Positions 1 through 64,000 of a stretch of 64,000 nt of DNA are shown here, piece after piece. Origin of the DNA: Chloroflexota bacterium (GTDB lineage Bacteria > Chloroflexota > UBA11872); assembly GCA_026707585.1 (NCBI GenBank), contig JAPOWQ010000053.1, forward strand, positions 62,001-126,000. Reading direction: 5' to 3'. The position numbers were made by a program, and so were the translations under genes. How positions within the stretch are numbered: the stretch's first letter is position 1; every line of letters begins with the position of its first letter. Below the pieces are notes generated by a model, which was not told the origin of the DNA, ran no database searches, and was given only the letters and a program-made list of their open reading frames with translations.

Positions 1-162
1 TTCATCCTGGTCGCCGCATCCTTTGCCCTGGTGATTCTCGGATTCCTGACGTTCTCCAAGCTGCTGCCGATCATGCCGGCCGCGGATATCAAGGAAGGCC
101 AGATCCTGGCCGACCGCATTCGAGTCGGTCGCGCCAACGTGCCGGCCGCCATGCGGGAGTGA
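1..162 (+). CDS. actC: Alternative complex III subunit ActC, NrfD-like, C-terminal end (partial)
   Basis: Only the last 53 codons are inside the window, in frame 1, ending with TGA at 160-162. They encode a hydrophobic stretch (about residues 1-20 of the visible part) followed by a short hydrophilic tail containing LLPIMPAADIKE. This fits the last transmembrane helix and cytoplasmic tail of an NrfD/PsrC-type quinol-oxidising membrane subunit. The identity rests mainly on position: the next two genes are recognisable ActD and ActE, and actC normally precedes them. In alternative complex III, ActC helps oxidise menaquinol in the cytoplasmic membrane. ActF, a close NrfD paralogue, is the main alternative but normally lies after actE. 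Confidence 0.72.
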   Translation, partial: FILVAASFALVILGFLTFSKLLPIMPAADIKEGQILADRIRVGRANVPAAMRE

Positions 163-167
163 GGTCT

Positions 168-719
168 ATGGCAATGCAGTCCCAAGCCAAACGCGAACTG
201 CTGGCGCTGTACGAGGAGCCGGACCAGGCGGCCGACGCCGTCGAGCGCCTGCACAGCGCCGGATTCGACGACAACGACATCGAGATCCTCAGCAGCACGC
301 CCTATCCCGAGGGTGCCTTCGGCGAGGGGCACACCAAGCACCGGCTCTTCGCCTTCCCCTTCGCAGGCGCCGCCTGCGGCATGGCCGTCGGCATCGCCTG
401 GATCGTCGGCGCGCAGGTCTCGCTGCCGATCATCACCGGCGGCAAGCCCATCGTGGCGGTTCCAGCGATCATCCAGATCCTGTATGAAGGCACGCTCCTG
501 GGCGCCGTGCTCTTCACCGTCCTCGGCGTGCTGTTCGAATCCCGGCTGCCGGACGGCGTGGGTCTCTACGACGACCGGATCTCCGAGGGCTACATCGGTA
601 TTTCCGTCATGGCGCGCGAGCGCCGGTTGCCGGACGCCCAGATCGCCCTAGAAGAAGCTTCACCCATCGACCTGCTCTCCAAGGAGGGCAGCCTGATGCA
701 CGCGCCGGGAACCACATGA
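168..719 (+). CDS. actD: Alternative complex III subunit ActD (DUF3341 family)
   Basis: 183-residue membrane protein of the DUF3341 family, a subunit of the quinol:cytochrome c oxidoreductase called alternative complex III. The N-terminal 50 residues form a small soluble domain (ALYEEPDQAADAVERLHSAG, a ferredoxin-like regulatory-type fold in this family). Two hydrophobic helices follow (about residues 58-80 and 103-125), then a second soluble segment with GISVMARE. The start is ambiguous. GTG 159, ATG 168 and ATG 174 are in frame; GGGAG at 155-159 sits 8 bases before ATG 168, which is chosen. It overlaps or abuts actC and overlaps actE by ATGA, so the three are one operon. Its biochemical role within the complex is not established. 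Confidence 0.85.
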   Translation: MAMQSQAKRELLALYEEPDQAADAVERLHSAGFDDNDIEILSSTPYPEGAFGEGHTKHRLFAFPFAGAACGMAVGIAWIVGAQVSLPIITGGKPIVAVPAIIQILYEGTLLGAVLFTVLGVLFESRLPDGVGLYDDRISEGYIGISVMARERRLPDAQIALEEASPIDLLSKEGSLMHAPGTT

Positions 720-1270
720 CGCTCCCCCGCTTGCGGCCCCGCAACCTCGCCGCCCTGGCACTAGGGTTCGTGGCGGCGTTGACGCTCGTGGGCTGCGAGA
801 CGGGCGCGTATCCGATCGACCTGTTCCCGGAGATGCATTACCAGGCCTCGTACCGGACCCAGGAACCGTCGCACCCCGGCGCGCCGGAGGGCTCGATTCC
901 GACCATCGGCGGTGAACTGCCCGTGACGGACTTCGTCGCCATGATCGCGAAAGAGAACCCGATGCCGTTCACGGGAGAGACGATCGACGCCGCGCGCGCG
1001 ATCTTCGCAACCAACTGCGCCATGTGCCACGGCGCCAATGCCGACGGCGACAGTTTCGTGGCCAGGCAGTTCGAGCAATACCAGGAAAAGGCGCCGCCGT
1101 CGCTGCGTCGCGCTGAACTGGCGGACCAGCAGGACGGTGCGCTGTTCTGGACGATCACCAACGGCGTCAACCGCATGCCGTCGTTCAGTTCGTTGCTCAC
1201 GGCTGAGGAGCGGTGGTCGCTCGTCACTTACATTCGGTCAATCCAGGAGTCGCCGGCGCCTGACGCCTGA
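716..1270 (+). CDS. actE: Alternative complex III monohaem cytochrome c ActE (lipoprotein)
   Basis: 184-residue exported cytochrome c. The N terminus is a lipoprotein signal with lipobox LVGC (Cys27), so the protein should be anchored to the outer face of the membrane. A single haem-binding CAMCH motif lies at residues 101-105, and the likely axial Met is Met154 in NRMPSF. One haem and about 180 residues match ActE, which passes electrons from the ActABC core to a soluble carrier or an oxidase. ATG 716 overlaps the actD stop (ATGA). Usual later act genes (actF, actG) do not follow; the next gene is a small membrane protein and then the ccm operon, so the complex appears to end here. Confidence 0.85.
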   Translation: MTLPRLRPRNLAALALGFVAALTLVGCETGAYPIDLFPEMHYQASYRTQEPSHPGAPEGSIPTIGGELPVTDFVAMIAKENPMPFTGETIDAARAIFATNCAMCHGANADGDSFVARQFEQYQEKAPPSLRRAELADQQDGALFWTITNGVNRMPSFSSLLTAEERWSLVTYIRSIQESPAPDA

Positions 1271-1284
1271 GCGAAAGCGGTCCC

Positions 1285-1758
1285 ATGGCCGAGAGCCCGG
1301 TCGCCTTGCTGGTCGTGCTGCGCTACATCCACGTGCTTGCGGCGGCGCTCTGGGTGGGCGGCGGGATCGTCGTTCTGGCCGCGGCCGCCGTGGCCAACAT
1401 GACGCCACTGACAGGCACTTCCAGCGCTCTCCTGGCGCGAACGGTAGGTCGGCTGGTAGGCACGGGATTCGCCGTATTCGTGGTGACAGGCGTGTTGCTG
1501 ACCTTCAATCGCCTCGCGGAACAGTCGATCGACGCGGCCTACGTTGCGGTGCTGGTGAGCAAGTTGTTGCTTGCGCTGGCCATGTTCCGGCTGGCGGTTC
1601 CCGGCCGCCGGCCCGCGGCGACCAAGGCTGCGACGCCAGACCCCCGGCCCTGGTGGCAGAGCCGCACGGCCTTGATCGTTGGCCTTGGGCTTGCGATCTA
1701 CCTGCTGTCGCTCATCCTTAACGAAATGGCCGAACTCAGCTTCCGGAGTGTCGGCTAG
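1285..1758 (+). CDS. Small four-helix membrane protein, CopD/DUF2269-like
   Basis: 157-residue protein with four predicted transmembrane helices (about residues 8-30, 50-72, 85-103 and 128-147). The first helix carries RYIHVLAAALWVGG, a motif typical of CopD-like and DUF2269 membrane proteins in which the His may bind haem or copper. It lies between actE and ccmE in the same direction with short gaps, so it is probably co-transcribed. A role in copper or haem handling for the respiratory chain is inference from motif and context only; the family is poorly characterised. Confidence 0.6.
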   Translation: MAESPVALLVVLRYIHVLAAALWVGGGIVVLAAAAVANMTPLTGTSSALLARTVGRLVGTGFAVFVVTGVLLTFNRLAEQSIDAAYVAVLVSKLLLALAMFRLAVPGRRPAATKAATPDPRPWWQSRTALIVGLGLAIYLLSLILNEMAELSFRSVG

Positions 1759-1774
1759 GCTGGACCCGGACACG

Positions 1775-2221
1775 ATGAACGCGACGACAACGACTTCAAC
1801 CCGCCCCAGACTGCCAACGAAGCTCCTGCTGCTGGCGGCCGCGCTTATCGCCGCCGTGGGCTTCCTGGTCTGGACCGGCACCCAGGGCGCCACGGTTTAC
1901 TACCACACGGTCGGTGAAGTACGAGACATGGGCTCCGAGGCCTACTACCGCCTGATTCGCGTCAACGGCATCGTCGCCGACGGGTCGATCCAGTCGGCGT
2001 CCGGCAGCAACCTCATCAGTTTCGATCTGCAGGACGATTCGGGGCGACTGCCCGTGGAATACCGCGGCACGCCGCCCGATCTCTTTGGGTACTCCAGCGA
2101 AGACCGCTACCAGGAAGTCATCGTCGAGGGCCAGCTCGAACCGAACGGCGCGTTCCGCGCCCGAAGCCTGATCGTCAAACACGGCCCCGAGTTCGAGCCA
2201 CGCGAGATCCCATCACAGTAG
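1775..2221 (+). CDS. ccmE: Cytochrome c maturation haem chaperone CcmE
   Basis: 148-residue protein with an N-terminal signal anchor (about residues 16-36) and a small OB-fold beta-barrel outside the membrane. CcmE covalently binds haem on a conserved His and hands it to CcmF for attachment to apocytochromes. Family features are the YYHTVGEV segment, the G-I-V-A-D-G turn and the C-terminal KHGPEFEP, whose His136 corresponds to the haem-binding His. The Tyr that normally follows four residues later (HxxxY) is Phe140 here. Upstream in-frame extension to 1679 reads as the end of the previous gene in another frame, so ATG 1775 is chosen. First gene of the ccm operon. Confidence 0.86.
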   Translation: MNATTTTSTRPRLPTKLLLLAAALIAAVGFLVWTGTQGATVYYHTVGEVRDMGSEAYYRLIRVNGIVADGSIQSASGSNLISFDLQDDSGRLPVEYRGTPPDLFGYSSEDRYQEVIVEGQLEPNGAFRARSLIVKHGPEFEPREIPSQ

Positions 2222-2247
2222 GGGCGGACAAAGTCGAAGGCTCCGCG

Positions 2248-3645
2248 ATCGACGCTTCACGAAGCTCACTGGCAACGTCGCCGGCCATCACCGCAGACGG
2301 CCTGGTGATACGGCTGGGTCAGCGCAATGTTCTGCGCGGTGTATCGCTATCCCTGGCGCCCGGTGAACGCCTGGCCGTTGTCGGGCCCAACGGCGCGGGC
2401 AAGACCACATTGCTGCGGGCGCTGGCAGGCCTGATTCGACCCAGGAGTGGCCGCGTCAGCCTGCGCGGCGGCCGCGGCCCCGACGAGCCGGCCTCGCGCG
2501 CCGGCCTCGGCTTCCTGGGCCATCGAGCGCCTCTCTACCCGCATCTGAGCGCCCGCGAGAACCTTGCCTTCGCGGCGCGACTGCACGGAATCTCTGACGC
2601 CGCTGCGCGCATCGAGTCGGCACTACGGACGGTGGGACTTGCAAGAGACGCCAACCGCCTGATGCGCGACTATTCCCGCGGCATGCAGCAGCGCCTGGGT
2701 CTCGCGCTTGCCTTGCTGCCGGAACCGGATGTCGTACTGCTGGACGAGCCGGACGCCAGCCTGGACGCCGCCGGCGTTGACGATTTGCCGACGATGCTCG
2801 ACGCGCTGGCGCCCCGCGCAGCCGTGCTGTTCAGCACGCACGACGAACGGGTGGCCCGGGCGTTGGGCGCTCGCATCGTGCGGCTGCAGGCGGGACGCCT
2901 CATGGACGATCCCCGCGCGGCATCGGCGGCGCACTCGTCAACAATCCGCCTGCCCCCGCCACCGCGCCCGCCCGGCTTCGCGCGCGCCGTCTGGGCCATG
3001 ATCGCCAAGGACGCGCGCATTGAATGGCGGGCACGCGAGCAGGTGCCGACCCTGCTCATGTTCACCCTGCTCGCCGCCGTCGTTTTCGACATGGCCTTCA
3101 TCGCCGCGCTGGGTTCGGAGGTTGCCGCGGTCGCCGTCGGCGTTCTCTGGATCAGCGTGCTGCTCGCCGCCACCCTGGCTGGCACCCGCCTGTTCGCAAC
3201 CGAGTACGAGCGGGGGACTCTGGATGGTCTGCTGGTCGCGCCTGTCGACCCGAGCGGGATCTACCTCGCCAAATTCGCGCTCCTGGCGCTCGAAACCGCA
3301 TTCGTCGGCGTCGCGCAACTGGTATTCCTGAGCCTGCTGTTGAACGTCTCGCTGTTTCAGGCATCCACCATCGGAGCCGTACTCCTGGCCTCGGCGGCCA
3401 TCAGCGCCATCCTTGCCCTCCAGAGTTCCTTGGTCGTGAACGCCCGCGCGCGCGAGATGCTGATGCCGCTGCTCGCCATCCCACCGGCCGTGCCCGTGCT
3501 CCTTGCCGGCGTCGGCATCACGCTCGGCGCGCTCGAGGTCACGCCCGCCGGCCAGCAGGGCGCCTGGTTCGGATTGCTGGCCGTAGTGACGGTCGTATTC
3601 TTGACTCTCGGGACGGTCCTGTATCCGCAGGCGGCCCGGGCGTAA
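2248..3645 (+). CDS. ccmAB: Fused haem exporter CcmA-CcmB (ATPase plus permease in one chain)
   Basis: The CcmA half has Walker A GPNGAGKT, signature DYSRGMQQ and Walker B VVLLDEPD. Numbering from the in-frame GTG at 2305, these are at about residues 27-34, 122-128 and 143-150. A Pro-rich linker (about 205-225) leads into a six-helix CcmB-type permease (about 226-446). CcmA and CcmB are normally separate proteins that drive release of holo-CcmE. There is no ATG, GTG or TTG in frame before GTG 2305, and starting there would cut the first conserved strand (ITADGLVIRLG). An in-frame ATC at 2248 lies 7 bases after GAAGG (2236-2240) and is given as the tentative start. The frame stays open upstream. 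Coupling to ccmE and ccmC supports the role. Confidence 0.82.
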   Translation: MDASRSSLATSPAITADGLVIRLGQRNVLRGVSLSLAPGERLAVVGPNGAGKTTLLRALAGLIRPRSGRVSLRGGRGPDEPASRAGLGFLGHRAPLYPHLSARENLAFAARLHGISDAAARIESALRTVGLARDANRLMRDYSRGMQQRLGLALALLPEPDVVLLDEPDASLDAAGVDDLPTMLDALAPRAAVLFSTHDERVARALGARIVRLQAGRLMDDPRAASAAHSSTIRLPPPPRPPGFARAVWAMIAKDARIEWRAREQVPTLLMFTLLAAVVFDMAFIAALGSEVAAVAVGVLWISVLLAATLAGTRLFATEYERGTLDGLLVAPVDPSGIYLAKFALLALETAFVGVAQLVFLSLLLNVSLFQASTIGAVLLASAAISAILALQSSLVVNARAREMLMPLLAIPPAVPVLLAGVGITLGALEVTPAGQQGAWFGLLAVVTVVFLTLGTVLYPQAARA

Positions 3646-3657
3646 CGGAAGGACGAC

Positions 3658-4404
3658 ATGCGACAAGCTCGAACGACGGAGTTGCCCCGACCGCGGCGGC
3701 CTGCGGCGTTTCGTGAACCTGCAAACGCGGCCCTCTATGCCGCGCTGTTGCTCAGCATGGGCCTGGCCCTCTTCATGGCCTTCGTTTTTGCGCCCGCCGA
3801 ACGGGTGCAGGCCGAGGTCTACCGCATTCTGTTTGTCCACGTGCCCAGCGCCTGGCTCGCATTCGCCGCATTCGGCGTGGTGGCCATTGGCAGCGTCATG
3901 TACCTCATTCACGGCAAGTCCCGCTGGGATCGACTCGCCCACGCCTCGGCCGAGATTGGCGTGCTGTTCACCACGCTGTGCCTGGTGACCGGGTCAATCT
4001 GGGGCCGCAGCGTCTGGGGCGTGTGGTGGCAGTGGGACCCCCGCCTGACGACCACCCTGATCATGTGGTTCATCTACGTGAGTTACCTGGCATTGCGCTC
4101 GTATATCGACGACCCAAACACCGGCCGGCGCATGTCGTCCGTGCTCGGCATCGTCGGCGTGGTCAGCGTGCCCATCGTGTGGTTTTCAGTGGAGTGGTGG
4201 CGCAGCCTGCACCCCACGCCCTCGATCACCAATCCCGGCGGGGGCATGCCGCCCGAAATGCTGACCGCGCTGCTGGTCTCGGTAGCCGCCTTTACCGTCT
4301 TTTACGTTGTCCTGGTACGGCAGCGCATGCAACTCGAACTGGCCGTGGCCGAGCTGGGAAGCCTGCGCGAGCGCCTGCACGAACGGAACGAGGATTCCGC
4401 ATGA
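3658..4404 (+). CDS. ccmC: Cytochrome c maturation haem-handling protein CcmC
   Basis: 248-residue, six-helix membrane protein of the haem-handling family. The tryptophan-rich WWD signature is WGVWWQWDPRLTT (about residues 121-133). His residues proposed to hold haem lie in FVHVPSAW (about residue 60) and WRSLHP (about 186). CcmC loads haem onto CcmE at the outer face of the membrane. ATG 3658 is preceded by GGAAGGA with good spacing. It follows the ccmAB fusion by 12 bases and overlaps ccmD by ATGA. A charged helix at the C terminus (LGSLRERLHERNE) is a little longer than usual. Confidence 0.92.
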   Translation: MRQARTTELPRPRRPAAFREPANAALYAALLLSMGLALFMAFVFAPAERVQAEVYRILFVHVPSAWLAFAAFGVVAIGSVMYLIHGKSRWDRLAHASAEIGVLFTTLCLVTGSIWGRSVWGVWWQWDPRLTTTLIMWFIYVSYLALRSYIDDPNTGRRMSSVLGIVGVVSVPIVWFSVEWWRSLHPTPSITNPGGGMPPEMLTALLVSVAAFTVFYVVLVRQRMQLELAVAELGSLRERLHERNEDSA

Positions 4405-4571
4405 CGAGTGACCTGCTTTACCTCTTCATCGGCTTCAGCGCCGTCTGGGTGGGCGTCTTTGGCTACTTGGTCTACGTCACCGGGCGGGTGCGCAGCGTGC
4501 GCGACGAGTTGCATGATCTGCGCGGACAACTCGATGCGCCGCAGACGGGGCAAAAGGCGTCGAGCCACTGA
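4401..4571 (+). CDS. ccmD: CcmD-like small membrane protein
   Basis: 56-residue protein with one transmembrane helix (about residues 6-28) followed by a basic, heptad-like cytoplasmic segment (GRVRSVRDELHDLRGQL). Size, topology and position straight after ccmC match CcmD, which helps release holo-CcmE from the CcmABC complex. The ATG overlaps the ccmC stop (ATGA). Sequence conservation of CcmD is weak in general, so the call depends mostly on context. Confidence 0.75.
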   Translation: MTSDLLYLFIGFSAVWVGVFGYLVYVTGRVRSVRDELHDLRGQLDAPQTGQKASSH

Positions 4572-4618
4572 TACGAACGCGGCGGCGACAACGCCCGCGT
4601 CGCTAGGGCAAACCGGAT

Positions 4619-6619
4619 ATGCCTGACCTCGTCGATGCCGGACGCCTGGGACTCGGCGTTGCCTTTGGCGTGGCCGTGCTCCAGGTGCTGCTTGGGCTCG
4701 CCGGAGCCATACGCCGCACGCCTGAATTAAGCCGGAGCGCCGCCAATGCCGCGTCGGTGCAGGCAGCCCTGCTGACGGTTGTGGCTGCGGGCCTGGCGGC
4801 CGGCTTCCTGGCGCGCGATTTCTCGATTCAGTTCGTGGCCGACCACTCCAGTTCGGCCATGCCAACCGGCCTGACCATCGCCGCCCTGTGGGGTGGCCAG
4901 GAAGGCTCGCTGCTCTTCTGGACCTGGTCCATGAGCCTCTTCGCGGCCGTCGCCACCCGCCGCATGTTGCACGCGGATGGCGTCGTTGGCCCGCACGGAG
5001 TCGTCGTGCTCAGCGTTCTGCAGCTCTTCTTTCTGGGCGTGTTGGTTTTCACGTCGTCGCCCTTCTCGCGCTTGGTGGCCGCGCCCGCCGAGGGCCGCGG
5101 GCTCAATCCCTTGCTCTGGGATAGCGGCATGCAGATCCACCCGCCGATGCTGCTCTCCGGCTACATGAGCTTTGGAATCCCATTCGCGTTCGCGGTTGGA
5201 CTGCTCACCGCGGGTCGCGTCACCCAGCCCTGGCTACGCGAAATGCGGAACTGGATGCTCCTCGCCTGGGCCATCCAGAGCGCCGGGCTGCTGCTGGGCG
5301 CCTGGTGGGCCTACCGCGTGCTCGGCTGGGGCGGCTACTGGGGCTGGGATCCTGTCGAGAATGTGGCGCTGCTGCCCTGGCTGGTTGCCACCGCCTACCT
5401 GCACTCCGCGCTGGCCCAGGAGCGGCGCGGTCAGCTGCGCGCCTGGGCCATTGGGCTGGTGCTGGTCACCTACGCGCTGGCGATCTTCGGCACGTTCGTG
5501 GTGCGCAGCGGCATTCTGTCGTCGGTGCATAACTTCGCGTTGTCCGATGTCGGCCCGATCTTCTTCGTCTTCGTCGGCGCGCTCTTGATCCTCTCGGCCG
5601 TGCTGTTCATCTACCGCCTGCCGCTCATCCGTTCGGACGAACCGATCACCGACATCGCCTCGAAAGAGGCGGGCTTTCTGATCAACAACCTGCTGATGCT
5701 GGCCATTGCGGCGGCGACGTTCTGGGGCACGGTATTCCCCCTGATCACGGAGATCGTGCAGGGCGCCCGCATCGCGGTGGGACCGCCCTTCTACACCCAG
5801 GTCAACGTGCCGTTGCTGGTCGCAACGCTCGGGCTGCTGGCCATCTGGCCGCTGCTGGCCTGGCGGCGCACGTCCTTGCGAGCCGCCTGGCGAGCCACGC
5901 GCTGGCCCATCGCCACGCTGGTCGCCATTTCGGTGCTGCTGGCGGTCCTTGGCATGCGTGACGGACTGCCAATCATCGCCATCGGACTCACCGCCGCTGT
6001 CGCGGTGGGCGTTGCACTGGAGTACGTCCGCAGCTTGCGTGCCGGCCTCGCCCGACGGCGCGAGGCGACGACCGGCCCTTACCCGCTCATGGTGGGCAAT
6101 CGGCGGCGCCTGGGCAGCTATCTCGTCCACCTGGGCATCGCCATCCTGGCCCTCGGAATCATCGCTTCCGCCGCCTTCAGCCAGGAGACCGCCGCCACCG
6201 TCGAGCGCGGCCAGGCTGTCAGCCTCGGCTCGTACGACGTCGTCTTCCAGGGTCTTCGTAGCAACGCGCAACCGGGACTGAATACGGTCGTCGCCGAGGT
6301 GGACGTTGTGCGCGACGGAGCCGTGATAGACCGTCTCTCGCCTGCCCGCCGCATTCACGCCGGCTGGGAGAACCAGCCAACCGCCGACGTGGCGGTCAGC
6401 ACCACGCTGCCGCAACTGGACGACGTGTATGTGCTGCTGAGCTCGTGGGACCAGGGCGGTGCCTCGGCCACCATTCGCTTGCTGATCAACCCGTTGGTCG
6501 TCCTGCTCTGGATCGGCGGGCTCGTCTACTTCGTCGGCATCCTCGTGATCGCCTGGCCGGCGGAGCGTCGGGAAACAGCGGCGATTCCGGATGCCGCGGC
6601 ACAGCCGGCCGCATCGTGA
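4619..6619 (+). CDS. ccmF: Cytochrome c haem lyase subunit CcmF
   Basis: 666-residue polytopic membrane protein. It has the CcmF signatures ALWGGQEGSLLFW (about residues 81-93) and the WWD haem-binding segment GWGGYWGWDPVENVALLPW (about 236-254), plus about 14 hydrophobic helices and a periplasmic domain near residues 510-610. CcmF with CcmH ligates haem from CcmE to CxxCH motifs of apocytochromes such as ActE. Length is normal for the family. It follows ccmD by 47 bases and overlaps the next gene by GTGA. Confidence 0.93.
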   Translation: MPDLVDAGRLGLGVAFGVAVLQVLLGLAGAIRRTPELSRSAANAASVQAALLTVVAAGLAAGFLARDFSIQFVADHSSSAMPTGLTIAALWGGQEGSLLFWTWSMSLFAAVATRRMLHADGVVGPHGVVVLSVLQLFFLGVLVFTSSPFSRLVAAPAEGRGLNPLLWDSGMQIHPPMLLSGYMSFGIPFAFAVGLLTAGRVTQPWLREMRNWMLLAWAIQSAGLLLGAWWAYRVLGWGGYWGWDPVENVALLPWLVATAYLHSALAQERRGQLRAWAIGLVLVTYALAIFGTFVVRSGILSSVHNFALSDVGPIFFVFVGALLILSAVLFIYRLPLIRSDEPITDIASKEAGFLINNLLMLAIAAATFWGTVFPLITEIVQGARIAVGPPFYTQVNVPLLVATLGLLAIWPLLAWRRTSLRAAWRATRWPIATLVAISVLLAVLGMRDGLPIIAIGLTAAVAVGVALEYVRSLRAGLARRREATTGPYPLMVGNRRRLGSYLVHLGIAILALGIIASAAFSQETAATVERGQAVSLGSYDVVFQGLRSNAQPGLNTVVAEVDVVRDGAVIDRLSPARRIHAGWENQPTADVAVSTTLPQLDDVYVLLSSWDQGGASATIRLLINPLVVLLWIGGLVYFVGILVIAWPAERRETAAIPDAAAQPAAS

Positions 6620-7101
6620 ACCGGTTCCGCGCGAGCCTGCTCCTGGCCCTGCTGGCGGCCGCGGTCCTGGCGCTGCCAGCCCATGCGGCCGACGAGCCGG
6701 ACCTGCCCACCCGCAAGCGCATGTGGTCGATCGCCGAAAAGCTTGACTGCCCCGTCTGCCAGGGACAGTCCGTGCGCGAGTCCAACGCCCAACTCGCCGC
6801 CCAGATGCGAGAAATCATCCTGATCAAGCTCCGGGCCGGCGAGTCCGAAACGCAAATCATGGACTTCTTCGCGGATCGTTACGGCCTTGCGGTCTTGCGT
6901 GAGCCGCCTCGAGAGGGCCTGGCCCTGGGCGTCTGGATCGGTCCGGTCGTCGTCCTCGGCCTGGGCATCCTGCTGCTGGGCTTGGTCTTCGCGCGCGGGC
7001 GCCAGCCCCCGGTCGCGGCTGCCGATGGTGACCTGGAGACATACGAGCGGCAGGTGGACGACCTGCGCCGGGCGGGGCGCGACTCGCCGCCACCAGCGTG
7101 A
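6616..7101 (+). CDS. ccmH: Cytochrome c maturation thiol oxidoreductase CcmH (CcmL type)
   Basis: 161-residue protein with a signal peptide (likely cleavage after AHA, residue 24), the redox motif CPVCQGQS (about residues 43-50) in a three-helix bundle, and one transmembrane helix (about 103-126). The family reduces the cysteines of apocytochrome CxxCH motifs so that haem can be attached. GTG 6616 overlaps the ccmF stop as GTGA. An apparent in-frame extension to 6445 reads over ccmF and lacks a signal peptide, so it was rejected. Confidence 0.9.
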   Translation: MNRFRASLLLALLAAAVLALPAHAADEPDLPTRKRMWSIAEKLDCPVCQGQSVRESNAQLAAQMREIILIKLRAGESETQIMDFFADRYGLAVLREPPREGLALGVWIGPVVVLGLGILLLGLVFARGRQPPVAAADGDLETYERQVDDLRRAGRDSPPPA

Positions 7102-8336
7102 CGGCGCCCCTGCTGAGCCTGGCGGTCCTCCTGATCGCCATTGCCGGACTCGCCTGGATCGTCGCGCCGTTACTTCGTCGATCAATTGATCGCGGCGACT
7201 CGCTCGGAACCGAAGACGACCTGGCCGTCGAGCGCGGGCTGCGAATGCTGGACGACTTGCAGGCCGAACGCGATCGGGGCGCCATTAGCGAGGCGGACTT
7301 TGCCCGGGTCAGCGGCGACGTTCGCCGGGACACCGCGCAGCGTCTGCACGACCGTGACCAGCGACGCCGCCGACTGGACGCCGCGGTGGAGGCCCTGATC
7401 GGAGACGCGGCGCCTGACACCGTCACGGCCGCAGCCCGGACACCCACACGTGCGCGGACTTTGGCCTGGGTCGCGCCCAGCGTCGCGCTGGTGACTCTGC
7501 TAGGGGCACTCGTCGTTGTGATTACCGTCGGCGCGCGCTCGGCGGCCGCCGAACAGGAGCCCGTGGGCAACGTCGGCGTCGCCGCAATCTCGGGAGCGGC
7601 CGTAGCGGCCGCCAACGCCGACCTGTTGCTGGTAAGCCACGCCACGGGCGCGCAGCTGAGTCGTGACGGCGGACGAACCTGGGCGCCGGCCCAGGGTCCG
7701 GGCGAAGCACTGGGCGCGGCAGCAGGGTCAGACACAATGTTTGTCCTCGCGAGCGACGGCGTGTGGTCGAGTCGGGATCAAGGCGCCACCTGGGGTCGTG
7801 AGTCCGGCTTCCCGGTTGTGCGGCGCCTTGCCGTTGGATCGCGAACCCAGAGCCTGGCGGGCGTCGATGACGCCGGGTCGATCTTCGTGAGCAACGACAT
7901 GGGCCGCAGCTGGGAGGCCGGCCCCGCCGACGCTCCAAGCAGCCTCACGGGACTGGCCGTCGTCGACTTCGGCGCCCCATTCCTGCTCGCAGCGACAGGC
8001 GCTGAAGGCGTGCTCGCCTCCGAGACCAGCGGCGGCTGGCGCGGCGCCAACGGGTTCGTCAATGGCGTCCTGCCAACGATCACCATCCGGGCCGTGGTCT
8101 TCGAGCCCGCGACCGGCGACTCCTACAGCTCGGCGTCCGGCGAGCGATTCGCGGGCGCCGCCTTCGTGGCCACCGACGCCGGCGTGTTCAAGTCCGTGGA
8201 CGGGATGCAGTCCTGGGTGCAGCTTCCTCTGCGAGCGGACGTGCGCGCGCTGGCGATCACCGGACGCACGCTGTACGCGATCGCGGCTGACGGGTCGGTA
8301 TTCCGCAGCCGCGACGCGGGAACCACCTGGCGATGA
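7098..8336 (+). CDS. CcmI-like membrane protein fused to an Asp-box beta-propeller
   Basis: 412-residue protein with an unusual layout. Residues 1-150 resemble the N terminus of CcmI/CcmH-associated proteins: a first helix (5-26), a charged coiled segment (about 40-100) and a second helix (about 122-147). Residues 160-412 form an extracytoplasmic domain with five Asp-box repeats of the form SxDxGxTW (188-195, 225-232, 265-272, 366-373, 404-411). Such repeats mark BNR, sialidase-like or YCF48-like propellers. GTG 7098 overlaps the ccmH stop and the C terminus overlaps the next gene by ATGA, so it belongs to the ccm operon. A role as apocytochrome-binding or assembly chaperone is inference. Confidence 0.72.
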   Translation: MTAPLLSLAVLLIAIAGLAWIVAPLLRRSIDRGDSLGTEDDLAVERGLRMLDDLQAERDRGAISEADFARVSGDVRRDTAQRLHDRDQRRRRLDAAVEALIGDAAPDTVTAAARTPTRARTLAWVAPSVALVTLLGALVVVITVGARSAAAEQEPVGNVGVAAISGAAVAAANADLLLVSHATGAQLSRDGGRTWAPAQGPGEALGAAAGSDTMFVLASDGVWSSRDQGATWGRESGFPVVRRLAVGSRTQSLAGVDDAGSIFVSNDMGRSWEAGPADAPSSLTGLAVVDFGAPFLLAATGAEGVLASETSGGWRGANGFVNGVLPTITIRAVVFEPATGDSYSSASGERFAGAAFVATDAGVFKSVDGMQSWVQLPLRADVRALAITGRTLYAIAADGSVFRSRDAGTTWR

Positions 8337-9529
8337 AACGAGCGCTCGGACTCGTCGCCGCACTATTCGTCCTGGCCATCGTCGGCGTCGCAGGCGCGCA
8401 GGCTCAGGCAAGTGGCGAGATCGTCGGGCGCCTGCGGCCGGCCACGCCGGGCGCGGCATTGCCTTCGGGCCTGGTGGTCCAGCTTGACGGCTTTCGGCAG
8501 ACCGATCGCCTGCCCACCAGCGAAGTCGCCGTGGGCGCCGACGGCGCCTTCGTGTTTGCGGACGTGGCGGCCGGCGGCGAATTCGCGTATCTCATCTCGT
8601 TTGAGGTTGAGGGCGTGCGCTACAGCAGCGATGTGCTGCAAGTCGCTGAGGGCGAACCCACGGCGGTCGAGATCGATGTCTTCGCCGTAACCGAGACAGA
8701 CCCTGGCATCAGCTTCCGGAGCCTCACCCGCCTGCTCAGACGGCAGACGGCAGACACGCTCTCGGTTGTCGAAGTCGCCGAGGTGCACGTACCCGGCAAC
8801 CGCGCCTACCTGCCGGTACAACAGCCGGGCTCGCCGCCGCCGCTGCGTTTCGGCGTACCCGACGGTGCGTTCAACTTGCAGCCGGTTGCGGGATTCGGGC
8901 CCGGCGATGCCGTCATCGGCGGGCCGGGCTTCGCAGTCTTTGCGGGGCTGCAGCCTGGCGTGACGACCATGGTGTACGGCTACCAGCTTGCCCTGGAGGG
9001 CGGCGAAGTGGCCTTTGACTGGTCGCCCGCGCTGGAAACCGACGTCTTGATCCTGCTGATCGAATCCGGGCCGTTGTCTTCAGCCGTCACTGGGCTGGAG
9101 CCTCGCGGCGATGACAGCTTCGGCGGGAATCGCGTCCAGCGGTGGCAGGCGCAGGCCGTGGATGCTCGCCACAGCGTCGGCGTGCGTGTAACCGAAACTT
9201 CGCTGCCGGACATCCTACGGGCGCTGCGAGCCACTACCGCCGAACGCTGGGCGATGGCCGCCACGGTTCCGGCCGTCATCGGGGGCCTGGCACTTGTGTT
9301 CTGGCGGCGCGGCTGGCGCCGTCAGCCGGCCACCGATCACTCGCTTCAGGCCGCCGTACTGCTTGCGGAACTACGAACCCTGGACGACTCCGAGGATTCG
9401 GATGCACCTGAGCGCCGGGCCGCCGCGAAGCGCGCGCTTCTGGCTCTCGTGGAGAGTCGGCCCAACGTGCTCGGGGACCTCCGGCGCGGCAGTCGCTCGT
9501 CAGCGCGCGGATCGCCGGACGAGCAATGA
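8333..9529 (+). CDS. Exported, membrane-anchored beta-domain protein at the end of the ccm operon
   Basis: 398-residue protein with a signal peptide (about residues 1-25, ending AQAQA). A beta-rich external region about 280 residues long follows, whose first 90 residues look like a carboxypeptidase regulatory-like (transthyretin-type) fold ([29 protein letters not shown]). Then come a transmembrane helix near residues 305-325 and a charged, Ala/Leu/Glu-rich cytoplasmic tail of about 70 residues. The start overlaps the previous gene (ATGA), implying co-translation with the haem machinery. I do not recognise a specific family; part of the cytochrome c assembly apparatus is a guess from context. 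Confidence 0.65.
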
Positions 9530-9629
9530 GCCAGGCGCAACGGGCAACGTCACCCTTGCGACCGGTCAGGCCCGGGCTCGCCGAGCGGGCCGATTGCAGC
9601 GCCCGCCCGGCCTCCCTAAGATCACTTCC

Positions 9630-11414
9630 GTGAACGAAATCCCTCACGACGTACTCATCATCGGAGCCGGCGGCGCCGGCCTGCGTGCCGCCATGGCGGT
9701 GGTGGAGGCCAACCCCGATCTCTCCATCGGCCTCGTGTCCAAGGTCTATCCGATGCGCAGCCACACAGTGTCCGCGGAAGGCGGCATGGCAGCGGTCATC
9801 AAGTCCAACGACGCCCGCGAGCACCACATCTACGACACGATCAGCGGCTCCGACTGGCTGGCCGACCAGGACGCCGTCGAGATCTTCGTGGACGAGGCCC
9901 CGCGCGAATTGATCCAACTTGAGCACTGGGGCTGCCCCTGGAGCCGTGAAGACTCCGGGCACGTCGCGGTGCGTCCCTTCGGCGGCATGCAGATCGAACG
10001 CACCTGGTACGCGGCCGACAAAACCGGTTTCCACGTGCTGCACGCGCTCTTCCAGACCTCGCTGCAGTTCAGTCAGATCACGCGCTACGACGAGTACTTC
10101 GCCACCACGCTGCTGACCGCCTACGGCCGCTGCCAGGGCTGCGTGGCCCTGGAGCTCCGCACCGGCGAACTGCACGTCCTGCGCGCCAACGCCGTCATCA
10201 TCTGTACCGGCGGCTTTGGCCGGGTCTTCCCCTTCACGACCAACGGCTCCATCAAGACCGGCGACGGCTTGGCCCTCGCCTATCGCGCGGGCGTTGCGCT
10301 GAAGGACATGGAGTTCGTCCAGTACCATCCCACCGGCCTGCCCGGCACCGGCATCCTGATCACCGAGGCCTCGCGAGGCGAGGGCGGCATCCTGCTCAAC
10401 AACCAGGGCCGTCGCTACCTGCAGGACTACGATCTGGGCGAGCCGCTGGACGTCCACGATCCGCGTCACCCGCAAAACCGAGCCATGGAACTTGGGCCGA
10501 GAGACCGTCTCTCTCAGGCGTTCATGCACGAGCAAGCCGCCGGGCGGACGTTCGACGGGGAGTACGGCGACTACGTGCAGCTGGACGTTCGACACCTCGG
10601 CGAAGACCGCATCAATACGCGTATCCCGTTCGTTCGGGAACTTGCGTCCAACTACGCCGGCATCGATCCGGTCGCGGAGCCGATTCCGGTGCGGCCGGTC
10701 GTGCACTACACCATGGGGGGCATCGACACCGACGTGCACGGCGCAACGCCGCTGCCCGGTCTGTACGCCGCCGGCGAATGCGCCTGCGTCAGCATCAACG
10801 GCGCCAACCGGCTCGGCTCCAACTCGCTGACGGAACTGGTTGTCTTCGGCGCGCGCGCAGGGCGGCATGCCGCCGCCGCGGTCGCCCGGCAGCAACTTTC
10901 CGACGGACCTGAGATCGATCGACAGGTAGCCGCGGAGCGAGACCGGGTGGCCGAACTGCGCGCACGCCCTGCCGGCGGCGAGCGCGTCGCCGTCATCCGG
11001 GACGGCCTGACGACGGCCATGGAAGCCGGCGCCGGCATCTTCCGCGACGAAGATTCGCTGTCCGCCTGCTGCGCCACGCTTCGCGAGCTTGAGGAGCGCG
11101 TGGCTCGTATTTCGCTGGACGATTCGAGCCCCGTCTACAACACCGAGTTGATCAGCGCACTCGAAATCGACGGCATGGTCGACATCGCGCAGGCGCTGGC
11201 TCACGCCGCCCTCGATCGCACGGAGTCGCGCGGGTCTCATCAGCGCACCGACTACGCCGCGCGCGACGACGCCAACTATCTCAAACACTCCATGGCGTAC
11301 CGAACCGACGGCGACCCGCGCATTGAGTACAAGGACGTGGTGATCACGCGCTGGCCGCCGGCCGAGCGCGTCTACGGATCGACCGCCGACAAGGATGGAA
11401 TGCCCTCAACGTGA
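9630..11414 (+). CDS. frdA: Fumarate reductase/succinate dehydrogenase flavoprotein subunit
   Basis: 594-residue FAD subunit. It has the dinucleotide fold [10 protein letters not shown] (residues 12-21), His45 in [10 protein letters not shown] for covalent FAD, the active-site segments EFVQYHPTG and TEASRGEGG, and C-terminal HYTMGGI and [12 protein letters not shown]. It interconverts succinate and fumarate at the cytoplasmic face of the membrane. Residue 50 is Glu, as in E. coli FrdA (Glu49), where SdhA has Gln. GTG 9630 is chosen because the long in-frame upstream extension runs through the previous gene. The gene overlaps frdB by GTGA. The physiological direction cannot be read from sequence. 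Confidence 0.92.
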
Positions 11415-12157
11415 GCGACACGACGGTCCAGCTTGAGGTCTTTCGCTATCGACCGGATAACGACGGGCCGACCTTCCAGTCCTACGAGGTGCCGTATCAC
11501 GACGACTGGGTGGTGCTGGACGCGTTGAATTATGTCAAGAATTACATTGACGGCTCCCTGAGCTTCCGCTGGTCCTGCCGCATGGGCGTCTGCGGCTCCT
11601 GCGGCATGCAGGTCAACGGTGAACCGGCCCTGACCTGCGCCGTCTTCCTGCGCGATCACATGCCCGGTCCCATTCGCGTAGAACCACTGGTCAACTTCCC
11701 CGTCGAGCGGGACCTCGTGGTCGACAGCAACGGCTTCATGGAGAAGCTCGACCACGTCAAGCCCTACCTGGTCCGCGAGGACGAAACCGACGACCTGGAC
11801 GCCGAGTACCTGCAGACCCCCATCCAGCTGGATCGATACAAGCAGTTCAGCATGTGCATCAACTGCATGCTCTGCTACGCCGCCTGCCCGGTGATTGGTC
11901 GGGTGGACGAGTTCATCGGACCCGCGGCGCTCGCGCTGGCCCAGCGCTACAACCTGGACTCGCGCGACCAGGGCAAACAGATGCGGCAGGACGTGATCTT
12001 CCAGAACGAAGGCATCTGGGAGTGCACGTTCGTGGGCGAGTGCTCCGAGGTCTGCCCCAAGCACGTCGACCCGGCCGGCGCCATTCAGCAGGCCAAGCTG
12101 GAAGGCGCCTACGACTACTACAAGCGGCTCCTTACGCCCTGGGCCAGGCGCTCGTGA
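11411..12157 (+). CDS. frdB: Fumarate reductase/succinate dehydrogenase iron-sulfur subunit
   Basis: 248-residue iron-sulfur protein linking the flavin to the quinone site. The [2Fe-2S] cysteines are in CRMGVCGSC plus Cys76 (residues 56, 61, 64, 76). The second domain holds [13 protein letters not shown] and [13 protein letters not shown], which provide the [4Fe-4S] and [3Fe-4S] ligands. GTG 11411 overlaps the frdA stop, and the gene overlaps frdC by GTGA. Confidence 0.95.
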
Positions 12158-12549
12158 ACCGGCCGCTGGACCGCCGCCTCGGCTGGACCTGGTGGACCCT
12201 CAAAGGCTCCTACTTCCGCATCTTCCTCCGCGAAGCCACCTCAGCCTTCATCCTCGCTGAGATCGTTTTCTTCATGCTGCTGATCCACAAGGCCGGTCAG
12301 GACGCGGAGTCCTATCTGGCCTATCGAGACTTCCTCTGGCATCCGCTGATGGTGGTGTTCCACCTCGTGGCGCTCGCGTTTGCGCTCTGGCACACCATCA
12401 CGTTCTTCCTGATCGCTCCCAGCGCGCTACCCAGTCAGGTCGCCGGCCGCCGCATCCCGGCAGCCTTCATCATCGGCCAGCAGTTCGCCGGGCTGGCGGC
12501 TGTTTCCTTGCTCGTGATTCTTTGGGTTGCATGGGTCGGTGCAACGTGA
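12154..12549 (+). CDS. frdC: Fumarate reductase membrane anchor subunit C
   Basis: 131-residue protein with three transmembrane helices (about residues 28-48, 62-85 and 105-128). The N terminus [18 protein letters not shown] matches the E. coli FrdC pattern of TWW then an YRF-LREGT-like stretch, including the Glu near the quinone site. It anchors FrdAB to the membrane and forms half of the quinone pocket. GTG 12154 overlaps frdB; the stop overlaps frdD. This is the FrdC type of anchor, not the SdhC cytochrome b556 type. Confidence 0.85.
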
Positions 12550-12902
12550 GTGGTCGATCGCACGAGCCGTTGTTCTGGTCGCTGTTCGTGGCGGGCAGTG
12601 TGCTGGCGGCGCTGTTCGTACCGGCGCTCATCCTCGTCAGTTCCGTCTTCGGCGCGTTCGGCTGGCGCTGGTTCGCCGACGCCTTCACCTACGACGGCAT
12701 CCGCGACCTGCTCCAGCACGCCATCGTGCGGCTGGCCATCGGAGCGGTCATCGCCCTCATCGCCGTCCACGCCTGTCACCGCCTGCGCCACCTGGCCATC
12801 GACCTGCACGCCCCGCTGCCCGGAGGGCTAATCGCACTGGTGGCCTACGGCGGCGCGGCGGCAGTTGCAGCGCTGACCGCAGTTTTTCTAGCTCTGATCT
12901 AA
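12546..12902 (+). CDS. frdD: Fumarate reductase membrane anchor subunit D
   Basis: 118-residue protein with three transmembrane helices. EPLFWSLFVAG near the N terminus and HACHRLRHLAIDL near residue 75 match the FrdD motifs (EPVFWGLF and LHRMHHAMHDL in E. coli), which flank the quinol site. It completes an frdABCD gene order identical to that of E. coli. GTG 12546 is used because it overlaps the frdC stop; an in-frame ATG at 12522 would lie inside frdC. Confidence 0.83.
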   Translation: MSGRSHEPLFWSLFVAGSVLAALFVPALILVSSVFGAFGWRWFADAFTYDGIRDLLQHAIVRLAIGAVIALIAVHACHRLRHLAIDLHAPLPGGLIALVAYGGAAAVAALTAVFLALI

Positions 12903-12916
12903 CCCCGGCGGTCCCG

Positions 12917-13381
12917 TCACAGCAGCAGGCTTATCAGGCCCACAACCAAGCCAGTCGTGATTGCCGAGGAGCTTGCAATCATCACGCCCGTTCGAATCGT
13001 GAGCCGAAGCTCAAGCTCCTGTATCTCGGACTTGAGCTCGGCCCTGGTCGCAAACCGCTTGAGATCCTCCTTGGTCGCAAACTGCTCCAAGTCTTCCTTG
13101 GTCGCAAACTGCTCCAAGTCTTCCTTGGTCGCGAACCGCTCCAAGTCTTCCTTGGTCGCGAACCGCTCGAGGTCCACCTTGGTGGCAAACCTGTCCAGGT
13201 CCAACGTCCTGGCGAACTGGTCAAAGTCCGCTGTGGTTGCGAACCCTTGCAAGTCCATTTTGCTCACACGATTCCCGTTCGCGACTGCCTGCACAATCTC
13301 GGCAACCGCTTCCGCCTTCGCGTCCCCGAACCCTGCCGCCTTCAGTGTTCGAGCTGCGCGCAGCGTATCGAAGACAGCCAT
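12917..13381 (-). CDS. DUF1640-like coiled-coil protein with 9-residue repeats and C-terminal membrane helix
   Basis: 154-residue protein. After a short helical head (AVFDTLRAARTLKAAGF) come about eight 9-residue repeats of the type DLERFATKE (about residues 42-113). A helical segment follows and then a transmembrane helix at the C terminus (about 130-154). The design (coiled coil plus tail anchor) matches DUF1640/CCDC90-like proteins of unknown bacterial function. The DNA repeats have a 27-base unit and some adjacent copies are identical. It is convergent with frdD, with 14 bases between the stops. Upstream of it lies the divergent enolase-family gene. Confidence 0.72.
   Translation of the reverse strand: MAVFDTLRAARTLKAAGFGDAKAEAVAEIVQAVANGNRVSKMDLQGFATTADFDQFARTLDLDRFATKVDLERFATKEDLERFATKEDLEQFATKEDLEQFATKEDLKRFATRAELKSEIQELELRLTIRTGVMIASSSAITTGLVVGLISLLL
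13040..13195. repeat. 27-bp tandem repeat inside the coiled-coil gene
   Basis: Five to six copies of a 27-base unit encoding DLE(Q/R)FATKE on the minus strand. The two copies around 13078-13131 are identical except at a few bases. The repeats are in frame, so copy number can change without breaking the gene. Confidence 0.8.
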
Positions 13382-13504
13382 AGCGCACCTCCAACTCCTG
13401 GTCCGACTCTACACGGTTTCCTCAGGCCAACGCATCCTTCGAAGCGCCCATGCATTCTTGGCGTCTCTACACTGGACGCCGCCATCGGCCCCGGGGCTTT
13501 CATC

Positions 13505-14647
13505 ATGCGCATCACCGAGGTTCGTACGGTCGTCTTCGAGCACGAACTGGCCCGCCCGCTGGGGGATGTCAACAGCCCGACCGGCCGGTCGCTGACATCC
13601 GGCCTGCTGGTCTACCTGGACACCGACGTCGGCATCACCGGCCAGGGGCTTGGCGGCCCCGCGGGACGGTCCCACGTGCAAAGCCTGGCCAGCCGGCTGA
13701 TCGGCTCGGACCCACGCGGCGTGCGCGGCCTGTGGAAGCAAATGATGGATCTCGTGTTCAAGCTTGGCCCCGTTGGGCCAGTCGCGGTTGGGCTGTCCGC
13801 CATCGATATGGCGCTCTGGGATCTCAAGGCCAAGGCCAACGGCGAGCCGCTCTGGCGCACGCTTGGCGCCTCTTCCCCACGCGTGCGCGCCTACGCCAGC
13901 GGCCTGGACTCGCCGCTGTCAGACGACGAGCTCTACGCCTACTACGCCGGCATGGCCGCGCAAGGTATCTCCGCCGGCAAGCTCAAGGGCGGAGCGAATT
14001 TCCAGGACGACCTGCGCCGCCTCGGCATCATGCGCGACGCACTGGCCACCTCGGGCAAGCGCGTGGACCTGATGCTGGACGTCAACGAGTATTGGACCCC
14101 CAAGGAAGCTATCCGCCGCGTGCGCGAGATCGAGCGCACCTTCGACCTGACCTGGATCGAGGAACCCGCCCGGCGCTGGGACGCCACTGGCCTCCGCCAG
14201 GTATCCGACGGCGTGGCCGCCGCGGTGGCCAGCGGCGAGAACCTGCGGCACCCGGGCGAGTTCCTGCACCTGATCGACCACCGATCGATCGATGTGTTCC
14301 AGGTCGGCAGCGACACCTGCGGTATCACTGGCGCGATGATCGTGGCCGACATGGTCTACGGCATCGAGCGGCCGGTATCCATGATGAACTCACCCGGTAG
14401 CTTCATGGCCCACGCGGCGGCGGCCATCCCCAACCACACCATGCTGGAAGTCCTGGGCGCCGGCCGCGACGCCCTGTTCGACATCGACATCCAGCTCGAC
14501 GACGGTTGGCTCGTCCTGGGCGAGCGTCCCGGCTTCGGCATCGAGTTCGACGCCGACCGCCTGGCCGCCCACACCGTCGAGCAGGCCTCGCCCCAGGCCA
14601 TGGCCAGCCCCTGGGGCCGGCGTCCGGGCGCGGGGCTCTACGCCTGA
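13505..14647 (+). CDS. Mandelate racemase/muconate lactonizing enzyme family protein
   Basis: 380-residue enolase-superfamily enzyme. The N-terminal capping domain spans residues 1-110. The barrel shows a KxK pair (GKLKGG, about residue 160), metal ligands in LMLDVNEYW (Asp), TWIEEPARRWD (Glu) and ASGENL (Glu), and a late barrel strand with MMNSPGSF. Members remove the alpha-proton of sugar acids or related carboxylates; dehydration of an aldonic acid is plausible but the substrate is not readable. The start at ATG 13505 gives the family MRITxVRTVVF opening. It is divergent from the coiled-coil gene. Confidence 0.87.
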   Translation: MRITEVRTVVFEHELARPLGDVNSPTGRSLTSGLLVYLDTDVGITGQGLGGPAGRSHVQSLASRLIGSDPRGVRGLWKQMMDLVFKLGPVGPVAVGLSAIDMALWDLKAKANGEPLWRTLGASSPRVRAYASGLDSPLSDDELYAYYAGMAAQGISAGKLKGGANFQDDLRRLGIMRDALATSGKRVDLMLDVNEYWTPKEAIRRVREIERTFDLTWIEEPARRWDATGLRQVSDGVAAAVASGENLRHPGEFLHLIDHRSIDVFQVGSDTCGITGAMIVADMVYGIERPVSMMNSPGSFMAHAAAAIPNHTMLEVLGAGRDALFDIDIQLDDGWLVLGERPGFGIEFDADRLAAHTVEQASPQAMASPWGRRPGAGLYA

Positions 14648-14799
14648 TTTGACGCGGTTCTCTTGGTGATCAGGGTCGCCAATGCGGCCCGCCCAACCTG
14701 CGATTCAGTCCGCAAATGCCTGTCGCGACTGGTAAGCAACGCCCGAAGTCGTGACAATAGACGCGCAGGTTCCGTCACTGCCAGGAAACGGAGGCCGCT

Positions 14800-15687
14800 T
14801 TGCGCGCGATTCAGTACGCCGCGCCCTCGACCGTAGAGGACGCTGTAGCCATCCTTGCCGAGCACGGCTCAGACGCCCGCATGCTTGCCGGCGGGACGGA
14901 CTTGATCGTCCAGGTCCGCGAAGACGCTCGCGATACCGGAGTGTTCGTCGACGCCAAGCAGATTCCCGAGTTGATGGAGCTCTCCGTCAACGCGGACGGC
15001 AGCACCACGCTTGGGGCCGCAGTCCCCTGCTATCGGCTTTACAACGACGCCCAGTTCACCGCCAGCTATCCGGCCGTGGTCGACGCGGCCCGCATCATCG
15101 GCAGCACCGGCATCCAGGGCCGCGCGTCGGTCGGCGGCAACTTGTGCAACTCCGGTCCGGCCGGAGACACCATTCCCCCGCTGATCGTTCACTCGGCTGT
15201 CTGCAACATCGCGGGACCCGACGGCGCGCGGACCGTAGCCGTTGAGGACTTCTGCACGGCTCCCGGCCGCAACGTGCTGGCCGACGGCGAGTTGCTGGTT
15301 TCCCTGACGCTGCCCAAGCCTCCCGCCGGCTCAGGCTCGCACTACCTGCGCTTCATTCCCCGCAACGAGATGGACATCGCCGTCGTGGGCGCCGGCGCCT
15401 CACTGGAGTTGGACGGCGACAGCATCACGGCCGCCCGCGTCTCGCTCGGCGCCGTGGCCCCCACGCCACTCTTCGTCCAGGCTGCTGGCGACGCCCTGAT
15501 CGGCTTGACTGCCGACGAAGACTCGTTTGCCGTCGCCGCCGACATCGCCCGCGACGCCGCGTCGCCGATCGACGACATGCGCGGCACCATCGCCCATCGC
15601 AAGCAGCTCTCCTACGTTCTCACCCAGCGCGCCCTGCGCGGCGCCAGGGCTCGCGCCCAGGGAGGCAGTCCCACCAATGGCCACTGA
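14800..15687 (+). CDS. Molybdenum hydroxylase FAD-binding subunit (CoxM/XdhB-like)
   Basis: 295-residue FAD subunit of a xanthine-dehydrogenase-family enzyme. It has the two FAD motifs AGGTDLIVQ (residues 30-38) and a TxGxxGxASVGGNLCNSGPAGD-like stretch around 104-125. It passes electrons from the iron-sulfur subunit to the final acceptor. The start is TTG 14800 with GGAGG at 14790-14794; no ATG is in frame nearby. It is the first gene of a cluster with the 2Fe-2S and molybdopterin subunits and overlaps the next gene by 11 bases. Confidence 0.9.
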   Translation: MRAIQYAAPSTVEDAVAILAEHGSDARMLAGGTDLIVQVREDARDTGVFVDAKQIPELMELSVNADGSTTLGAAVPCYRLYNDAQFTASYPAVVDAARIIGSTGIQGRASVGGNLCNSGPAGDTIPPLIVHSAVCNIAGPDGARTVAVEDFCTAPGRNVLADGELLVSLTLPKPPAGSGSHYLRFIPRNEMDIAVVGAGASLELDGDSITAARVSLGAVAPTPLFVQAAGDALIGLTADEDSFAVAADIARDAASPIDDMRGTIAHRKQLSYVLTQRALRGARARAQGGSPTNGH

Positions 15688-16174
15688 AATCCAGTCGGGA
15701 AAGGTCCACGTTCAGACCACCATTAACGGCGAGTCGGTGGACTTTCTCGCCGAGCCGCGGGAGAGCCTGCTGGAGGTCCTGCGCGACAACCTGGGGCTCA
15801 CCGGCGCCAAGGAAGGCTGCAACAACGGCAACTGCGGCGCCTGCAACGTCGTCATGGACGGCGTACTGGTCAACTCCTGCTGCGTCCTCAGCGTGGAAGC
15901 GGCCGGCGCGTCAATCGAAACCATCGAGGGTGTCGCTTCGCCCGAGGGCCTGCACCCCCTGCAGCAGTCGTTCCTTGAAAACGCCGCCCTCCAGTGCGGC
16001 GTCTGCACCCCCGGCTTCATCGTCGCGGCCAAGGCCCTGCTGGAAGAGAACCCGAATCCCACGGAGTACGAAGTTCGCTGGTGGCTCGCCGGCAACCTCT
16101 GCCGGTGCACGGGCTACGACAAGATCGTACGCGCCGTCCTGGACGCCGCCGAACGCATGCGCGCGGAGGCTTAG
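15677..16174 (+). CDS. Molybdenum hydroxylase [2Fe-2S] subunit (CoxS-like)
   Basis: 165-residue small subunit. The plant-type [2Fe-2S] centre is in CNNGNCGAC plus a following Cys (about residues 48-70), and the second, helical-domain centre in QCGVCTPG and CRCTGY (about 110-148). It shuttles electrons from the molybdenum site to FAD. The usual small residues in CxTGxCGAC are replaced by Asn here, an unusual but harmless-looking change. It overlaps the FAD-subunit gene and ends two bases before the molybdopterin-subunit gene, as in coxMSL-type operons. Confidence 0.93.
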   Translation: MATEIQSGKVHVQTTINGESVDFLAEPRESLLEVLRDNLGLTGAKEGCNNGNCGACNVVMDGVLVNSCCVLSVEAAGASIETIEGVASPEGLHPLQQSFLENAALQCGVCTPGFIVAAKALLEENPNPTEYEVRWWLAGNLCRCTGYDKIVRAVLDAAERMRAEA

Positions 16175-16176
16175 CC

Positions 16177-18474
16177 ATGGCTGTAGACACCAGAGTTGGC
16201 CAGACCATCAAGCATCACGACGAGGAGTACAAGGTCATCGGAACCCGTCCAATTCGCCACGACGGCCTTGAAAAAGTCACCGGCGAAGCGCGCTACGGCT
16301 CCGACATCAACCTGCCCGGCCAGCTACACGGCAAGGTGCTGCGTAGCCCGCACGCCCATGCCCGCATCGTCAGCATCGACACCAGCCGCGCCGAGGCTCT
16401 GGACGGTGTTCGCGCCGTCATTACCAGCGCCGCCTTTCCCGACCCGGGCGACAAGCTCACCGGCGGCGGCGAAGCGCCTGGTCTTCCGCTCAAATTCAAG
16501 AGCGCCAACATGCTCGCGCGCGGCAAGGTCCATTACCACGGCCACGCCATCGCCGCCGTGGCGGCCGCCAACCCGCATGTTGCCGCCGAAGCCCTCAAGC
16601 TGATCGACGTTGAGTATGAAGTGCTCGACCCGGTCCTTGAGGTCTGGGACGCAATGAAGCCGGACGCCCCGGTCATCATCGAGGACCTCTACACCGCGAA
16701 GGCCGACGGCACGACCGCCGAAGAGCCCAGCAACGTTGCGGCGGAAATGCTCTACGAGGTTGGCGACGTCGACGCCGGATTCGCCGAGGCTGACCTGGTC
16801 GTCGACCGCGAGTTCACCTTCGGCGTGGTCCACCAGGGCTACATCGAAACCCATAACGCCACCGCGCACTGGCTCAAGGACGGCCACCTGCACGTCTGGT
16901 GCAGCTCGCAGGGCGCGTTCACCATCCGGCAGGAACTGGCCGACCTTCTCGATCACCCGATTACCAAGATCCACGTCGTGCCGATGGAGATCGGCGGCGG
17001 GTTCGGCGGCAAGACCACCGCCTACCTTGAGCCCCTGGCCGCGCTCCTGTCCCGGCAGACCGGCCATCCAATCAAGATGGCCATGGATCGAGCCGACGTC
17101 CTCAAGGCGACCGGTCCCACGCCGGGCGGCTACGTGCGCGTCAAGCTGGGCGTCACCAACGACGGCATGATCACCGCCGGCTACGCCAACCTGGCCTTCG
17201 ACGCCGGCGGCTATCCAGGCTCGGTTGTGGGCGCGGGCTGTCGCTGCGTCTTCGCGCCCTACAACATGCCCAACGCCAAGGTCGAAGGCTTTGACGTCGT
17301 CGTCAACAAGCCCAAGACCCACGCCTACCGGGCGCCGGGCGCCACCCACGCCGAGTTCGCCAGCGAGACGGTCGTGGACGAAATCTGCCGCACCCTCGAC
17401 ATCGATCCGGTCGAGTTCCGCCTCCAGAACAGCGCCAAGGAAGGCGACTGGCAGCTCGCCATGCCGCCCTATCCGCGCATCGGCCACATCGAGTGCATGG
17501 AAGCCGCGCGCGACTCCGCCCAGTGGCAGACCCCGCTGGAAACCGCCCCGGGCAAGAAGCGCGGCCGCGGCATCGCCTCCGGCTTCTGGTTCAACATCGG
17601 CTTCACCTCCAGCGTGACCGCCAAGCTGAACAGCGATGGCAGCGTCACGCTGCTCGAGGGTTCAACCGACATCGGCGGGACCCGCACGTCAATTGCCATG
17701 CAGTTCGCCGAAACGCTGGGAATCCCCGTTGAGGACGTGGATCCGATCGTGGCTGACACCGACTCGGTCGGTCAGACCGACGTCACCGGCGGCAGCCGGG
17801 TCACCTTTGCCACCGGCCTGGCCGCCCACAACGCGGCCAACGACATGAAGGATCAGATTGTCGAAGGCCTGGCCGACCTCTGGGATGTCGCCGCTGACTC
17901 GATCACCCACGCCGACGGCACCTTCTCGGCCAACGGCAACTCGGCCACCGTGGGCGAAGCGGCCGGCCTGCTCGAGGAGGAAGGCGTATTCCCCATCGGC
18001 AAGAACACGGTCACGCCCACCCGCGAGGGTGGCGCCTTCGCCGTCCACATCGCCGACGTGGAGGTGGATGATGAAACCGGCAAGGTCGAAGTCCTGCGGT
18101 ACACCGCCGTTCAGGACGCCGGCGTTGCCATTTATCCGCCGTACGTCGAAGGCCAGATGCAGGGCGGCGTCGTGCAGGGTGTCGGTTGGGCGCTGAACGA
18201 GGAGTACGTCTACGATGACGACGGTCACTTGCTCAACGCCAGCCTGCTGGACTACCGCATGCCGACCGCGCTCGACGTTCCCAACATCGAGACGATCATC
18301 GTCGAGGTGCCCAATCCTGGACATCCCTACGGCGTGCGCGGCGTGGGCGAAGTACCCATCGTGCCGCCGCCCGCGGCCATGGCCAACGCCATCCATGACG
18401 CGACCGGCGTCCGCATGAGCCATCTGCCCATGTCGCCGGCCCGCGTCCAGGCGGCGCTGGCAGCCGAGGCGTAA
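16177..18474 (+). CDS. Molybdenum hydroxylase molybdopterin-binding subunit, copy 1
   Basis: 765-residue catalytic subunit of the xanthine dehydrogenase family. Recognised segments are GTRPIRHDGLEKVTGEARYG at the N terminus, the glycine-rich GGGFGGKTT (about 16992-17018), the AYRAPGA loop (about 17325-17345), and GVGEVPIVPPP near the C terminus with the catalytic Glu. The active-site loop is not the AYxCSFR of true aerobic CO dehydrogenase, so CO oxidation is unlikely; hydroxylation of a heteroaromatic or aldehyde is more likely. The substrate cannot be told. It is very similar to the second copy at 18800-21067. Confidence 0.9.
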   Translation: MAVDTRVGQTIKHHDEEYKVIGTRPIRHDGLEKVTGEARYGSDINLPGQLHGKVLRSPHAHARIVSIDTSRAEALDGVRAVITSAAFPDPGDKLTGGGEAPGLPLKFKSANMLARGKVHYHGHAIAAVAAANPHVAAEALKLIDVEYEVLDPVLEVWDAMKPDAPVIIEDLYTAKADGTTAEEPSNVAAEMLYEVGDVDAGFAEADLVVDREFTFGVVHQGYIETHNATAHWLKDGHLHVWCSSQGAFTIRQELADLLDHPITKIHVVPMEIGGGFGGKTTAYLEPLAALLSRQTGHPIKMAMDRADVLKATGPTPGGYVRVKLGVTNDGMITAGYANLAFDAGGYPGSVVGAGCRCVFAPYNMPNAKVEGFDVVVNKPKTHAYRAPGATHAEFASETVVDEICRTLDIDPVEFRLQNSAKEGDWQLAMPPYPRIGHIECMEAARDSAQWQTPLETAPGKKRGRGIASGFWFNIGFTSSVTAKLNSDGSVTLLEGSTDIGGTRTSIAMQFAETLGIPVEDVDPIVADTDSVGQTDVTGGSRVTFATGLAAHNAANDMKDQIVEGLADLWDVAADSITHADGTFSANGNSATVGEAAGLLEEEGVFPIGKNTVTPTREGGAFAVHIADVEVDDETGKVEVLRYTAVQDAGVAIYPPYVEGQMQGGVVQGVGWALNEEYVYDDDGHLLNASLLDYRMPTALDVPNIETIIVEVPNPGHPYGVRGVGEVPIVPPPAAMANAIHDATGVRMSHLPMSPARVQAALAAEA

Positions 18475-18480
18475 ACCACG

Positions 18481-18744
18481 GTGGCGACCGTTCACATCCC
18501 CACCCCCATGCGGGAGGCGACGAACGGCGCCGCCAGGGTTGAGATTGAAGGCGCCACGGTTCGGGAAGTCGTGGAGCGCCTGGAAGCGAGCTACCCGGGC
18601 CTGGGCGGCCGGCTGGTCGAGGACGGCCAGCTCCGCCCAGGCCTTTCGGCCTTTGTCGACGGCGCCAACGTGGGCCGGCGCCTGCGCACCAGGCTCCAGC
18701 CTGAGAGCGAGCTGTTCTTCGTAGAAGCGCTCGGCGGCGGCTAG
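18481..18744 (+). CDS. MoaD/ThiS-like ubiquitin-fold sulfur carrier
   Basis: 87-residue protein ending in Gly-Gly-Gly, the C-terminal tail that is thiocarboxylated in MoaD and ThiS family carriers. The segment GATVREVVERLEASYPGL matches the MoaD helix region, and FVDGANVG and LQPESELFFVEAL match the conserved strands. MoaD donates sulfur to form molybdopterin, so a copy between two molybdopterin-subunit genes suggests dedicated cofactor supply. GTG 18481 is 6 bases after the previous stop. A stand-alone sulfur carrier for another pathway is the alternative. Confidence 0.83.
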   Translation: MATVHIPTPMREATNGAARVEIEGATVREVVERLEASYPGLGGRLVEDGQLRPGLSAFVDGANVGRRLRTRLQPESELFFVEALGGG

Positions 18745-18799
18745 ACTTTCCAAGATCCGGTTTCGACTCGGATTCACCACAGCACCGCGGGAGCAGGGA

Positions 18800-21067
18800 A
18801 TGACAGCAGGCAACGGCGCGTATCGAGTCGTTGGAACCCGACCGGTCCGCCACGACGGCGTGGACAAGGTCACGGGACGCGCACGCTACGGCGTGGACGC
18901 CCACATGCCCGGCATGGTCTGGGGCAAGGTGCTCCGCAGCCCGCACGCGCGCGCTCGCATTCGCGGCATCGACACCTCGCGCGCCGAGGCCTCAAGCCAG
19001 GTGCTCGCCGTGGTCACCGGCGACGACTTTCCGGATCCGGGCGCCGGCGAGGCCGAAGCCAACGAATCCGGCATGCAGAGCCTTCGCTACATGGCCGAGC
19101 GGGTCATCGCCCGCGGCCGCGTCACCTATGAGGGCCAGGTCATCGCCGCCGTGGCCGCCGCCAGCGTCCACGAGGCCGAGGAAGCCCTGAGCCTGATCGA
19201 CGTCGACTATGAAGTCCTGCCGCCCGTGCTCGACGTGCGCGAAGCCATGCGCGACGACGCGCCGGTCATCCTGGACGACCTGTACACCGAGACCGGCGGC
19301 GTCTTTGACGACAACCCCAGCAACATCGCCAAGCACTTCATCTTCGAAGAAGGCGATGTTGAGGCCGGCTATGCCGCCGCCGACCTAGTCATGGAGCGCT
19401 CCTACTCCACCGCCATGGTCCACCAGGGCTACATCGAACCGCACAACGCCCTGGCTCACTGGAACCAGGACGGCCACCTGATCGTCGAGTCCAGTTCGCA
19501 GGGCCACTTCGGCATTCGCGACGAGCTGGCCACCATGCTCGAGCACCCCAAGTCGAAGATCCGCGTGCTGCCGGCGGAAATCGGCGGCGGCTTCGGCGGC
19601 AAGACCACCGTCTATCTCGAACCGCTCGCGGCCGTGCTGTCCCGCAAGATCGGCCGCCCGGTCAAGATGACCATGAATCGCACCGAGGTCCTCATCGGCA
19701 CCGGTCCGGCCCCCGGCGCATTCATGACGGTCAAGATGGGCGTGACTAACGAGGGCAAGATCACGGCCGTCAACGTCGACCTGGCCTTCGAGGCCGGCGG
19801 CTACCCGGGCTCGGCCGTCAGTGCCGGCTGCCTCTGCTGCATCGGCCCGTTCGACATCGAGAATTTCCGCGTCGACGGCTACGACGTGATCGTCAACAAG
19901 CCCAAGTCGCACGCCTACCGCGCGCCCGGCGCGCCCCAGGCCGAGTTCGCCGTGGACGCGCTAATCGACGAGATCTGCCAAGAACTCGACATGGACCCGC
20001 TCGACTTCCGCCGCCTCAACGCCTCCAAGGAAGGCGACCTGCGGGTGGACGGCACGCGCTTCCACCCCATCGGCAACATCGAGACCATCGACGCGGCAGA
20101 AGCCACCGACCACTGGCAGTCAGAGCTGGGCGAGTCCACCGGCACCAAGCGCCGGGGCCGTGGCGTGGCCTCCGGCTATTGGCTCAACGGCGGCGGCAAG
20201 TCCAGCGCCGTGGCCCGCCTCAATGGCGACGGCACTGTCACCCTGCTCGAAGGCTCCATGGACATCGGCGGCACCCGCACCTCCATTGCCATGCAACTCG
20301 CCGAATTCCTGGGCATTCCCATCGAAGACGTCGACCCGATCGTTCCCGACACTGATTCGATCGCATTCACCGGCGTCACCGGCGGCAGCCGCGTCACCTT
20401 CGCCACCGGCTGGGCGGCCATCGAGGCCGCGGAGGACCTGAAGGACCAGATGGTCGAAGGTCTGGCCGACTACTGGGACGTGCCGGCTGATTCGGTCACG
20501 TTCGAGGCCGGCGTGTTCAGCCAGAACGGCACCAGCCTCAGCTTCCAGGAGGCCGCGGCCGCGCTCCAGGAAGACGGCCTGGAAGTCGTGGGCAAGGCCA
20601 CCGCCTCACCCGACGGCTCCGGCAACACCTTCGCCATCCACATCGCCGACGTCGAAGTCGACACCGAGACGGGCAAAGTCGAAGTTCTCCGTTACACCGC
20701 CCTGCAGGACGCCGGAACCGCCATCTACCCGCCCTACGTGGAGGGCCAGATGGAGGGTGGCGTTTCCCAGGGTGTCGGCTGGGCGCTGAACGAGGAGTAC
20801 GTCTACAGCCCCGAAGGTCGCATGCTCAACGCCAGCTTTCTCGACTACCGCATGCCCACCTCGCTCGACCTGCCCATGATCGAGACGGTGATCGTCGAAG
20901 TGCCCAACCCGGGTCACCCCTACGGCGTCCGTGGCGTCGGCGAAGTCCCCATCGTTCCTCCGTTGGCAGCCATGGCCAACGCCATCTCCAACGCCATCGG
21001 CGTCCGCATCCGCGACCTCCCCGCCTCCCCCCGCGAAGTCCAGGCCGCCGTCGCCGCCAGCAGCTGA
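18800..21067 (+). CDS. Molybdenum hydroxylase molybdopterin-binding subunit, copy 2
   Basis: 755-residue paralogue of the 16177-18474 subunit. It shares the VGTRPVRHDGVDKVTG start, GGGFGGKTT, AYRAPGAPQ and GVGEVPIVPP motifs, and long stretches of near-identity toward the C terminus. The catalytic Glu is kept. Differences concentrate around the substrate channel (for example LARGKVHYHGH versus IARGRVTYEGQ), which suggests a second substrate served by the same electron-transfer subunits. ATG 18800 follows GGGAGCAGGGA with good spacing. No second FAD or Fe-S subunit accompanies it. Confidence 0.9.
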   Translation: MTAGNGAYRVVGTRPVRHDGVDKVTGRARYGVDAHMPGMVWGKVLRSPHARARIRGIDTSRAEASSQVLAVVTGDDFPDPGAGEAEANESGMQSLRYMAERVIARGRVTYEGQVIAAVAAASVHEAEEALSLIDVDYEVLPPVLDVREAMRDDAPVILDDLYTETGGVFDDNPSNIAKHFIFEEGDVEAGYAAADLVMERSYSTAMVHQGYIEPHNALAHWNQDGHLIVESSSQGHFGIRDELATMLEHPKSKIRVLPAEIGGGFGGKTTVYLEPLAAVLSRKIGRPVKMTMNRTEVLIGTGPAPGAFMTVKMGVTNEGKITAVNVDLAFEAGGYPGSAVSAGCLCCIGPFDIENFRVDGYDVIVNKPKSHAYRAPGAPQAEFAVDALIDEICQELDMDPLDFRRLNASKEGDLRVDGTRFHPIGNIETIDAAEATDHWQSELGESTGTKRRGRGVASGYWLNGGGKSSAVARLNGDGTVTLLEGSMDIGGTRTSIAMQLAEFLGIPIEDVDPIVPDTDSIAFTGVTGGSRVTFATGWAAIEAAEDLKDQMVEGLADYWDVPADSVTFEAGVFSQNGTSLSFQEAAAALQEDGLEVVGKATASPDGSGNTFAIHIADVEVDTETGKVEVLRYTALQDAGTAIYPPYVEGQMEGGVSQGVGWALNEEYVYSPEGRMLNASFLDYRMPTSLDLPMIETVIVEVPNPGHPYGVRGVGEVPIVPPLAAMANAISNAIGVRIRDLPASPREVQAAVAASS

Positions 21068-21409
21068 TGGTGCATCGGCGCCCCTCTTCTCCCTCTCCCT
21101 TCCAGGGAGAGGGCTGGGGTGAGGGTCGATCGCGCCCCCACCAACCAAGCCCAAGAGAAGCAGCACCGTGAACCAGCGCCAAACCTCAATCCGCCGCCCG
21201 TCTTCTCCCTCGCCCTTCCAGAGACCTTTGCAGAATGCCCCTCGCTCTCGAAGGAGTGGCGGCTCTTACCCCCTCTCCCCGTGGGAGAGGGTTGGGGTGA
21301 GGGTCTTCCGGGCAACCATACATGGGTTACGCAATGGTCGCTTTGAGGGAGAGGGCCGGGGTGAGGGTCGATCGCGCCCCCACCAACCAAGCCCAAGAGA
21401 AGCCACACC
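21068..21409. other. Intergenic region with palindromic repeats and a duplicated gene start
   Basis: 342 bases without a convincing gene. It holds three CCCTCTCC.../...GGGAGAGGG-type palindromes (about 21088-21118, 21268-21300 and 21345-21368). It also holds a direct repeat that copies the leader and first six codons of the following SDR gene. Confidence 0.75.
21105..21186 (+). repeat. Direct repeat copy A (SDR leader and first codons)
   Basis: About 82 bases nearly identical to 21347-21427. They run from GGGAGAGGG through the CCACCAACCAAGCCCAAGAG leader to the codons for NQRQT. In copy A the initiator is GTG and the reading frame then diverges from the SDR gene. Confidence 0.85.
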
Positions 21410-21427
21410 ATGAACCAGCGCCAAACC
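21347..21427 (+). repeat. Direct repeat copy B (leader of the SDR gene)
   Basis: Second copy of the 82-base repeat at 21105-21186. It includes the ATG and first six codons of the intact SDR gene and its AGAAG ribosome-binding site, so the duplication carried a translation start. Confidence 0.85.
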
Positions 21428-22174
21428 GACCGCGTAGCCGTAGTCACAGGTGCCGGCACCGGCATCGGCGTCGGCATCGCCCGCCGCCTGGCCCAGGAAG
21501 GCGCCAGCGTGGTCGTCTCCGCCGCCAGCAGCATCCAGGGTGCTCACGACCTCGCCGACGAGATCACCGCTTCAGGTGGATCGGCCTTGGCCGTGCAGGC
21601 CGACTTCCGCGACCCCACCACGGCCATTGACGTCGTCGAAACGGCCGTCAGCAACTTCGGCGGCGTCGACGTGCTGGTCAACAACGCCGGCTACACGCTC
21701 GACAAGCCCTTCCTCGAAACCACGCCCGACGACTGGTCCTCGCTATTCAACATCAATGTCCAGGCCATGATTGCCTCGGCGCATGCCGCCGCCCCGCATA
21801 TGATCGAGCGCGACGGCGGACGCATCATCAACATCAGCTCGGTGCATGGCGGGCTGCACGCCAACGGTCACGTGATCTACGGCGCAACCAAGGGCGCCAT
21901 CAACGCCTTCACCCGCGCCCTGGCGGTCGAACTGGCCCCGCACCAGATCACCTCCAACGTCATCGCCCCCGGCGCCATCTACGTCGAACGCTACGACCGC
22001 GACAATCGCGACCTCGAAGCCATCCGCACCTCCATCCCCAACCAGCGCCTCGGCTATCCCGAGGACATTGCCGGAGCCGCCGCGTACCTGGCCTCAGATG
22101 AAGCCCGCTACATCACCGGCGCCGTCCTCTACGTCGACGGCGGCGTCACCTCCGCCATGGCCGTAACCGACTAG
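21410..22174 (+). CDS. SDR family oxidoreductase (classical, NAD(P)-dependent)
   Basis: 254-residue classical short-chain dehydrogenase. It has the cofactor motif TGAGTGIG (residues 13-20), NNAG (about 90-93), the catalytic Ser in NISSVHGG, YGATKG as the YxxxK pair (about 158-162), and the C-terminal YVDGG. It resembles the FabG/glucose-dehydrogenase-like group that oxidises alcohols in catabolic pathways; the substrate is unknown. It follows the molybdenum hydroxylase cluster in the same direction. Fragments of both its start (21168-21186) and its end (24288-24325) occur nearby, pointing to local rearrangement. Confidence 0.9.
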   Translation: MNQRQTDRVAVVTGAGTGIGVGIARRLAQEGASVVVSAASSIQGAHDLADEITASGGSALAVQADFRDPTTAIDVVETAVSNFGGVDVLVNNAGYTLDKPFLETTPDDWSSLFNINVQAMIASAHAAAPHMIERDGGRIINISSVHGGLHANGHVIYGATKGAINAFTRALAVELAPHQITSNVIAPGAIYVERYDRDNRDLEAIRTSIPNQRLGYPEDIAGAAAYLASDEARYITGAVLYVDGGVTSAMAVTD

Positions 22175-22265
22175 CGAAGGCGGACCGCTCCGCGCTCTCC
22201 ACCCGGGCCGGTCTCCTGGACTGCAGACCGCCCACGGCACGGACTTCGGCCTATCGCAACTCCGT

Positions 22266-22466
22266 CTAGTAGTCCGCATTCCACGGACTCGGCAGCAGCA
22301 ACACCACGAACTGCGCCCGAAACGACGCCAATTGTCGCCGCAATCTCCGCCGATGCAGTTTCCGGGCGCGTCTATGCCAAATCGAATACTCCTGCGCAGC
22401 GCCTCGTGACTCTTCGGCAACGCAAGAATGCACTTCAACCGATAGCTTCCAGCAAGCTTCGATCAT
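22266..22466 (-). CDS. Small hypothetical basic protein in the lower-GC islet
   Basis: 66-residue ORF rich in Arg and aromatic residues (for example YSIWHRRARKLHRRRLRR), ending with a short hydrophobic stretch LLLPSPW. Its ATG overlaps the stop of the preceding reading frame as ATGA (22463-22466), a sign of translational coupling. I do not recognise a family. Base composition is visibly more AT-rich than in the flanking catabolic genes. It may be a short module partner or a remnant. Confidence 0.4.
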   Translation of the reverse strand: MIEACWKLSVEVHSCVAEESRGAAQEYSIWHRRARKLHRRRLRRQLASFRAQFVVLLLPSPWNADY

Positions 22467-22830
22467 TGCTGTTCTAGCTCCAGATTTCGCATCATCTTCC
22501 GTAGCATTTCGTTGAATCGCTTCTTGATCTCATCCAGATCTCTCCCCTTGTAACCTTGGCGAGCTTTTTCCGCCGAAAATGACAATTGCTGATCATGTGC
22601 ATCCGCACTATTGTCGATCTGAACGAAATTGAGCGTGCGTGCCCCGGCACACCTTGAGAACTCAGCCAGGCACTCGAGTCTTCGCGAAGAGTATGTGTCT
22701 GACCATCTTTTTCTGTTATTGAGAGCCTAACATATGACTGCACTATCGCAGATACAACCGAGAATAGCTTTATCTTGCCTTGCGAGTAGTCGACGAAGGA
22801 CCGCACTACGGACTCGATATATTCCCCGCC
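22463..22830 (-). pseudogene. Probable frameshifted hypothetical gene downstream of fic
   Basis: Directly after the fic stop, one frame reads YIESVVRSFVDYSQGKIKLF onward to about 22690. Another frame reads WSDTYSSRRLECLAEF through DLDEIKKRFNEMLRKMMRNL and stops at 22463. Each half looks protein-like where the other does not, so a single frameshift near 22700-22730 would join them into one protein of about 120 residues. No clear start codon is visible apart from GTG at 22804-22806. Family unknown; it could be the partner gene of the Fic protein. Confidence 0.42.
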
Positions 22831-22839
22831 TCTAAACCT

Positions 22840-23709
22840 CTAAACAGCGGCATCCGGCAAAGAACGCTTGAACAGTGCGATCTCTCGATCGATTTCGTCG
22901 AGGTCCTCGATGGACTCTCCCCTGGCAGCCTTCAGATAGAGGCTTAGGGAGTAATCGCAACAGCCAGCGACATAGTCGATGAAATGACTCAGGCTCTCCG
23001 TCTTGTCGGCGAGTTCGAGCTCACCGAAATACTGGTCTCGGTCTTCCCGTCGAATCAAAGCCGCCGTGTAGCCATGTTTGATGAGGATCATATTCATCAA
23101 TAGTCGCGCCATTCGTCCATTTCCATCATCGAATGGATGGATGCGAACGAAACGATAATGGAACGTGGCGGCGATGATGACCGGGTGCTCCCCTTCTTGC
23201 TCTCTCGCTCGGTACGAATCCATGAGATCGCTCATGGCTGGCTTGACCTGCTCGGGGGGAGTGAAATAGTAGATCTCGCCGGTTGAAGTTCTTACATGGT
23301 TTGGAGTTGTCTTGTAATCGCCAACAGATATGCTTCGCTTCACGCGTCTTCCGTCCGGGGCTACCGCATCCGCCTCGTAGGGCTCCTTCAGCAGTACGCG
23401 GTGCAGGTTGCGAATGAATACCTCATTTAAGGCTTGATCATGCTTGATGGCCTCCTCTATTGCCTTCACGGCTTTGTCGTGCCCTTCGATGTCGAGATGA
23501 TCGCGCATGGGTTTGCCGCGGGCCGTCAGGCCGTGGAGTATGAGACTGCGCGTTTCTCCCAGCGTAAGCTTGTTCCCTTCGATGGCGTTCGAGTGGTAGT
23601 TCGCCTGCAGTCTTAACTTCTGCTCGACTTGAGCCACAATGGCAGGCGGCAGCGGGCGTAGCTCGTCGAGTTCTCGCTTCAGGCGGTCAATCGCCTCAAG
23701 TGCATTCAT
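22840..23709 (-). CDS. Fic family protein (AMP/nucleotide transferase) with N-terminal inhibitory motif
   Basis: 289-residue Fic-domain protein. The catalytic loop HPFDDGNGRMAR (about residues 177-188) matches HPFx(D/E)GNGR, with the His that attacks the target hydroxyl. Near the N terminus, SNAIEGN matches the inhibitory (S/T)xxxE(G/N) helix that blocks ATP binding in class II Fic proteins, so activity should be self-restrained. Fic proteins transfer AMP or similar groups to target proteins. An in-frame GTG at 23763 is the other possible start. It lies 81 bases after the nucleotidyltransferase gene in the same direction. Confidence 0.87.
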   Translation of the reverse strand: MNALEAIDRLKRELDELRPLPPAIVAQVEQKLRLQANYHSNAIEGNKLTLGETRSLILHGLTARGKPMRDHLDIEGHDKAVKAIEEAIKHDQALNEVFIRNLHRVLLKEPYEADAVAPDGRRVKRSISVGDYKTTPNHVRTSTGEIYYFTPPEQVKPAMSDLMDSYRAREQEGEHPVIIAATFHYRFVRIHPFDDGNGRMARLLMNMILIKHGYTAALIRREDRDQYFGELELADKTESLSHFIDYVAGCCDYSLSLYLKAARGESIEDLDEIDREIALFKRSLPDAAV

Positions 23710-23790
23710 GTCCCGGGCACCACAGACTCCGCCCGCTTTTCCTTCACCACCATTCCCATCCACGCCGGCGGATCATCAGGCGGGAAGCGT

Positions 23791-24132
23791 TCAGGCTGCG
23801 TCATACACCACGCGTCCCTCTCGCAGCGCGGGCTTGTACACCAGCGGATGGCTGTCCTTGTACCGCTCGATGTTCTCAGGCGTTGCCACGACAAGGTCAA
23901 CCGCTGCATTCACACCTCGCAGCGCCCGGCGTATCTTGCCGCAGAGACCCCAGTGATCGGCGCCCGACTTGACGACCAGAATATCCAGATCGCTGTGCGG
24001 CCCCACCTCGCCGCGCGCGGCAGATCCGAAGAGGATGATCTTCTCCGGCTGCGCCGCCTCGACGATGCGCCGCACGACCTCCTTGATGTCGCTGGTCGTG
24101 ACGTTCGTGTCGCCCAGCGAGGTCCTGTTCAT
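23791..24132 (-). CDS. MNT-type minimal nucleotidyltransferase (MntA-like)
   Basis: 113-residue nucleotidyltransferase of the polymerase-beta fold. It has the motif GSAARGEVGPHSDLDILV with the two metal-binding Asp residues (about 44-57) and a third acidic strand in VDLVVA. Such proteins act as antitoxins that AMPylate a HEPN toxin, or as stand-alone modifiers. No HEPN-type partner is recognisable next to it; the nearest neighbour downstream is the Fic gene. Its ATG overlaps the stop of a short upstream ORF (ATGA). Confidence 0.82.
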   Translation of the reverse strand: MNRTSLGDTNVTTSDIKEVVRRIVEAAQPEKIILFGSAARGEVGPHSDLDILVVKSGADHWGLCGKIRRALRGVNAAVDLVVATPENIERYKDSHPLVYKPALREGRVVYDAA

Positions 24133-24266
24133 TTCCGACTTCCGCGCGACCTGTACCGCATGCTCGCCTCGCGCACCTGCATGAGATTAGGCATCGCGTC
24201 CACTTCCAGCCAATAGTGCTGCACCTTAGCGACTTCATGCCACGGAAAGCAGGAAGGGTAGGCCAT
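24129..24266 (-). CDS. Short ORF coupled to the nucleotidyltransferase gene (hypothetical or truncated)
   Basis: 45-residue ORF from ATG 24266, ending in the ATGA overlap with the nucleotidyltransferase gene. It reads MAYPSCFPWHEVAKVQHYW and then a basic tail. The overlap suggests a genuine upstream partner. Its small size and the junction with an SDR-gene fragment just upstream (24288-24325, opposite strand) suggest it is the 3' remainder of a longer gene. Family not recognised. Confidence 0.35.
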   Translation of the reverse strand: MAYPSCFPWHEVAKVQHYWLEVDAMPNLMQVREASMRYRSRGSRK

Positions 24267-24287
24267 TGGTACCCGAGGATTTGGGCA

Positions 24288-24325
24288 GGCGGCGTCGCCT
24301 CCGCCATGGCGGTCTCGGACTAGCC
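24288..24325 (+). pseudogene. Remnant of an SDR gene 3' end
   Basis: About 38 bases encode GGVASAMAVSD and a stop, matching the last codons of the SDR gene at 22139-22174 (GGVTSAMAVTD, stop) with a few mismatches. The sequence just upstream does not match. It marks the right edge of the lower-GC islet and indicates either a lost second SDR copy or an insertion at an SDR 3' end. Confidence 0.6.
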
Positions 24326-24478
24326 GAGCGCTATCGGGCCCGCGCGCGGTGCCGCGCGCCCTGCCCTGTGGACCAGGACGGCCTGGCTCACCGGCCTGTC
24401 CAGTGTGATCCAGTGCCCGAGCGGTCGAGATCCCCAAATCAGCGACCACGCAAGTAGGCAATCCACGGCAGGATGCGG

Positions 24479-24571
24479 CTCTTCACCCTCTCCTGGGGGA
24501 GAGGCAGGTTCGGCCGTCATCGGCCGAAACCGGTGAGGGGTCTTCCGCGCAAGCAACCCTGAGATAACCGA
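24479..24571. repeat. Intergenic palindromic repeat (type B)
   Basis: A copy of the dispersed element CTTCACCCTCTCC...GGGGAGAGGCAGGTTCGG...CGGCCGAAACCGGTGAGGGG then TCTTCCG. The two halves of CCTCTCC/GGAGAGG and CGGCC/GGCCG can pair. It lies in the 320-base gap before the nuclease gene, where I see no gene. Confidence 0.75.
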
Positions 24572-24662
24572 GCGGTCTGAGAAAGCACCGCGAGCCCGCC
24601 GCTGCTTGTACCCTCCGCCCGGGCTCTGATCAGAGCCTTACGCATTAACACTGGGCGGGGTT

Positions 24663-25454
24663 ATGCGAACACGGGCGGTTTGGGCTGTCGTACTGGCAGC
24701 GTTGTTCACAGCGGTATCAGTTTCATACTCAGCGGCCCAATGGCCAACGACCTGCGTCGAACTCAACGACATCGTCGAAGCCCATCTGGGCAACGACCAC
24801 AACGTCGGCATCTATCAGAAAGTCTTCGGCGACCAGGCCGAACAGGCCTGTCAAAACGACCATCGCGACGACGTACGCAGCGTCTTCGCCTGGGCCATCG
24901 GCGGCGATGCGTCTCCCATCTCAAGTGTCGAGCGCGGTCAGGTCCTGCGCATCCTGGACGGCGACACCATCGAGATCCGCTACCTCAGCGGCGGCGAAGC
25001 CGTGGTCGGCCACGTCGAAAAGGTGCGCTACCTGGGCATCGATACACCCGAGAAAAGCGAGCCGGGCGGCGCCGAAGCCACCGACTTCAACCGCGCGCGC
25101 GTCGAAGGCCAGACAGTCCGGCTGGTCCGCGAGGGACGCAACCGCGACAACTTCGGCCGCCTTCTGCGCCACGTCTTCGTCGTCTACCAGGGCCAAGAAA
25201 TCGACGTCGTAGCCGCGCTCACCGCGGCCGGACACGTCAAGGGCCAGGGCGTATCCACCGAATCACCAGGCGCGACTGGCTCCACGACAGCGCCGACGTC
25301 ATCAACTGACACGGTCTATGACTCGTGCGAGGCCGCGGAAGCCGCCGGCGAGCCTCGCGTCCAGGGCAGTGCCGGAAACGGCCGCGGCTTTCCGCACGCA
25401 ACCGTTCCCTCCGCCCGCGACGGCGATGGCGACGGCGTCGTCTGCGAAGTGTGA
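24663..25454 (+). CDS. Secreted thermonuclease-like protein with excalibur calcium-binding domain
   Basis: 263-residue exported nuclease. The signal peptide covers residues 1-25. After a Cys-containing N-terminal region comes a staphylococcal-nuclease domain (about 93-195) with RYLGIDTPE holding the Arg, Asp, Thr and Glu of the active site, and [12 protein letters not shown] with the second Arg. A Ser/Thr-rich linker leads to an excalibur domain (about 218-263) with paired Cys and the calcium loop [10 protein letters not shown]. It probably degrades extracellular DNA or RNA for nutrients or defence. It is a monocistronic gene between repeats and a convergent gene. Confidence 0.88.
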
Positions 25455-25550
25455 GTCCCAAGCGGTCTCGGCTCGCACGCCGGCCCGCTGAACATGCCGT
25501 TCAAGGCTTGGCGTGCGAGCGCTCGACTAGGCGATCGCTACCGAAGTCCG

Positions 25551-26429
25551 TCAGCCCCCAATTGGCGCCGGATACACCAGCGGAATCCCCGGCGTCTCCA
25601 CCCGCAGTCCGTTGATCTGCCAGCGGCCCAGGCACGCCATCAGCAACAGGCGTCGGTCCGCGCCGCCGAAGACAATGTTCGTTGGCGACGAGATCGTCTC
25701 GTGCGTCGGATCGTCAACGAGCAGCTGCAGATGGCCGTCCGGAAGCATCCGGTAGATGCGGTCGGGTGTGTACATCGTGATGTGCAGCACGTCGTCCTCG
25801 TCAAACTGCACCCCGTCCGGCATGTGGTCGGGCAGCACCGTCACCACCTGCCGCTCGCCGGCCGATCCGTCGTCCAGGATTCGGATGCGCGAGACGCCCG
25901 GCAACCACGTCTCCACCACGTACAGCCACTCGCCGTTGCGGTCCACGCACATCCCGTTGGTGAAGTACCGCGACGCGTCGCTGAACATCACCGTCTCGCC
26001 CGCCGGCGTGATCCGGAAGATCCGGCCCGTGAACTCGCCCGCCGTCTGCGAGTCCGACACGTATAGGTCGCCCGAGGGATGGAAACACGGATAGTTCGGC
26101 ACCACCATCGGAACCTCGGCCGTGCCGGTGCTCAGCACCGAGACCTCCCCACCCCCGGCCTCGACCCGCATCACCTTGTGCGCGCCGATGTCGCAGGCGT
26201 AGATGTTCGCGTCCCGGTCGCAGCACAGCCCCGCCACGAACCCTTCCAGCGACGCAATCTGCTCGTACGTCCGCGCCTCCACGTCGATCCGGTAAATCTG
26301 CCCCGCCTCGCCCCCCGCGTAGGCAAAGCCGTCCGGCCCCCAGGTCACCCCCTCCGGATGATCCAGGTCCCCCGGAACTCCGCCCACGATGAACTCAACG
26401 TCACTTATCGGTCGCAGCGGTATGCCCAT
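25551..26429 (-). CDS. SMP-30/gluconolactonase-like beta-propeller protein
   Basis: 292-residue six-bladed propeller of the SMP-30/gluconolaconase/LRE family. It has GVTWGPDGFAYAGGEAGQIY near the start, the metal-ligand region with YFTNGMCVDRNGEWLYVVET, and a later DHMPDGVQFDEDDVLHIT blade. Members hydrolyse sugar lactones such as gluconolactone, fitting a sugar-acid catabolic role with the enolase-family enzymes nearby. ATG 26427-26429 is preferred to the upstream 26462 start, which adds residues outside the family pattern. Confidence 0.8.
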   Translation of the reverse strand: MGIPLRPISDVEFIVGGVPGDLDHPEGVTWGPDGFAYAGGEAGQIYRIDVEARTYEQIASLEGFVAGLCCDRDANIYACDIGAHKVMRVEAGGGEVSVLSTGTAEVPMVVPNYPCFHPSGDLYVSDSQTAGEFTGRIFRITPAGETVMFSDASRYFTNGMCVDRNGEWLYVVETWLPGVSRIRILDDGSAGERQVVTVLPDHMPDGVQFDEDDVLHITMYTPDRIYRMLPDGHLQLLVDDPTHETISSPTNIVFGGADRRLLLMACLGRWQINGLRVETPGIPLVYPAPIGG

Positions 26430-26771
26430 GGCAAGTCTTCGCAAATCGCCTGCGCCGCTCACCGTACAGCAAACCCGTCCCAGCGGTAAGCCGCCTCAGT
26501 ACACTCGCGCCACTCCTGCACCCCTCCGCCCTCACACCCACACGAACCCACCCCCACAGGCACATGTCATCAACCTGCCCGGGTGCGCCAAGCCGGTTCA
26601 CCAGATTCACATGGCCCACAAACCAGCGAAGGTCGCGACCCACCCGGTCCGAAGCTAGCGCTTCAGGCGGTTCTGCCAGGCACACGCTGCATCGTTCCGA
26701 ACCACGGCGGTGGACGCTGAAGGCTCCAGTAATGGTCGCCCGCGCCGTACTGCCTCGGCCCCGCTCCCTCC
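26430..26771. other. Intergenic region, no gene seen
   Basis: About 340 bases between the divergent gluconolactonase-like gene and the frameshifted membrane gene. Reading frames here are short and C-rich without protein-like composition, and I see no tRNA and no clear hairpin. It presumably holds the promoters of both genes. Confidence 0.5.
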
Positions 26772-28191
26772 GTGCTTAGAGTCCACCACTCGCGGATGCT
26801 CGCGTGGGCCGGACGCCTTCTGCTCCTGGGCGCGGTGGGTTCGTGCTGGGGCGGGTTCGTCGTCCCCCAACTCATCAACCTGGCATTTCCCGAGCTGCTG
26901 CCTTACAGCGCGCTTCCGCGTTACCTGGATCCCGGAATCGAGGGCACCCTCGCCAACGCAATCTCGGCCGCGGCCCTGCTGGCCGTAGCCGTGCTCGCTC
27001 TCGCGAACGCGATCGTCGGGACGTCCCGGGCCCAAAGCCGCGTCCACGTCGTTGGCTGGACCATCCTCGCCCTGGCAACCATCTATCTGGCCAGGGACGA
27101 GCTGAGCACGGATCTGCATGGCGAGACCTTGCAGGGTCTCCGGCGTACGGTCTTCGGCGACTCGTGGGACGCCTTTACCTGGACGCTCCACCTCGGTCTG
27201 TTGCCCGCGGCCTTCGGTCTCACGGCTGCGGGAATCGCCGTCACGAATCCGCGCAGCCGGGCCGTAGCCCTGCCGCTGGGCATCGGCCTTGCCGCCTGGA
27301 TGCTCGCAACACTCGTGGACTACAACCGGCAATCGCTCTTCGCCGGTCGCGCCGGCCAGCTTGAAGTCGTGCTTGACGAGTCATTGGAGTTGAGCGGAAG
27401 CCTGCTCATGGCCTTCAGTGCCGGCAGCGCCTTACGTAGGCATTCGGCGCTGCAACCCTTGGCCGACCCCATCCCCGGCCGCCGCTTGTTTCGTCTGGCG
27501 GTCGGATCCATCGCCCTGGTGGCGGTTCTCGGCAGCCTCGCCATCGGCTTCCTGTTCCGCGCTCCCGTCGTCGATGCGCAATCCACCTCGCATGTCGATC
27601 GCTTTCGATTCAGCCTCAGGGATCAGGAAGCCGCCGTACAGGAGTTCCGCATGCCCGCCGTACCGGTAGGCAGCATTCGTCTTCGAGTAGCCAACCAGGA
27701 TCCAGCTGGCCGGGCGGGAACGGTGGGAGTCCGCCTGACAAGACCTGAGGCCTCGCAGCCAATCCTCGCGCAGGGGTCCGCCAGCGCACCTGCGCTCCAG
27801 GGCCCTGCCTGGGTCAAACGTCACGCTCCATCCCAAGCTCGTTGAGCCTGGGGGGCAGCCATTGGCCTTGGCCGTGGTGGCTGACCTCAACCGGGACGCG
27901 CAGCTACTGGTCAGCGCGACCAAGCGGAATCGTCACCTGGCGGGCAATCTCTGGATCAATGGTCAGATCACTTGGCCCGACCAGAGCCTTGAGTTCGTCG
28001 CCTACGGGACGAGCGAGCCAACCCGCGGCAAGCTTGCCGGACTCTGGACCCTCCTCATCTCCGGCTGGCGCTGGCCGCTGCTGCTCGCCGACCTCTTCAT
28101 TGCGCTCACATTCATCACCTTCGTCCCCGTCCTGCTCGTCTCCCTCGCCCTCCCCCGCCCATCCGCCCCTCGCCACACGCCCTCCCCCTAA
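26772..28191 (+). pseudogene. Polytopic membrane protein interrupted by a frameshift
   Basis: Frame one (26772-27845) encodes about seven hydrophobic helices (for example LLLLGAVGSCWGGFVV and ALPLGIGLAAWMLATLV), then an external stretch ending abruptly at 27845. The next frame continues with NVTLHPKLVEPGGQPLALAV and on through YGTSEPTRGKLAGLWTLL to a last helix and stop at 28191. The second half has no good start of its own and completes the first, so one base was probably lost or gained near 27800-27820. It could be a true pseudogene, a sequencing error or a programmed shift. Family not recognised. Confidence 0.6.
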
Positions 28192-28307
28192 TCCGGTCCG
28201 CCTCCAACACCCTTCCTCCGCACCTCACGCCCCACTCCTCTCCGCTCTTCCCTCCCCCTTCCTCACCGCGTACCCTGCCCCCACCCCAACCCGCATCCCT
28301 ACCCCCC

Positions 28308-30182
28308 ATGCCCTGGACCCAAATCTCTCCTCGCATCTTCCGCTTCACCGACACCTGCAACGCCTACTGCATCACCTCCGGCGACCGCGCCATCCTCATC
28401 GACGCCGGCTCCGGCGCCCTCGTCGATCACCTGCACGAAATCGGCGTCAACCAGATCGAGTGGGTCCTCCACACCCATCACCACCGCGACCAGTCCTGGG
28501 GCACCCCCCGCCTCCGCCGGCACGGCGCCAAAGTCGCCGTCCCCGAACACGAACGCCACCTCTTCGACCAGGCCGAACTCTTCTGGCAACACAAGCGCGT
28601 CTACGACAACTACAACGACCGCAACACCTTCTTCACCCTCGCCCAGAACGTCCCCGTCGACGCCGACCTCCAGGACTACGAAACCTTCACCTGGCGCGAT
28701 GTGGAACTCCAAGTCATCCCCGCCAAGGGCCACACCCACGGCAGCAGCATGCTCATCGGCCACGTCGACGGTCACAAAGTCGCCTTCACCGGCGACCTCC
28801 TCTGCGCCGGCGGCGTCCTCTACCAGTACCACGCCCTCGAATACGGCTACGGCGACCAGCAGGGCGCCCTATTCACCCTCCAGTCACTCCAGGCCCTGCG
28901 CCGCCACGCCCCCGACCTCGCCCTCCCCTCCCACGGGGACTCGATCGAGGACCCCGTCGGCGACTGCGCCCGTCTCGAAGACCGCCTCATGGCCCTCGCC
29001 CGCCTCGGCGGCGGCATGCGCTTCCTCGGCGGCAACTGGGACCACGGCCTCGACATCCTTCCCGACCCCAAGTTCATCCAGGTCTCCCGCCACCTCCTTT
29101 GGGGCGGACCCCACACCTGCTCCAACTTCTACGTCCTGCTCTCCGAAAGCGGCAAAGCCTGCTTCGTCGACTACGGCCACGCCTTCTGGGCCCACATGGC
29201 CGTCGCCCAGGAGCGCGAAGACGGCGACACCATGCGCTTCGTCGTCCACCACCTCGACGAGCTGCGCGAAACCTACGGCATCCACGACATCGACATGGTC
29301 CTCGTCACCCACATCCACGACGACCACACCGCCGGCATCCCCTACCTCGTCCGCCACGAAGGCGCCCGCGTCTGGGCCCTCGACGAGGTCGCCCAGGTCC
29401 TCGAAGACCCTGCCGGCTGGTGCAGCACCCCCTGCACCCTTCCGAAACCCATCCCCATCGAGCGCAAGCTCACCGACGGTGAGAGCTTCCAGTGGGAGGA
29501 GTACGAGTTCGAAGTCCACCACGCTCCCGGCCAAACCGAGTTCCACTCCGTCCTCGCTACCCACGTCGATGGTCAGAAAGTCGCCTTCACCGGCGACAAC
29601 ATCTTTCTCGAGCTCGCCCCCGGCCACACCGGCGACATGACCGTCCAGCTCTATCAGACCACCGTCCTGCGCAACAGCATCCAGCTCTGGATGCACCGCC
29701 GTTGCGCCGACGTCATGGACCTCGTCCAGCCCGACCTCGTCTGCCCCGGCCACCGCGAACTCATCCCCTGGGACCCCCGTCGCGCCGCCGAATACCGTGA
29801 CTTCATCGCCCGCAAAGAGCGCGTCGTCCGCGACCTGCTGGACGACCCCGTCGACCAGGGCGTCGACCTCTGGTGGGCCCGCCTCGTCCCCTACCTGCGC
29901 ACCGTCCAACCCGGCGAAGCCTGCACCTACCGCCTACTCCTTCGCAACAACGCCCAAAACCCCGCCCGCCTCGAAGCCCGCCTCCTCGTCCCCGACGGCT
30001 GGCAAACCTCCCAGGCCTTCCAACCCCTCGACCTCGAAGCCGGCGCCCGCGGCGAACTCACCCTCACCGCCACCGCGCCACCCCATTCCGACATCCGCCG
30101 CATCCTCACCGCCGAACTCCACATCAACGGCAAATCCCACGGCCCCATCCCCGAAGCCCTCGTCACCGTCACCGCCCCCTGA
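28308..30182 (+). CDS. Tandem metallo-beta-lactamase-fold hydrolase with C-terminal beta domain
   Basis: 624-residue protein with two metallo-beta-lactamase domains in one chain. Domain 1 (about residues 5-230) has THHHRDQS, a zinc motif close to HxHxDH, and GHTHGSSM and FTGDLL. Domain 2 (about 245-490) has the full THIHDDHTAG, APGQTEFHS and FTGDNIF, then CPGHREL. The last 110 residues look like a beta-sandwich (LLLRNNAQNPARLEARLLVP). Domain 2 looks catalytically competent; domain 1 deviates at the Asp of the motif (HHHRD). The substrate cannot be inferred. An unusually C-rich leader (28196-28307) precedes ATG 28308. Confidence 0.82.
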   Translation: MPWTQISPRIFRFTDTCNAYCITSGDRAILIDAGSGALVDHLHEIGVNQIEWVLHTHHHRDQSWGTPRLRRHGAKVAVPEHERHLFDQAELFWQHKRVYDNYNDRNTFFTLAQNVPVDADLQDYETFTWRDVELQVIPAKGHTHGSSMLIGHVDGHKVAFTGDLLCAGGVLYQYHALEYGYGDQQGALFTLQSLQALRRHAPDLALPSHGDSIEDPVGDCARLEDRLMALARLGGGMRFLGGNWDHGLDILPDPKFIQVSRHLLWGGPHTCSNFYVLLSESGKACFVDYGHAFWAHMAVAQEREDGDTMRFVVHHLDELRETYGIHDIDMVLVTHIHDDHTAGIPYLVRHEGARVWALDEVAQVLEDPAGWCSTPCTLPKPIPIERKLTDGESFQWEEYEFEVHHAPGQTEFHSVLATHVDGQKVAFTGDNIFLELAPGHTGDMTVQLYQTTVLRNSIQLWMHRRCADVMDLVQPDLVCPGHRELIPWDPRRAAEYRDFIARKERVVRDLLDDPVDQGVDLWWARLVPYLRTVQPGEACTYRLLLRNNAQNPARLEARLLVPDGWQTSQAFQPLDLEAGARGELTLTATAPPHSDIRRILTAELHINGKSHGPIPEALVTVTAP

Positions 30183-30194
30183 CCTACGGCCGGC

Positions 30195-30525
30195 GTCCCC
30201 GACCCGCCCGTCTTCCGCGCAAAGTTGCCCGGACCACCCCCCCGTTCGTGGTGAGCCGGCACGCAGTCCGCGGAGTGCCGTGTCGAACCACACCCTCCGG
30301 CAACCAAGCCGGAGCCGCCGTCTTATCCCCCGAGCGCAGGGGCGGGTCCCCGACCCGCCCGTCTTCCGCGCAAGGCTGCAAGGACCACCCCACCGTTCGT
30401 GGTGAGCCGGCACGCAGTCCGCGGAGTGCCGTGTCGAACCACACCGTCCGGCAACCAAGCCAGAGCCGCCGTCTCATCCCCGAGCGTAGGGGCGGGTCCT
30501 CGACCCGCCCGTCTTCCGCGCACCC
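30195..30525. repeat. 150-bp tandem repeat (types A and C elements)
   Basis: The unit begins GTCCCCGACCCGCCCGTCTT at 30195 and recurs at 30346 and (partial) 30496, a period of about 150 bases. Each unit holds GTTCGTGGTGAGCCGGCACG...GTCGAACCACA and, at the junction, the palindrome GGGCGGGTC...GACCCGCCC. Confidence 0.85.
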
Positions 30526-30577
30526 CACCAACCCAAAGCACCGCGTGGGGCCACCACCCTCTTGGCGGGAGCCGCCG

Positions 30578-30930
30578 CTCTTCACCCTCTCCGAGGGGAG
30601 AGGCAGGACCTGTCCTGAGCATGCCGAAGGATTCCGCCGTCCTCGGCGGAAATAGGTGAGGGGTCTTCCGCTCATGCAACACCCCCCAGCACCAGCGCCG
30701 CTTTGCGCTCCCCACCCCGGGCGAATCCGCTCTTCACCCTCTCCGAGGGGAGAGGTAGATTCCGCCGTCCCCGGTGGGAATCGGTGAGGGGTCTTCCGCT
30801 CATGCGACACCCCCCAGCACCAGCACCGCGTTGCGCTCCCTACCCCGGGCGAATCCGCTCTTCACCCTCTCCAAGGGGAGAGGCAGGTTCGGGCGTCTTC
30901 GGCCGACACCGGTGAGGGGTCTTCCGAGCA
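30578..30930. repeat. Three tandem type B palindromic repeats
   Basis: Copies start near 30578, 30730 and 30859; the last two belong to a longer unit of about 128 bases (TCATGCAACACCCCCCAGCA... and its neighbour). Each has CTTCACCCTCTCC...GGGGAGAGG, a GGTGAGGGG and CTTCCG. The first also carries CCTGTCCTGAGC...GCCGAAGGA inside it. Confidence 0.85.
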
Positions 30931-31031
30931 ACCAGCTTCGGATTACGCAGAAGCCTGCCGTCGCTACAAGAATCTTCCCAACCCACAAGCCACAATGAAC
31001 CCCCAACCCCACCTAAAGAAACAGAACCAAC

Positions 31032-31961
31032 ATGCAAATCCTCATCATGGGCTCCGGCGGCGTCGGCGGCTTCATCGGCTCCCGTCTCCTCCAAACCGGC
31101 CATAACGTCACCTTCGTCGCCCGCGGCCCCCACCTCAAAGCCATCCGCGACCACGGCCTCTGCATGGTCAGCGAAACCGGCACCCGCCACATCCACCACG
31201 TCGACGCCGTCGAACGCCCGGAAGAAGCCAACTCCCAATTCGACCTGGTCGTCTTCGCCGTCAAGTGCTACGACACCCAGCCCGCCGCCCAACTCCTCCG
31301 CCCCGCCCTGAACGACCAGACCGCCGTCGTAACCCTCCAGAACGGCATCGACAGCGTCCCAACCCTGTCATCCATCCTCGGCCCGCAACACGTCATCGGC
31401 GGCGCCACCTGGCTCACCGCCCACATCCTCGAACCCGGCGTCATCGAATACCAGGACGCCGAAGTCCGCGCCGCCATCGGCGAACCCGCCGGCGGCATCT
31501 CAGACCGCGTCCAAACCATCGGCCAGGCCTTGCGCGCCGCCGGCATCGAAACCGACGTCAGCGACGACATCGACCACGTCCTCTGGAACAAGCTCGTCCT
31601 GCTCGCCGTCCTGGGACCCGTCACCGCCGCCTGCCAGCTCCCCCTCGGCCCCATCCTCGCGACTGAGGGCATGCTCGACCTCTTCCGAACCATGTTCAAC
31701 GAAGCCATCGTCGTCGCCCGCTCCCAGGGCATCCAGCTCGCCGACGCCACCACCAACGACCTCATCGCCCTTCTCCAGTCCCTCCCGGCCGACAACACCA
31801 CCTCCCTCCAGGTCGACTTCGCCCACCAGCGCCGCGTCGAACTCGACTACACCGCCGGCGCCGTCCTCCGCCGCGCCCACCAATCCGCAATCCCCACCCC
31901 CACCCTCCAAACCCTCTACCTAACCCTCAAATCCCGCGCCCAATCGTTCGGAGGCCTGTAG
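31032..31961 (+). CDS. Ketopantoate reductase family protein (ApbA/PanE-like)
   Basis: 309-residue dehydrogenase with an N-terminal NADP-binding fold (MGSGGVGGFIGSRL, residues 6-19), the second family segment VVFAVKCYDT with its Lys (about residue 77), TLQNGI, and the helical C-terminal domain containing HVLWNKLVLLAVLGPVTA (the conserved Lys/Asn pair) and a DFAHQRRVELDYTAGAV stretch. PanE reduces ketopantoate to pantoate for coenzyme A synthesis; many paralogues act on other 2-keto acids, and this gene is not near panB or panC. It is a single gene between repeat regions. Confidence 0.85.
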   Translation: MQILIMGSGGVGGFIGSRLLQTGHNVTFVARGPHLKAIRDHGLCMVSETGTRHIHHVDAVERPEEANSQFDLVVFAVKCYDTQPAAQLLRPALNDQTAVVTLQNGIDSVPTLSSILGPQHVIGGATWLTAHILEPGVIEYQDAEVRAAIGEPAGGISDRVQTIGQALRAAGIETDVSDDIDHVLWNKLVLLAVLGPVTAACQLPLGPILATEGMLDLFRTMFNEAIVVARSQGIQLADATTNDLIALLQSLPADNTTSLQVDFAHQRRVELDYTAGAVLRRAHQSAIPTPTLQTLYLTLKSRAQSFGGL

Positions 31962-32237
31962 GGGCGGGCAACAAATCCGCCCGCGCCACCCCGTTCGTGG
32001 TGAGCCGCCCCGGAGTCTTTCGTAGGGGCGTGTCGAACCACTCAGCCCTCAGCGCCGAAGCCTCCCCTGACCCTGCCGAAGGAAACCGACACGCTATGCT
32101 CATGTTTCGCTGGGCCGCGTCCAGACCACCGACTTCGCAAGCACCACGCTCAACGTGAAGCGCGTGACTGCGCCATCGACGAAAATCCTGTCTGACGCAC
32201 GGGGGCAGGACGCAAATACGCCGTCGGAGAGCGTCGA
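31962..32237. other. Intergenic region with degenerate repeats and a short open frame
   Basis: It holds one degenerate GGGCGGGC...GCCCGCGCC palindrome, a GTTCGTGGTGAGCC...GTGTCGAACCA repeat and a CCTGCCGAAGGAA fragment. From about 32094 a frame (VSLGRVQTTDFASTTLNVKR onward) runs to a TGA that overlaps the next ATG as ATGA. It may be the remaining 3' end of a lost upstream gene. Confidence 0.5.
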
Positions 32238-33392
32238 ATGATCCGAGTCGACGTCAAACCCGAGATACTCCGCTGGGCGCGTAAGCGCGCTGGCCTAAAC
32301 CAGCAAGACTTGGCTCGCAGGTTCCGAAGGCTGGAGGACTGGGAAACCGGCGACGTCCAGCCGACCCTCAAGCAGCTTGAGGCGTTCGCCCGTGCCGTCC
32401 ATGTGCCAACGGGCCATTTGTTTCTCAGTTCGCCGCCGGACGAGCCGGTCCCGATTCCCGACTTTCGAACGGTCGCCGGGCGCCGCGTGACCCGCCCAAG
32501 TCCCGACTTGCTGGACACGATGTATCTCTGTCAGGAGCGGCAGAGTTGGTATCGGGAATATGCCCGAATGGAGGGCCAACCCGAGTTTGGCTTCGTCGAC
32601 AGCGCCACGCTTGCGACTCCTGCCGCCACGGTGGCGGCCGAGATGCGCGAGACGCTCGACTTCCAGGTCGCTGAGCGCCAAGAGTGTCCGACCTGGAGCG
32701 ACGCCTTGCGCCTGTTCACGCAGCGCGCTGATCAGATCGGCGTTCTCGTCATGGTGAACGGTGTTGTTGGAAGCAACAACCACCGCCGGCTCGACCCGTC
32801 CGAGTTTCGCGGCTTCGCGCTTGCCGATCCGCTGGCGCCCTTGGTCTTCATTAACGGCGCCGACACCAAGGCCGCGCAGATGTTCACGCTTGCGCATGAA
32901 CTGGCACACATCTGGCTCGGATCTTCGGCCTTGTCCAACATCGGTGCCAGGCCCGCGCCGGACACTCGGCGCGAGGAAGTCTGGTGCAATGCCGTGGCGG
33001 CCGAGTTCCTGGTCCCTCTCGCCGCCCTGCGCGCCGAACTGAGCGAAGACGAGCAGCTGCCGCACGCGGTGTCGCGTCTCGCTCGCAGCTACAAGGTAAG
33101 TACCCTGGTCGTCCTACTCCGCCTCCTGGACGCGGAGTGGATTGACCGCCAGACCTTCGAGATGCACTGGCGGAGCGAGAGTGAACGCCTGAAGACATTG
33201 AATCGGAGCAGCGGCGGAGGTTGCAACTTCTACAGGACCACGCTTGCACGCGTGAGCCGGCGATTCGCCCGGGCGCTCGTGGAGAGCACCCGCGAAGGGC
33301 ATACGCTCTACCGCGATGCGTTCCGCATGGTCGGCGTCTCGAAAGTCGAAACCTTCAACAACCTCGGGCGTGAAGCAGGCGTAGTGGATTGA
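32238..33392 (+). CDS. XRE-family regulator with ImmA/IrrE metallopeptidase domain
   Basis: 384-residue two-domain protein. Residues 8-60 form a helix-turn-helix (KRAGLNQQDLARRF...VQPTLKQLEAFARA). The C-terminal half is an ImmA/IrrE (COG2856) domain with the zinc motif FTLAHELAHIWLG (HExxH, about residues 217-229) and the later WCNAVAAEFLVP with the third ligand Glu. The family cleaves or binds a partner and is common as the antitoxin-like half of a toxin-antitoxin pair and in phage or element regulation. It overlaps the PIN-like gene by ATTGA, forming a two-gene module. Confidence 0.88.
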   Translation: MIRVDVKPEILRWARKRAGLNQQDLARRFRRLEDWETGDVQPTLKQLEAFARAVHVPTGHLFLSSPPDEPVPIPDFRTVAGRRVTRPSPDLLDTMYLCQERQSWYREYARMEGQPEFGFVDSATLATPAATVAAEMRETLDFQVAERQECPTWSDALRLFTQRADQIGVLVMVNGVVGSNNHRRLDPSEFRGFALADPLAPLVFINGADTKAAQMFTLAHELAHIWLGSSALSNIGARPAPDTRREEVWCNAVAAEFLVPLAALRAELSEDEQLPHAVSRLARSYKVSTLVVLLRLLDAEWIDRQTFEMHWRSESERLKTLNRSSGGGCNFYRTTLARVSRRFARALVESTREGHTLYRDAFRMVGVSKVETFNNLGREAGVVD

Positions 33393-33877
33393 CGAGGTAT
33401 CTGCTCGACTCCAACGTTTTCATCCAGGCAAAGAACCTGCACTACGGTTTCGACTTCGTCCCGGCATTCTGGGACTGGCTGCTCAAGGCGAACCACGAAG
33501 GCAAAGTGGCAAGCATCGAGCAGGCGGCGGACGAACTGCGCGCTGGTGGGGATGAGCTATCGCAATGGGCCGAGGAACGAGGCGACACGTTCTCTCTCTC
33601 CGCCGATTCCGCCGTCCTGCCTGCTCTCGACACAGTCAGCCCTTGGGCAATTGGCCAGCACTATGATCCGGCGGCCATCGCCACCTTTCTGCAGCTGGCC
33701 GACTATTGGCTCATCGCTCACGCACTAGCGCACAACTACGTCGTCGTCACCCATGAGGTCCCTGCCCAAACCATCCGAAAGATCAAGATTCCAAACGCCT
33801 GCATCGGTCTCAACATCCGCTGCATCAGTCCCTACCAGATGCTGCGCCAAGAAAAGGCCCGGTTCGTTCTCGGCTGA
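33389..33877 (+). CDS. DUF4411 PIN-like protein, probable toxin
   Basis: 162-residue protein of the DUF4411 family, a PIN-like nuclease fold. It opens with YLLDSNVFIQAKNLHYGFDF carrying the first acidic residue. QAADELRAG, a later DYWLIAHALAHNYVVVTHE and PNACIGLNIRCISPYQML follow, as in known partners of XRE-ImmA proteins. Expected action is RNA cleavage, restrained by the upstream protein. The start is TTG 33389, whose last bases overlap the upstream stop; no ATG alternative is near. Confidence 0.82.
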   Translation: MTRYLLDSNVFIQAKNLHYGFDFVPAFWDWLLKANHEGKVASIEQAADELRAGGDELSQWAEERGDTFSLSADSAVLPALDTVSPWAIGQHYDPAAIATFLQLADYWLIAHALAHNYVVVTHEVPAQTIRKIKIPNACIGLNIRCISPYQMLRQEKARFVLG

Positions 33878-34064
33878 GTCACACAGCATCACCGTCCAGT
33901 CCGCGCCGGTTACCGAGAAGCCCAGGCAGACGGCCCCGCAGAAAGAGGGATCCTCGCTAGTACTCCATATGCCTCGTTCTGTAAGCCCGAGGTTCCCACG
34001 CTCGAACACGGAGGCTCCCTGTCGCTGAGCCTCTCCCACAGATAGGCATCGCACCCCGTCGTAG

Positions 34065-35093
34065 TCAAGCGTTCTCGGCATCAAACTCCTCGAGTGTGTA
34101 CAGTTTGTGGTTCGTGGATCGAGCGCCAATTTGGTGCTCGGCCAGTAGTATCGCGAGTTGCTCACCGCTCATTAGCGCCACCGGATGGGCATCTAACCGC
34201 TGCGCCTCATTCTTGGCCCCGGCGCTGAAGTCGCTCGTCGTGATGATTAGCGCTTGCTCGTGTGCTCCAAGCGATCCCCGCACGGTTTGAACCACCGGTG
34301 CCGTTACGTTTCTCTTCCAGCGTTTCGCTTGAACCGCCATTCGAATTCGAACGGAGTCACCCACGACCAGCGTTCCCCGTGCATCAATGCCGCCGTCGCC
34401 TGTAACTTTCGTCACCTCGACATTGTCAAACCCCATCGCCCCAAGCAATTGCCCAACTAGATTCTCGAAGTCGGCAGGTGAAGCACTGCGTGCGCGTTCG
34501 AGTAACCCCCGACGCACCTCGCGGTTTCTCTCCTCGATCAGCCCTGCTACCTCGACAGGAAGCCAAGCGGTTAGACCAACCAGCCCCGGTCCATGCCGAT
34601 CGAAGCGAGGCGTCTCCCCTCGTGCCTCCTGGCGTCGGATCTCGGTCAGAATCATTGCGTACATCGTCGCCGCGGGTGTACGTCCCTTGGTGCGAATCAA
34701 CCCGAAGTCAAGTGCCTGCCCTGTGATCTCTGCGTAGTGCAGCGGTTCCTGATTGACGGACTCGCTCAGAATGCGTTCAGCCGCGTCGGTGAAGGACATG
34801 CTGGGCTCAACGTCACCATTCTCGCCGTTGGTCGGCTCGCTGTCGTCGTCTGAATCGGTTCCACCGGAGAAACCTGAACTCAGCTCGTACACCCCCCGAC
34901 TCGATCGAACGAAGCGGGAATCAGTGCCTCGCTCCTTTATGTCAACTGCGAGACGTGCGTTGATCGTTGCCCACGGCGTCTTGCCTGTCGTGGTCCAGAG
35001 CTCCCGCGCCAGCACTCGCTTAGAAATTTCCTTGTAGTGCAGCGGACCTCCTGCGTGTTGCAGCACTACGGCAACGGCATCGAGAGAGTCCAC
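34065..35093 (-). CDS. Mrr-type restriction endonuclease with two HARE-HTH domains
   Basis: 342-residue protein. Two winged-helix HARE-HTH domains (about residues 1-75 with LHYKEISKRVLARELWTTTG, and 98-175 with LHYAEITGQALDFGLIRTKG) precede an Mrr catalytic domain (about 205-330). The nuclease core shows DFENLVGQLLGAMGF, the DGGID metal site and VQAKRWK (QxK). Mrr enzymes cut methylated or otherwise modified DNA, and the HARE domain is thought to sense DNA modification. It is isolated, convergent with the XRE/PIN pair, with no methyltransferase visible nearby, fitting a type IV restriction role. Confidence 0.87.
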   Translation of the reverse strand: MDSLDAVAVVLQHAGGPLHYKEISKRVLARELWTTTGKTPWATINARLAVDIKERGTDSRFVRSSRGVYELSSGFSGGTDSDDDSEPTNGENGDVEPSMSFTDAAERILSESVNQEPLHYAEITGQALDFGLIRTKGRTPAATMYAMILTEIRRQEARGETPRFDRHGPGLVGLTAWLPVEVAGLIEERNREVRRGLLERARSASPADFENLVGQLLGAMGFDNVEVTKVTGDGGIDARGTLVVGDSVRIRMAVQAKRWKRNVTAPVVQTVRGSLGAHEQALIITTSDFSAGAKNEAQRLDAHPVALMSGEQLAILLAEHQIGARSTNHKLYTLEEFDAENA

Positions 35094-35221
35094 AAACTCA
35101 CCTCAGTCAATAGTTGGGCAGGCACTCAGTTTATCTCTCTGTGGGACTCTATCGCAGACAACCGCACCGCGGAATCACCGCATCTCCACCACAAGTGTTC
35201 CGGGAATGCCTCGCTCGGTGG

Positions 35222-35430
35222 CTACACCAGCAACGCGATCAAGATCCCCGCCACCGTGCCCAGCACATTGACGACCACGAGCAGAAGCAGTCCCGCAAAC
35301 CACGTCGTCTGTCGCGTCTCAAGATTCGCAAGGTCGGCCTTAGTCGCCAGGTGGCTGTACGCCCCCTTGAGTCGGGCGAGTCGTTCCGCTTCTGCTGACT
35401 TCGGTCCCTCCGCGTCAAAGGTCCCTGCAC
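35222..35430 (-). pseudogene. Remnant of a small coiled-coil membrane protein
   Basis: A minus-strand frame reads AEAERLARLKGAYSHLATKA, then DLANLETRQTTWF, then a hydrophobic helix (AGLLLLVVVNVLGTVAGILIALL) and a stop at 35222. This is the layout of small coiled-coil plus tail-anchor proteins. No ATG, GTG or TTG lies in this frame upstream; an ATG at 35448 is in another frame (MAPEGGVQGP), so a frameshift or decay is likely. Confidence 0.45.
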
Positions 35431-35439
35431 CCCGCCCTC

Positions 35440-36215
35440 GGGCGCCATGGGCCAGAGTTGAACAAACACCCGCCCATACAAGACTCTACCTGCGAGCCTC
35501 TAGCATGGGCCGAGAACCGCCGGCCCCCTTGCCCGGCCCCCGTCTTCCCCCGCTACTCGCGGGAGAGGGCCAGAGCCTGCCCCGGACTCGATCCGGGCGT
35601 GAGGGCCTTCCGCTCGAGACCACCGAGCCCAGCACCGCGCCAAGCCGCCATCTGATAGCGCGGGTCGCCACTCTTCACCCTCTCCAAGGGGAGAGGCGGA
35701 TTCGGGCGTCTTCGGCCGAAATCGGTGAGGGGTCTTCCGGGCAACCACCTTCGGGTTACACAGATGCCTCCTCGGGCAGACGGTTGGGGTGAGGGTCTTC
35801 CGCGCAACCAATGCCCCACACCACGAACGCCCGTGCGCCTTCCCCCCGGGGCCGCCATTCTTACCCTCTCCATTGAGGGAGAGGGCAGGGTGAGGGTGGC
35901 TGCCACCCCCAGCACCCTCGCGAAGCAAGCAGCAACCAATCAAGGCGAGCCCGCCTCCTATTCCCTCTGGGCGTGGGAGAGGGCTGGGGTGAGGGTCTCC
36001 AGCGCAACCAACCCCCGAGGCGCCAGCAGGCTCCACGGTCGCCGATCTTCACCCTCTCCAAGGGGAGAGGCAGAACCTGTCCTGAGCTAGCCGAAGGATT
36101 CGGGCGTCTTCGGCCGAAATCGGTGAGGGGTCTTCCGGGCAACCACCTTCGGGTTACACAGATTCCTCCTCGGGCAGACGGTTGGGGTGAGGGTCTTCCG
36201 CGAATCCAACCCCTA
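35440..36215. repeat. Dense array of type B palindromic repeats
   Basis: At least six copies or part copies of CCCTCTCC.../GGGAGAGGG elements, near 35548, 35670, 35860, 35957 and 36048. A long near-identical direct repeat of about 107 bases occurs at 35700-35806 and 36098-36204 (TTCGGGCGTCTTCGGCCGAA... to GGTTGGGGTGAGGGTCTTCC). No gene is seen between 35449 and 36219. Confidence 0.82.
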
Positions 36216-36219
36216 AGAG

Positions 36220-37281
36220 CTACCAACCTCCGCCATACCGAATACCCGTCGGCAAAACCCCCGTCTCCTCCCCCCGCCGCATCCTCTCCGCCGTCTCCAC
36301 CACACTCCGCACATCATGCCGAGGCTCATACCCCAGCAACCCCTTGGTCTTCCCCAAATCAAACTCAAAGAAATTCGACTCCGGCAACCGCGCGTCCACG
36401 AACTCAAGCCCATACCGCTCCGCCAACCAGGGCACATGCTCCTCCCACCGGAACACCGCCGCCCCGCCCAGCGTGAACTCCTCGCCCACCGCCGCATCCT
36501 GCTCCAGCGCCAGTACCAGCCCCTGCACCACGTCCCGCACGTCCGCGAACTCCTGCTTGTACGGCGTCCCGTCCGGACACCGGCTCAGAAGCAACTTCTC
36601 CTCACCCGTCCACAACGACCGCAGCTCGTCCAGAATCTCCTCCTCCTCAGGACTCTCCGCCGACTCACCCCCGAACCGCTCCACCGCCTGGCTCAGGAAA
36701 AACCGCCCCGGCAGCCCGTCCCCATTCAGGAACTCCCCCGGCTCGATCACCGTCGCAAACCGCATCGACGTCGCCGGAACGCCGTACTGCCGGTAATACG
36801 TCATGCACAGCTCCTCGCCCACCCACTTCGTAAGGAAATACGGCATCTGCTTGTACTGGCTCACCATCGCCTCGGTTATCGGCTCTTCGAAAAACCGCCC
36901 CTTCTCACCCAGCCGCCAGTAAATCGCCTCCGTGCACGCATACACCAGCCGCTGCAGATTCGGCACGTCCGCCCTCACCGCCTCCAGGATGTTCACCGTC
37001 CCCATCCCATTGATGTTCAGGTACTGCCGGTTGTCAAACGGACCGCCAAACGCCGCCGCCAGGTGATAAATCGCATCCACCCCCTGCACCGTCCGCGTCA
37101 CGTCATCGAAATCCCGCAAATCCCCCTCCACCACCTCCACCCCCTCATACCCCGCCAGCTTGTCCGCCCGGCTCGCATCCCCCGGATACACCAAACACCG
37201 AACCTCATGCCCCCGCCCCAACAGCTCAACCGACAAATTCCCCCCAATCCGCCCCGTCCCACCCGTCACCAAAATCCTCAT
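36220..37281 (-). CDS. NAD-dependent epimerase/dehydratase (extended SDR)
   Basis: 353-residue extended SDR enzyme. It has the cofactor motif TGGTGRIGGNL (residues 6-16), GDLRDFDDV, the conserved YHLAA (about 72-76), ACTEAIYW in place of the usual Ser/Thr-rich strand, and MPYFLTKWVGE giving the YxxxK pair (about residue 147). Members epimerise, reduce or dehydrate nucleotide sugars or related compounds. The substrate is unknown. It is a single gene flanked by repeat clusters. Confidence 0.84.
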   Translation of the reverse strand: MRILVTGGTGRIGGNLSVELLGRGHEVRCLVYPGDASRADKLAGYEGVEVVEGDLRDFDDVTRTVQGVDAIYHLAAAFGGPFDNRQYLNINGMGTVNILEAVRADVPNLQRLVYACTEAIYWRLGEKGRFFEEPITEAMVSQYKQMPYFLTKWVGEELCMTYYRQYGVPATSMRFATVIEPGEFLNGDGLPGRFFLSQAVERFGGESAESPEEEEILDELRSLWTGEEKLLLSRCPDGTPYKQEFADVRDVVQGLVLALEQDAAVGEEFTLGGAAVFRWEEHVPWLAERYGLEFVDARLPESNFFEFDLGKTKGLLGYEPRHDVRSVVETAERMRRGEETGVLPTGIRYGGGW

Positions 37282-37340
37282 CCCATCCCCTACTCGTTCA
37301 CGCCCACACCAACCGCAATCTCCCCTATTTTCCCGCCCCC

Positions 37341-37590
37341 GCCGCGACCCCGATCCTCCTCGTAGAGGCGGCGTCTGAGACCCGCCCGTCTTCCGCGCGT
37401 GACCCGTCCGAGTTCACCCGAACCTGCTTCCCACCGCCCCAGCGGCCCCGATCCTCCTCGTAGGGGCGGCGTCTCTGACCCGCCCGTCTTCCGTTCGTGA
37501 CCCGTCGGACTTCACCCAAACTTGCTTCCCGCCCCGCCGCGACCCCGGACCTCTTCGTAGGGGCGGCGTCTGAGACCCGCCCGTCATCCT
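37341..37590. repeat. Three-copy tandem repeat of about 98 bp (type A palindrome)
   Basis: Units start near 37341, 37442 and 37537. Each has CCTCCTCGTAGGGGCGGCGT(C)TGAGACCCGCCCGTCTTCC followed in the first two by GTGACCCGTC(C/G)GA(G/C)TTCACCC and CTGCTTCCC. It fills the gap between the epimerase and the VapBC module, together with a decayed type B element at 37648-37710. Confidence 0.83.
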
Positions 37591-37647
37591 CGCACCCCAC
37601 CACCCCAGAGGACTCCGTCGGGCCGGCACCCTTGTGACCTGACCGCT

Positions 37648-37710
37648 ACTCTTCACTCTCTCCACGGAGACAGGCACAACCTGTCCTCAGCCGGCCGAAG
37701 GATTCAGGCG
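37648..37710. repeat. Decayed type B repeat with CCTGTCCT...GCCGAAGGA insert
   Basis: CTTCACTCTCTCCACGGAGA, CAGGCACAACCTGTCCTCAG and GGCCGAAGGATTCAGGCGTC, a degenerate copy of the dispersed element. Confidence 0.65.
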
Positions 37711-37776
37711 TCTTTGCGCCCTGGGCCCCTCGTGGTGTGGCTCGGGTGCGCCCGGAGGGAGGCGCCGTCTGCCCCG

Positions 37777-38199
37777 TCAGTGCTCCTCAAAGGGGTTCTG
37801 AATGGTCAGCTGGTCCACCCGCTGGCCGTGGTGCAAGTCTTCGCTGTAGAGACGTGTGCAGCCGGCTTCCAGCGCGGCCGCCACGATCAGGGAATCGTAA
37901 AAGCTGAACCCGAATTGCGCGTGCAGGCGCAGGCCGCGCGCGTACAGCGAGCGCGACGGGTTAACCCGCCACAGCGGCGCCAGCACGTCGTCCAGCAGCA
38001 GCCGCGCGCTGGCCGGCCGCGCACCCAGCTTTCGCGTGACCACATTCAGGGTTTCCTGCACGACCTGGTAGCTGATGCAGCCGCTCCCCTCTTCCAGGCT
38101 GCGGCGCACCAGTCCTTCGGCGCGCTCACGCTTGTCGGGCGCGGTTTCGTCGAACAGGTAGACGAAGACGTTCGTGTCCAGAAAGTCCTCAGCGCTCAT
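37777..38199 (-). CDS. PIN-domain ribonuclease toxin (VapC-like)
   Basis: 140-residue PIN-domain protein. The acidic active-site residues are in FLDTNVFVYLFD (Asp8), VVQETLNV (Glu) and FSFYDSLIVAAAL (Asp), with ACTRLYSEDLHHGQ near the end. It is expected to cleave tRNA or other RNA when free of its antitoxin. Its start overlaps the last 11 bases of the RHH gene, the usual antitoxin-toxin order. Confidence 0.9.
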   Translation of the reverse strand: MSAEDFLDTNVFVYLFDETAPDKRERAEGLVRRSLEEGSGCISYQVVQETLNVVTRKLGARPASARLLLDDVLAPLWRVNPSRSLYARGLRLHAQFGFSFYDSLIVAAALEAGCTRLYSEDLHHGQRVDQLTIQNPFEEH

Positions 38200-38413
38200 T
38201 CATTTCGTCCCGCGTGAAATGGCGGCCGCCCGTGGCAATGTCGCCGCGCAGCAGGCGAATGGTCGCCATGGCCGCGTCAGCCTGGTGTGTGCGCCCGGCA
38301 TAGTCCGCAAGCCAGCGCCGGAATTGCGCGTTCAGCGTCGTACGCTCGGCCGCCGCGCGCTGGCGCGCCGCCAGGATCAAGCTCGCATCAGCGCTCAGAG
38401 TGATGTTCTTCAC
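38189..38413 (-). CDS. Ribbon-helix-helix antitoxin (VapB-like)
   Basis: 74-residue protein with an N-terminal strand VKNITLSAD and two helices (ASLILAARQRAAAERTTLNA, then a short loop and FRRWLADYAG), the ribbon-helix-helix DNA-binding design of many antitoxins. The tail (about 45-74) would bind the PIN toxin. GTG 38413 is used because AGAGG lies 6 bases upstream; the longer in-frame ATG start at 38530 would include the operator palindrome and has no protein-like sequence. Confidence 0.82.
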   Translation of the reverse strand: MKNITLSADASLILAARQRAAAERTTLNAQFRRWLADYAGRTHQADAAMATIRLLRGDIATGGRHFTRDEMNER

Positions 38414-38448
38414 GAAAACCTCTCGGAAGCCCGTGCCCACGATTCTAG

Positions 38449-38469
38449 TGCACACGATCCTCGTGTGCA
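38449..38469. promoter_or_regulatory. Probable autoregulatory operator of the VapBC-type operon
   Basis: TGCACACGA-TCC-TCGTGTGCA is a perfect 9-base inverted repeat with a 3-base spacer, 36 bases upstream of the antitoxin start. RHH antitoxins usually repress their own promoters at such palindromes. A TAGAAT-like -10 lies between it and the gene on the minus strand. Confidence 0.65.
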
Positions 38470-38549
38470 GCCCCACCCCGTCAACGCCCGCGGCGCCGCA
38501 TCGGCGCATACCGCGAAGCGGCAGTTTCAAACCACTCTCGTCCAGCCGC

Positions 38550-39092
38550 GCCCCCTCTCTCGCGCCGACCTACCCCGCGCTCGATCTCGACCTCGCCCCC
38601 GGGCAATACCACATCCGCGTCATCGGTCAGTGGCCAGACAACCTCGGCGCCGCCTACGCCGATCGGCGCTACAACGACGTCGCCTACGAGTTCGGCCTCA
38701 GCGTGCCCGGAGACGTCGAGCTGCTTGCCGAATGCGCCAGCACGCTAATCGGCGGCGACATCAGCATCACGCTGGATACGCTCAACGACCCGCTGCGCAC
38801 CGCCCCCGACAGCGCCAACCACGCCGGCTGCAGATTCAACAAACCCGACGCCCGAATCTCCTTGACCCTGGACAACGGCGCCCAGTCCTACACGGAACAC
38901 TTCCACATCAACCCACCGTCCCTGAGTGTCGGCTTCCCGCTACCCCCGGAGTCGGTCTCCGAAAAGATCGGCGACCCACTCCCACCCGGCAAATACACCC
39001 GACGGCTCGTCGCGCTAAGCGATGACGGGGACCAGGTAGACCTGTCCTCCATGGGCGCCTTCCTCGCAACTGTCGCCGTATCCGGACCCTGA
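38550..39092 (+). pseudogene. 5'-truncated gene for a secreted beta-domain protein
   Basis: From about 38550 the plus-strand frame reads YPALDLDLAPGQYHIRVIGQ and continues as beta-rich sequence with GGDISITLDTLNDPL, ARISLTLDNGAQSYTEHFHI and PLPPGKYTRRLVALSDDG, ending at TGA 39092. No start codon is available in the protein-like part; upstream, the frame runs into the antitoxin operator region and loses protein character. Insertion of the toxin-antitoxin module may have removed the 5' end and signal peptide. Family not recognised; the repeated (L)PPGKY phrasing suggests an Ig-like or adhesion domain. Confidence 0.55.
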
Positions 39093-39680
39093 CCCGGCAC
39101 ACCCCCAACCCACTGGCCGGCTGCAGCTAGGCGAACTCCCGCAGCCCGCTCCACCGCTGCCCATCCAGCGCCTTTCCCGCATGAGCCACATCACTCCGCC
39201 CCGCGTAAGTCTGGCCGCTCGAAGTCAGACCTACGCCAGCCCCCATCAGAAGCCTCAATCCGAAGCAGCCCGCCAACCGCCTGGAACACCCAACCTCCAT
39301 CACCTGCTCCGTCACCATCCATCAGTTATTGGCCACTCGTCCGCAGATAGTGTACACTAGCGGTAACCGATCCGCAAGTCGAAGCTCCGATGCCCGCGCA
39401 ACACCCGCCAGGCCCTGCCGCCGCCCCTCGCTGCGCCCCCGCCAACGCCGCACAACCAGCTCTCTTGAGCGCCCACTCGCATCACCCGGTCCAGGCATCC
39501 CGCTGCCCTGGCCTTGCCGGCCGCCTACCTCACCCCTCCCAAGCCCCAAAATGCGGTCGCCGGGAACCGCCAATTCGGCACCCCCAAAACGCCCCGCCGC
39601 GCCTCAAGAGTTTTTTAGAAAAAACTCTTATTGCGCACGCGAGGCCCATTTCGCGCCCTCTAGCGGCCCGCCATCGCTGC
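39093..39680. other. Intergenic region with two palindromes, no clear gene
   Basis: About 590 bases between the truncated gene and the Gfo/Idh gene. It holds the 12-base palindrome TAGTGTACACTA (39348-39359) and the AT-rich perfect inverted repeat at 39606-39629. A minus-strand frame of 63 codons at 39127-39318 is possible but unsupported. Confidence 0.55.
39606..39629. terminator. AT-rich perfect inverted repeat downstream of the Gfo/Idh gene
   Basis: AAGAGTTTTTT-AG-AAAAAACTCTT has 11-base perfect arms and a 2-base centre, 52 bases past the stop of the minus-strand gene at 39681. It could act as a terminator or a protein-binding site; the stem is unusually AT-rich for this DNA. Confidence 0.45.
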
Positions 39681-40946
39681 CTAGCTCAGCAGCCCCAGCT
39701 CCCGATCCGCCACGTCCTGGTAGCTGCTCAGCGACCCATCCACCACTTCCTGCATCGTCACCGGCCGCCCCGCCTCCGACGACTCATGCGCCGCGATCAC
39801 CAGCGCCACCGCCGCCAGTCCAACCTCGGCATCCACCTCCACTTTCCCGTCGCCCTCGATCGCATCCAGCAGCTCCGCCATCTCAATCGCAATCAGCTTC
39901 AGATCCGCCCCGCTACCCACGTCACTGTGGTCGTTGTTGTAGCGGGCCAGCCGCTCCCCGCCAAAGAACCGCGCCGTCCGGTCGTCCAACCCGAAGTCCG
40001 GCGCCAATGCCAGCACCTCCTCATCCGGCAGCGCCTCCTTCGACCGCCCGGGGTACACCTGCAGCGGCAATCCCTGCCGCACCCCCGGCATGTCTATCTG
40101 CCCGTCGCTGCCCCAAAACGTGAATCGGTTAAACCCCGGCCCTTGCGCAGCCAGCTCGTACAGCCACTGCCCCAGCGCCCCGTTGGCGTACTCGTACGTC
40201 GCCATCAACACATCAGGCGCATCCGCCGGCTGGCTCTCCGGGTACTCCGCCGAGTAGTGCTCGTGAAACGGCTTCACCTTCTCGCCTCGGAAATACCGCA
40301 GCGGCTCCCGCAACCGCACCTGCCCGTGAACCCGGTCGATGTCGCCCCCGAAATACAGCTGCAGGTCCGCGTTGTGAACGCCGGACTCCAACAGCGAGCC
40401 GCCCTGCATCCGCTTGAACTGCCATCCCCCGGCGCTGGCTCCGCGACCGCCCCCGGCCGCGTAATCCACCACCGTCCGCAAGTCACCAATCCCGCCGGCA
40501 TCCAGCACCGCCCGCAGCAGCCGCGCAATCGGGTCCCGCCGATAGTTCTCCGCGACCGACAACACCCGCCCGTTCCGCTCCGCCGCACTCTGCATCGCCC
40601 GGCAGGCCCGCACCCCCGGCGCCATCGGCTTCTCGCACAACACGTGCAGCCCCGCCGCCGTCGCCGTCTCCACCACCACGTGATGCGCCGCCGCCGCCAC
40701 CACAACATCGACGACGTCCAAGTCCGGCGTCGCCGCTATTGCGTCCTCACTCGAGGTAAAGCACGCCGGCCGCGTTCCCAGGATCTCCTCCGCCTCCCCC
40801 GCCAAGAATTCGGCCCGCTCAATCTCCCGATCCACCACAGCCGCCAGCTCCAGCCGCCCCGGCTCAAAGTCCTCCAGCGTCCGATACGCCCGCATGTGCC
40901 GCCGACCCATTCCCCCACACCCCGCCAACACCAGTCGTCGACGCAT
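39681..40946 (-). CDS. Gfo/Idh/MocA family oxidoreductase
   Basis: 421-residue NAD(P)-dependent oxidoreductase. It has an N-terminal Rossmann fold (VLAGCGGMGRRHMRAY, residues 5-20), the family Lys in HVLCEKPMAPG (about 108-118), ENYRRDPIARLL, and the C-terminal GGSLLESGVHNADLQLYFGG with the conserved Asp/His pair. Members oxidise sugars, inositols or related polyols. ATG 40946 is preferred to 40970 because it puts MRRRLVLAGCGGMG at the N terminus. It clusters with the glycosidase-like, enolase-family and sulfatase genes of the catabolic island. Confidence 0.88.
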   Translation of the reverse strand: MRRRLVLAGCGGMGRRHMRAYRTLEDFEPGRLELAAVVDREIERAEFLAGEAEEILGTRPACFTSSEDAIAATPDLDVVDVVVAAAAHHVVVETATAAGLHVLCEKPMAPGVRACRAMQSAAERNGRVLSVAENYRRDPIARLLRAVLDAGGIGDLRTVVDYAAGGGRGASAGGWQFKRMQGGSLLESGVHNADLQLYFGGDIDRVHGQVRLREPLRYFRGEKVKPFHEHYSAEYPESQPADAPDVLMATYEYANGALGQWLYELAAQGPGFNRFTFWGSDGQIDMPGVRQGLPLQVYPGRSKEALPDEEVLALAPDFGLDDRTARFFGGERLARYNNDHSDVGSGADLKLIAIEMAELLDAIEGDGKVEVDAEVGLAAVALVIAAHESSEAGRPVTMQEVVDGSLSSYQDVADRELGLLS

Positions 40947-41027
40947 TGCTCTGCTCCCAGTCAGCCTCATCGCCGCCGTGAGGGAACAGTACCGCAGTTG
41001 CTCTTCAGCCCGCCCTTCGTCCCGCAG

Positions 41028-42398
41028 CTAGGCCGCAACCCAGCGATAGCTGTAGAGGCTGGCGCTTTGCATTTTCACCCGCAGCAGCACTTCCCCATCC
41101 GCCTGCGGCGGAACCACCGCCCCACCCCGCCACGCCACCTCCACCTCAACCGAGTTCAAAGACGAGAACCGGCAGTCGTCGGCCGCGAATCCTTTGATCG
41201 GCTCACCCCGAACCGACAGCACCTCAACCGAAGCCGTTCCGGTCTCGGCCCGCAGATTCAGCGACAACCGACGCGCCTCCCGCGCGTCCAGCGGCCCGCA
41301 CACCATGGAGCCGCCAAACATCTCGCCTTCCATCGAGACGAAGCCGTCCCGCCGTATGGTTGCGATCCCAAAGGCCCGCCGGTGAAGATCCGCGGCTCCG
41401 TGATGGGTGCAGGTTCCGGCGTACCAGAATCGCAGCCGGTCGCCCAACGGCTCCGGCGGCGTGCTCGCCAGCATGATCCAGTGCGAGTCCCACGCGCCCT
41501 CACCGCCCAGCGGCATCACGGGTCGTCGCCCGGCAACGCGCCTCCATCGGCGTGCGTCCTCGCTCCAGGCCAACTGCACGTCCAGCGTCTCGTCGTCCGT
41601 GTGATAGACCTCGATGAACCCCAGGTATCCCCGCCCATAGGCCGCCGGGAACATGCTGTAGAACTCCGTGCCGGCGGGATCGTCATCGTCCGGCCACAGC
41701 ATCCGCCCGTGATGTGTCCAGGTCAGCAGATCCGGACTTTCCCACAGATCCATGTCGCGCTTGAGCCCCCGCACACCTGCCTGCCGCTGCACGCTCAGGT
41801 GCCGGTGACGCGTCAGCAACATGCACGTCTGTCGCCGCGGATCCCAGGCCAGCTGCATCCGATCTCCCTGGCCCGGCAGCGTCGGCTCGCCGTCCACCGT
41901 CCAATGCAATCCATCGTCCGAAACGCCCCGAAACATCCCCCGCCCAGTCGGCGTACCGTCCGAATCTCGCCGCACCTGGTAGGTCATCGCCTGGTAGCGA
42001 GGTCCGGGAACGCGGTCCAGCAGCGTCAGCAACGTCTGCGTCGAACCCCGCTCCCAAGGCAATACAACATTCGTGCGCGTTCCGTCCGGCAGCGCATACA
42101 CGTCGAGTTCCGGCTTCTCCCACTCCACGCCGTCCGCGGAGATCGCCACACAGACGCCGTGAGACCTCGAACCCTCCGGATGCGCCACATACAGCATCTT
42201 GTAGTGGTCGGCCGCGTCGTCATGGACAACCGAGATCCATCCGCCCTGCCATGCCGACTCCCACGGCCGATCGCCAACCAGCACCGGCTCCTGCTCGCGC
42301 CGCAGCGTATTAACCCGCCGCCCAATCCCCTCGCGCGCCAAAACCTCGGCATCGTCAATGAACAGGTGAAGGTCGTCGTCTACGAGGTCTGGAATCAT
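41028..42398 (-). CDS. Glycosidase-like beta-propeller protein 1
   Basis: 456-residue protein with repeated blades of the type YKMLYVAHPE, VCVAISADGVEWEKPELDVY, GVSDDGLHWTVDGEPTLPG and DMDLWESPDLLTWTHHGRML, typical of five-bladed glycosyl hydrolase families (GH32/43/68-like clan). A C-terminal beta domain follows (SVEVLSVRGEPIKGFAADDC). It has no signal peptide at ATG 42398, so it is probably cytoplasmic. An actual hydrolase activity is unproven. It is divergent from the paralogue at 42484, with an 85-base shared promoter region. Confidence 0.72.
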   Translation of the reverse strand: MIPDLVDDDLHLFIDDAEVLAREGIGRRVNTLRREQEPVLVGDRPWESAWQGGWISVVHDDAADHYKMLYVAHPEGSRSHGVCVAISADGVEWEKPELDVYALPDGTRTNVVLPWERGSTQTLLTLLDRVPGPRYQAMTYQVRRDSDGTPTGRGMFRGVSDDGLHWTVDGEPTLPGQGDRMQLAWDPRRQTCMLLTRHRHLSVQRQAGVRGLKRDMDLWESPDLLTWTHHGRMLWPDDDDPAGTEFYSMFPAAYGRGYLGFIEVYHTDDETLDVQLAWSEDARRWRRVAGRRPVMPLGGEGAWDSHWIMLASTPPEPLGDRLRFWYAGTCTHHGAADLHRRAFGIATIRRDGFVSMEGEMFGGSMVCGPLDAREARRLSLNLRAETGTASVEVLSVRGEPIKGFAADDCRFSSLNSVEVEVAWRGGAVVPPQADGEVLLRVKMQSASLYSYRWVAA

Positions 42399-42483
42399 CA
42401 GGACCGCCTGCACTCACGCTGGTCAGCGCATCGTACCCAGCGTCCCCGCCACCGCCGACAATTCCAGGCGCCGGGCACCGCGC

Positions 42484-44034
42484 GTGCGCTCCAGTCGGTA
42501 CCATGCGCGCCAGTACGTGTCAGCAGAATCCGAGGGGCTCCACATCGATACCACGGCCGGTCAGCGCGACGGACTCCTTCTTCTCGACAACATCGAATCG
42601 ACCTATCACCTCTCGCACAGGGTCTGCGAGGCCGACAAGCACCCCAACAACCCGGTAATGCCGCTGGGCGACCTGCACGAGTGGGACGCCAACCAGGCAA
42701 GACCCTGGTCGTCTCCAACGGTCATCTGGGACGACGAGGACCGCGTCTTCAAGGCCTGGTACTCAGGATCCGACCTGGCGCCCGAAAAGTGGACCGCCAT
42801 GGGATACGCAACCAGCCAGGACGGCGTCACCTGGGAAAAGCCGCACCTGCATCTCTATTCCTGGCGGGGCTCGACGGCGAACAACATCGTCGCGCTCGGT
42901 TATGGCCCGGTGCTCAAGGACAACGCCGAGCCAGACCCGGCCAAGCGCTACAAGATGTTCAAGCGCGGTCCTCGCCTGCGCACCGACGACGCCATCACCG
43001 CGCCGGTACCAGACTACAAGGGATCTCGGGCCAACTACTCCCCGGACGGCATCCACTGGATCGCGGGTCCCAAGATCGACATCCCCGAATGGGAGGGTCG
43101 CAGCCCCGACTGCGGGAACCTGATCCGCGACGATCAGGACCCTGACCCGTCACGTCGCTTCAAGCTTATATGGCAAGCCCGAACCCCGTTGAGCAGACCG
43201 GACAAGCCCTGGGGCCGAGCCAAGCTGCTCGCCTACGGCCCCGACATGGTGAACATCCGCAACGCCGACGAAAACCCGCTGCTGGACCCCGATGACGGGG
43301 TCGAGTACGAAAACCACCACGTCTTGTATGCCCCCTACGGCGGCGCATGGGCCATGGCATACGAATACGGCTGGTACGTGCCCAATGGCTACGGGATCTA
43401 CGGCTCGTACTGCGCCGACATTCGCCTGGCGGTCAGCGGCGACGGACTGCGATTCGATCGTCTCGACGTTGAGCAACCGGTCATCCCGCGCGGCCGCAAC
43501 GACGAGTGGGACGGCGGCCTGCTGGTCATCGCCGACAAGCCGGCTATCAAGGATGGAACGATTCACCTGTTTTACGGCGGCAACGGCGAAGAGTGGACCA
43601 GCTGGCCCGGCGAGAACACCCCGGATGAATACCCGTTCGCGAGCACCGGCCAGGTACGAGTCTCACGCTTCGGCGTCGCCACCCTGCGCCAGGACGGCTT
43701 CACCTGCCTGGAGACACCGGACCGCGAGGTCCCAGGGTTTGCCGTCACCAAACCCATCGAGCGCAGCGATGCGTCAACCCAACTCACGTTGAACATCGGC
43801 GATGTCCGCCAAAACCGCAGCTGGATTGAAGTCGAAGTCCTCGACGCAACGACGGACCAGCCGTTTTCCGGCTACAGCCGAGAGGACTGTCGCGACCTTT
43901 GCACCGATGGCTGGCGCCAGCCCGTGACCTGGAGTGGCGGCGGCATCGGCAACATTCCGTCCGGCCGCTTCAAGCTCCGTTTCTGGCTCTACGGCGCCGC
44001 CCGGCTCTACGCCTACGGGTTCGAACCCGGGTGA
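42484..44034 (+). CDS. Glycosidase-like beta-propeller protein 2
   Basis: 516-residue relative of the divergent 41028-42398 gene. It shares propeller blades (VFKAWYSGSDLAPEKW, GYATSQDGVTWEKPHLHLY, SRANYSPDGIHWIAGPKID) and the C-terminal beta domain (EVEVLDATTDQPFSGYSRED). The catalytic acidic residues cannot be assigned by eye. No signal peptide is visible. GTG 42484 is the first start in frame. Given the neighbours (enolase-family enzyme, hydroxyacid dehydrogenase, sulfatase) it may process an oligosaccharide or sulfated sugar. Confidence 0.72.
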   Translation: MRSSRYHARQYVSAESEGLHIDTTAGQRDGLLLLDNIESTYHLSHRVCEADKHPNNPVMPLGDLHEWDANQARPWSSPTVIWDDEDRVFKAWYSGSDLAPEKWTAMGYATSQDGVTWEKPHLHLYSWRGSTANNIVALGYGPVLKDNAEPDPAKRYKMFKRGPRLRTDDAITAPVPDYKGSRANYSPDGIHWIAGPKIDIPEWEGRSPDCGNLIRDDQDPDPSRRFKLIWQARTPLSRPDKPWGRAKLLAYGPDMVNIRNADENPLLDPDDGVEYENHHVLYAPYGGAWAMAYEYGWYVPNGYGIYGSYCADIRLAVSGDGLRFDRLDVEQPVIPRGRNDEWDGGLLVIADKPAIKDGTIHLFYGGNGEEWTSWPGENTPDEYPFASTGQVRVSRFGVATLRQDGFTCLETPDREVPGFAVTKPIERSDASTQLTLNIGDVRQNRSWIEVEVLDATTDQPFSGYSREDCRDLCTDGWRQPVTWSGGGIGNIPSGRFKLRFWLYGAARLYAYGFEPG

Positions 44035-44121
44035 GCCCGGCAATTTCGTCCCAGACCGAAATCGCGTTGCATCCGAATCCGCCGCGGGAACCCACCCCGG
44101 CGTCCCAGCAGGAGCTGTCCG

Positions 44122-45336
44122 ATCAAGATCACTAACGTCCAGCCAGTCCTGGTAACGGTTCCCGAACCCTGGCAGCACGGCATCCGACCGTCGACGTCAG
44201 GGTTTATCCGGGTTGACACGGATGCCGGGATCACCGGCTGGGGCGAGTCCTACATCTCCTGGTATGCGCCGGAAGTCTTCCGGGCCCTGATCGAGCACTT
44301 CGGCCCCGTGGTCGAGGGCGAAGACCCGTTCGACATACACGCGCTCTGGCGCAAGATGCAGGTCAAGGCCCTGCGCTGGGCGCCGGTAGGCCCTTCCATT
44401 TCCGCACTCGGCGGAGTCGAAATCGCGCTGTGGGACATTCTTGGCAAGGCATTGGGCGCGCCCGTGTATCAGCTGCTTGGGGGGAAGGCCCACGATGAGC
44501 TCCGCTGCTACACCAGCATCGCCAACGCGAACAAGCCGCAGGCCCAGCGCCTCGTGGACGAAGGCTATTCAGCCCTCAAGGTGGCGCATGTCGGCGAAAT
44601 GCTTCAGGAACGCCACATCAGCATTCCGGACCTGATTTCACAGGAGCGCGCCAAGGTCGAGGCCATGCGCGAGGTCCTGGGCGAGAGCGTGGACCTGATC
44701 CTGGATCCGGGCATGCCCTTCAACCGCAAGCCGTGGCTGGCCGACACGGCGCTGCGCGTGGTACGAGCCCTCGACGAGTACCAGTTGCTCTGGATGGAGC
44801 AGCCCGTGCTCCAAACGAACGTCGACGACTACGTTCGGATTCGCGAGCTCTGCGAGACCCCGCTGGCTGCCGGCGAGAACGAGACCCTGCTTCACGGCTA
44901 CAAGCCGTTTTTCGAGAAGCGCGCCATCGACATCGTGCAACCGGACGCCACCTGGTGCGGCGGCATCGGCGAAGACATGAAGATCATGGCGGCCGCCGAC
45001 GCCCACGACATGCGGATCGTGACCCACAGCTTCAGTTCGGCTGTCGGTCTGGCGGCGAACTACCACGTGGGTTTCGCCAACCGGAACTGCTTCATGGTTC
45101 GGTATCCCGAAAAGGACAACCCGTTCGGCAAGGCCCTGATCGGCCAGGCATTCGAGTTCGAGGACGGCTACATCAAACCCACGGGTGCGCCGGGGCTGGG
45201 GATCGAAATTCCCGACGAGCTGATCGAGGAGTACCCCTTCGTCCCCAACAGCGGCATTTCGCACGCCCGGTCACCGTTTCCACGTCCGACCGATCCGAAG
45301 TGGAGCCCCTCAAATCTGGACATCGCGTCGTGGTGA
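44122..45336 (+). CDS. Mandelate racemase/muconate lactonizing enzyme family protein, apparent ATC start
   Basis: 404-residue enolase-superfamily enzyme. The capping domain includes GITGWGESYISWYAPE; the barrel shows ALKVAHVG (Lys), LILDPGMPF (Asp), LLWMEQPV (Glu), LAAGENET (Glu) and VTHSFSSAVG (catalytic His), as in sugar-acid dehydratases of the mannonate/gluconate type. No ATG, GTG or TTG precedes the conserved N terminus in frame. An ATC at 44122 sits 7 bases after GGAG (44111-44114) and gives the usual KITNVQPVLV opening. The first canonical codon is GTG 44308, which would remove 62 residues of the conserved capping domain. Confidence 0.82.
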   Translation: MKITNVQPVLVTVPEPWQHGIRPSTSGFIRVDTDAGITGWGESYISWYAPEVFRALIEHFGPVVEGEDPFDIHALWRKMQVKALRWAPVGPSISALGGVEIALWDILGKALGAPVYQLLGGKAHDELRCYTSIANANKPQAQRLVDEGYSALKVAHVGEMLQERHISIPDLISQERAKVEAMREVLGESVDLILDPGMPFNRKPWLADTALRVVRALDEYQLLWMEQPVLQTNVDDYVRIRELCETPLAAGENETLLHGYKPFFEKRAIDIVQPDATWCGGIGEDMKIMAAADAHDMRIVTHSFSSAVGLAANYHVGFANRNCFMVRYPEKDNPFGKALIGQAFEFEDGYIKPTGAPGLGIEIPDELIEEYPFVPNSGISHARSPFPRPTDPKWSPSNLDIASW

Positions 45337-45370
45337 GCCGTCAACCGGAAACGCTAGGAGGACTGCTCAG

Positions 45371-46390
45371 ATGACCAAGATCCTGGTAACCGTTCCCGAA
45401 CTCGAAGGCTCTTCTGACGCGATCGAGGAGATCCGCAGTGTCTCGCCCGACCTTGAGATCGAACAGCGGACCTGCCGCTCGAACCCGGAACTCACCGAGC
45501 TTCTCGGCGATGCCGAGATCCTCTACACCCACTGGTTTCCCACTCAACTCGAACCTGACGCGAGCCTCCGCTGGCTGCAGATGACCTCGACCGGTGTCGA
45601 TAACAAGATCTCGAATCCGGTTTTCGATCCGGCAAACGGTGTCACCGTAACCAGCGCCGCCGGCTGCCACGCTGTCCCAATCGGCGAATACTGCATCTTC
45701 GCCATGGGCCTTTTGGCACGCGGCCTGCTTGGTTTCTACCGCGACCAGCAGCAGAAGGTCCGCAACCGCGCGCACAGCACGCTTACCGATCTCACCGGAC
45801 TGACCGTAGGCATCGTGGGTTACGGGCAGATCGGTCGGCATGTGGCCCGCCTGTCCCAAGCGTTCAACATGCGAGTCCTGGCCAGCAAGCGCAATCCCGA
45901 CGTGCGCCAGGTGAGCGGGATGGACTTCCCGAACGTCGGCGACCCTACGGCCAGCCTCCCGGAGAGGATCGTGGGACCGGATGGCTTGCCGGAGCTCCTG
46001 GCAGAGGCCGACTTCGTCGTCTCGACAGTGCCGCTGACGTCCGAGACTGCGGGTCTGTTTGACGAGTCAGCTTTCCGGGCCATGCGGCGCGACGCCTACT
46101 TCATCAACGTCAGCCGAGGTGGAGTCGTCGATCACGACGCCCTGGTTCGGGCCTTGCAGAGCGGTGAAATCCGCGGCGCCTGCCTTGACGTTCTGCATAC
46201 GGACCCGAATCCGTTGCCCCCCGAGAACCCGCTCTGGGATCTTGACAACGTATTCATCACGCCGCATGTTTCCGGCAATCGAAACGCCGCCTACATGCGG
46301 CGCGCCCAGGATCTCTTCCTCGAGAACCTCAAGCGCTACCTTGCCGGCGAGCCACTGCTGAACGTCGTGACTCGCGACAAGGGTTACTAG
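45371..46390 (+). CDS. D-isomer-specific 2-hydroxyacid dehydrogenase
   Basis: 339-residue NAD-dependent dehydrogenase. The NAD motif is VGIVGYGQIGRHVA (about residues 143-156). Catalytic parts are SRGGVVDHDALVRAL with the Arg (about 245), and LDVLHTDPNPLPPENPLWDLDNVFITPHVSG with the Glu and His (about 270-298). It interconverts 2-keto and 2-hydroxy acids, and downstream of an enolase-family dehydratase it may reduce the keto acid formed. ATG 45371 follows AGGAGG (45356-45361) with good spacing. Convergent and overlapping by 4 bases with the sulfatase gene. Confidence 0.9.
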   Translation: MTKILVTVPELEGSSDAIEEIRSVSPDLEIEQRTCRSNPELTELLGDAEILYTHWFPTQLEPDASLRWLQMTSTGVDNKISNPVFDPANGVTVTSAAGCHAVPIGEYCIFAMGLLARGLLGFYRDQQQKVRNRAHSTLTDLTGLTVGIVGYGQIGRHVARLSQAFNMRVLASKRNPDVRQVSGMDFPNVGDPTASLPERIVGPDGLPELLAEADFVVSTVPLTSETAGLFDESAFRAMRRDAYFINVSRGGVVDHDALVRALQSGEIRGACLDVLHTDPNPLPPENPLWDLDNVFITPHVSGNRNAAYMRRAQDLFLENLKRYLAGEPLLNVVTRDKGY

Positions 46391-48060
46391 CTCAGCAGCA
46401 GGTCCTCCGGCCAGTAGTACTGGCCATGAGCCCCGATGTGCGCGTTCCGACTCTCCGGACCAAGCTCGCGAAGCCGCACGCGCCGCACATCGCTTGCGCC
46501 CGGGCTGCCGTGCGCGTACTCGATGGCTTGAGCTTCCTTCTCAACTGCGATCGTCTTACCGTTCGCGTCCGTGAATGCGTAAAGCACGGCATCCGGTCCG
46601 GCGATGAGCGGCGGCGACGTCGTGGGATTCGCCGTCGGCTGATCCTCGAATGCGCGGGCAAGTTCTGGCGGCGCGTGGTGCGCCTCCAGAAAGTCGAGCA
46701 GTTGATGCTGAAGTCGGCTGGCCACATCCGGATGCTCGTCCACGACGTTTCGCTGCTGGTCCGGATCGCTCTCCAGGTCATAAAGCTCGGATACGTGGCC
46801 TCGCGGCGATGCGATCAGTTGCCATTGCGCATTTGAGACGGTCAGCGGTTCGGGCAGGTCTTCCCGACCCACGAAGCCATCATGATCGGCGCCGCCAATC
46901 ACGCCGCTGGTCAGTAATCCGGGCGGAAACCGTCCGCTGAAGGCCGTAACGCGAGACCAGGCCGATTCGCCTGTGATGAGCGGCAGCAGTGACTCGCCGT
47001 CGATTCCGCCTGGCGGTTCCATGCCGAAGGCGTCGAGCACCGTCGCAAAGATGTCCACGTGCTGACACACCTCGCCGCGGCTCGAACCGGCGCCAATGCC
47101 TCCCGGGTGCCGGATAAACATCGGGCAGCGCACGTTCTGGTCATAGAGCCGTCCAAGTTGGCTGCCCGGCTTGCCCTGCAGGTCATGATCGCCCAACCCA
47201 TGGCCGTGATCGGTTAGCCAGATAACCAGCGTGTCGTCGGCGAGGCCCAGTGAATCCAGCTTCTCGAACAGGTGGCCGAGCCAGCGGTCCGTGTAGGTGC
47301 AGAGCGCGGCGTAGGACGCGCGAACGTGCGCGCGTTCGTCATCCGTCATGTAAGTCCCGCGCCCGTAGGCCGGATAGATCAGCCAATCGCCGTCGAAGTC
47401 TGGCGCCTCGTAGCGGGCCTGATCCGCCGGCGGCGCGTCGAACGGCTCGTGCGGATCCCACATGTCGATATAGAGGTAGAAGTCCTGGTGAGCCGCGTTG
47501 CGCTCCAGCCAATCCATGGACTCCAGAATCGACTTACCGGCCATCCATTCGGCCTCGTGGCGACGGTCCAGCACGTTTCGCAGGTAGGCCCTTACACCGA
47601 TGTGGTTCTTGTGCTTATGCGGAGCGCACGGTAGCCAGAGTTTCCCGGGATCGGTGCGCCAACTGTCGCCATGCTGGCCGCGCACTCGTTCCCAGCCCAT
47701 GAAACCTCGCTGGAAGTTGTAGCCGGCGGCCGTGAGTCCAGGGGTGTCGTGAATCAGCATGGTCGGATGGCCAGCCGAGTTCAGGATCTCCGCCAGCGTC
47801 AGGTCGTCTCGCTCCAGCGGTTGCCAGGGTCGAGTGGGAAACCCGAATCGGCCGGTCCACAGGTCATAGCGGGTGGGGATGGTCGGGTAGGAGCCGGCAT
47901 AGAAACGGTCGAACCTCACGGACTGGCGGGCGAAATCGTCCAGGTTCGGGGTATGGATGCGCCCGTGTCCGGTGCCCGGATTGGACCATGGCGCTTCCAG
48001 CCCGTAGGCCCCGACGTGGTCGCGTCGAAACGTGTCGTTCATGATCGTGATCACGTTCAT
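46387..48060 (-). CDS. Sulfatase-family hydrolase with Thr at the formylglycine position
   Basis: 557-residue protein of the alkaline phosphatase/sulfatase superfamily. It starts NVITIMNDTFRRDHVGAYG (metal-site Asp), has YLYIDMWDPHEPFDAP with the His, and WLTDHGHGLGDHDL with the second metal Asp/His. In true sulfatases the nucleophile is Cys or Ser in (C/S)xPxR followed by xxxxTG. Here the segment is TIPTRYDLWTG, so Thr60 stands at that position and cannot become formylglycine. It may be a Thr-nucleophile phosphodiesterase-like enzyme or an inactive relative. No signal peptide. It neighbours the lipoprotein array and dehydrogenase. Confidence 0.83.
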   Translation of the reverse strand: MNVITIMNDTFRRDHVGAYGLEAPWSNPGTGHGRIHTPNLDDFARQSVRFDRFYAGSYPTIPTRYDLWTGRFGFPTRPWQPLERDDLTLAEILNSAGHPTMLIHDTPGLTAAGYNFQRGFMGWERVRGQHGDSWRTDPGKLWLPCAPHKHKNHIGVRAYLRNVLDRRHEAEWMAGKSILESMDWLERNAAHQDFYLYIDMWDPHEPFDAPPADQARYEAPDFDGDWLIYPAYGRGTYMTDDERAHVRASYAALCTYTDRWLGHLFEKLDSLGLADDTLVIWLTDHGHGLGDHDLQGKPGSQLGRLYDQNVRCPMFIRHPGGIGAGSSRGEVCQHVDIFATVLDAFGMEPPGGIDGESLLPLITGESAWSRVTAFSGRFPPGLLTSGVIGGADHDGFVGREDLPEPLTVSNAQWQLIASPRGHVSELYDLESDPDQQRNVVDEHPDVASRLQHQLLDFLEAHHAPPELARAFEDQPTANPTTSPPLIAGPDAVLYAFTDANGKTIAVEKEAQAIEYAHGSPGASDVRRVRLRELGPESRNAHIGAHGQYYWPEDLLLS

Positions 48061-48126
48061 TGCGACCTCTCCTTCTGGCCACGCACGGCCGCGCGACGCC
48101 CGGTGAATTGCAAGCAGACCAAGCGC

Positions 48127-48384
48127 TTACTTCTTTGCGCCGGCTTCCTCGTTGGCAACCTTGGCCTGATACTGCTCCTGCAGTTTCATCAAGTCTTCGT
48201 GAGTGGCGGTCTTTCCACCGCCGCCGGCCCTTGCGCCCCGGACTTCATTGATCGCCCGGTCGCCGCTGATCTTGTAGTCAAAGTCACCGCCGCAGCCCGC
48301 GAGCAGCGAACCGACCAGCGCGGCCAGAAGCGATAGGCGTCCAACCAGGGCGCCACTGCGGCTTGGCTTTCCGTTCCCAAACAT
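48127..48384 (-). CDS. CGGDF small lipoprotein 1
   Basis: 85-residue lipoprotein, the last of five tandem paralogues on this strand. Signal peptide with lipobox LLAGC, then CGGDFDYKISGDR, a short linker and a Glu/Lys-rich helix HEDLMKLQEQYQAKV with an AGAKK tail. ATG 48384 is preferred to 48432 because it leaves a normal signal peptide. The mature part is only about 50 residues and should sit on the outer face of the membrane. No known family recognised. Confidence 0.7.
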   Translation of the reverse strand: MFGNGKPSRSGALVGRLSLLAALVGSLLAGCGGDFDYKISGDRAINEVRGARAGGGGKTATHEDLMKLQEQYQAKVANEEAGAKK

Positions 48385-48406
48385 TGCCGCTTGCCCCCCA
48401 ATCGCC

Positions 48407-48655
48407 CTACTTTTTGCCGGCCTCCGCCTCAAGCTTAGCTTTGTACTGCTCCTGGATGCTCATCAGGTTCTCGTGCGACGCCGTCGACGCGCCATAAAAC
48501 TCGCCGGTGTTGGCGCGAGTCTCTCCCTGTAGGCGGTCGCCGCTGGTCTTGTACTCGAAGTCTCCGCCACAGCCTGCCAGGAGCACGGCCGCCAACGCGA
48601 CCAAGACTGTCCGCAGAAGCGAGCCTCGAACCATTCCGCGTAACCGCCTGTCCAC
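48407..48655 (-). CDS. CGGDF small lipoprotein 2
   Basis: 82-residue lipoprotein paralogue with lipobox LLAGC, CGGDFEYKTSGDR, and the tail HENLMSIQEQYKAKLEAEAG. The start is GTG 48655 or ATG 48634. It is separated from its neighbours by about 15-25 bases, so the array is probably one transcript. Its tail is closest to that of copy 5. Confidence 0.72.
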   Translation of the reverse strand: MDRRLRGMVRGSLLRTVLVALAAVLLAGCGGDFEYKTSGDRLQGETRANTGEFYGASTASHENLMSIQEQYKAKLEAEAGKK

Positions 48656-48670
48656 TGGGTCTCCTCCGGA

Positions 48671-48931
48671 CTATTTCTTGCCGGCCTCGGCTTCGACCTT
48701 CGCCTTGTATCGCTCCTGGAGCTTCAGCACATCCTCGTGAGAGCTCGTGGACAGGGCTCCAAACTCCCCAGTTCCCGTGCGCGTTTCGTTCGCGGGGCGC
48801 TCACCGCTGATCTTGTAATCGAAATCACCTCCACAACTCGCGGCGAGCGCGGCAATCATGGCCGCCGCAAGCATTGCCCCAACCCTACGAAGCTTGCGAC
48901 TGAGGTACGTCTGCAACTGGGGCCTCGTCAC
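48671..48931 (-). CDS. CGGDF small lipoprotein 3
   Basis: 86-residue paralogue with lipobox LAASC, CGGDFDYKISGER and the tail HEDVLKLQERYKAKVEAEAG. The signal peptide starts with a basic segment (YLSRKLRR) and an Ala-rich core. The Ala/Ser at the lipobox differs slightly from the others but keeps the Cys. Confidence 0.72.
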   Translation of the reverse strand: MTRPQLQTYLSRKLRRVGAMLAAAMIAALAASCGGDFDYKISGERPANETRTGTGEFGALSTSSHEDVLKLQERYKAKVEAEAGKK

Positions 48932-48949
48932 AATGACACCCCCTTCCTC

Positions 48950-49225
48950 CTACCGCTGCCCACTCTCGGCCTTCATCTTGGCCTGGTACTGCTCCTGGAT
49001 GCTCTTCATTTTCTCGTCCGACGCTGTGGACGCTCCGCCCAGGCCGGCGGCATCCGGATTGTTGAACTCGCTGGGCCCAACCTTATCCTCGCTCGTGCGG
49101 TCACCGCTAGTCTTGAATTCGAAATCCCCGCCGCAGCCCGCCAGCAACGCGGCACCGATAAGAGCCAGGAGGGGCGCACAGCGAAGCCAACGCCAGATGC
49201 TGCGCCACGCGCCTGATTGGTGCAT
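48950..49225 (-). CDS. CGGDF small lipoprotein 4
   Basis: 91-residue paralogue with lipobox LLAGC, CGGDFEFKTSGDR and the most divergent tail, DEKMKSIQEQYQAKMKAESG, with Asp in place of the His of the other copies. It has a longer linker between the two conserved parts (DKVGPSEFNNPDAAG). ATG 49225 is preferred over 49264, whose extra residues precede the basic start of the signal peptide. Confidence 0.7.
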   Translation of the reverse strand: MHQSGAWRSIWRWLRCAPLLALIGAALLAGCGGDFEFKTSGDRTSEDKVGPSEFNNPDAAGLGGASTASDEKMKSIQEQYQAKMKAESGQR

Positions 49226-49250
49226 TATCCATCGGCCCCCTTTGGCCGAC

Positions 49251-49490
49251 CTACTTCTGCCCACTCTCGGCCTTCACCTTGGCCTGGTACTGCTCCTGGA
49301 TGCTCATCAGGTTTTCGTGAGAGGTTGTCGAGGCGCCATCCCAGTCGGCGACTCCGGCGCGGTTCTCGCCGTCGATCCGATCGCCGCTGGTCTTGTATTC
49401 GAAGTCGCCGCCACATGCCGTCAGCAGGGCAGCGACCACCCCCGCGGCCACCGTTAGGCCTCGGCGCTTGATGGAGCAACTGACACGCAT
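49251..49490 (-). CDS. CGGDF small lipoprotein 5
   Basis: 79-residue paralogue, first in the direction of transcription. Lipobox LLTAC, CGGDFEYKTSGDR, then the tail HENLMSIQEQYQAKVKAESG. It lies about 150 bases after the stop of the solute-binding protein gene at 49647, beyond a strong hairpin, so the array likely has its own promoter between 49491 and 49580. Confidence 0.72.
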   Translation of the reverse strand: MRVSCSIKRRGLTVAAGVVAALLTACGGDFEYKTSGDRIDGENRAGVADWDGASTTSHENLMSIQEQYQAKVKAESGQK

Positions 49491-49580
49491 CAATCCTACC
49501 TGCGGCTCACGGCTACTCGCTCCGGCTCGATGCGAGACCGTGCCTAGACGCCCGCGAGACTCTTATCACGGTACAGCATC

Positions 49581-49607
49581 CGGGCGCGGTCTTGCAGACC
49601 GCGCCCG
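49581..49607. terminator. Strong hairpin after solute-binding protein gene A
   Basis: CGGGCGCGGTCT-TGC-AGACCGCGCCCG, 12-base perfect stem with 3-base loop, 40 bases past the minus-strand stop at 49647. No clear run of T follows; it may be a terminator or a mobile palindromic repeat. Same core as 51242-51278. Confidence 0.7.
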
Positions 49608-49646
49608 AATACCTGTGCGCTGTATAGGCGCTGACGACCTAACCGA

Positions 49647-51140
49647 CTAGGCCGTTCGCCCCCAGCGCTCGATTCGTTCGTTCAACAAGTCGATGTCCTG
49701 CGCCAGGATGCGGTCACCCTCGGCTATGGCCTTCTCGATGGCCTCTTCCACCGATGCGTCGCCGGTCATAGCCGTGTGAGCAATCCCGCGCCAGGCCAAC
49801 CACTCGATCTGGTTGGGGTGGTAGCCCTGCCAAGTTCGGAACTCGCCGCGGACAAACGAGACCAGCAGGTCCTGCCGCTCCGGCGGCGCGGCCAAATTCT
49901 CCGGCGACTCCAGCGCGTCCCATCGGCAGGGGAGGAAGCCACGGTCAGTGGCAGCCCGCGCCTGCATCTCGGGGCCCGCCATCCAGACCAGGAAGTCCAC
50001 GACTGGCTCAACCACGCCCTGGCGGGCCGCCGAGTCGATAACGTAGTGCCCCTGATTGGTGCGATGCACGGCCACCGTGCCGGTCACGTCACCCTTCGGC
50101 TGCGGTGCCAGCGACCATCGGAAACGGTCGCTGATGCCCCCAATGAGGAAGCCCTTAGCGTCGCCGCGGCGCAACTCGGCGCCGACCTTACCGGCCGTAA
50201 AGAGGTCGCCAAACTCACCCGACAACTCGCGCTGCGCTTCGGTCGGCGCCGAGACCTTGTGCTTGTGAATAAGGTCAACCCCGAACTTGAAGCCCTGATC
50301 GCCACCGTCGTCAAACTGACTGGTGTGCGTGCCGTCAGGCGAGATGTACTGCTTGCCACCGAAGCCCCAGCCAATCGGCGTCCAGAAGTGGATGTCGCCA
50401 CCACCTGAGATCCGGGTACCCCAGATTCCGTTGTCCGGGTCGGTGGACTGCTTGGCCGCCTCAAGCCACTCGTTGCTGTACGTCCAATCGGCCGACGGCT
50501 CCGGAACACCGTATTGGTCATACAGATCAATGTTGTAGTAGTGGCCGCTCACGTTGCCCTGGTACGGCAACCCGAACGCGTGCCCCTGGAACGAATCGAC
50601 GAACGGGTAGTCAAGGTCATAGTTGATCGTGTAAGAGTCCGGCTCGAAGATCAGGTCGGCCCCATTGAAGGTGGGGTGGCGGTCCAGCACGTCGTTGATC
50701 TGGTGAAACGAATCTTGATGGGCGCCGAAGAAGTTCCAACTCAACAACGCCGCAGCCGGGGCGCTGCCCGCCGCGATGCGAATCGCGAACGTCTCGAAAA
50801 ACAGGTCCTCCTGCGGTGTGAACTTGATCCTGATATCGGGCCGTGCCTGCGCGAAGTTGGCGAGCGCCCAGGTGGTGGACTTTCCGCGCACGCCAGAGAC
50901 GTGGTCGCTGATGAACTCGAACTCCACCGTCTCTGCCTGAGGCGCCGCCATCGCCTCTGTCGCCACCTTCTCAGCGGCGACAGGGGCTGCCTGGGTCACT
51001 TCCTGTTGAGCTGCTTGCGTGACGCTCGGCTCGACGGCCTCGGACTCGCCACACGCCGCCAGCGCGGCCGCGCCCGCGGCGCCGATTCCAAGTGCCGAAG
51101 TCGCCGTCAGAAATCGCCGTCTTGTCAGATTGCGGACCAT
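49647..51140 (-). CDS. Tat-exported ABC transporter solute-binding lipoprotein A (sugar type)
   Basis: 497-residue solute-binding protein of the ABC sugar (family 1) type. The N terminus has the twin-arginine signal LTRRRFLTATSALG and lipobox LAAC (about residue 30), followed by a Gln/Ala/Thr-rich linker. Conserved segments include KSTTWALANFAQARPDI, VLDRHPTFNGADLIF and VHRTNQGHYVIDSAARQG. It should capture an extracellular sugar-like ligand. ATG 51140 has GGGAGGGGAG just upstream. It is a close paralogue of the next gene; no permease or ATPase genes are nearby. Confidence 0.87.
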   Translation of the reverse strand: MVRNLTRRRFLTATSALGIGAAGAAALAACGESEAVEPSVTQAAQQEVTQAAPVAAEKVATEAMAAPQAETVEFEFISDHVSGVRGKSTTWALANFAQARPDIRIKFTPQEDLFFETFAIRIAAGSAPAAALLSWNFFGAHQDSFHQINDVLDRHPTFNGADLIFEPDSYTINYDLDYPFVDSFQGHAFGLPYQGNVSGHYYNIDLYDQYGVPEPSADWTYSNEWLEAAKQSTDPDNGIWGTRISGGGDIHFWTPIGWGFGGKQYISPDGTHTSQFDDGGDQGFKFGVDLIHKHKVSAPTEAQRELSGEFGDLFTAGKVGAELRRGDAKGFLIGGISDRFRWSLAPQPKGDVTGTVAVHRTNQGHYVIDSAARQGVVEPVVDFLVWMAGPEMQARAATDRGFLPCRWDALESPENLAAPPERQDLLVSFVRGEFRTWQGYHPNQIEWLAWRGIAHTAMTGDASVEEAIEKAIAEGDRILAQDIDLLNERIERWGRTA

Positions 51141-51241
51141 TGCGCTCCCCTCCCTGTGTGCGCCAGTCCGCAACCGCGGCAGCGCTTCGCGCCGAAATTG
51201 TAAACGTTCGAAGGGGAGCCATGCGAAGTTGCGCTGCCATA

Positions 51242-51278
51242 GCATTCGGGCGCGGTCTGCAAGACCGCGCCCGAATGC
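51242..51278. terminator. Strong hairpin after solute-binding protein gene B
   Basis: A 17-base perfect stem (GCATTCGGGCGCGGTCT and its complement) with a GCA loop, 35 bases past the minus-strand stop at 51313. The core is the same as at 49581-49607, and the flanking bases (CTGTGCGC, CCTAACCGACTAGGC) are also duplicated. Confidence 0.75.
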
Positions 51279-51312
51279 CTGTGCGCCATTGTGGCGCTGA
51301 AGACCTAACCGA

Positions 51313-52827
51313 CTAGGCGGTGCGTCCCCAGCGCTCGATGCGCTTGTTCAGCAAGTCCACGTCCTGGCGAAGGATGCGGTCACCTTCGTTCACGGCGCTC
51401 TCGATGGCCTCTTCAACCGACGCCTCGCCGGTCATGGCCAGGTGGGCGCGGCCGCGCCAGGCCAACCACTCGCGCTGGTTCGGGTGATAACCCTGCCAGG
51501 TGCGGAATTCGCCGCGAACGAACGAGACCAGGAGGTCCTGCCGCTCCGGCGGCGCCGCCAGGTTCTCCGGCGACTCCAGTGCGTCCCAACGACAAGGCAG
51601 GAACCCGCGGTCGGTCGCTGCGCGCGCCTGCATCTTGGGCCCGGCCATCCAGACCAGGAAGTCCACGACCGGCTCAACCACGCCCTGTCGTCGCGCCGAG
51701 TCAATGACGTAGTGCCCCTGGTTGGTGCGATGCACGGCCACGGTGCCGGTCACGTCGCCCTTCGGCTGCGGCGCCAGCGCCCAGCGGAAGCGGTCGCCGA
51801 TGCTGATCACGGCGTTGCCCTTGGCGTCGCCACGTCGCAATTCGGCCCCGATCTTGCCGGCTGAGAAGGCGTCGCCGAACTCGCCCGCCAACTCGCGCTG
51901 CGCGTCCGTCGCGGGCGAGACGCCGTGCCTGTGGATGAGGTCTACCGCGAACTGGAAGCCCCGGTCCCCACCGTTGTCAAAGTGCTCCGTGTGCGTGCCG
52001 TCGGACGAAATGAACTGCTTCGCGCCGAAGCCCCAGGAAATGGGCGTCCAGTAGTGGATGTCGCCACCGCCGCCGATCCGGGTTCCGTAAATCTCGTTGT
52101 CCGGGTCGGTTGCCTGCTTGGCGGCGTCCAGCCACTCGTTGCTGTACGTCCAGTCCGCCGATGGCTCCGGCACGCCGTACTGGTCGTACAGGTCAATGTT
52201 GTAGTAGTGGCCGCTGACGTTGCCCTGGTATGGCAGACCGAAGGCGTGCCCCTGGAAGGAGTCCACGAACGGCCAGGTCGTGTCGTAGTTGATCGTGTAG
52301 GAGTCTGGCTCGTAAATCAGGTCGGCCCCATCGAAGTCCGGGTGGCGGTCCAGCACGTCGTTGATCTGGACAAACGAGTCCTGATGGGAACCAAAGAATC
52401 CCCAACTCAGCAGCGCCGTCGCCGGGGCACTACCCGCGGCGATGCGGATGCCGAACGAGTCGTCAAAGCCGCCGCCCTGCGGCGTGAACTTGATCTTGAT
52501 GTCGGGCCGTTCCGCCTGGAAGTTGGCCAGCGCCCAGGTGGTGGACTTGCCGCGCACGCCGGACACGTGGTCGCTGACGAATTCGAACTCAACCGTCGTT
52601 GGCTGAGGCGCCGCCATCGCCTGCGTGACGACCTTTTCAACAACGACCTGGACTTCCTTGGTCACTTCCTTGATGACTTCCTCTTCGACCACCTGCGTGA
52701 CGATCTTCTCGACGACCTTGGTTTCACCACAAGCAGCCAAGGTGGCCGCGCCGGCGACGCCAACTCCAAGCGCCGAACTCGCCTTGAGAAATCGCCGTCG
52801 TGTCAGATCTCGAGCCATCTGCCTCAT
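51313..52827 (-). CDS. Tat-exported ABC transporter solute-binding lipoprotein B (sugar type)
   Basis: 504-residue paralogue of gene A, differing mainly in the linker and scattered residues. The Tat signal is LTRRRFLKASSALG, the lipobox LAAC (about residue 33), and the linker is a Val/Glu/Lys coiled repeat (VVEKIVTQVVEEEVIKEVTK). Such linkers are common in solute-binding proteins of Chloroflexota and may hold the protein away from the membrane. ATG 52827 or 52818 start. Having two tandem copies suggests related ligands and a shared permease elsewhere. Confidence 0.87.
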   Translation of the reverse strand: MRQMARDLTRRRFLKASSALGVGVAGAATLAACGETKVVEKIVTQVVEEEVIKEVTKEVQVVVEKVVTQAMAAPQPTTVEFEFVSDHVSGVRGKSTTWALANFQAERPDIKIKFTPQGGGFDDSFGIRIAAGSAPATALLSWGFFGSHQDSFVQINDVLDRHPDFDGADLIYEPDSYTINYDTTWPFVDSFQGHAFGLPYQGNVSGHYYNIDLYDQYGVPEPSADWTYSNEWLDAAKQATDPDNEIYGTRIGGGGDIHYWTPISWGFGAKQFISSDGTHTEHFDNGGDRGFQFAVDLIHRHGVSPATDAQRELAGEFGDAFSAGKIGAELRRGDAKGNAVISIGDRFRWALAPQPKGDVTGTVAVHRTNQGHYVIDSARRQGVVEPVVDFLVWMAGPKMQARAATDRGFLPCRWDALESPENLAAPPERQDLLVSFVRGEFRTWQGYHPNQREWLAWRGRAHLAMTGEASVEEAIESAVNEGDRILRQDVDLLNKRIERWGRTA

Positions 52828-53009
52828 CCTTCCCTCGGTACGCCAACCCGCCAAGGCGGGATCAACGCCGCAGTCTATACCAACGTGGCGGCTCCGCCCA
52901 ACTGTTGTGACGGTCGATGTGCGATACACATAGTGAGGGGACCTGGGGCAAGCGGGAACCTCCGCAAAGTCCCTTGAGAACCACCAGCGGCAGAGGATTC
53001 AGTCCGGTA

Positions 53010-53948
53010 TCACGCATCCCCCGTCAGCTGCGACCGGCTCTGCTCGTCAAGGTACGGCTCGGCGGCGGCGCGCACGTTCGGCGCAATCTCGGCCACGGCC
53101 GAGATGCCAACGATGCACGTCGATACCTCGGGATGGCCGAGCACGTACTTGATCGCCGTATCCGTCACCGCTTCGTCGCGCATATCGGCCAGAGCCTCCA
53201 GGCGCTCCGCCACGATTGCGTCGGCAGCTACGCGCTCCGGGTCGTGAAAGTTCCGCCAGTCACCCGCATACAGCGCGCGGCGCTGCTCCGGGGTCAGAAT
53301 CAGGTTGCCGCTGGCAAACGGGCTGCGAGCCAGGACTCCGGCGCCCGAGGCGGCGGCAACGGGAAACAGCTCGGCCGCAGCCTGAGGGTTCGCGGCGTTC
53401 AACGGCGTCTCGACGACCTCCGCACCCCAGCGCGTGATGGCCTCAGCCACGACGGACGGACTGGAGGAGACGCCCCACGCCCGGATCTCGCCCCGATCCT
53501 GAAGGCGCCGGAGTTCTGCAAACGGCTCCTCGCGCATCACGGCCTCCATCGGCGGGTCGTGAAGGAGGTACACGTCGATGTAGTCGGTCTGCAGCCGCTG
53601 GCGCGAGAGTTCACACGCCCGGCGGATCGAGGAGGCCCGGTAGTCCTGCGGCTGCTCGTCGAGAAGCATTTGGGCGCCATCAACGCCAGGGAGATAGCCC
53701 GTCTTGGTAATGAACGTGACCTCATCGCGCCGGTCGCGCAGGGCGTGGCCCAGGATGACCTCGCTCCGACCATTGCCATATGCCTCCGCCGTATCAAAGG
53801 CCGTAATGCCCGCGTCGGCCACGGCCCGGACCAAGTCGACCGCCTCAGGCGCGGGCATCGGTCCCCAGGCCAGACCACCGATCTCCCAACATCCCATGGT
53901 CAGCGCGCTGACCTGCATGCCTGTCGTGCCAAGCGGTCGGTTAGTCAT
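53010..53948 (-). CDS. Aldo/keto reductase
   Basis: 312-residue NADPH-dependent reductase with the AKR tetrad: Asp in AFDTAEAYGNG (about residue 52), Tyr in the same segment, Lys in ITKTGY (about 81), and His in LLHDPP (about 126). Late segments include GVSSSPSVVAEAI and GHPEVSTCIVGIS, the cofactor-binding end. It reduces sugar or aldehyde carbonyls; substrate unknown. It lies 18 bases after the alpha/beta hydrolase gene and is probably co-transcribed. Confidence 0.87.
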   Translation of the reverse strand: MTNRPLGTTGMQVSALTMGCWEIGGLAWGPMPAPEAVDLVRAVADAGITAFDTAEAYGNGRSEVILGHALRDRRDEVTFITKTGYLPGVDGAQMLLDEQPQDYRASSIRRACELSRQRLQTDYIDVYLLHDPPMEAVMREEPFAELRRLQDRGEIRAWGVSSSPSVVAEAITRWGAEVVETPLNAANPQAAAELFPVAAASGAGVLARSPFASGNLILTPEQRRALYAGDWRNFHDPERVAADAIVAERLEALADMRDEAVTDTAIKYVLGHPEVSTCIVGISAVAEIAPNVRAAAEPYLDEQSRSQLTGDA

Positions 53949-53966
53949 GACGGACTCCTTCTACAG

Positions 53967-54755
53967 TCAGGCGACGAAGCGCTCCACCCAGCGCATGAGG
54001 TCATCGGCGACGGACGGCCAGCCCGGCTCGAGATTCAGCATATGTCCACGTCCGTGATAGAAGGTCGGAATCACGCGATAGCGTGCGGCGATGCGGCGAG
54101 TGACCCAGGGGACGATCACCGGATCCTCGTCGCCGGCGCCTACGAATACCGGACATTGAATCTGCGAAGCCCTGACGATGGGCGGCCAGAAGGCAAGTTG
54201 CCTGGCAAGACGTCGGGGCTCAGGAGTGCGACGGGCCGTCAGCTCAGCCCGCTGATCGGGGCTGAGGCGCTCTAGGAAGGCTCCGTCGGCGAACGGATGC
54301 ATGGGTGCAGAGTCAAACGGCCGGCCACAGCAATTGCGGATGCCGGTGATGAGCAGGGAAAGGTGCGGAATAGCCGGGATTCCGAATGGCGGGGCGCTGG
54401 ACAGCAAGGCCAGGCCGGCCGGTTCGGTCACAGTGGCGGCAATCTGCGCAAGCAATCCGCCCATACTGTGGCCAATGAGAACCGGGGCGCCCAACTGGCG
54501 CACCACGGCCGCCACGTCTTCCGCATAGTCGTGAAGACCCACGCCTTCCAGCCGCCGATAATCGGAGCCCGGCTGGTGCTGCCTTAGCCAGATGGCATAT
54601 GTCTCGTAGCCCTGCGAGGCCAGATAGGCGCCAAACCGGTCCCATACACGCGCCCCGACCCATATGCCGTGAACGGCAAGAATGGTCTGTGGAGCCTCGA
54701 GATCGCTCGTCGGCCAGTGAAGCGCCTGGAGCGGACCAATGTTGACTGTGCGCAT
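53967..54755 (-). CDS. Alpha/beta hydrolase
   Basis: 262-residue hydrolase of the lipase/esterase-like superfamily. The oxyanion region is LAVHGIWVGARVWD; the nucleophile elbow is GHSMGG (Ser about residue 100); an Asp in GDEDPV and a His in GRGHMLNLE complete a triad. A C-terminal lid precedes it. Substrate not inferable. ATG 54755 is preferred over 54812 because it gives a shorter, family-like N terminus. It is divergent from the livG gene, with a promoter region between 54756 and 54823. Confidence 0.83.
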   Translation of the reverse strand: MRTVNIGPLQALHWPTSDLEAPQTILAVHGIWVGARVWDRFGAYLASQGYETYAIWLRQHQPGSDYRRLEGVGLHDYAEDVAAVVRQLGAPVLIGHSMGGLLAQIAATVTEPAGLALLSSAPPFGIPAIPHLSLLITGIRNCCGRPFDSAPMHPFADGAFLERLSPDQRAELTARRTPEPRRLARQLAFWPPIVRASQIQCPVFVGAGDEDPVIVPWVTRRIAARYRVIPTFYHGRGHMLNLEPGWPSVADDLMRWVERFVA

Positions 54756-54823
54756 CTGGTATATGGTACGCAGCGATACAGGGCGGTAGCCCCCCGGCCG
54801 CCACGCATGCATCGACGGCGCGG

Positions 54824-55636
54824 ATGGGCGGTGAAGGCAAGAGCGACTTGACGAACTCGCGGCCCATCCTGCAGGTGCGAAGCGTGACGAAAGACTTCGG
54901 CGGAGTTCGCGCGGTTGATCGCTGTAGCCTGGACGTGATGCCGGGCACGATCACCGGACTGATCGGGCCCAACGGAGCTGGTAAAACCACGCTCTTCAAT
55001 CTGGTAGGTGGCGCGCTCGCCCCGACCAACGGGCAGATCCTCTTTGAGGGACAGGCCATCGGCGGGCTGCGGCCTCACCAAACGTTCGCGCGCGGCCTGA
55101 TGCGCACGTTCCAGATCCCCAGGGAGTTGAAACGCATGACCGTGCTGGAGAATCTGATGCTGGTGCCTGCGCGGCAATCCGGCGAGCGACTCTGGTCAAC
55201 CTGGCTGACGCCGTGGAGAGTCGCGCGCGAGGAGCGCCGTATCCAGGCACGGGCGCTGGATACGCTGGAGTTCGTCAATCTCGTGCATCTGGCGAACGAA
55301 CTGGCCGGCAATCTGTCGGGTGGACAGAAGAAGCTGCTGGAGTTGGCGCGAACGCTGATGGCCAAGCCCAAGATGGTGTTGCTTGACGAACCGGGAGCCG
55401 GGATCAACCGAACGCTTCTTCGCAATCTCTCCGCCAACATCGTGCGGGCTAGTGTCGAGCGAAACGTCACGTTCCTGATCATCGAGCACGACATGCGCTT
55501 TGTGATGACGATGTGCGATCCGGTGATCGTCATGGCCAACGGATCCGTGATTTCCGAAGGTACACCGTCGGCGATACAGCGCAACCCACAAGTGCTGGAA
55601 GCCTATCTGGGCGGTCGGATCAGTGGCGCTGCTTAA
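54824..55636 (+). CDS. livG: Branched-chain amino-acid-type ABC transporter ATPase LivG
   Basis: 270-residue ATPase. Walker A GPNGAGKTT (about residues 48-56), signature LSGGQKKLLELART (about 165-178), Walker B MVLLDEP (about 185-191), and the LivG-specific helical insert between the Walker A and signature regions (GLMRTFQIPRELKRMTVLEN). It powers uptake of branched-chain amino acids or similar small ligands with LivF. ATG 54824 is preceded by a GGATGGGCGG-like context with weak SD. It overlaps livF by 14 bases. Confidence 0.93.
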   Translation: MGGEGKSDLTNSRPILQVRSVTKDFGGVRAVDRCSLDVMPGTITGLIGPNGAGKTTLFNLVGGALAPTNGQILFEGQAIGGLRPHQTFARGLMRTFQIPRELKRMTVLENLMLVPARQSGERLWSTWLTPWRVAREERRIQARALDTLEFVNLVHLANELAGNLSGGQKKLLELARTLMAKPKMVLLDEPGAGINRTLLRNLSANIVRASVERNVTFLIIEHDMRFVMTMCDPVIVMANGSVISEGTPSAIQRNPQVLEAYLGGRISGAA

Positions 55637-56327
55637 GGCATCCAACGTCGTTGCCGGATACGGCGGGACGGAAATCCTCCACGGCGTTTCGATCAAGGTG
55701 AACGCGGGCGACGTCGTCACGATCATCGGACCCAACGGCTGCGGAAAGTCAACGCTTATGAAGGCGATTGTCGGTCTGGTGTCGGTTTGGGCCGGCTCGG
55801 TGCACTTTCGCGGTGTCGACATTTCCGATCAAGACCCGGAGCAGACCGTGCGCAACGGGCTCTGCTACGTGCCTCAGACGGACAACGTCTTTCCATCCAT
55901 GACGATCCGCGAAAATCTCGAGATTGGCGCGTTCGTGAGGCGTGACAATCACCAGTTCCGCATTGACGAGATGTTTGACCTGTTTCCCGATCTACGACGC
56001 AGCGCACGTCGAAAGGCGGGAACCCTCTCGGGCGGACAGCGGCAGATGTTGGCGATTGCCAGAGCGCTAATGCTTGACCCAGTACTTCTGCTCCTCGACG
56101 AACCGACCGCCGGTCTGGCGCCTGCCCTGGTGGAAGGCGTGTTCAAGCGAATTCAAGACATCAACAGCACGGGCGTAGCCATTCTCCTGGTCGAACAGAA
56201 CGCCAGGGATTCGCTGCGCATGTCCGATCGTGGCTACGTGCTCTCGGGCGGCGTCAATCAGCTCCAGGACACTGGACCGGCCTTGCTTGACAATCCCGAG
56301 GTTGGCCGCGTGTATCTCGGCGGCTAG
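55623..56327 (+). CDS. livF: Branched-chain amino-acid-type ABC transporter ATPase LivF
   Basis: 234-residue ATPase. Walker A GPNGCGKST, signature LSGGQRQMLAIARALM, Walker B LLLLDEPTAGLAPAL, then the His loop VEQNAR. It lacks the insert of LivG, as is usual for LivF. GTG 55623 lies inside the livG 3' end. The stop is followed 11 bases later by livH. Confidence 0.92.
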   Translation: MALLKASNVVAGYGGTEILHGVSIKVNAGDVVTIIGPNGCGKSTLMKAIVGLVSVWAGSVHFRGVDISDQDPEQTVRNGLCYVPQTDNVFPSMTIRENLEIGAFVRRDNHQFRIDEMFDLFPDLRRSARRKAGTLSGGQRQMLAIARALMLDPVLLLLDEPTAGLAPALVEGVFKRIQDINSTGVAILLVEQNARDSLRMSDRGYVLSGGVNQLQDTGPALLDNPEVGRVYLGG

Positions 56328-56337
56328 GACGAGTCTC

Positions 56338-57393
56338 ATGCATTCAGTCTCGTCTCAGCCACAGAATCTCGCCGGGCCCTCGCGGCGCTACCTGCGACGC
56401 CTTGGCCTCAGAATGTCGCCGGGCCGCATCTCTGCCCTGCTCGCGGCTGGACTCCTGACCTTGGGTTTCCTGCCCTTCATCAAGTTAGGGCTCGTCGTCA
56501 ACGGGCTGATCCTTGGATCTGTGATCGCCCTGGGCGCGATCGGGCTGACGCTCGTCTACGGAATCCTGAAGCTTGGAAACTTTGCTCACGGAGACTATAT
56601 GGCGTTGGGCGCCTACGTAGCCTTTTTCATCGTCGACGGCGTGCTGCCGCGAGTTGGCATCGAAGGCGCAGGGCTGGGGCCCTTCACGTTTGGCTTCCCG
56701 GTACTGATCGCCCTGCCTCTCGCAGCCGTGGTTGTTGCACTCGGAGCCATCGCGCTCGACTGGTTGATTTACCGCCGACTGAGGGACCGAGCGGCGAGCA
56801 CCGCCATCCTGATGATGGCGTCGCTGGGCGTGGCGATCGCCATTCGGGGGCTTGTGCAACTGATTTGGTCAGGCGAAACGCAGCACTATCCGCGAGAGTC
56901 GCGACAGGTCTATCACCTGCCAATGGACGTGCGCATTCCACCCGATGGCCTATTTGTCGCGGTCCTCGCGGTAATCCTGGTAGCCGGGGTCTATGCCCTA
57001 CTCACATATACAAAGATTGGTAAGGCCATGCGGGCAACCTCGGACAATCCGACGCTCGCGCTCGTGTCCGGAATCAACACCGGGCGGGTTGTCTGGTGGA
57101 CGTGGGGGATAGGTGGTGCTCTCGCCGCGGTCGCTGGAGTCCTACTGGCGGTCGTACAGGCGCAGTTGCTTCCCATCATGGGCTGGAAGTTTCTGATTCC
57201 GCTGTTTGCCGCAGTGATCCTCGGCGGAATCGGCAACCCCTACGGGGCGCTCATCGGAGCCCTGATTGTTGGCGTGAGTATGGAGCTGTCTACCCAGTGG
57301 ATCAATCCCAGCTATAAACCGGCGGTAGCGTTCGCCATCATGATCGGCGTCCTGCTGGCACGCCCCCGCGGCATCTTTGGCGACGCACTGTAG
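56338..57393 (+). CDS. livH: Branched-chain amino-acid-type ABC transporter permease LivH
   Basis: 351-residue permease with about eight transmembrane helices. The N-terminal 40 residues are basic (RRYLRRLGLRMSPGR). Conserved segments are LTLVYGILKLGNFAHGDYMALGAY and the cytoplasmic EAA-like loop KIGKAMRATSDNPTLA, which contacts the ATPases. The longer open frame upstream to 56230 runs through livF and is rejected; ATG 56338 gives a normal LivH start. Confidence 0.93.
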   Translation: MHSVSSQPQNLAGPSRRYLRRLGLRMSPGRISALLAAGLLTLGFLPFIKLGLVVNGLILGSVIALGAIGLTLVYGILKLGNFAHGDYMALGAYVAFFIVDGVLPRVGIEGAGLGPFTFGFPVLIALPLAAVVVALGAIALDWLIYRRLRDRAASTAILMMASLGVAIAIRGLVQLIWSGETQHYPRESRQVYHLPMDVRIPPDGLFVAVLAVILVAGVYALLTYTKIGKAMRATSDNPTLALVSGINTGRVVWWTWGIGGALAAVAGVLLAVVQAQLLPIMGWKFLIPLFAAVILGGIGNPYGALIGALIVGVSMELSTQWINPSYKPAVAFAIMIGVLLARPRGIFGDAL

Positions 57394-57405
57394 TTGATCA
57401 GCGGC

Positions 57406-58422
57406 ATGGACATTGGCGGAGTCATCGACTATCTGATCGGCTTCGCGATCATGGCAATGATCTACGCAGTCTTCGCATTGGGACTCAATGTTCACTGGGG
57501 ATTCACCGGCCTGTTCAATATCGGTATCGCCGGTTTCTTCGCGCTCGGTGCCTACACGGCGGCACTTCTGACATCACCGCCACCGGACCCGGATCAGTTT
57601 GAGGACTTCATCTTCGGCGGCAATCTTGCAAATCACGGCCTGCTTGATCTGGGCGTGGATGCGTGGTTCCTTCTGGGTCTAGCGGCGGCGGCCCTGGTTT
57701 GCGGGCTTGTCGCCCTGATAATCGGCACGATCACGCTGCGGTTGAACGACGACTACTTGTCGATCGCCACGCTCGGAATCGCCGAGAGCGTCCGCTTCTT
57801 TTTCCTGAACGAGAAGTGGGCCGCCAACGGCTCAAAAGGGCTCTACCGCATTCCCAAGTTCTTGGGCGACGTCGTCGCGCCCGAGAGCTACGACTATCTC
57901 TACGTCGTCGTCGTGCTCGTCGTCATGCTCATCCTCTTCGCCGCTGTGCAGCGTGCGGTCCGGTCGCCGTGGGGCCGCGTGCTTCGTGCCATCCGCGAGG
58001 ATGAAGTCGCGACGGCTGCCAGCGGAAAAAATGTCTTTCACTTCAAGCTTCAGGCATTCGTTCTCGGGTCCATGGTCATGGGAATCGGCGGCGCGCTGTT
58101 CGCCCATCACGTTCGATTCCTCTCGCCGCTGACCTTCGATCCCTTACTTGCAACGTTCGTGATTTGGGCAATGCTCATGGTGGGCGGATCGGGCAACAAT
58201 CTCGGCGCGATTCTGGGGGCCTTCGTGGTGTGGGGCGTTTGGGCCGGCACCCAGTTTCTCCCCGGTGTTCTCTCCGATCCGAGTTTTCGCCTTCTCATGA
58301 TCGGCGTTCTCATCGTCACCATCATGCTGCTGCGGCCGGGCGGGCTGTTGGGCGAGTGGCGGCGAATTGTTGAGCGTCGCCCAGCTTCGGTGGCCGGTCG
58401 GGATCCAGCCGGGCCGGATTAG
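57406..58422 (+). CDS. livM: Branched-chain amino-acid-type ABC transporter permease LivM
   Basis: 338-residue permease with about nine helices. Typical LivM segments are WGFTGLFNIGIAGFFALGAYT, LNDDYLSIATLGIAE and the coupling loop SPWGRVLRAIREDEVAT. The C terminus contains GGLLGEWRRI. Start choice is between TTG 57394 and ATG 57406; ATG is used. livGFHM are contiguous; the partner solute-binding gene lies convergently just downstream. Confidence 0.93.
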   Translation: MDIGGVIDYLIGFAIMAMIYAVFALGLNVHWGFTGLFNIGIAGFFALGAYTAALLTSPPPDPDQFEDFIFGGNLANHGLLDLGVDAWFLLGLAAAALVCGLVALIIGTITLRLNDDYLSIATLGIAESVRFFFLNEKWAANGSKGLYRIPKFLGDVVAPESYDYLYVVVVLVVMLILFAAVQRAVRSPWGRVLRAIREDEVATAASGKNVFHFKLQAFVLGSMVMGIGGALFAHHVRFLSPLTFDPLLATFVIWAMLMVGGSGNNLGAILGAFVVWGVWAGTQFLPGVLSDPSFRLLMIGVLIVTIMLLRPGGLLGEWRRIVERRPASVAGRDPAGPD

Positions 58423-58518
58423 CCGGGACCAGGTTGGCTGGCGCAATTGAGTCGCCAGGCCAGGGCGGGACGGTCAAGCTCCACCGGCACCTGATTGCGG
58501 GTGCCGGGAAGACATCGA

Positions 58519-58546
58519 CCAGGGGCGGCCGTGGGGCCGCCCCTGG
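58519..58546. terminator. Bidirectional terminator-like hairpin between livM and livK
   Basis: CCAGGGGCGGCC-GTGG-GGCCGCCCCTGG, a 12-base perfect stem with a GTGG loop. It lies between the convergent genes, 97 bases past the livM stop and 24 bases past the livK stop. TGTTTGT follows on the plus side. Confidence 0.75.
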
Positions 58547-58569
58547 GTGTTTGTGCGAAGTGGTGCGAA

Positions 58570-59985
58570 CTAGGGGAGTTCGAACCTTCCGGTGGACTTG
58601 ACGGCGTCGCCTTCGACCGTCCAGACCTCGATTGGTCCGGCTACGTCGCCGTTTTCGTCGAAGTCCACAGGGCCGGAGGCGCCCTCGTAGTTGATGTCCT
58701 GGCCGCTGGCGATGAGGCTCAGAGCCTTTTGGATTCCCGCCAACCCGGGGCCCACGACTTCGCCGGGCGGGTTCGCGACATCGCGCAGCGCGTCGCGGAT
58801 GGCAACGGAATCTGTTGTAGTCCCAGCCTTGGCGGCTGCCAGCGCAATCAGCACGACGGCGTCGTACGTCTCGGCCAGGTACGGCTCCTGAGGGGCTTCA
58901 ACACCGAAGGTCAAGGTGTAGGCGTTGTAAAAGGCCTGGCGATCGGGGCTGTCAGGGGCTCCGGGCGCTGTGCCAAGCGTGCCGTCCAGCTTGCCGCCGC
59001 CAATGGCCTGGACCATGTCGTCGGACTTCACACCGTCCACGAACAGGAACGTGTCCGCGTAGTCGCCTTCCAGGGCCTCGCGGAGGTAGATCTCCGCCTG
59101 GCCGGGATAGCTGACGGTGACTAGGACGTCCGGGTTGCCCTCAGTGGCCTTCTCGAGTTCAGACGTGAACGTCGGCTGGCTGTCCTCGTGCGGTACCGAA
59201 GCCGTGACCGTCCCGCCCAACTCGGTAAAGGTCTGGGTGAATCGTTCGGCCAGGCCCTGCCCGTAGGCGTTGTTGATGTACATGATCCCGGCGCTCTTGT
59301 AGCCCTGCTCCCAGGCCAGCCGGCCGAGCACAACGCCTTGCGCTGCGTCCGAAACGGTTGTGCGGAAGAGGAAGTCGTCGTCTTCAAGCGCGGTGATACT
59401 GGGCGCCGTGGACGAGTGCGAGATCTGAAGCGTCTTGTTCGGAGCGGTTACCGAGGTGGCCACGGGGATGGTCACGCCGCTGGCCAACGCGCCAACGATT
59501 GCCGCCACGCTTTCAACGTCCACGAGCGCACGGGCCGCATCAACGCCCTGCACGGGGTTCACGCCCGTGTCGCGGTTGATGATGACCACGGAGCCGCCCT
59601 GGATTCCGCCGGCGCGGTTGATGTGGCTGGCGGCAAGGTCAGCCGCGTTGCCGTGGGAAACGCCGAAGTAGGAGAGCGATCCGGTAAGCGCATTGAGGTG
59701 CCCGATGACCAGCGGTGGCAGCATCTGGGCTTCCTGCATGACCTCGACGGTTACCTGCCGGACAACCTCGACCGGCTTCTCGACCTCGACAACCCGGACG
59801 ACTTCCTGGACGACCGGCTTTTCGACTTCGACCGTGACCAGCTTCTCGACTTCGACCGTGACTTGTCGCTCGACCTCGACGGTCCTGACGACTTCGCTGG
59901 GAGCGTCGCTGGTCTCACCGCATGCGGCCAAGACGAAGGCGAACACGGCGATCAGTACAAACGCGATTCTGAGACCTCTAAACAT
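58570..59985 (-). CDS. livK: Branched-chain amino-acid-type solute-binding lipoprotein LivK-like
   Basis: 471-residue solute-binding protein. The N terminus is a lipoprotein signal with lipobox LAAC (Cys about 23). A Val/Glu repeat linker follows (VVEVEKPVEVVRQVTVEV, about residues 35-85). The binding domain shows IGHLNALTGSLSYFG, VVIINRDTGVNPVQG, IVGALASGVT and DFLFRTTVSDAAQG, typical of Leu/Ile/Val-binding or urea/amide-binding proteins. It faces livGFHM, so it is the probable receptor of that transporter. ATG 59985 has GGAGGAG ending 6 bases upstream. Confidence 0.9.
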   Translation of the reverse strand: MFRGLRIAFVLIAVFAFVLAACGETSDAPSEVVRTVEVERQVTVEVEKLVTVEVEKPVVQEVVRVVEVEKPVEVVRQVTVEVMQEAQMLPPLVIGHLNALTGSLSYFGVSHGNAADLAASHINRAGGIQGGSVVIINRDTGVNPVQGVDAARALVDVESVAAIVGALASGVTIPVATSVTAPNKTLQISHSSTAPSITALEDDDFLFRTTVSDAAQGVVLGRLAWEQGYKSAGIMYINNAYGQGLAERFTQTFTELGGTVTASVPHEDSQPTFTSELEKATEGNPDVLVTVSYPGQAEIYLREALEGDYADTFLFVDGVKSDDMVQAIGGGKLDGTLGTAPGAPDSPDRQAFYNAYTLTFGVEAPQEPYLAETYDAVVLIALAAAKAGTTTDSVAIRDALRDVANPPGEVVGPGLAGIQKALSLIASGQDINYEGASGPVDFDENGDVAGPIEVWTVEGDAVKSTGRFELP

Positions 59986-60093
59986 CAACTTCTCCTCCCA
60001 CGGCCAGTGCGTCCGTGTGAATGACTAAAGGCACCGGACGTTTACATCCGGCAGGGCCAAATCTACTGTGCAAGTGACGCGCGCGCCTAGCGA

Positions 60094-61188
60094 TCATGTG
60101 TGTGCCGAGACCGCCGCCGCAGCATCTGCAGCAGCGGCCAGGACGTCGGTCGCCTCTTCGATGTCGGCGTCGCTGATCTGATGGTGGGTGACCAACCGGA
60201 ACATGTCCCCGCGAGCGCCGCCGACGCCGACGCCGTGCTTGGCGGCTTCGGCGACGAAGACATCCAGGTCGAGCACGTCGGGGTCCCAGGTCACGAAAAT
60301 GAGGTTGGTGTAGACGGGTGAAACCAGACGAAGGCCGGGTAAGTCGTCGATCACGTCGCCAAGCTGTTGGGCTCGGCGGTGGTCGTCGGCGAGTCGTCCG
60401 GGGCTGTCGCGTAGGGCGATGAGGCCCGCGGCGGCCATGACGCCGGCCTGTCGCATTCCGCCGCCGACGAGCTGGCGAGTTCTGCGGGCGCGATCAATCA
60501 AATCGCTGGATCCCACGATCATCGATCCGAAGGGGGCGCCGAGGCCCTTGGACAGGCAGAACTGGACGGTGTCGGCGCCGTCGGCCAGATCGGATACCGG
60601 GAGATCGAGGGCCGCGGCGGCGTTGAAGATGCGGGCGCCGTCAATATGGATGCGCAGACCGTGACGGCCAGCCAGGTCGGCGAGGTCGCGCATGACCTGG
60701 GGGCCCCAAGCGACGCCGCCGCGCCGGTTGTGGGTGTTCTCGGTCCAGATGATGGCCGGGTTGAGCGAGTGGGTGGTGACGGGTCCGACGTGCGGCTCAA
60801 TGTCCGCGGGGGTGAGCCAGCCCGGGGTCTGAATGGGGATGACGCTGCAGCCGGCCAGTGCGGCGAACCCGCCGGCTTCGGCGAGGGTGACGTGGGACTC
60901 GGGGTCGACCAGGAGGGTGTCGCCGCGGCGTGACAGGGTGAGGAGGCTGACGAGGTTGCCCATGGTGCCGCTGGTTACGAAGAGGGCGGCGTCCTTGCGG
61001 AAGAGCTCGGCGGCGAGGTCTTCAAGTTCGCGGACGGTGGGGTCTTCCCCGCCCAGGTCGTCGCCCACCACGGCCTGGGCCATGGCCGCCCGCATCTCTT
61101 GGGTGGGCGTGGTTTGGGTGTCGCTGCGGAGTTCGATGCGAAACGGCGGCACAGCGGCCTCCGGCCAAGGGTTGTGAACAGCCAGCAT
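60094..61188 (-). CDS. L-threonine aldolase-like PLP enzyme
   Basis: 364-residue fold-type I PLP enzyme of the threonine aldolase (beta-eliminating lyase) family. Conserved features are RSDTQTTPTQEMRAAM at the N terminus, SGTMGNLVSL, HIDGARIFNAA, and SKGLGAPFGSMIVG with the PLP Lys (about residue 218). It splits threonine or related beta-hydroxy amino acids into glycine and an aldehyde. It is convergent with nothing immediate and sits next to the amino-acid transporter, which may supply substrate. ATG 61188 or ATG 61139 start. Confidence 0.88.
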   Translation of the reverse strand: MLAVHNPWPEAAVPPFRIELRSDTQTTPTQEMRAAMAQAVVGDDLGGEDPTVRELEDLAAELFRKDAALFVTSGTMGNLVSLLTLSRRGDTLLVDPESHVTLAEAGGFAALAGCSVIPIQTPGWLTPADIEPHVGPVTTHSLNPAIIWTENTHNRRGGVAWGPQVMRDLADLAGRHGLRIHIDGARIFNAAAALDLPVSDLADGADTVQFCLSKGLGAPFGSMIVGSSDLIDRARRTRQLVGGGMRQAGVMAAAGLIALRDSPGRLADDHRRAQQLGDVIDDLPGLRLVSPVYTNLIFVTWDPDVLDLDVFVAEAAKHGVGVGGARGDMFRLVTHHQISDADIEEATDVLAAAADAAAAVSAHT

Positions 61189-61656
61189 TCTAGTGGCTGG
61201 CCGCCGGGGCGCGCGACGAACTGTTCGCAGGACGACATCGGCTTCTCGCGCACAATTGCGCTATGTCCAGGGTGCGAGTAGCACGAGCTCTGGTGGCTGA
61301 GAGCCGGGCCGGAGAACTAAGACTGGCTACCGGCTGTGGGCGCCGGAATAAAAAGTCAGTGCGCCACCCCGTCAGGCCGGGTCGGCTGGCGACTCGTTGT
61401 GGACCGAAGGTGGACCAGGCCGTGAACGAGGCTGGTCAAACGTACACGGGCCTCGCGGCAGCCGGCTTCCCACTCTCCCAGGCCCATCATGCCGGCGGAT
61501 TCCGGCACAGCCTGCCCTGCAGTGTGCGTCTCGTGGCGTGGTGACGATGCCTGGGATTGCTCGTTCAGCCAGGCAGCTCGGCAAAGCAAGTTCGCGAACC
61601 CTTGGCGCCGAATGTCCGGACTAGACTGACGCGGCCGCGCCAGCGGAGCCCAGACC
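61189..61656. other. Intergenic region, no gene I can support
   Basis: About 470 bases between divergent genes. A plus-strand frame (61263-61544) exists but has poor composition and no recognisable start or homology. I see no hairpin or repeat of the families found elsewhere. Confidence 0.5.
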
Positions 61657-62886
61657 ATCGAGATCGATCCCGAGCAATTCGTCGACGACGGCTTTGTGAT
61701 TCTGAAGAACGTCGTTCCACCCGACCGGTTGGACGAGTTGCGCGCCAGCTTCGAAACGCTAGTCGACCGGCAGAAGGCGCACTGGGCCCGCGATCGCCAC
61801 GACCCGAACTGCTTCGCCTACGTGGCCAAGCAGCCGCGCCTCGCGTATCAGACAGTCATAGATGACACGACGGCAAACACCGTGGAGTTTTGTCTCCACG
61901 AAAACACGCTCGGTGTAAGCCGGCAAGCGCTTGGCACCCGTGACGTGGGGTTGAAACAGATGATTCTGCTGTGCAACCCGGAGGTCGCTCATGGACCGGA
62001 CTTGTGGCATCGCGATGTAAGTCACGGGCCAACCAACAATGCTCCTTTGGCAGGTCTTCAGGCGGACATGCTGGCCAACGGTCCAAGCTCCGTGCAGTGG
62101 AACATCCCGCTGTACGACGATGATGTGCTGTGGGTCGTCCCCGGCAGTCATCGGCGTCTGAACACGGCGCGCGAGAACCGGGAACTCCTGAACGACCCCC
62201 GCGCAAAGCTGTCGAACTGCACGCAGGTCAGGCTCACGGCCGGCGACGGCGTGATGTACATCAACACCATCCTGCATTGGCCCAGCAACTACAGCACCAG
62301 GCTGCGGCGCATCATTCATCTCCGGTACACCTCGTTCGGTGGCCGGCTGTTTCCCTACGGCTCCCGATTTCTTTGGGAGCCGGGTTTCGTCAAGTATCTT
62401 TCGACGGAGGGTCAAGCGAGCTTCCATCGGTTTATCGAACTGGCTGAGCGCGAGGACGACCGGATCGAAGCGTTCTATCGAGCAATTCTGGACCAGGATC
62501 CGGAAGCATTTCGGCAGGCTCTGACCCTGCTGCATCCAGGCGACACCGGGCGGTTGGTCTGCGTCGTCCTTCTGGCGAAACTGGCTCGCAGGATGAGCGC
62601 CCTGAGGCGCCCGGAGCTGGACAACCTCCCGGCACGCGAGCGCGCGTCGGCTGTCGGCGAGCAGCCATTCAGCATCGGCAACCTCGAGGCGCTGGCCCGG
62701 CGATTCACCGCCGCCGAAACGAAGCTGCTTGGACAGCGCTTTGCACCGCTGGACGCCAAGCTCCAAATGGAATCCGAGCACTTCGTGCCAAGTCTTGCGA
62801 GCAAACCCACCCGCTACGCGCAAGAGCACATGCCCGACGACTTTGACGTGGACGACTTCATCGCGAGCTGGAGCACAGCCGCCTAG
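61657..62886 (+). CDS. Phytanoyl-CoA dioxygenase family protein, apparent ATC start
   Basis: 409-residue Fe(II)/2-oxoglutarate-type oxygenase. The iron ligands appear as DLWHRDVSHG (HxD) and ILHWPSNYSTRLRR with the distal His and a 2-oxoglutarate Arg. About 150 C-terminal residues after IRLRYTS extend beyond the usual PhyH domain and contain Leu/Ala/Arg-rich helices. The conserved N-terminal EIDPEQFVDDGFVILKN lies before the first canonical start (GTG 61696). An in-frame ATC at 61657 is 8 bases after GGAG (61645-61648); no ATG, GTG or TTG lies between the in-frame TGA 61627 and GTG 61696. The substrate is unknown. Confidence 0.82.
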   Translation: MEIDPEQFVDDGFVILKNVVPPDRLDELRASFETLVDRQKAHWARDRHDPNCFAYVAKQPRLAYQTVIDDTTANTVEFCLHENTLGVSRQALGTRDVGLKQMILLCNPEVAHGPDLWHRDVSHGPTNNAPLAGLQADMLANGPSSVQWNIPLYDDDVLWVVPGSHRRLNTARENRELLNDPRAKLSNCTQVRLTAGDGVMYINTILHWPSNYSTRLRRIIHLRYTSFGGRLFPYGSRFLWEPGFVKYLSTEGQASFHRFIELAEREDDRIEAFYRAILDQDPEAFRQALTLLHPGDTGRLVCVVLLAKLARRMSALRRPELDNLPARERASAVGEQPFSIGNLEALARRFTAAETKLLGQRFAPLDAKLQMESEHFVPSLASKPTRYAQEHMPDDFDVDDFIASWSTAA

Positions 62887-62961
62887 GCTCAGTGCAAAGC
62901 ATCTCCGATGGCGCAGAGTCAGGCTGATGTGACGTGGTCGTCGGGCAACAGGTCTCGATGC

Positions 62962-63038
62962 TGGTCGGGGCGGCCGGATTTGAACCGGCGACCTCCTGAC
63001 CCCCAGTCAGGTGCGCTACCAGCCTGCGCCACGCCCCG
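62962..63038 (-). tRNA. tRNA-Pro, anticodon GGG
   Basis: On the minus strand it folds as a full cloverleaf: acceptor CGGGGCG/CGCCCCG, D arm, anticodon stem CCTGA/TCAGG with loop CTGGGGG (anticodon GGG), variable loop, and T arm with GGTTCAAATCC. The discriminator A is followed by an encoded CCA. It reads CCC and CCT codons. Confidence 0.95.
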
Positions 63039-63052
63039 GCGACGCGAGTCTA

Positions 63053-64000
63053 TCAGCGAGCGCTCGGCGTGGTCGGCGAGCCGTCGGCCGCCACGGCCTG
63101 CCGCAGCCGCCGCTGGCGGCGCCACACGTCCCACGGCCACGACGGGCCGGCGACAAAGGGCCGAATCTCCTCCCAGTCGACTTGTCGGCAAGCCGCCACC
63201 TGCTTCCGCTGCCTCAGCATCGGACCTAGTGCCCGCAGGCCGGCCAGCCGCCCGCGCAGAGCCGCCAGGTTCCGCTGACGGGCTATCGTGATTGGCAACG
63301 ACGCCAGGTCATAAGCCAGCAGAAGTGATCCGTAGCGCAACAAGGCGCGCGTGGGGTGGTTCTTGACGATCGTCCAGACCTTGTTTCGCCCCAGGTGAAA
63401 CGTCTTGAACGGTGACTCTTCGGTGCCCGTGGCCGAGTGCGCATGTACCACGCGGGCTTCCGGGACGTAGCGCGCCGTCCAGCCCAGCCAGCGAGCGCGC
63501 CAGGCCAGGTCCACGTCCTCCAGGTAGGCAAAGAACGACGGATCGAATCCCCCTGTCTCGGCCAGCAAGTCCTTCCGATAGAGCGCCGCCCCGGCGCACG
63601 CGCCGAACACCTCGCCGGCGGCGTCGACACCAACTGGTTCGGCGTTGTGCCGGTCCCAGGCGATGCCCAGCACGTCGGTCACCACGCCGGCGGAGTCGAT
63701 GATGTTCGGATCCCGATCCAGCACGATCCGGCTACCGAACGACCCGGCCTCAGGATGCTCATGTGCGGCCCGGACCAGCGAGTGCAGCCAATCTGGATCG
63801 GGAACCGCATCGTTGTTCAGGGTTGCAATCAGATCCGTCTCCGCCAATCCAAACCCGATGTTGTTGGCTGCGGCGAACCCGTGATTCGAGTCCAGGCGCT
63901 TCAGCACGACCTGCGGATGCTCGCCAGCAATCCACTCGGCTGTGCCGTCCGTGCTGCCGTTGTCCACCACGATGGTCTCGAACCTCACGCCGGTCTGATC
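63053..64000 (-). CDS. Family 2 glycosyltransferase (N terminus outside the window)
   Basis: At least 316 residues. The visible part opens with QTGVRFETIVVDNGSTDGT, the GT-A donor-binding strand that normally lies about 30 residues in, so the true start is beyond 64000. The GTG at 63986-63988 is internal. Further motifs are ATLNNDAVPDPDW (DxD-like), GGFDPSFFAYLEDVDLAWRARWLG (the acceptor and ED pair of rhamnosyltransferase-like GT2 proteins) and HAHSATGTEES. It transfers sugars to cell-surface glycans or glycolipids. It lies just upstream of the tRNA gene on the same strand. Confidence 0.88.
   Translation of the reverse strand, partial: DQTGVRFETIVVDNGSTDGTAEWIAGEHPQVVLKRLDSNHGFAAANNIGFGLAETDLIATLNNDAVPDPDWLHSLVRAAHEHPEAGSFGSRIVLDRDPNIIDSAGVVTDVLGIAWDRHNAEPVGVDAAGEVFGACAGAALYRKDLLAETGGFDPSFFAYLEDVDLAWRARWLGWTARYVPEARVVHAHSATGTEESPFKTFHLGRNKVWTIVKNHPTRALLRYGSLLLAYDLASLPITIARQRNLAALRGRLAGLRALGPMLRQRKQVAACRQVDWEEIRPFVAGPSWPWDVWRRQRRLRQAVAADGSPTTPSAR

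Follow-up and report, generated by a model that had tools for sequence, protein, structure and literature searches.

Very small lipoproteins are known in several settings: LptM is a small lipoprotein helper of LptD, and toxin, lysis, entry-exclusion and entericidin systems include small lipoproteins, sometimes in tandem. The array of five tandem micro-lipoprotein genes described here (p1 to p5), which lies in a window of 64,000 nucleotides of Chloroflexota DNA (the whole stretch that was analysed), can be set beside each of these. Its products are, like LptM, very small lipoproteins for which we propose a role in assisting a larger partner, but they score far below the LptM model cut-off and the proposed partner is a solute-binding protein (SBP) rather than an outer-membrane protein. 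They share with Braun's lipoprotein (Lpp) a lipid anchor, a mature part of about 55-60 amino acids and a helical C-terminal part, whereas their family has no conserved C-terminal lysine and only mature residues 33-51 are predicted to be helical. Short tandem lipoprotein genes are also a feature of entericidins and other tandem small lipoproteins, from which p1 to p5 differ in lacking a Pfam match, in the greater length of their mature parts, in their conserved core and in their catabolic setting. Finally, the neighbouring SBPs are of the SBP_bac_1/SBP_bac_8 type, as are the family-1 SBPs of CUT1-type ABC importers, but the SBP set to which they belong lacks PF00528 permease genes next to it and is accompanied by micro-lipoproteins. 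Published work on sponge-associated Chloroflexi has reported expanded carbohydrate use and arylsulfatases (PMC6306507, in which the word "lipoprotein" does not occur), and a search of the literature on orphan SBPs with small lipoproteins found nothing relevant.

The locus is arranged as follows, with the array read in the order p5-p4-p3-p2-p1.

46387..48060, minus strand: sulfatase with no visible signal peptide, 66 nt after p1
48127..48384, minus strand: p1, micro-lipoprotein, 85 aa (mature part CGGDFDYKISGDRAINEVRGARAGGGGKTATHEDLMKLQEQYQAKVANEEAGAKK)
48407..48655, minus strand: p2, micro-lipoprotein, 82 aa, GTG start, helix predicted at mature residues 33-51
48671..48931, minus strand: p3, micro-lipoprotein, 86 aa, GTG start, fused to p2 in four-gene arrays
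48950..49225, minus strand: p4, micro-lipoprotein, 91 aa, with a longer linker
49251..49490, minus strand: p5, micro-lipoprotein, 79 aa, first gene of the array
49647..51245, minus strand: SBP2, lipid-anchored family-1/8 solute-binding protein with a twin-arginine-type signal and LAAC lipobox, 156 nt before p5
51313..52929, minus strand: SBP1, paralog of SBP2 (81% identical) and founder query for the permease-less SBP set

A sequence-only reading of this DNA had described five adjacent lipoprotein genes of 79-91 codons with a CGGDF core at 48127-49490, next to a sulfatase-like gene and two SBP genes, and we recovered the open reading frames, their lipoboxes and these neighbours there. Intergenic gaps within the array are 15-25 nt, and Shine-Dalgarno-like sequences precede p2, p3 and p5, with weak ones at p1 and p4. 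In all five proteins and their orthologs the signal peptide closes with a lipobox whose Cys is invariant (lipidation is predicted, as read from the sequence). The mature parts measure 54-61 aa, the precursors are 44-55% identical to p1, and all five share the core C-G-G-D-F-(D/E)-(Y/F)-K-x-S-G-(D/E)-R, followed by a linker and then by a C-terminal segment in which Q, Y and K never vary.

As judged from comparative sequence evidence, p1 to p5 are translated, selected genes rather than chance ORFs, because their motif is confined to the arrays and a singleton and their mature dN/dS is low. Across the 13 genomes of the genus, CGG(D/E)(F/Y)(D/E)(F/Y)K occurs only in the arrays and in one unlinked singleton gene (a reversed-pattern control gave 0 matches). 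Each slot is orthologous throughout the genus, p5 resembling p5 everywhere and likewise the other slots, with mean mature dN/dS between orthologs of 0.036 (p5), 0.094 (p4), 0.060 (p2), 0.050 (p1) and, for p3, a noisy 0.33 that reflects very few substitutions. Orthologs are 93-96% identical in their mature parts and 48-89% in their signal peptides; pheromone-type signal peptides were rejected on the grounds that the signal regions vary more than the mature parts.

The array is also present in nine other Chloroflexota MAG records (we take these MAGs to be of sponge origin from their isolate names), while two genomes are unscorable for it, one with the SBP1 ortholog 0.5 kb from a contig end (G008) and one being 76% complete (G003). 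In three loci (L006, L009, L010) a fusion gene with the signal region of p3 and the mature region of p2 leaves the array with four genes; the two parts meet close to the Cys codon, in the stretch of greatest similarity between p2 and p3. This fusion is likely an unequal crossover that changed copy number and kept the mature protein. A complete chromosome of the genus (G002) carries three copies of the lipoprotein gene that are more divergent. At every array locus, including that of the divergent G002 chromosome, an order of one or two SBPs, three to five lipoproteins and a sulfatase is kept, to the contig limits.

Searches place p1 to p5, at the level of sequence, in a family that is without prior description, in line with the sequence-only reading, which had recognised no family. 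Pfam and NCBIfam gave sub-threshold matches only, mostly on the signal region, for p1 to p5 and for the wider set described below, and a PDB profile search found no relative (best E=0.48). The Entericidin Pfam model did not match p1 to p5 at E<=1 or the wider set at E<=0.1, the LptM model NF047847 gave 12.6-13.8 bits against a cut-off of 27.7, over the signal region only, and the TrbK entry exclusion model TIGR04359 gave 11.8-13.1 bits against a cut-off of 23. A search for viral relatives found none, and a plasmid search using the singleton gave no match. Array profile A1 found no relatives outside the genus among 48 genomes, and profile A2 gave weak matches in a sister genus and in family f2, mainly over the signal region. 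The earlier reading had allowed that the family might have no relatives anywhere; relatives exist, all of them in the genomes searched within this one genus of 13 genomes, and the genes are under selection. AlphaFold2 run on 32 sequences predicted one confident helix, at mature residues 33-51 (pLDDT about 82-86), and low confidence for the remainder. The short C-terminal helix previously noted is thus retained as a prediction, but it is not significantly amphipathic: the hydrophobic moment in ten members was no better than in shuffles, and an amphipathic membrane or coiled-coil helix was rejected accordingly.

The array belongs to a wider micro-lipoprotein set in the genus, whose members combine a Cys predicted to be lipidated with a short acidic/aromatic core and, in some cases, with a C-terminal helix that carries L/I-Q-x-x-Y-x-x-K. 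The array profile alone matched an 88-codon ORF at G000:C18 (E=6e-4; G000 is the genome of the window) and the N-terminal half of the unlinked singleton, profiles A2 and A3 brought in members at C20, C8 and C65, and with profile A4 the C65 locus yielded six strong matches to a second subfamily, C-G-[ED]..KPGGGY.FPG..KD..G.Y. Because the neighbour of the SBP at G002:1961590 and its counterpart in G009 (CGSRPALEKEGLAGGYKFPGARPSDSGYLSDEERAKLQSQFEG...) carry the Y-K-F-P-G core together with the helix motif, the two subfamilies may share a single architecture. Beside the permease-less SBP at C65:279130 lies a second tandem set of 6-7 micro-lipoprotein genes, mostly of the second subfamily, and the same small-gene set occurs at a locus of G005 (L084).

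L082 8460-13692 (G000:C65:276459-281691): second tandem set
L084 127-5255: the same small-gene set in G005

Tandem arrays therefore exist for two different subfamilies, so tandem expansion has happened at least twice. The sequence-only reading had asked whether arrays recur beside sulfatase, SBP or glycosidase genes: tandem arrays do recur beside SBPs, but the recurrent partner is a particular permease-less SBP set, and among the neighbours inspected a sulfatase was seen only at loci of the p1 to p5 array. The unlinked singleton (CGGEFEFKPSGSGRGQGVNYQQAPGSLYEATPTPSS, L045 5344-5454) is nearly invariant together with its genus-wide orthologs, one per genome, and adjoins a gene for a propeller-like enzyme.

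We evaluated the association with SBPs in a census, made with a home-made lipobox detector, of SBP loci and control stretches, where "permease-less" means no adjacent permease of PF00528, the one transporter family that the survey covered (as opposed to PF02653, secondary and other non-ABC types). SBP1 and SBP2 are SBP_bac_1/SBP_bac_8 proteins, and their PDB matches are sugar-binding proteins. The window's genome encodes 21 SBPs of the SBP1 set (34-100% identical to SBP1), none of them with a PF00528 permease within 3.7 kb, and all eight in G002 are free of one within 3 kb. A micro-lipoprotein lies within 5 kb at 10 of the 16 loci of this set in G000, the detector finding none at the other six, while 400 kb of control DNA from G000 gave seven detector matches, three of which we judged plausible, and the rest of the window added none. 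The resulting enrichment (P=1.5e-7 at the plausible rate of 3 in 450 kb, 5e-4 at the raw rate) is indicative only, because plausibility calls and distance limits were set after seeing the data. On the G002 chromosome four of the set's eight SBPs have a micro-lipoprotein within 600 bp. The detector made six matches in 240 kb of control DNA there, one of them clearly similar. Four further, low-scoring G000 SBPs (27-32% identity to SBP1) have permeases 0.3-0.6 kb away; none of these four has a micro-lipoprotein within 4 kb, and none was found beside permease-linked SBPs in G002 either.

When 34 SBPs of G000 and G002 were placed in a tree, the permease-linked ones, two of which are long branches, formed one group (support 80/97; one change, with 0 of 500 shuffles as low). 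Every micro-lipoprotein-linked SBP falls outside that group, and among the remaining SBPs the label is scattered, which is consistent with gains and losses or with missed detections. Two orthologous-looking micro-lipoprotein pairs were seen between G000 and G002: HGKFKLRSG/HGKFHLRSG, beside SBPs that neighbour each other in the tree, and RDNPFPY/RDDPFPY, whose G002 SBP is outside the tree. SBP and micro-lipoprotein genes of a pair are not always on the same strand, and the singleton at C74 and a member at C65:358518 lie away from permease-less SBPs. Among 400 genomes of the phylum, SBP1 matches above 200 bits occurred only in the genus (best elsewhere 102 bits), and no micro-lipoproteins were seen at seven SBP loci of other genera within flanks of 1.5 kb. 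Since the SBP set and the micro-lipoproteins are both confined to one genus in the genomes searched, they seem to have expanded together.

The metabolic surroundings are catabolic, with Pfam assignments at these loci to sulfatase, Gfo/Idh/MocA, BNR-repeat, GH42 and GHL10 proteins. Every array locus examined has the sulfatase after the array, and no sulfatase was among the neighbours inspected at other micro-lipoprotein loci. The enzyme is probably cytoplasmic, judging by the absence of a visible signal peptide, and as several other locus enzymes also start without one, the sugars would have to be imported. The window further encodes two glycosidase-type propeller-like proteins (41028-42413 and 42484-44034; no Pfam match at E<=0.01), and homologous-looking genes recur at micro-lipoprotein loci. 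A branched-chain amino-acid type ABC cassette (54824-59988; two ATPases, two permeases that are not PF00528, and an SBP on the other strand) lies a few kb from SBP1.

A dedicated role at the surface, for instance in capturing substrate or in display, may exist, as the sequence-only reading suggested. We tentatively propose, with a confidence that stops somewhat short of even, that the micro-lipoproteins are putative accessory subunits of lipid-anchored permease-less SBP receptors acting in glycan uptake. Export and lipidation would place p1 to p5 on the outer face of the cytoplasmic membrane, where the acidic/aromatic core near the lipid and the C-terminal helix with its invariant Q, Y and K could dock with the SBP itself, with its stalk or with a permease that serves many SBPs. 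Docked micro-lipoproteins might then help to cluster receptors or pass oligosaccharide to a shared permease, after which the imported sugar would be desulfated and degraded by the apparently cytoplasmic enzymes of the locus. What speaks for accessory subunits is the low mature dN/dS, the fixed SBP-array-sulfatase order, the enrichment beside permease-less SBPs, the second array and the confinement to one genus; the proposal is weakened by the six of 16 loci without a micro-lipoprotein, the mixed strands, the members away from SBPs and the scattered label in the tree.

An unlikely yet serious alternative is that these lipoproteins of glycan-use islands have a general role at the surface or in the envelope (as spacer, coat or adhesin) and that their SBP link reflects only shared location or regulation. 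A disordered N-terminal half with a single confident helix would suit such proteins, as would members remote from SBPs and gene pairs that are sometimes not co-directional, but in two genomes micro-lipoproteins lie within 600 bp of permease-less SBPs far more often than the background would give, and none accompany the permease-linked SBPs of similar islands. Linkage to one class of partner gene would instead fit folding or maturation helpers that keep the SBP stable, lipidated or placed, as LptM does for LptD, with no part in transport; small lipoproteins with such roles exist. We consider this improbable, since a chaperone would hardly seem to call for as many as five distinct conserved copies to serve one or two SBPs, and the LptM-model matches are sub-threshold and limited to the signal region.

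Peptidoglycan-attached spacers like Lpp, tied through a C-terminal lysine, are suggested by size, lipid anchor, C-terminal helix and the terminal Lys of p1, p2, p3 and p5, but the last residue of p4 is R or P, the G002 copies terminate in GGG, TPAT and APQ, and the helix spans the last third only. This Braun-type anchoring was rejected because the C-terminal Lys is not conserved, and we give it hardly any weight. The same very low standing goes to toxin, lysis, entry-exclusion or entericidin-like proteins: such systems do include small, sometimes tandem lipoproteins, but no family of this kind scored above its cut-off, viral relatives were not found, and the genes hold a fixed place in a catabolic locus.

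Should the micro-lipoproteins prove to be subunits of the receptors, SBP-dependent uptake would gain a new component, one whose role could be probed directly through the conserved core and helix. Proteins of this size are easy for gene callers to miss, and Pfam and NCBIfam have no entry for them. About twenty SBPs without adjacent permease genes in one genome raise the question of how these Chloroflexota import the complex sugars on which their enzymes act. A broader answer, which we hold as doubtful, would be a new kind of uptake module, in which permease-less lipid-anchored SBPs have radiated within this lineage, each equipped with tiny lipoprotein subunits of its own, and feed a shared transporter. 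Some SBP copies in G000 are split or contain internal stops (C36:62561-64218, C65:270032-273119 and C28:189843-191357), which suggests decay within the expanded SBP set.
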